Origin: Promethearchaeota archaeon
GTDB lineage: Archaea > Asgardarchaeota > Lokiarchaeia > Sigynarchaeales > SOKP01
DNA: 5,960 nt
Direction: 5' to 3'
Assembly (NCBI GenBank): GCA_016839905.1
Contig: JAEOTJ010000084.1
Location: 1 to 5,960 of the forward strand
The notes under the pieces were generated by a model. It was not told the origin of the DNA and searched no databases. It saw only the letters and a program-made list of their open reading frames with translations. Positions 1 through 5,960 of the stretch are shown here, one piece after another (the first letter of the stretch is position 1; each line of letters begins with the position of its first letter). The position numbers and the translations under genes are program-made.

Positions 1-2
1 AT

Positions 3-83
3 ATCATCAAGGAACTTCTTGATAAAGCAATTACTCGGACCAAAGCTAATAGCAGAAAAACCGTACAAGTAAAAGACCTTTAA
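3..83 (+). CDS. Histone-fold protein, C-terminal end (5' part outside the window)
   Basis: An open frame enters from the left edge and ends at TAA 81-83, giving 26 residues. They read as the end of a long amphipathic helix (IIKELLDKAITRTKAN) followed by S-RKTVQVKDL and stop. The R-K-T-V/I turn followed by an acidic 'xxDL/I' is the loop between helices 2 and 3 of the histone fold. In classical archaeal histones about ten more residues of helix 3 follow; here the protein stops right after DL. As I recall, this is the normal end of the short histones found in bacteria and some archaea that have a truncated helix 3, so it need not be damaged. The role would be DNA binding and compaction as a dimer or higher oligomer. 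It is the only convincing plus-strand gene and converges on the HAD gene. The start, the N-terminal DNA-contact residues and the promoter lie outside the window, so the subtype is an inference. Confidence 0.72.
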   Translation: MIKELLDKAITRTKANSRKTVQVKDL

Positions 84-350
84 AATAACAAATCTTTTTT
101 TACTATCTTTTTAAAATTTATTTTTTTAAATACAATTCTCTTTTTCAAATAGATTGATATGCTTGTTTAAGAAATTTTTGTTATTCTAATAGAACATGAT
201 CTCTTTATTGGTTCAATTTATGACTACTTTTGGGAAAAATTTCATTTGAATTAGGAAAATTATATTTTTAAATAATTTGCTTTATCTTACTTTTGTATTC
301 TGCTCCTTAAAGATATCTATCTTATTACCTATTTATTAAAATCTTTCTAT
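84..350. other. Intergenic region between convergent genes
   Basis: This stretch separates the ends of the histone-fold gene (+) and the HAD gene (-). After the T-rich tracts I see no open frame with a credible start and ribosome-binding site on either strand, no RNA gene and no clear repeat. A small near-palindrome around AGATATCT (about 310-319) is too short to interpret. It is most simply a shared 3' flank. Confidence 0.5.
93..127 (+). terminator. T-rich transcription terminator after the histone-fold gene
   Basis: Ten bases after the stop codon come three T tracts: seven T at 95-101, five T at 108-112 and seven T at 121-127. They are separated by short A/T spacers and have no stable hairpin. 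Runs of T without a required hairpin are the usual intrinsic terminator of archaeal RNA polymerase. The placement directly after a stop codon fits well. In so AT-rich a genome the exact end point cannot be fixed by eye. Confidence 0.55.
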
Positions 351-1058
351 TTAAAATCCATATGATTGATAAGGTAATAAAATATTCAATTTTCCAATAT
401 ATTTTTCTAATTTTTTAAGGAAGATTTTGAATTTCTTTTCATTGAATTTATTATTGTCAAGCTGCAAGACATTAAAACCTAAATTTATTGCAGGAATCAA
501 ATTGTCAATTTTATTATCTATAAAAAGAATCTCTTCAGGATTTTCTTCGACTTGAGATAAAACATATTTGTATATTCTAGAATAGGGTTTCTTAGCTCCA
601 ATTTCATAGGATAAAAAAACTTGGTTATAATTCTTGTCTGGCTGAAATAAATCATAGTACCCTTTTTTACGGTTTATATTTGCCTTTAATCCATAAGTAT
701 TTGAAAGGACGCTTACAGTATAGCCTCTCTGCTTTAGGCTTCTCACCAATGCCCCCATCTCTGGAATGATATTAACAAGATTGTAGCATAAATCTTTCCA
801 AACTTTAATATAAAAATCAATCAATAATTTATTATAATATATCTTATGCCGAATTAAAACACGAATTAATATTTCACGCTCATTAATCTTACTTGTTCTT
901 AGAGAATCGGTATCTTCATTTGTGAAAATCCGGCCAACATATTTAATATCGTGAATATCCTTTATTAGATCACTGAGTTTTTTCAAAACATAAGTTTTCT
1001 CACTTAAGACACCTCCGAAATCAAATATAATATGTTTTATACCCTTTATGAAATTCAT
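351..1058 (-). CDS. HAD-superfamily hydrolase, subfamily IA-like (phosphatase-like)
   Basis: 235 residues, the usual length for a HAD IA phosphatase. Motif I is IIFDFGGVL (10-18), with the likely nucleophile D13. The second Asp of the classical DxD is Gly (G15), as in the 'FDxG' group that includes YihX-like sugar phosphatases. Residues 20-95 form the helical cap. Motif II is VSVLSNT (115-121, S119). Motif III is GAKKP (154-158), the Lys being K157 or K156. Motif IV is ILFIDNKIDN (177-186), where the common DD is D181-N182, with D185 nearby. These define a Mg-dependent phosphohydrolase fold, probably cytoplasmic because there is no signal peptide or membrane helix. The substrate cannot be read from the sequence. 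The basic C-terminal tail (203-223, many Lys) extends past the core. The ATG at 1058 is chosen because it precedes motif I by a normal distance and has AGGG just upstream, although that site is unusually close (2 bases). The frame stays open about 30 codons further upstream without an ATG, GTG or TTG. It stands alone, downstream of the LRR gene across 398 bases. Confidence 0.85.
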   Translation of the reverse strand: MNFIKGIKHIIFDFGGVLSEKTYVLKKLSDLIKDIHDIKYVGRIFTNEDTDSLRTSKINEREILIRVLIRHKIYYNKLLIDFYIKVWKDLCYNLVNIIPEMGALVRSLKQRGYTVSVLSNTYGLKANINRKKGYYDLFQPDKNYNQVFLSYEIGAKKPYSRIYKYVLSQVEENPEEILFIDNKIDNLIPAINLGFNVLQLDNNKFNEKKFKIFLKKLEKYIGKLNILLPYQSYGF

Positions 1059-1083
1059 TTCCCTAAAATGAAATGAATCATTA

Positions 1084-1145
1084 GCGCCCCTACAATGATT
1101 TAAAGTTATCTTTGCAGAGCGACCATCTGAGCAATAAAAATCATT
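1084..1145 (-). other. GC-richer island with imperfect stem-loop in the probable HAD leader
   Basis: In a sea of A/T this segment is clearly richer in G and C (GCGCCCC, GCAGAGCGACC, CTGAGC). It can fold: AATGATTT (1094-1101) pairs with AAATCATT (1138-1145), TTA (1106-1108) with TAA (1135-1137), TTGC (1112-1115) with GCAA (1131-1134), and AGA (1116-1118) with TCT (1126-1128), closing a 7-base loop. One arm is interrupted by short bulges; the other is nearly continuous (1131-1145). If the TATA-like box at 1190-1196 is used, this would lie in the 5' leader of the HAD mRNA. It could be a cis-regulatory RNA, a small RNA or the remnant of an interspersed element. It matches no riboswitch or tRNA that I recognise. 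Confidence 0.35.
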
Positions 1146-1189
1146 ATTTGAATGTAAATTTAAAATTTAAGAATCACTATTTTTATTAA

Positions 1190-1196
1190 TTTTATA
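1190..1196 (-). promoter_or_regulatory. TATA-like box for the HAD gene
   Basis: On the minus strand the sequence reads CTATAAAATTAAT, containing TATAAAA. An archaeal start site about 25 bases downstream would fall near 1168 and give a leader of roughly 110 bases that includes the structured GC-richer island. It is the best TATA match in this stretch, but AT-rich DNA gives many weak matches. Confidence 0.35.
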
Positions 1197-1264
1197 GGAA
1201 TGCTCACTTTCATAAGCTGGCATTATCAAATAACAAAAAATATTTTCTTTGTATATAGTTCTAG

Positions 1265-1294
1265 TATTATTTTTTGTTCTTTAAATATATTTAT
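1265..1294 (-). repeat. Intergenic motif copy A (core TTTTGTTCTTTAAA on the + strand)
   Basis: This 30-base stretch matches 29 of 30 bases with copy C (3624-3653); the only difference is T1286 against A3645. It lies 207-236 bases upstream of the HAD start and 163 bases beyond the LRR stop. Its function is unknown: it could be an operator, a promoter-proximal element, a processing or termination signal, or a recombination footprint. Confidence 0.6.
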
Positions 1295-1435
1295 TCAATT
1301 TTGCTTCCTCTTTTTTAATATAAAATATATTTTAAATATATAGAACTGGTATGCACTAAATTCAGTAATCTCTTCCCAAAAGTTTTATAAAATGTCAAAA
1401 GGGATATTTATTAATTCATCCATTTTTTTAAATTC

Positions 1436-1477
1436 CCTGCATTTTAAAAAAAAAAACTACCCCCAATAAAATGCAGG
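1436..1477. repeat. Perfect 11-bp inverted repeat enclosing the LRR stop codon
   Basis: The left arm CCTGCATTTTA (1436-1446) is the exact reverse complement of the right arm TAAAATGCAGG (1467-1477). The arms are separated by 20 bases that hold the TAG stop (1459-1457) and most of an 11-T tract. The right arm encodes the last residues of the LRR protein (P-A-F plus part of Y); the left arm is non-coding. Read-through RNA could form a hairpin here, perhaps protecting the 3' end. Confidence 0.6.
1446..1456 (-). terminator. T11 terminator of the LRR gene
   Basis: On the minus strand, 11 consecutive T follow the TAG stop codon with no spacer. A T run this long is a strong intrinsic termination signal for archaeal RNA polymerase. 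It sits in the loop of the 11-bp inverted repeat, so a hairpin would form only in transcripts that pass through it. Confidence 0.6.
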
Positions 1478-3316
1478 AAGATTGTAGAAAAAACTCCTAT
1501 TACTAATTTTTTTAATAGGATTTCCCTCTACATTCAAGAATTTTAAATTTTTAAGATTCCCTAATAAATCTATATTTTTAATATTGTTATAACTTAAATC
1601 TAAATGTTCCAAATTTTCCAAAATAATTAAAGGTTTAATGTTTTCAATCTCATTATAGCTTAAATCTAAATATTTCAAATTCTTCAAGAACTTTAAAGGC
1701 ATTATATTTTTTATCTGATTATGATTCAAAACGAGCTCTTCTAAATTATCTAAAACCTCTATACCCGTTAAATCTAGTATCTTATTACTATGACCACTAA
1801 ATATCCTTAAATCTTTATAATGATGTAATCCAATGATCTCATTAATTCGAGTAAGCTTTGTATGAGAATGTTGCAATCCATTATTCTTGTCTACGAAATG
1901 CAAACCATTCCTTATTAAAACAAAACCAGTTTTGAAACTTCTTAATGCATTTTTAAACAATTGCATTAAAACTGGATTTTTTTTAAATTTATTTTTAATT
2001 AAGTAAAAAATACTATGAACAAATTTCCATTTATCCTCATCATAATCTTTAGAATAAAAACGATATGCTGTCAGATCTACTTTTTGAAGGATCTCTTTTA
2101 TTAATTTAAAAATATAATATTTAGGAAATTTACTTGTTAAGATATGAAAAGCTTCCAAAGCACCCGTATTATTTTTTCTCAAGTTTAAAACAATATTTCT
2201 AATTAATGAGTTATTTATATCATCACTTTTATAATTTAATAAGAATATTAGAAGAGACTCTGATTTAAAGCCTTTTTTTATAACTATATCATAATTTAAA
2301 TTTTTTAAAAAAATATCTCTTAAACCAAATTGATTACTATAATCTTTTAGCCAAATTAAATTAAATATATTCTTTAAAACTTTATCAAATTCTTTTTTTA
2401 TTAAAATAAAATTAATGCACTCAATATTATTTGATTGAAAGGATTCATAAATCGCATTTTTTAACAAATCTAATACTTTTTTTTTAAATGTTGTTCTTAA
2501 TTTAACCTTCTTTAATGCAATATAAAGAGATAATCTCCGTATTAATTTTAATTCTTGAATTAAATCTAAATTGAGATATTCCAATAAGACATTTATTTCT
2601 TCTTCATTTAAATCCATTAAATAATTTTCATTAATTAAAAATTCTTGAGTTGGAAGGTAACCAGTAGAAAATCTCCTAAAAACTTCATCCTTGTATGCCT
2701 TTTTAGCTAAAGAGTCGCCAACTTGAGATAATTTACGCAAAAGAGGAAAAGCTAAATTTCTATGTAGTAGCCTTGAATCATAATCATTTTCAAACCATAC
2801 TTGTAAATTTGAACAATGACCTTTAAACTCTTGCTCCGGAGAGATTGAGTGATCGCTTTGCTCTCCTTTAAATTTTTTATAAATCTCAGCGGCTTCATCA
2901 ACAGAATCTATTTGATCATAAAGATTTATATCTTTTTTATGAATATTAAGAATTAAATGCATACATATTATAAATTTTTCTTTATTGATGTATATAACAG
3001 TCTCACCTCTCTCTAACTTAAGAGTCAAGAATTTATTGAGTTTAAATTTCTTAGATTTTATAATCTCAACAGGAAAAGCATACTTATATCTTAGATCATA
3101 ATCGCGTTGGAAATCTTTTATTTTCTTACTTGATGAAATTAAATAAAGATAATTATTTGATGGGCGATAAATTCTATAGATATTACTCAGATTAAATGGG
3201 GATTTCATAAAAAATGGCCTACCTAAAATCCCTTGTGGTTTAACTATATAAACACCCTGACTTTTCTGATCACATCGTCTAAAATTTCCTGAACAAAAAA
3301 AGTCCTCTTGATCCAT
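1457..3316 (-). CDS. Leucine-rich-repeat protein with Asgard-type N-terminal module
   Basis: 619 residues with no signal peptide or clear membrane helix, so probably cytoplasmic. Residues about 1-150 form a mixed alpha/beta domain with the run LTLKLERGETVIYINKEKF (97-115) followed by DSVDEAAEIY (137-146). Residues 158-232 contain a conserved-looking block (GHCSNLQVWFENDYDSRLLH, NLAFPLLRKL, GDSLAKKAY, RRFSTGYLPTQEFLINENYL) that I recall from many archaeal, especially Asgard, LRR proteins. Residues 235-470 are largely helical and Lys-rich. The C-terminus has a degenerate repeat (about 500-521) and four clear 22-residue repeats (522-543, 544-565, 566-587, 588-609) of the form LxNLxxLxLxxNxIxxIxxL, the SDS22-like type, ending with a short cap (FYWG). 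LRRs present a curved surface for protein binding; the partner is unknown. The start ATG at 3316 has no ribosome-binding site but has a TATA-like box about 46 bases upstream, so a short leader is likely. M37 (ATG at 3208) is an alternative start. It is monocistronic by its terminator and spacing. Confidence 0.85.
   Translation of the reverse strand: MDQEDFFCSGNFRRCDQKSQGVYIVKPQGILGRPFFMKSPFNLSNIYRIYRPSNNYLYLISSSKKIKDFQRDYDLRYKYAFPVEIIKSKKFKLNKFLTLKLERGETVIYINKEKFIICMHLILNIHKKDINLYDQIDSVDEAAEIYKKFKGEQSDHSISPEQEFKGHCSNLQVWFENDYDSRLLHRNLAFPLLRKLSQVGDSLAKKAYKDEVFRRFSTGYLPTQEFLINENYLMDLNEEEINVLLEYLNLDLIQELKLIRRLSLYIALKKVKLRTTFKKKVLDLLKNAIYESFQSNNIECINFILIKKEFDKVLKNIFNLIWLKDYSNQFGLRDIFLKNLNYDIVIKKGFKSESLLIFLLNYKSDDINNSLIRNIVLNLRKNNTGALEAFHILTSKFPKYYIFKLIKEILQKVDLTAYRFYSKDYDEDKWKFVHSIFYLIKNKFKKNPVLMQLFKNALRSFKTGFVLIRNGLHFVDKNNGLQHSHTKLTRINEIIGLHHYKDLRIFSGHSNKILDLTGIEVLDNLEELVLNHNQIKNIMPLKFLKNLKYLDLSYNEIENIKPLIILENLEHLDLSYNNIKNIDLLGNLKNLKFLNVEGNPIKKISNRSFFYNLPAFYWG
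1490..1753 (-). repeat. Tandem 66-bp leucine-rich-repeat units inside the coding region
   Basis: Four 22-codon units occupy this stretch. DNA similarity remains visible: the 13-base string CTTAAATCTAAAT (+ strand) occurs at 1593-1605 and again at 1659-1671, exactly 66 bases apart, with similar flanks. Recent unit duplication, or strong codon constraint on the LDLSYN segment, would explain it. Confidence 0.7.
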
Positions 3317-3357
3317 TTTGAAAATTGTAAGTAATTAAAACTTTAAATTAAAAATTA

Positions 3358-3366
3358 TCTATATAA
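3358..3366 (-). promoter_or_regulatory. TATA-like box for the LRR gene
   Basis: The minus strand reads GATTATATAGAT, centred about 46 bases before the LRR start codon. A start site about 25 bases downstream of the box would leave a leader of roughly 20 bases without a Shine-Dalgarno site. Motif copy B lies immediately upstream of it (3378-3399), in the position expected for an operator or activator site. Confidence 0.4.
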
Positions 3367-3377
3367 TCACTATTTTA

Positions 3378-3399
3378 TTTTTGTTCTTTAAAAATATTT
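3378..3399 (-). repeat. Intergenic motif copy B, upstream of the LRR promoter
   Basis: These 22 bases are identical to 3630-3651 (copy C) and match copy A (1271-1292) with one difference. On the minus strand the copy lies 62-83 bases before the LRR start and just upstream of the TATA-like box. That position suggests a regulatory site, although copies A and C are not placed in the same way. Confidence 0.6.
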
Positions 3400-3476
3400 G
3401 ATTAATTAAAATAAAAAATCTTGTTTCCTATAAATATTTAGTAAAAAAATGATTTCGGAGTAAAAAGGATATTTTT

Positions 3477-3686
3477 ATGAAAAAAAGAAAGGAGAAAAGG
3501 TTTCCATTACGTATCAATAATAGTCCTTATAGTCGTCAAAAAAAAACAAAAACAAAATTATCTTCAAATAATTTTAATAGAAACAACTACTCAAACAATT
3601 ATCTTTACGTAATAGATAGAATTTATTATTTTTTGTTCTTTAAAAATATTTATGTTTTTTTAAAAAAGTCTAATCTTTATTTTTAA
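3477..3686 (+). CDS. Doubtful small basic protein (69 aa)
   Basis: In favour: an ATG preceded by AAAAGGAT with a 7-base gap, which is a good Shine-Dalgarno arrangement, and a strongly basic first half (MKKRKEKRF, RQKKTKTK). Against: its composition (Lys, Asn, Tyr, Phe, Ile) is what random AT-rich DNA gives; residues about 50-59 are simply the translation of motif copy C; it is antisense to the last 17 bases of the regulator gene; and it opposes all nearby genes. I recognise no family. It is listed so that the frame is not overlooked, not because it is convincing. Confidence 0.18.
   Translation: MKKRKEKRFPLRINNSPYSRQKKTKTKLSSNNFNRNNYSNNYLYVIDRIYYFLFFKNIYVFLKKSNLYF
3624..3653 (-). repeat. Intergenic motif copy C, just after the regulator gene
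   Basis: This 30-base stretch matches copy A at 29 of 30 positions and shares 22 exact bases with copy B. On the minus strand it begins 17 bases after the regulator's TAG stop. Copies A and C lie on either side of the LRR gene in direct orientation. Its part TATTTTT...AAAAATA could form a weak A/T-only stem, but copy A does not preserve that pairing. Confidence 0.6.
3644..3667 (-). terminator. Possible T-rich terminator of the regulator gene
   Basis: Two bases after the TAG stop the minus strand has six T (3667-3662), then A-rich spacer, then TATTTTT inside motif copy C. This is compatible with an archaeal T-tract terminator, but the runs are short for so AT-rich a sequence. Confidence 0.35.
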
Positions 3687-4689
3687 CTTCTGTTAAGATT
3701 TTTTCTAAATCTTCGTCATCATATGGCTTATATATTATTCCATTTGCTTCAGTTTCTTGTAAGAGTTGTCCAACATCATCAATCGCCGTGGCAGTAAAGA
3801 AATATACAATAATATCCTTAAAGTCATTACTAGATTTAATTCGCTTGCATACTTGTTTTCCTTGTATGTCAGGGAGGTCTATATCTAAAAGTATAGCTTT
3901 TGGCTTAGAGCTTTTTATATCGATAAGCGCGTCTTTAGGATTATTAAAAGCTTTTACTTTTTTATTCCTGGCCTTATAAAAAGCAGAAATTAAAGTATTA
4001 ACGGTCTCATCATCATCTATGATGAGTATATCATATTCCTTTTCAGGTTCCAGGCGATCCTTGAAATGGCTTTCTATTTTATTTTCCAAGGCCTTCTCAT
4101 GTTTAAGAACCTCGTCTAAAAGATTTATAAACTTTAATTTTTCAGTGCTAATTAAGTTTTTTAGAAATGTAATATCTACTTCGTTACTTAAATTATTTTC
4201 AATTTTTTTAAAAGTTATTTCCAATTCTGTTTGGGTTAAATTAATATACCCTTTTAATGGGGTTAATGATTCTCTACAACTTTTTGCGATTTCAGAGTTA
4301 AGAAATAATTGTTTCTCTAATATATCTTTAATGAGTTTAAAAATATCTTCAAATCTTAGGTTAGCTTTTAATATAAATAATCTCTCGATGATAAATTTTG
4401 CTAAAACAATGCTAAACCGTGAAAATTCCGATAGGTTTCTATTGTGTTTTTTTACAAATTCTTGCATTTCAGACTTTAAATCATTACTTAAAGAAAAACT
4501 TATATTTTTATCTACAGTTCCAGGATATATTTTTTCTCCTTTCATCCATTTTTTATAGTTTTCAGTGATGGTACCATGCCAAATAGCCTTTTTTCCAGTT
4601 TCCGCTTCAAATCGAGCCCTCATTTCTTCACTCATTTGCTCTGAAGATAGATCTTTATCTTGATCAATTTTATTATTTGATGATTTCAT
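3670..4689 (-). CDS. Response-regulator-type protein: RHH-like segment, helical linker, receiver domain
   Basis: 339 residues, with no signal peptide or membrane helix. Residues 20-60 include an ETGKKAIWHGTIT motif that I recall preceding ribbon-helix-helix (RHH) domains in Asgard proteins. Residues 62-104 fit an RHH fold: strand NISFSLS (62-68), helix A (69-82), turn, helix B (86-104), so DNA binding as a dimer is likely. Residues 115-212 are helical, with a stretch like a kinase H-box (RESLTPLKGY, 139-148). Residues 218-337 are a complete CheY-like receiver: acidic pair D225/D226, phospho-acceptor D269 in LLDIDLP, T299 in FFTA, and K321 before P322. It should therefore be phosphorylated by a histidine kinase, but none is encoded here. 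Unusually, the receiver is C-terminal to the putative DNA-binding part. The start at 4689 is the only ATG, GTG or TTG after an in-frame stop at 4740-4738, but the best ribosome site (AAAGGAG, GGAG at 4714-4711) is 21 bases away. It lies 78 bases after the membrane-protein gene. Confidence 0.85.
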   Translation of the reverse strand: MKSSNNKIDQDKDLSSEQMSEEMRARFEAETGKKAIWHGTITENYKKWMKGEKIYPGTVDKNISFSLSNDLKSEMQEFVKKHNRNLSEFSRFSIVLAKFIIERLFILKANLRFEDIFKLIKDILEKQLFLNSEIAKSCRESLTPLKGYINLTQTELEITFKKIENNLSNEVDITFLKNLISTEKLKFINLLDEVLKHEKALENKIESHFKDRLEPEKEYDILIIDDDETVNTLISAFYKARNKKVKAFNNPKDALIDIKSSKPKAILLDIDLPDIQGKQVCKRIKSSNDFKDIIVYFFTATAIDDVGQLLQETEANGIIYKPYDDEDLEKILTEVKNKD

Positions 4690-4744
4690 TATTAAGTATT
4701 CAATGGATTTCTCCTTTATTAAAATTCTCTTCCTTTTTTATTTC

Positions 4745-4767
4745 AATAAAATAATAAGAAAACAAAA
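4745..4767 (-). terminator. Possible T-rich terminator after the membrane operon
   Basis: Right after the stop of the four-helix membrane protein the minus strand runs TTTTGTTTTCTTATTATTTT. T tracts broken by single other bases can terminate archaeal transcription, which would separate the regulator from the upstream operon. The short 78-base gap leaves little room for a new promoter, so read-through is equally possible. Confidence 0.3.
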
Positions 4768-5274
4768 TTAAAAAGGCATTTGGGGGGACTTTTTTTCAGT
4801 TAATATATAAAGTTCATCCCTTTTTGATTTCTTTTTAATTTTAAGAGGTTTAAATCTATTTCTAATTAAATTAAGCATCTTCAGACCTAAAACAATTAAA
4901 ATAATCCATACAATATTTAATGATGCAGATATGCTTGATCCTTTGATGACAATATTTATATATAAGACGCCAAATCCATTCATTGGCAAAAATAATGTAA
5001 AAATACTATGCCCTACACTAAATACGAGGATTAAAAAGCCGATATATACAAACCCGATAATTAACCGGATATTAGTTCTTTTATCAAAAAGACCGAATAG
5101 AGAATAAATAATTACATACAAGATTCCCATAATGAGGATCATATTTGCATTAAAAATGGTTTCAATGGGAATTGCGGGCATTATTCTAGAGATGAAATAA
5201 TAAGGTAATACAATTCCAATAAAAATCGAAAAGATTATATTTCTTACAAGAGTCTTAATATTAATAATGTCCAT
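4768..5274 (-). CDS. Four-helix integral membrane protein of unknown function
   Basis: 168 residues. Hydrophobic segments at about 12-33, 40-63, 69-95 and 115-137 indicate four membrane helices. The C-terminal tail (138-168) is rich in Lys and Arg (NRFKPLKIKKKSKRD), so by the positive-inside rule the tail, and with four helices also the N-terminus, should face the cytoplasm. There are no catalytic motifs, conserved His/Asp/Cys patterns or transporter signatures that I can name. The start at 5274 is well supported: GGAGGTG lies 8 bases before the ATG, within the last codons of the upstream gene, and only one base separates that gene's stop from this start. It is therefore translationally coupled to the single-pass protein and may form a membrane complex with it. 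A run of six C close to the 3' end codes for S-P and does not break the frame. Confidence 0.75.
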   Translation of the reverse strand: MDIINIKTLVRNIIFSIFIGIVLPYYFISRIMPAIPIETIFNANMILIMGILYVIIYSLFGLFDKRTNIRLIIGFVYIGFLILVFSVGHSIFTLFLPMNGFGVLYINIVIKGSSISASLNIVWIILIVLGLKMLNLIRNRFKPLKIKKKSKRDELYILTEKKSPQMPF

Positions 5275-5275
5275 T

Positions 5276-5881
5276 TTAGAACACCTCCTCCGTAGGCAAC
5301 TGATGAGAGACCTCTAATTTAATATTATATAGACCATAAGATAAAGAAAAATCACCTTCAAATAGAATATATTCTGAATTATTCAATGCGATTAAAGTAT
5401 CTAAATTAAAATCTTTTAAATTAAAATCGAAATTATATTCAATTTTAGTTCTTTCATCTACAAGAATCCTGTCTCTATTTATTTTCAATTCTTTTATTAA
5501 TAAATCATCATCAGTATAAAACTTTATATTTAAAATAAATGCGGTGATCTCTGTTTTAGATGTAATGGAGAAATCTCCATTTAAAGATATTGTTTCATTA
5601 TCTTGAGAATTCATTTGCATTTCCCCAAAGTCTACATCGATTTGAGCCAAGGACCAAATGATATAACTATTATATGCTACTAAGGAAGCGTATGATGTAA
5701 AAATGATTATAAAAATTAGTATGCTTGCTCTCTTTCTTTTTTTTCTATTTTTTAGCACTTTTTTTTTCTCTCTCTCAACGGAAATATTTGACGTAGAATA
5801 AGAAATGCCTGAAAGATATTTTCTATATTTTTTCTTATCTTTGTCTTTAAACTTTATTTTTTTGTGTGCTATTTTACTCAT
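5276..5881 (-). CDS. Single-pass membrane protein with basic head and outer beta-rich domain
   Basis: 201 residues. Residues 7-51 are extremely basic, with several Lys/Arg clusters (KDKDKKKYRKY, KNRKKRKR). One long hydrophobic segment follows (about 52-79, SILIFIIIFTSYASLVAY...), and then a 120-residue acidic, beta-rich region. This predicts a cytoplasmic basic N-terminus, a membrane anchor and an outward domain. In the outer domain, alternating hydrophobic residues (ETISLNGDFSITSKTEITAF; LIALNNSEYILFEGDFSLSY) suggest an immunoglobulin-like sandwich, possibly resembling LEA/WHy-type domains; that comparison is an inference. No enzyme motif is visible. The ATG at 5881 overlaps the previous gene's end by eight bases (ATGAGTAA), and the one-base gap to the next gene places it in a tight operon. 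GAGGAG 13 bases upstream may serve as its ribosome site. The basic head could touch nucleic acid or acidic phospholipids. Confidence 0.75.
   Translation of the reverse strand: MSKIAHKKIKFKDKDKKKYRKYLSGISYSTSNISVEREKKKVLKNRKKRKRASILIFIIIFTSYASLVAYNSYIIWSLAQIDVDFGEMQMNSQDNETISLNGDFSITSKTEITAFILNIKFYTDDDLLIKELKINRDRILVDERTKIEYNFDFNLKDFNLDTLIALNNSEYILFEGDFSLSYGLYNIKLEVSHQLPTEEVF
5282..5290 (-). promoter_or_regulatory. Strong Shine-Dalgarno site for the gene starting at 5274
   Basis: The minus strand reads GAGGAGGTG inside the final codons (E-E-V) of the upstream gene, with eight bases between GGAGGT and the ATG. It is the clearest ribosome-binding site in the window and fixes the downstream start. 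Confidence 0.8.
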
Positions 5882-5960
5882 ATTTATATAGTAACTCCTC
5901 GATTGGAGATTTTTTTAAACTTATTCCATACTTAAGGGGCATTATTTTATTATTAGAAGA
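5874..5960 (-). CDS. C-terminal end of an unidentified protein (start outside the window)
   Basis: An open frame entering from the right edge gives 28 residues, ending ...PIEELLYKYE, and stops at TAA 5876-5874. The stop overlaps the next gene's start in the sequence ATGAGTAA, a typical operon junction, which supports the frame being real. The fragment is too short to assign a family. It has a plausible mixed composition (KYGISLKKSPIEELL) and no membrane segment. Confidence 0.55.
   Translation of the reverse strand, partial: SSNNKIMPLKYGISLKKSPIEELLYKYE

Follow-up and report, generated by a model that had tools for sequence, protein, structure and literature searches.

A short intergenic motif in three copies beside an Asgard response-regulator gene, most likely a lineage-private cluster of predicted transcription-factor binding sites

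Described archaeal sites and regulators, and the regulator of this contig

Archaeal regulators are described in an excerpt of PMC12993045 as binding operators near promoter elements, and Lokiarchaeum GC14_75 encodes, according to a passage of PMC5847659, four proteins with an Arc-type ribbon-helix-helix (RHH)-HisKA-REC architecture. Among the open-licence papers listed in our literature search (for one query, part of the results) we saw no Asgard cis-regulatory motif, and little is known about single-gene control in these archaea, which are the nearest relatives of eukaryotes known among prokaryotes. We have analysed a window of 5,960 nucleotides (the whole stretch, contig JAEOTJ010000084.1) in which three copies of a short motif (A, B and C) lie in the gaps of a gene row. 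Like the operators or UAS of archaeal transcription factors, these copies are short, repeated, sharply bounded and placed in gaps, with B beside a TATA-like box and with a linked regulator gene; unlike them, A and C are far from starts, the motif is not a clean palindrome and the binder is only a candidate. This kind of element is ordinary. The interest comes from its place next to the gene of a probable DNA-binding response regulator in an Asgard archaeon, a group where such sites have barely been studied, and from the fact that a repeated site and a specific candidate DNA-binding response regulator make a directly testable pair.

The window has a GC content of 25%, and T runs are common in it. 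The named relatives nearest to its genes belong to Promethearchaeota/Lokiarchaeota, with about 27-55% identity across the aligned portion. The C-terminal end of a histone-like ORF is found on the plus strand (3-83; Pfam CBFD_NFYB_HMF, E 0.0029, below the curated cut-off). On the minus strand there follow a HAD-family hydrolase gene (351..1058, from the ORF and Pfam), a possible second target of the motif; a gene of 619 aa for a leucine-rich repeat (LRR) protein (1457..3316), with an N-terminal region common to Asgard proteins and C-terminal leucine-rich repeats; the response-regulator gene (3670..4689, 339 aa), whose product we describe as RHH-like/HisKA-like/REC and regard as a candidate motif binder; and two genes without a match in the Pfam scan (4768-5274 and 5276-5881), the protein of the second being matched in 4 of 225 Asgard genomes (E <= 0.001). 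No RNA family or tRNA was detected in the window.

Compared with the Lokiarchaeum regulators, as far as the passage of PMC5847659 describes them, the regulator of the window is alike in having a REC domain and in aligning with such proteins over its full length, and the phospho-acceptor Asp of this domain, D269, is invariant in the alignment. It differs in its HisKA-like and RHH-like parts. Pfam HisKA is matched by 23 of the 24 aligned members, the exception being the window protein, in which the phospho-acceptor His was not found and Lys136 stands where His is at least 90% conserved; at the presumed DNA-contact strand of the RHH domain it reads NISFSL instead of RISLYV, a change seen on comparison with 23 relatives. 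With a family profile of the N-terminal 80 residues the first three PDB matches were 56B, ORF56 and ArtA (E 0.0087, 0.022 and 0.030), which we take to be RHH proteins, and non-RHH chains start at E 0.11. Pfam RHH_1 had weak matches in 5 of 11 family pieces (best E 0.0073) and in 4 of 24 full proteins, and none in the window regulator at E <= 1. Since the structure models have two helices in the RHH region (45-57 and 63-81 in that of a family member, after the presumed strand) with no strand assigned, and since the matches listed in the fold searches cover the REC part, the RHH assignment draws on the sequence profiles and on PMC5847659; an N-terminal RHH domain is in this way supported but not proven.

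The three copies, chance and duplication

Copy A is located at 1265..1294, copy B at 3378..3399 and copy C at 3624..3653, all on the minus strand and in a single orientation relative to the minus-strand genes, positions and orientation being as the first-pass annotation had them. Copy A, which reads ATAAATATATTTAAAGAACAAAAAATAATA on the gene-sense strand, follows the LRR stop at a distance of 163-192 nt and precedes the start of the HAD gene by 207-236 nt. Copy B lies 62-83 nt upstream of the LRR-gene start, and copy C 17-46 nt past the stop of the response-regulator gene and 308-337 nt upstream of the LRR start. A window scan found TTTTGTTCTTTAAA exactly at 1272-1285, 3379-3392 and 3631-3644, on the plus strand each time, and on the gene strand every copy is built of an A/T stretch, then TTTAAAGAAC, then an A-rich stretch. 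The same annotation had claimed a match of A and C at 29 of 30 positions (97%), a 22-mer common to B and C and a core absent from the rest of the window, and all of this was confirmed: the 22-mer stands unchanged at 3378 and 3630 and differs by a single mismatch in copy A, at 1271, and GTTCTTTAA is present three times, both strands together, without any further copy in the window. It had also placed the copies outside convincing genes, which holds for the five long minus-strand ORFs. Copy C does fall within a plus-strand ORF of 69 codons (3477-3686), rejected as a gene; it has no credible relative, its 11 weak matches in 225 genomes all containing internal stops and being taken as low complexity.

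The mean number of GTTCTTTAA occurrences in shuffled windows was 0.27, versus three in the real one, and one shuffle of 200 reached three (both strands); not one of 200 shuffles contained three copies of the 22-mer at up to three mismatches. The motif also stood out against simulated gaps with the length and composition of the real ones (Markov orders 1-3, 2000 each), a design that corrects for the choice of motif. No 22-mer was found three times at <=1 mismatch in any of these 6000 intergenic sets, and a pair appeared in 8. Real DNA was used as a control as well. When only gaps were considered, 134 six-kb segments from two related genomes included one with three copies and two with two copies; the single three-copy segment is a tandem array with a spacing of 33 nt, and dispersed intergenic triples numbered 0 of 134. 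With coding sequence included, at least three copies of a 22-mer were present in 2 of 125 six-kb segments from fetched related loci, both inside ORFs, and two copies in 31 of them. The 40-nt flanks outside the common block have identities of 0.23-0.48, versus 0.34 for random sequence. Within this contig the repeat is non-random and sharply bounded, and it recurs in gaps far beyond chance.

Such a repeat could have arisen by copying of a 22-30 nt unit within the region, as a lineage-specific dispersed short repeat or as the functionless relic of a micro-duplication. The near identity of A and C, which are far from any start, would be explained in this way, and the absence of enrichment in relatives is compatible with it. 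However, identity in the flanks is close to the random level from the very edge of the block, and B cannot be a fresh copy of a 30-nt unit because it has only 22 nt in common with the others, so that we consider an origin of this kind rather unlikely, although deserving of weight. A and C, as the closest pair of copies and flanking the LRR gene, might also be the direct repeats of a recombination event or cassette ends around this gene, or an assembly artefact at a common k-mer, given that 22-30 nt lies within the k-mer range of assemblers. Against this, no recombinase domain was found in the six ORFs scanned with Pfam, the third copy lies inside the putative cassette, and the genes to either side, regulator, LRR and HAD alike, have uninterrupted reading frames and Asgard relatives; we regard cassette ends or an artefact as highly improbable.

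Relatives, viruses and transcript ends

Outside the contig, the motif is at control level. At <=1 mismatch, 11 of 227 Asgard genomes contained the 22-mer, once each, versus 8 matches for the reversed control, and the 16-nt core had 39 matches in 32 of 225 Asgard genomes versus 35 for its control, never more than two per genome. With up to 2 mismatches allowed, 13 of 19 related genomes had a match, with a maximum of 4 (control maximum 5). The level and low number of the 16-nt core rule out an Asgard-wide element, be it promoter, terminator or repeat, and the high copy number of a dispersed Asgard repeat was not seen in these 225 genomes, so the dispersed repeat that had been suggested at first found no backing among the relatives. 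With the relatives at control level, we take the repeated motif to be private to this lineage or to the locus, and the most likely reading is a lineage-private cluster of short sites, predicted to bind a transcription factor.

We also looked across 800 kb from two related genomes for dispersed intergenic 12-mers present at least four times; one genome had none, and the other had three words resembling tRNA pieces and two weak words. A viral origin was considered and discarded; the one IMG/VR match (L080), phage-like by eye and in an unrelated context, was taken as chance.

Because the copies lie between genes that follow one another on one strand, they might also be a transcript-end or RNA-level element, i.e., a terminator or a processing or decay signal. 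C begins 17 nt past the regulator stop and A 163 nt past the LRR stop, and copies are found in both long same-strand gaps. This option, also raised in the first-pass annotation, is disfavoured by our results: RNA hairpins in the copies are not significant (z -1.66, 0.47 and -0.60), a scan of bacterial type found no terminator-like site in 1050-3700, and B is away from a gene end. The combination of hairpin and T run that makes an intrinsic terminator was not detected at the copies, with the reservation that archaeal termination may take place on T runs alone; T runs are widespread in a contig of such low GC. A role at transcript ends is in our opinion very unlikely. A strong hairpin (-17.3 kcal/mol, z -4.84) is located at 1434-1479, where it spans the LRR stop codon and has a T run in its inner part.

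Promoter context and a candidate binder

The sequence TATATA at 3360..3365 (minus strand) may serve the LRR gene as its TATA box; 12 nt separate it from copy B, and its start lies 23 nt from that of the GTTC in this copy. Another putative box, TATATA at 1252..1257 (minus strand), has a spacing of 24 nt to the GTTC in copy A, an agreement noticed post hoc, and the corresponding place at copy C has TATCTAT only, without TATATA. Because there are twelve TATATA in the window, we roughly estimate this post hoc coincidence of A and B to be worth about one in a hundred. A further 12-mer, AATCACTATTTT, located beside B (3365-3376), recurs at 1172-1183 above the HAD gene, and is thus common to the gaps before the LRR and HAD genes; simulations produce such a shared 12-mer in 5-6% of cases, so that we treat it as a hint only. 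More generally, expectation maximisation over 397 upstream regions of Lokiarchaeia gave best motifs that are not TATA-like, and 65 tRNA leaders (introns allowed, some of the calls possibly false) have conserved A/T blocks.

It could be argued that the motif is itself the core promoter, a BRE followed by TTTAAA as TATA box, from which transcripts would start some 25 nt downstream of every copy in gene-sense direction. TTTAAA is indeed within every copy, and the distance to the TATATA block is near the TATA-to-start distance, given as about 26-28 nt in an excerpt of PMC8553660. However, such an element ought to precede the other genes of the contig as well and to be present in relatives, and neither the rest of the window nor the relatives, at control level, provide such copies. 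In addition, we know of no core element that matches GAAC below a TATA box, and altogether we find this explanation quite improbable.

The reading that we favour, to which we give a probability of roughly 45% in view of the site statistics and the profile hits, is that the three copies are local sites for a transcription factor acting on the LRR gene and perhaps on the HAD gene, with the neighbouring regulator as candidate binder. Among the original suggestions the operator or upstream element fits best, with B ending 62 nt before the LRR start and 12 nt from TATATA; 62-83 nt above a start is within the range of archaeal activator or operator sites. A and C, at 207 and 308 nt above the nearest start, are farther away than is usual for archaeal operators. 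All three would be operators or upstream activating elements for one sequence-specific transcription factor, which would contact the GTTC/GAAC core between its T and A tracts. Copy B, just above the presumed TATA box, would set the expression of the LRR gene, C would be an additional site in that gap, more distant from the start, and A would be a third, located in the following gap ahead of the HAD gene. The phosphorylation state of the RHH-like response regulator, whose gene ends 17 nt from copy C, would switch binding. As with the TATA boxes, we infer the binding, the identity of the binder and the direction of regulation. The gap upstream of the regulator itself (4690-4767) has no copy of the motif, so this gene is not autoregulated through it at that place.

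The choice of the neighbouring regulator as first candidate for A to C comes from palindromic sites found above related regulators, in 79 loci (852,665 bases) that were fetched by similarity to the regulator family and not by site. The palindrome TTTGTRTACAAA has 10 sites in this sequence, of which 9 fall in the 320 nt that precede the RHH start of a regulator-class gene, a zone that makes up 5.5% of the total (nominal 4e-11, weakened by orthology and AT-rich gaps). In Lokiarchaeia RHH-HisKA-REC genes the sites L012:5779, L025:5692, L029:5797, L032:5776, L039:5825, L041:5735, L050:5798, L065:5751 and L037:1547 lie 214-280 nt before the RHH start. Most of the 148 regulator-class gene matches in the 79 loci are without an exact TTTGTRTACAAA. 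Thirteen whole genomes, most of them chosen because one of their loci had the site, contained 61 raw matches versus 27 for the control (both strands, palindromes counted twice), and 17 of the 35 rows checked, duplicates included, were above regulator-class genes. The association is weakened because the loci are orthologous and the gaps AT-rich; another palindrome, TTTTTATAAAAA, is also near regulator-class genes 9 out of 22 times (the upstream counts for both palindromes took in all 79 loci). We consider TTTGTRTACAAA a candidate operator of RHH-HisKA-REC genes in Lokiarchaeia, and its placement suggests that such regulators work through sites close by. The A-B-C motif has no clear similarity to it, and only a TTTTTGT...AAAAA frame is in common.

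A bolder version would have the motif as the operator of an RHH-REC regulator with a changed DNA-contact strand and histidine, in a rewired Asgard phosphorelay in which TTTTTGTTCTTTAAAAA replaced TTTTTGTGTACAAAAA; regulator and site would have co-evolved and the pair would govern an Asgard-specific LRR gene. We consider this speculative and distinctly unlikely. If true, it would provide a regulator/cis-site pair of Asgard two-component signalling, of which we found none among the open-licence papers listed in our literature search.

Among 67 regulator genes of relatives, 7 have GTTCTTT in their upstream region, and a single conserved block accounts for six of these. It is gene-sense there and antisense in the window, and because of this opposite orientation it was not counted as support. 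The 67 upstream regions exclude, from the 79 loci, L068, L070 to L079 (lower-ranked, mostly partial matches) and L049, a regulator relative on a contig binned as Anoxychlamydiales bacterium, which may be a misbinned Asgard contig.

The LRR protein, for its part, was matched in 89 of 225 Asgard genomes (E <= 1e-10), and its database matches bear LRR, TPR or small-GTPase domains. Its residues about 85-260, which have no Pfam match, are covered by most of the best matches listed, and this region looks like an Asgard-specific, much-paralogised domain.
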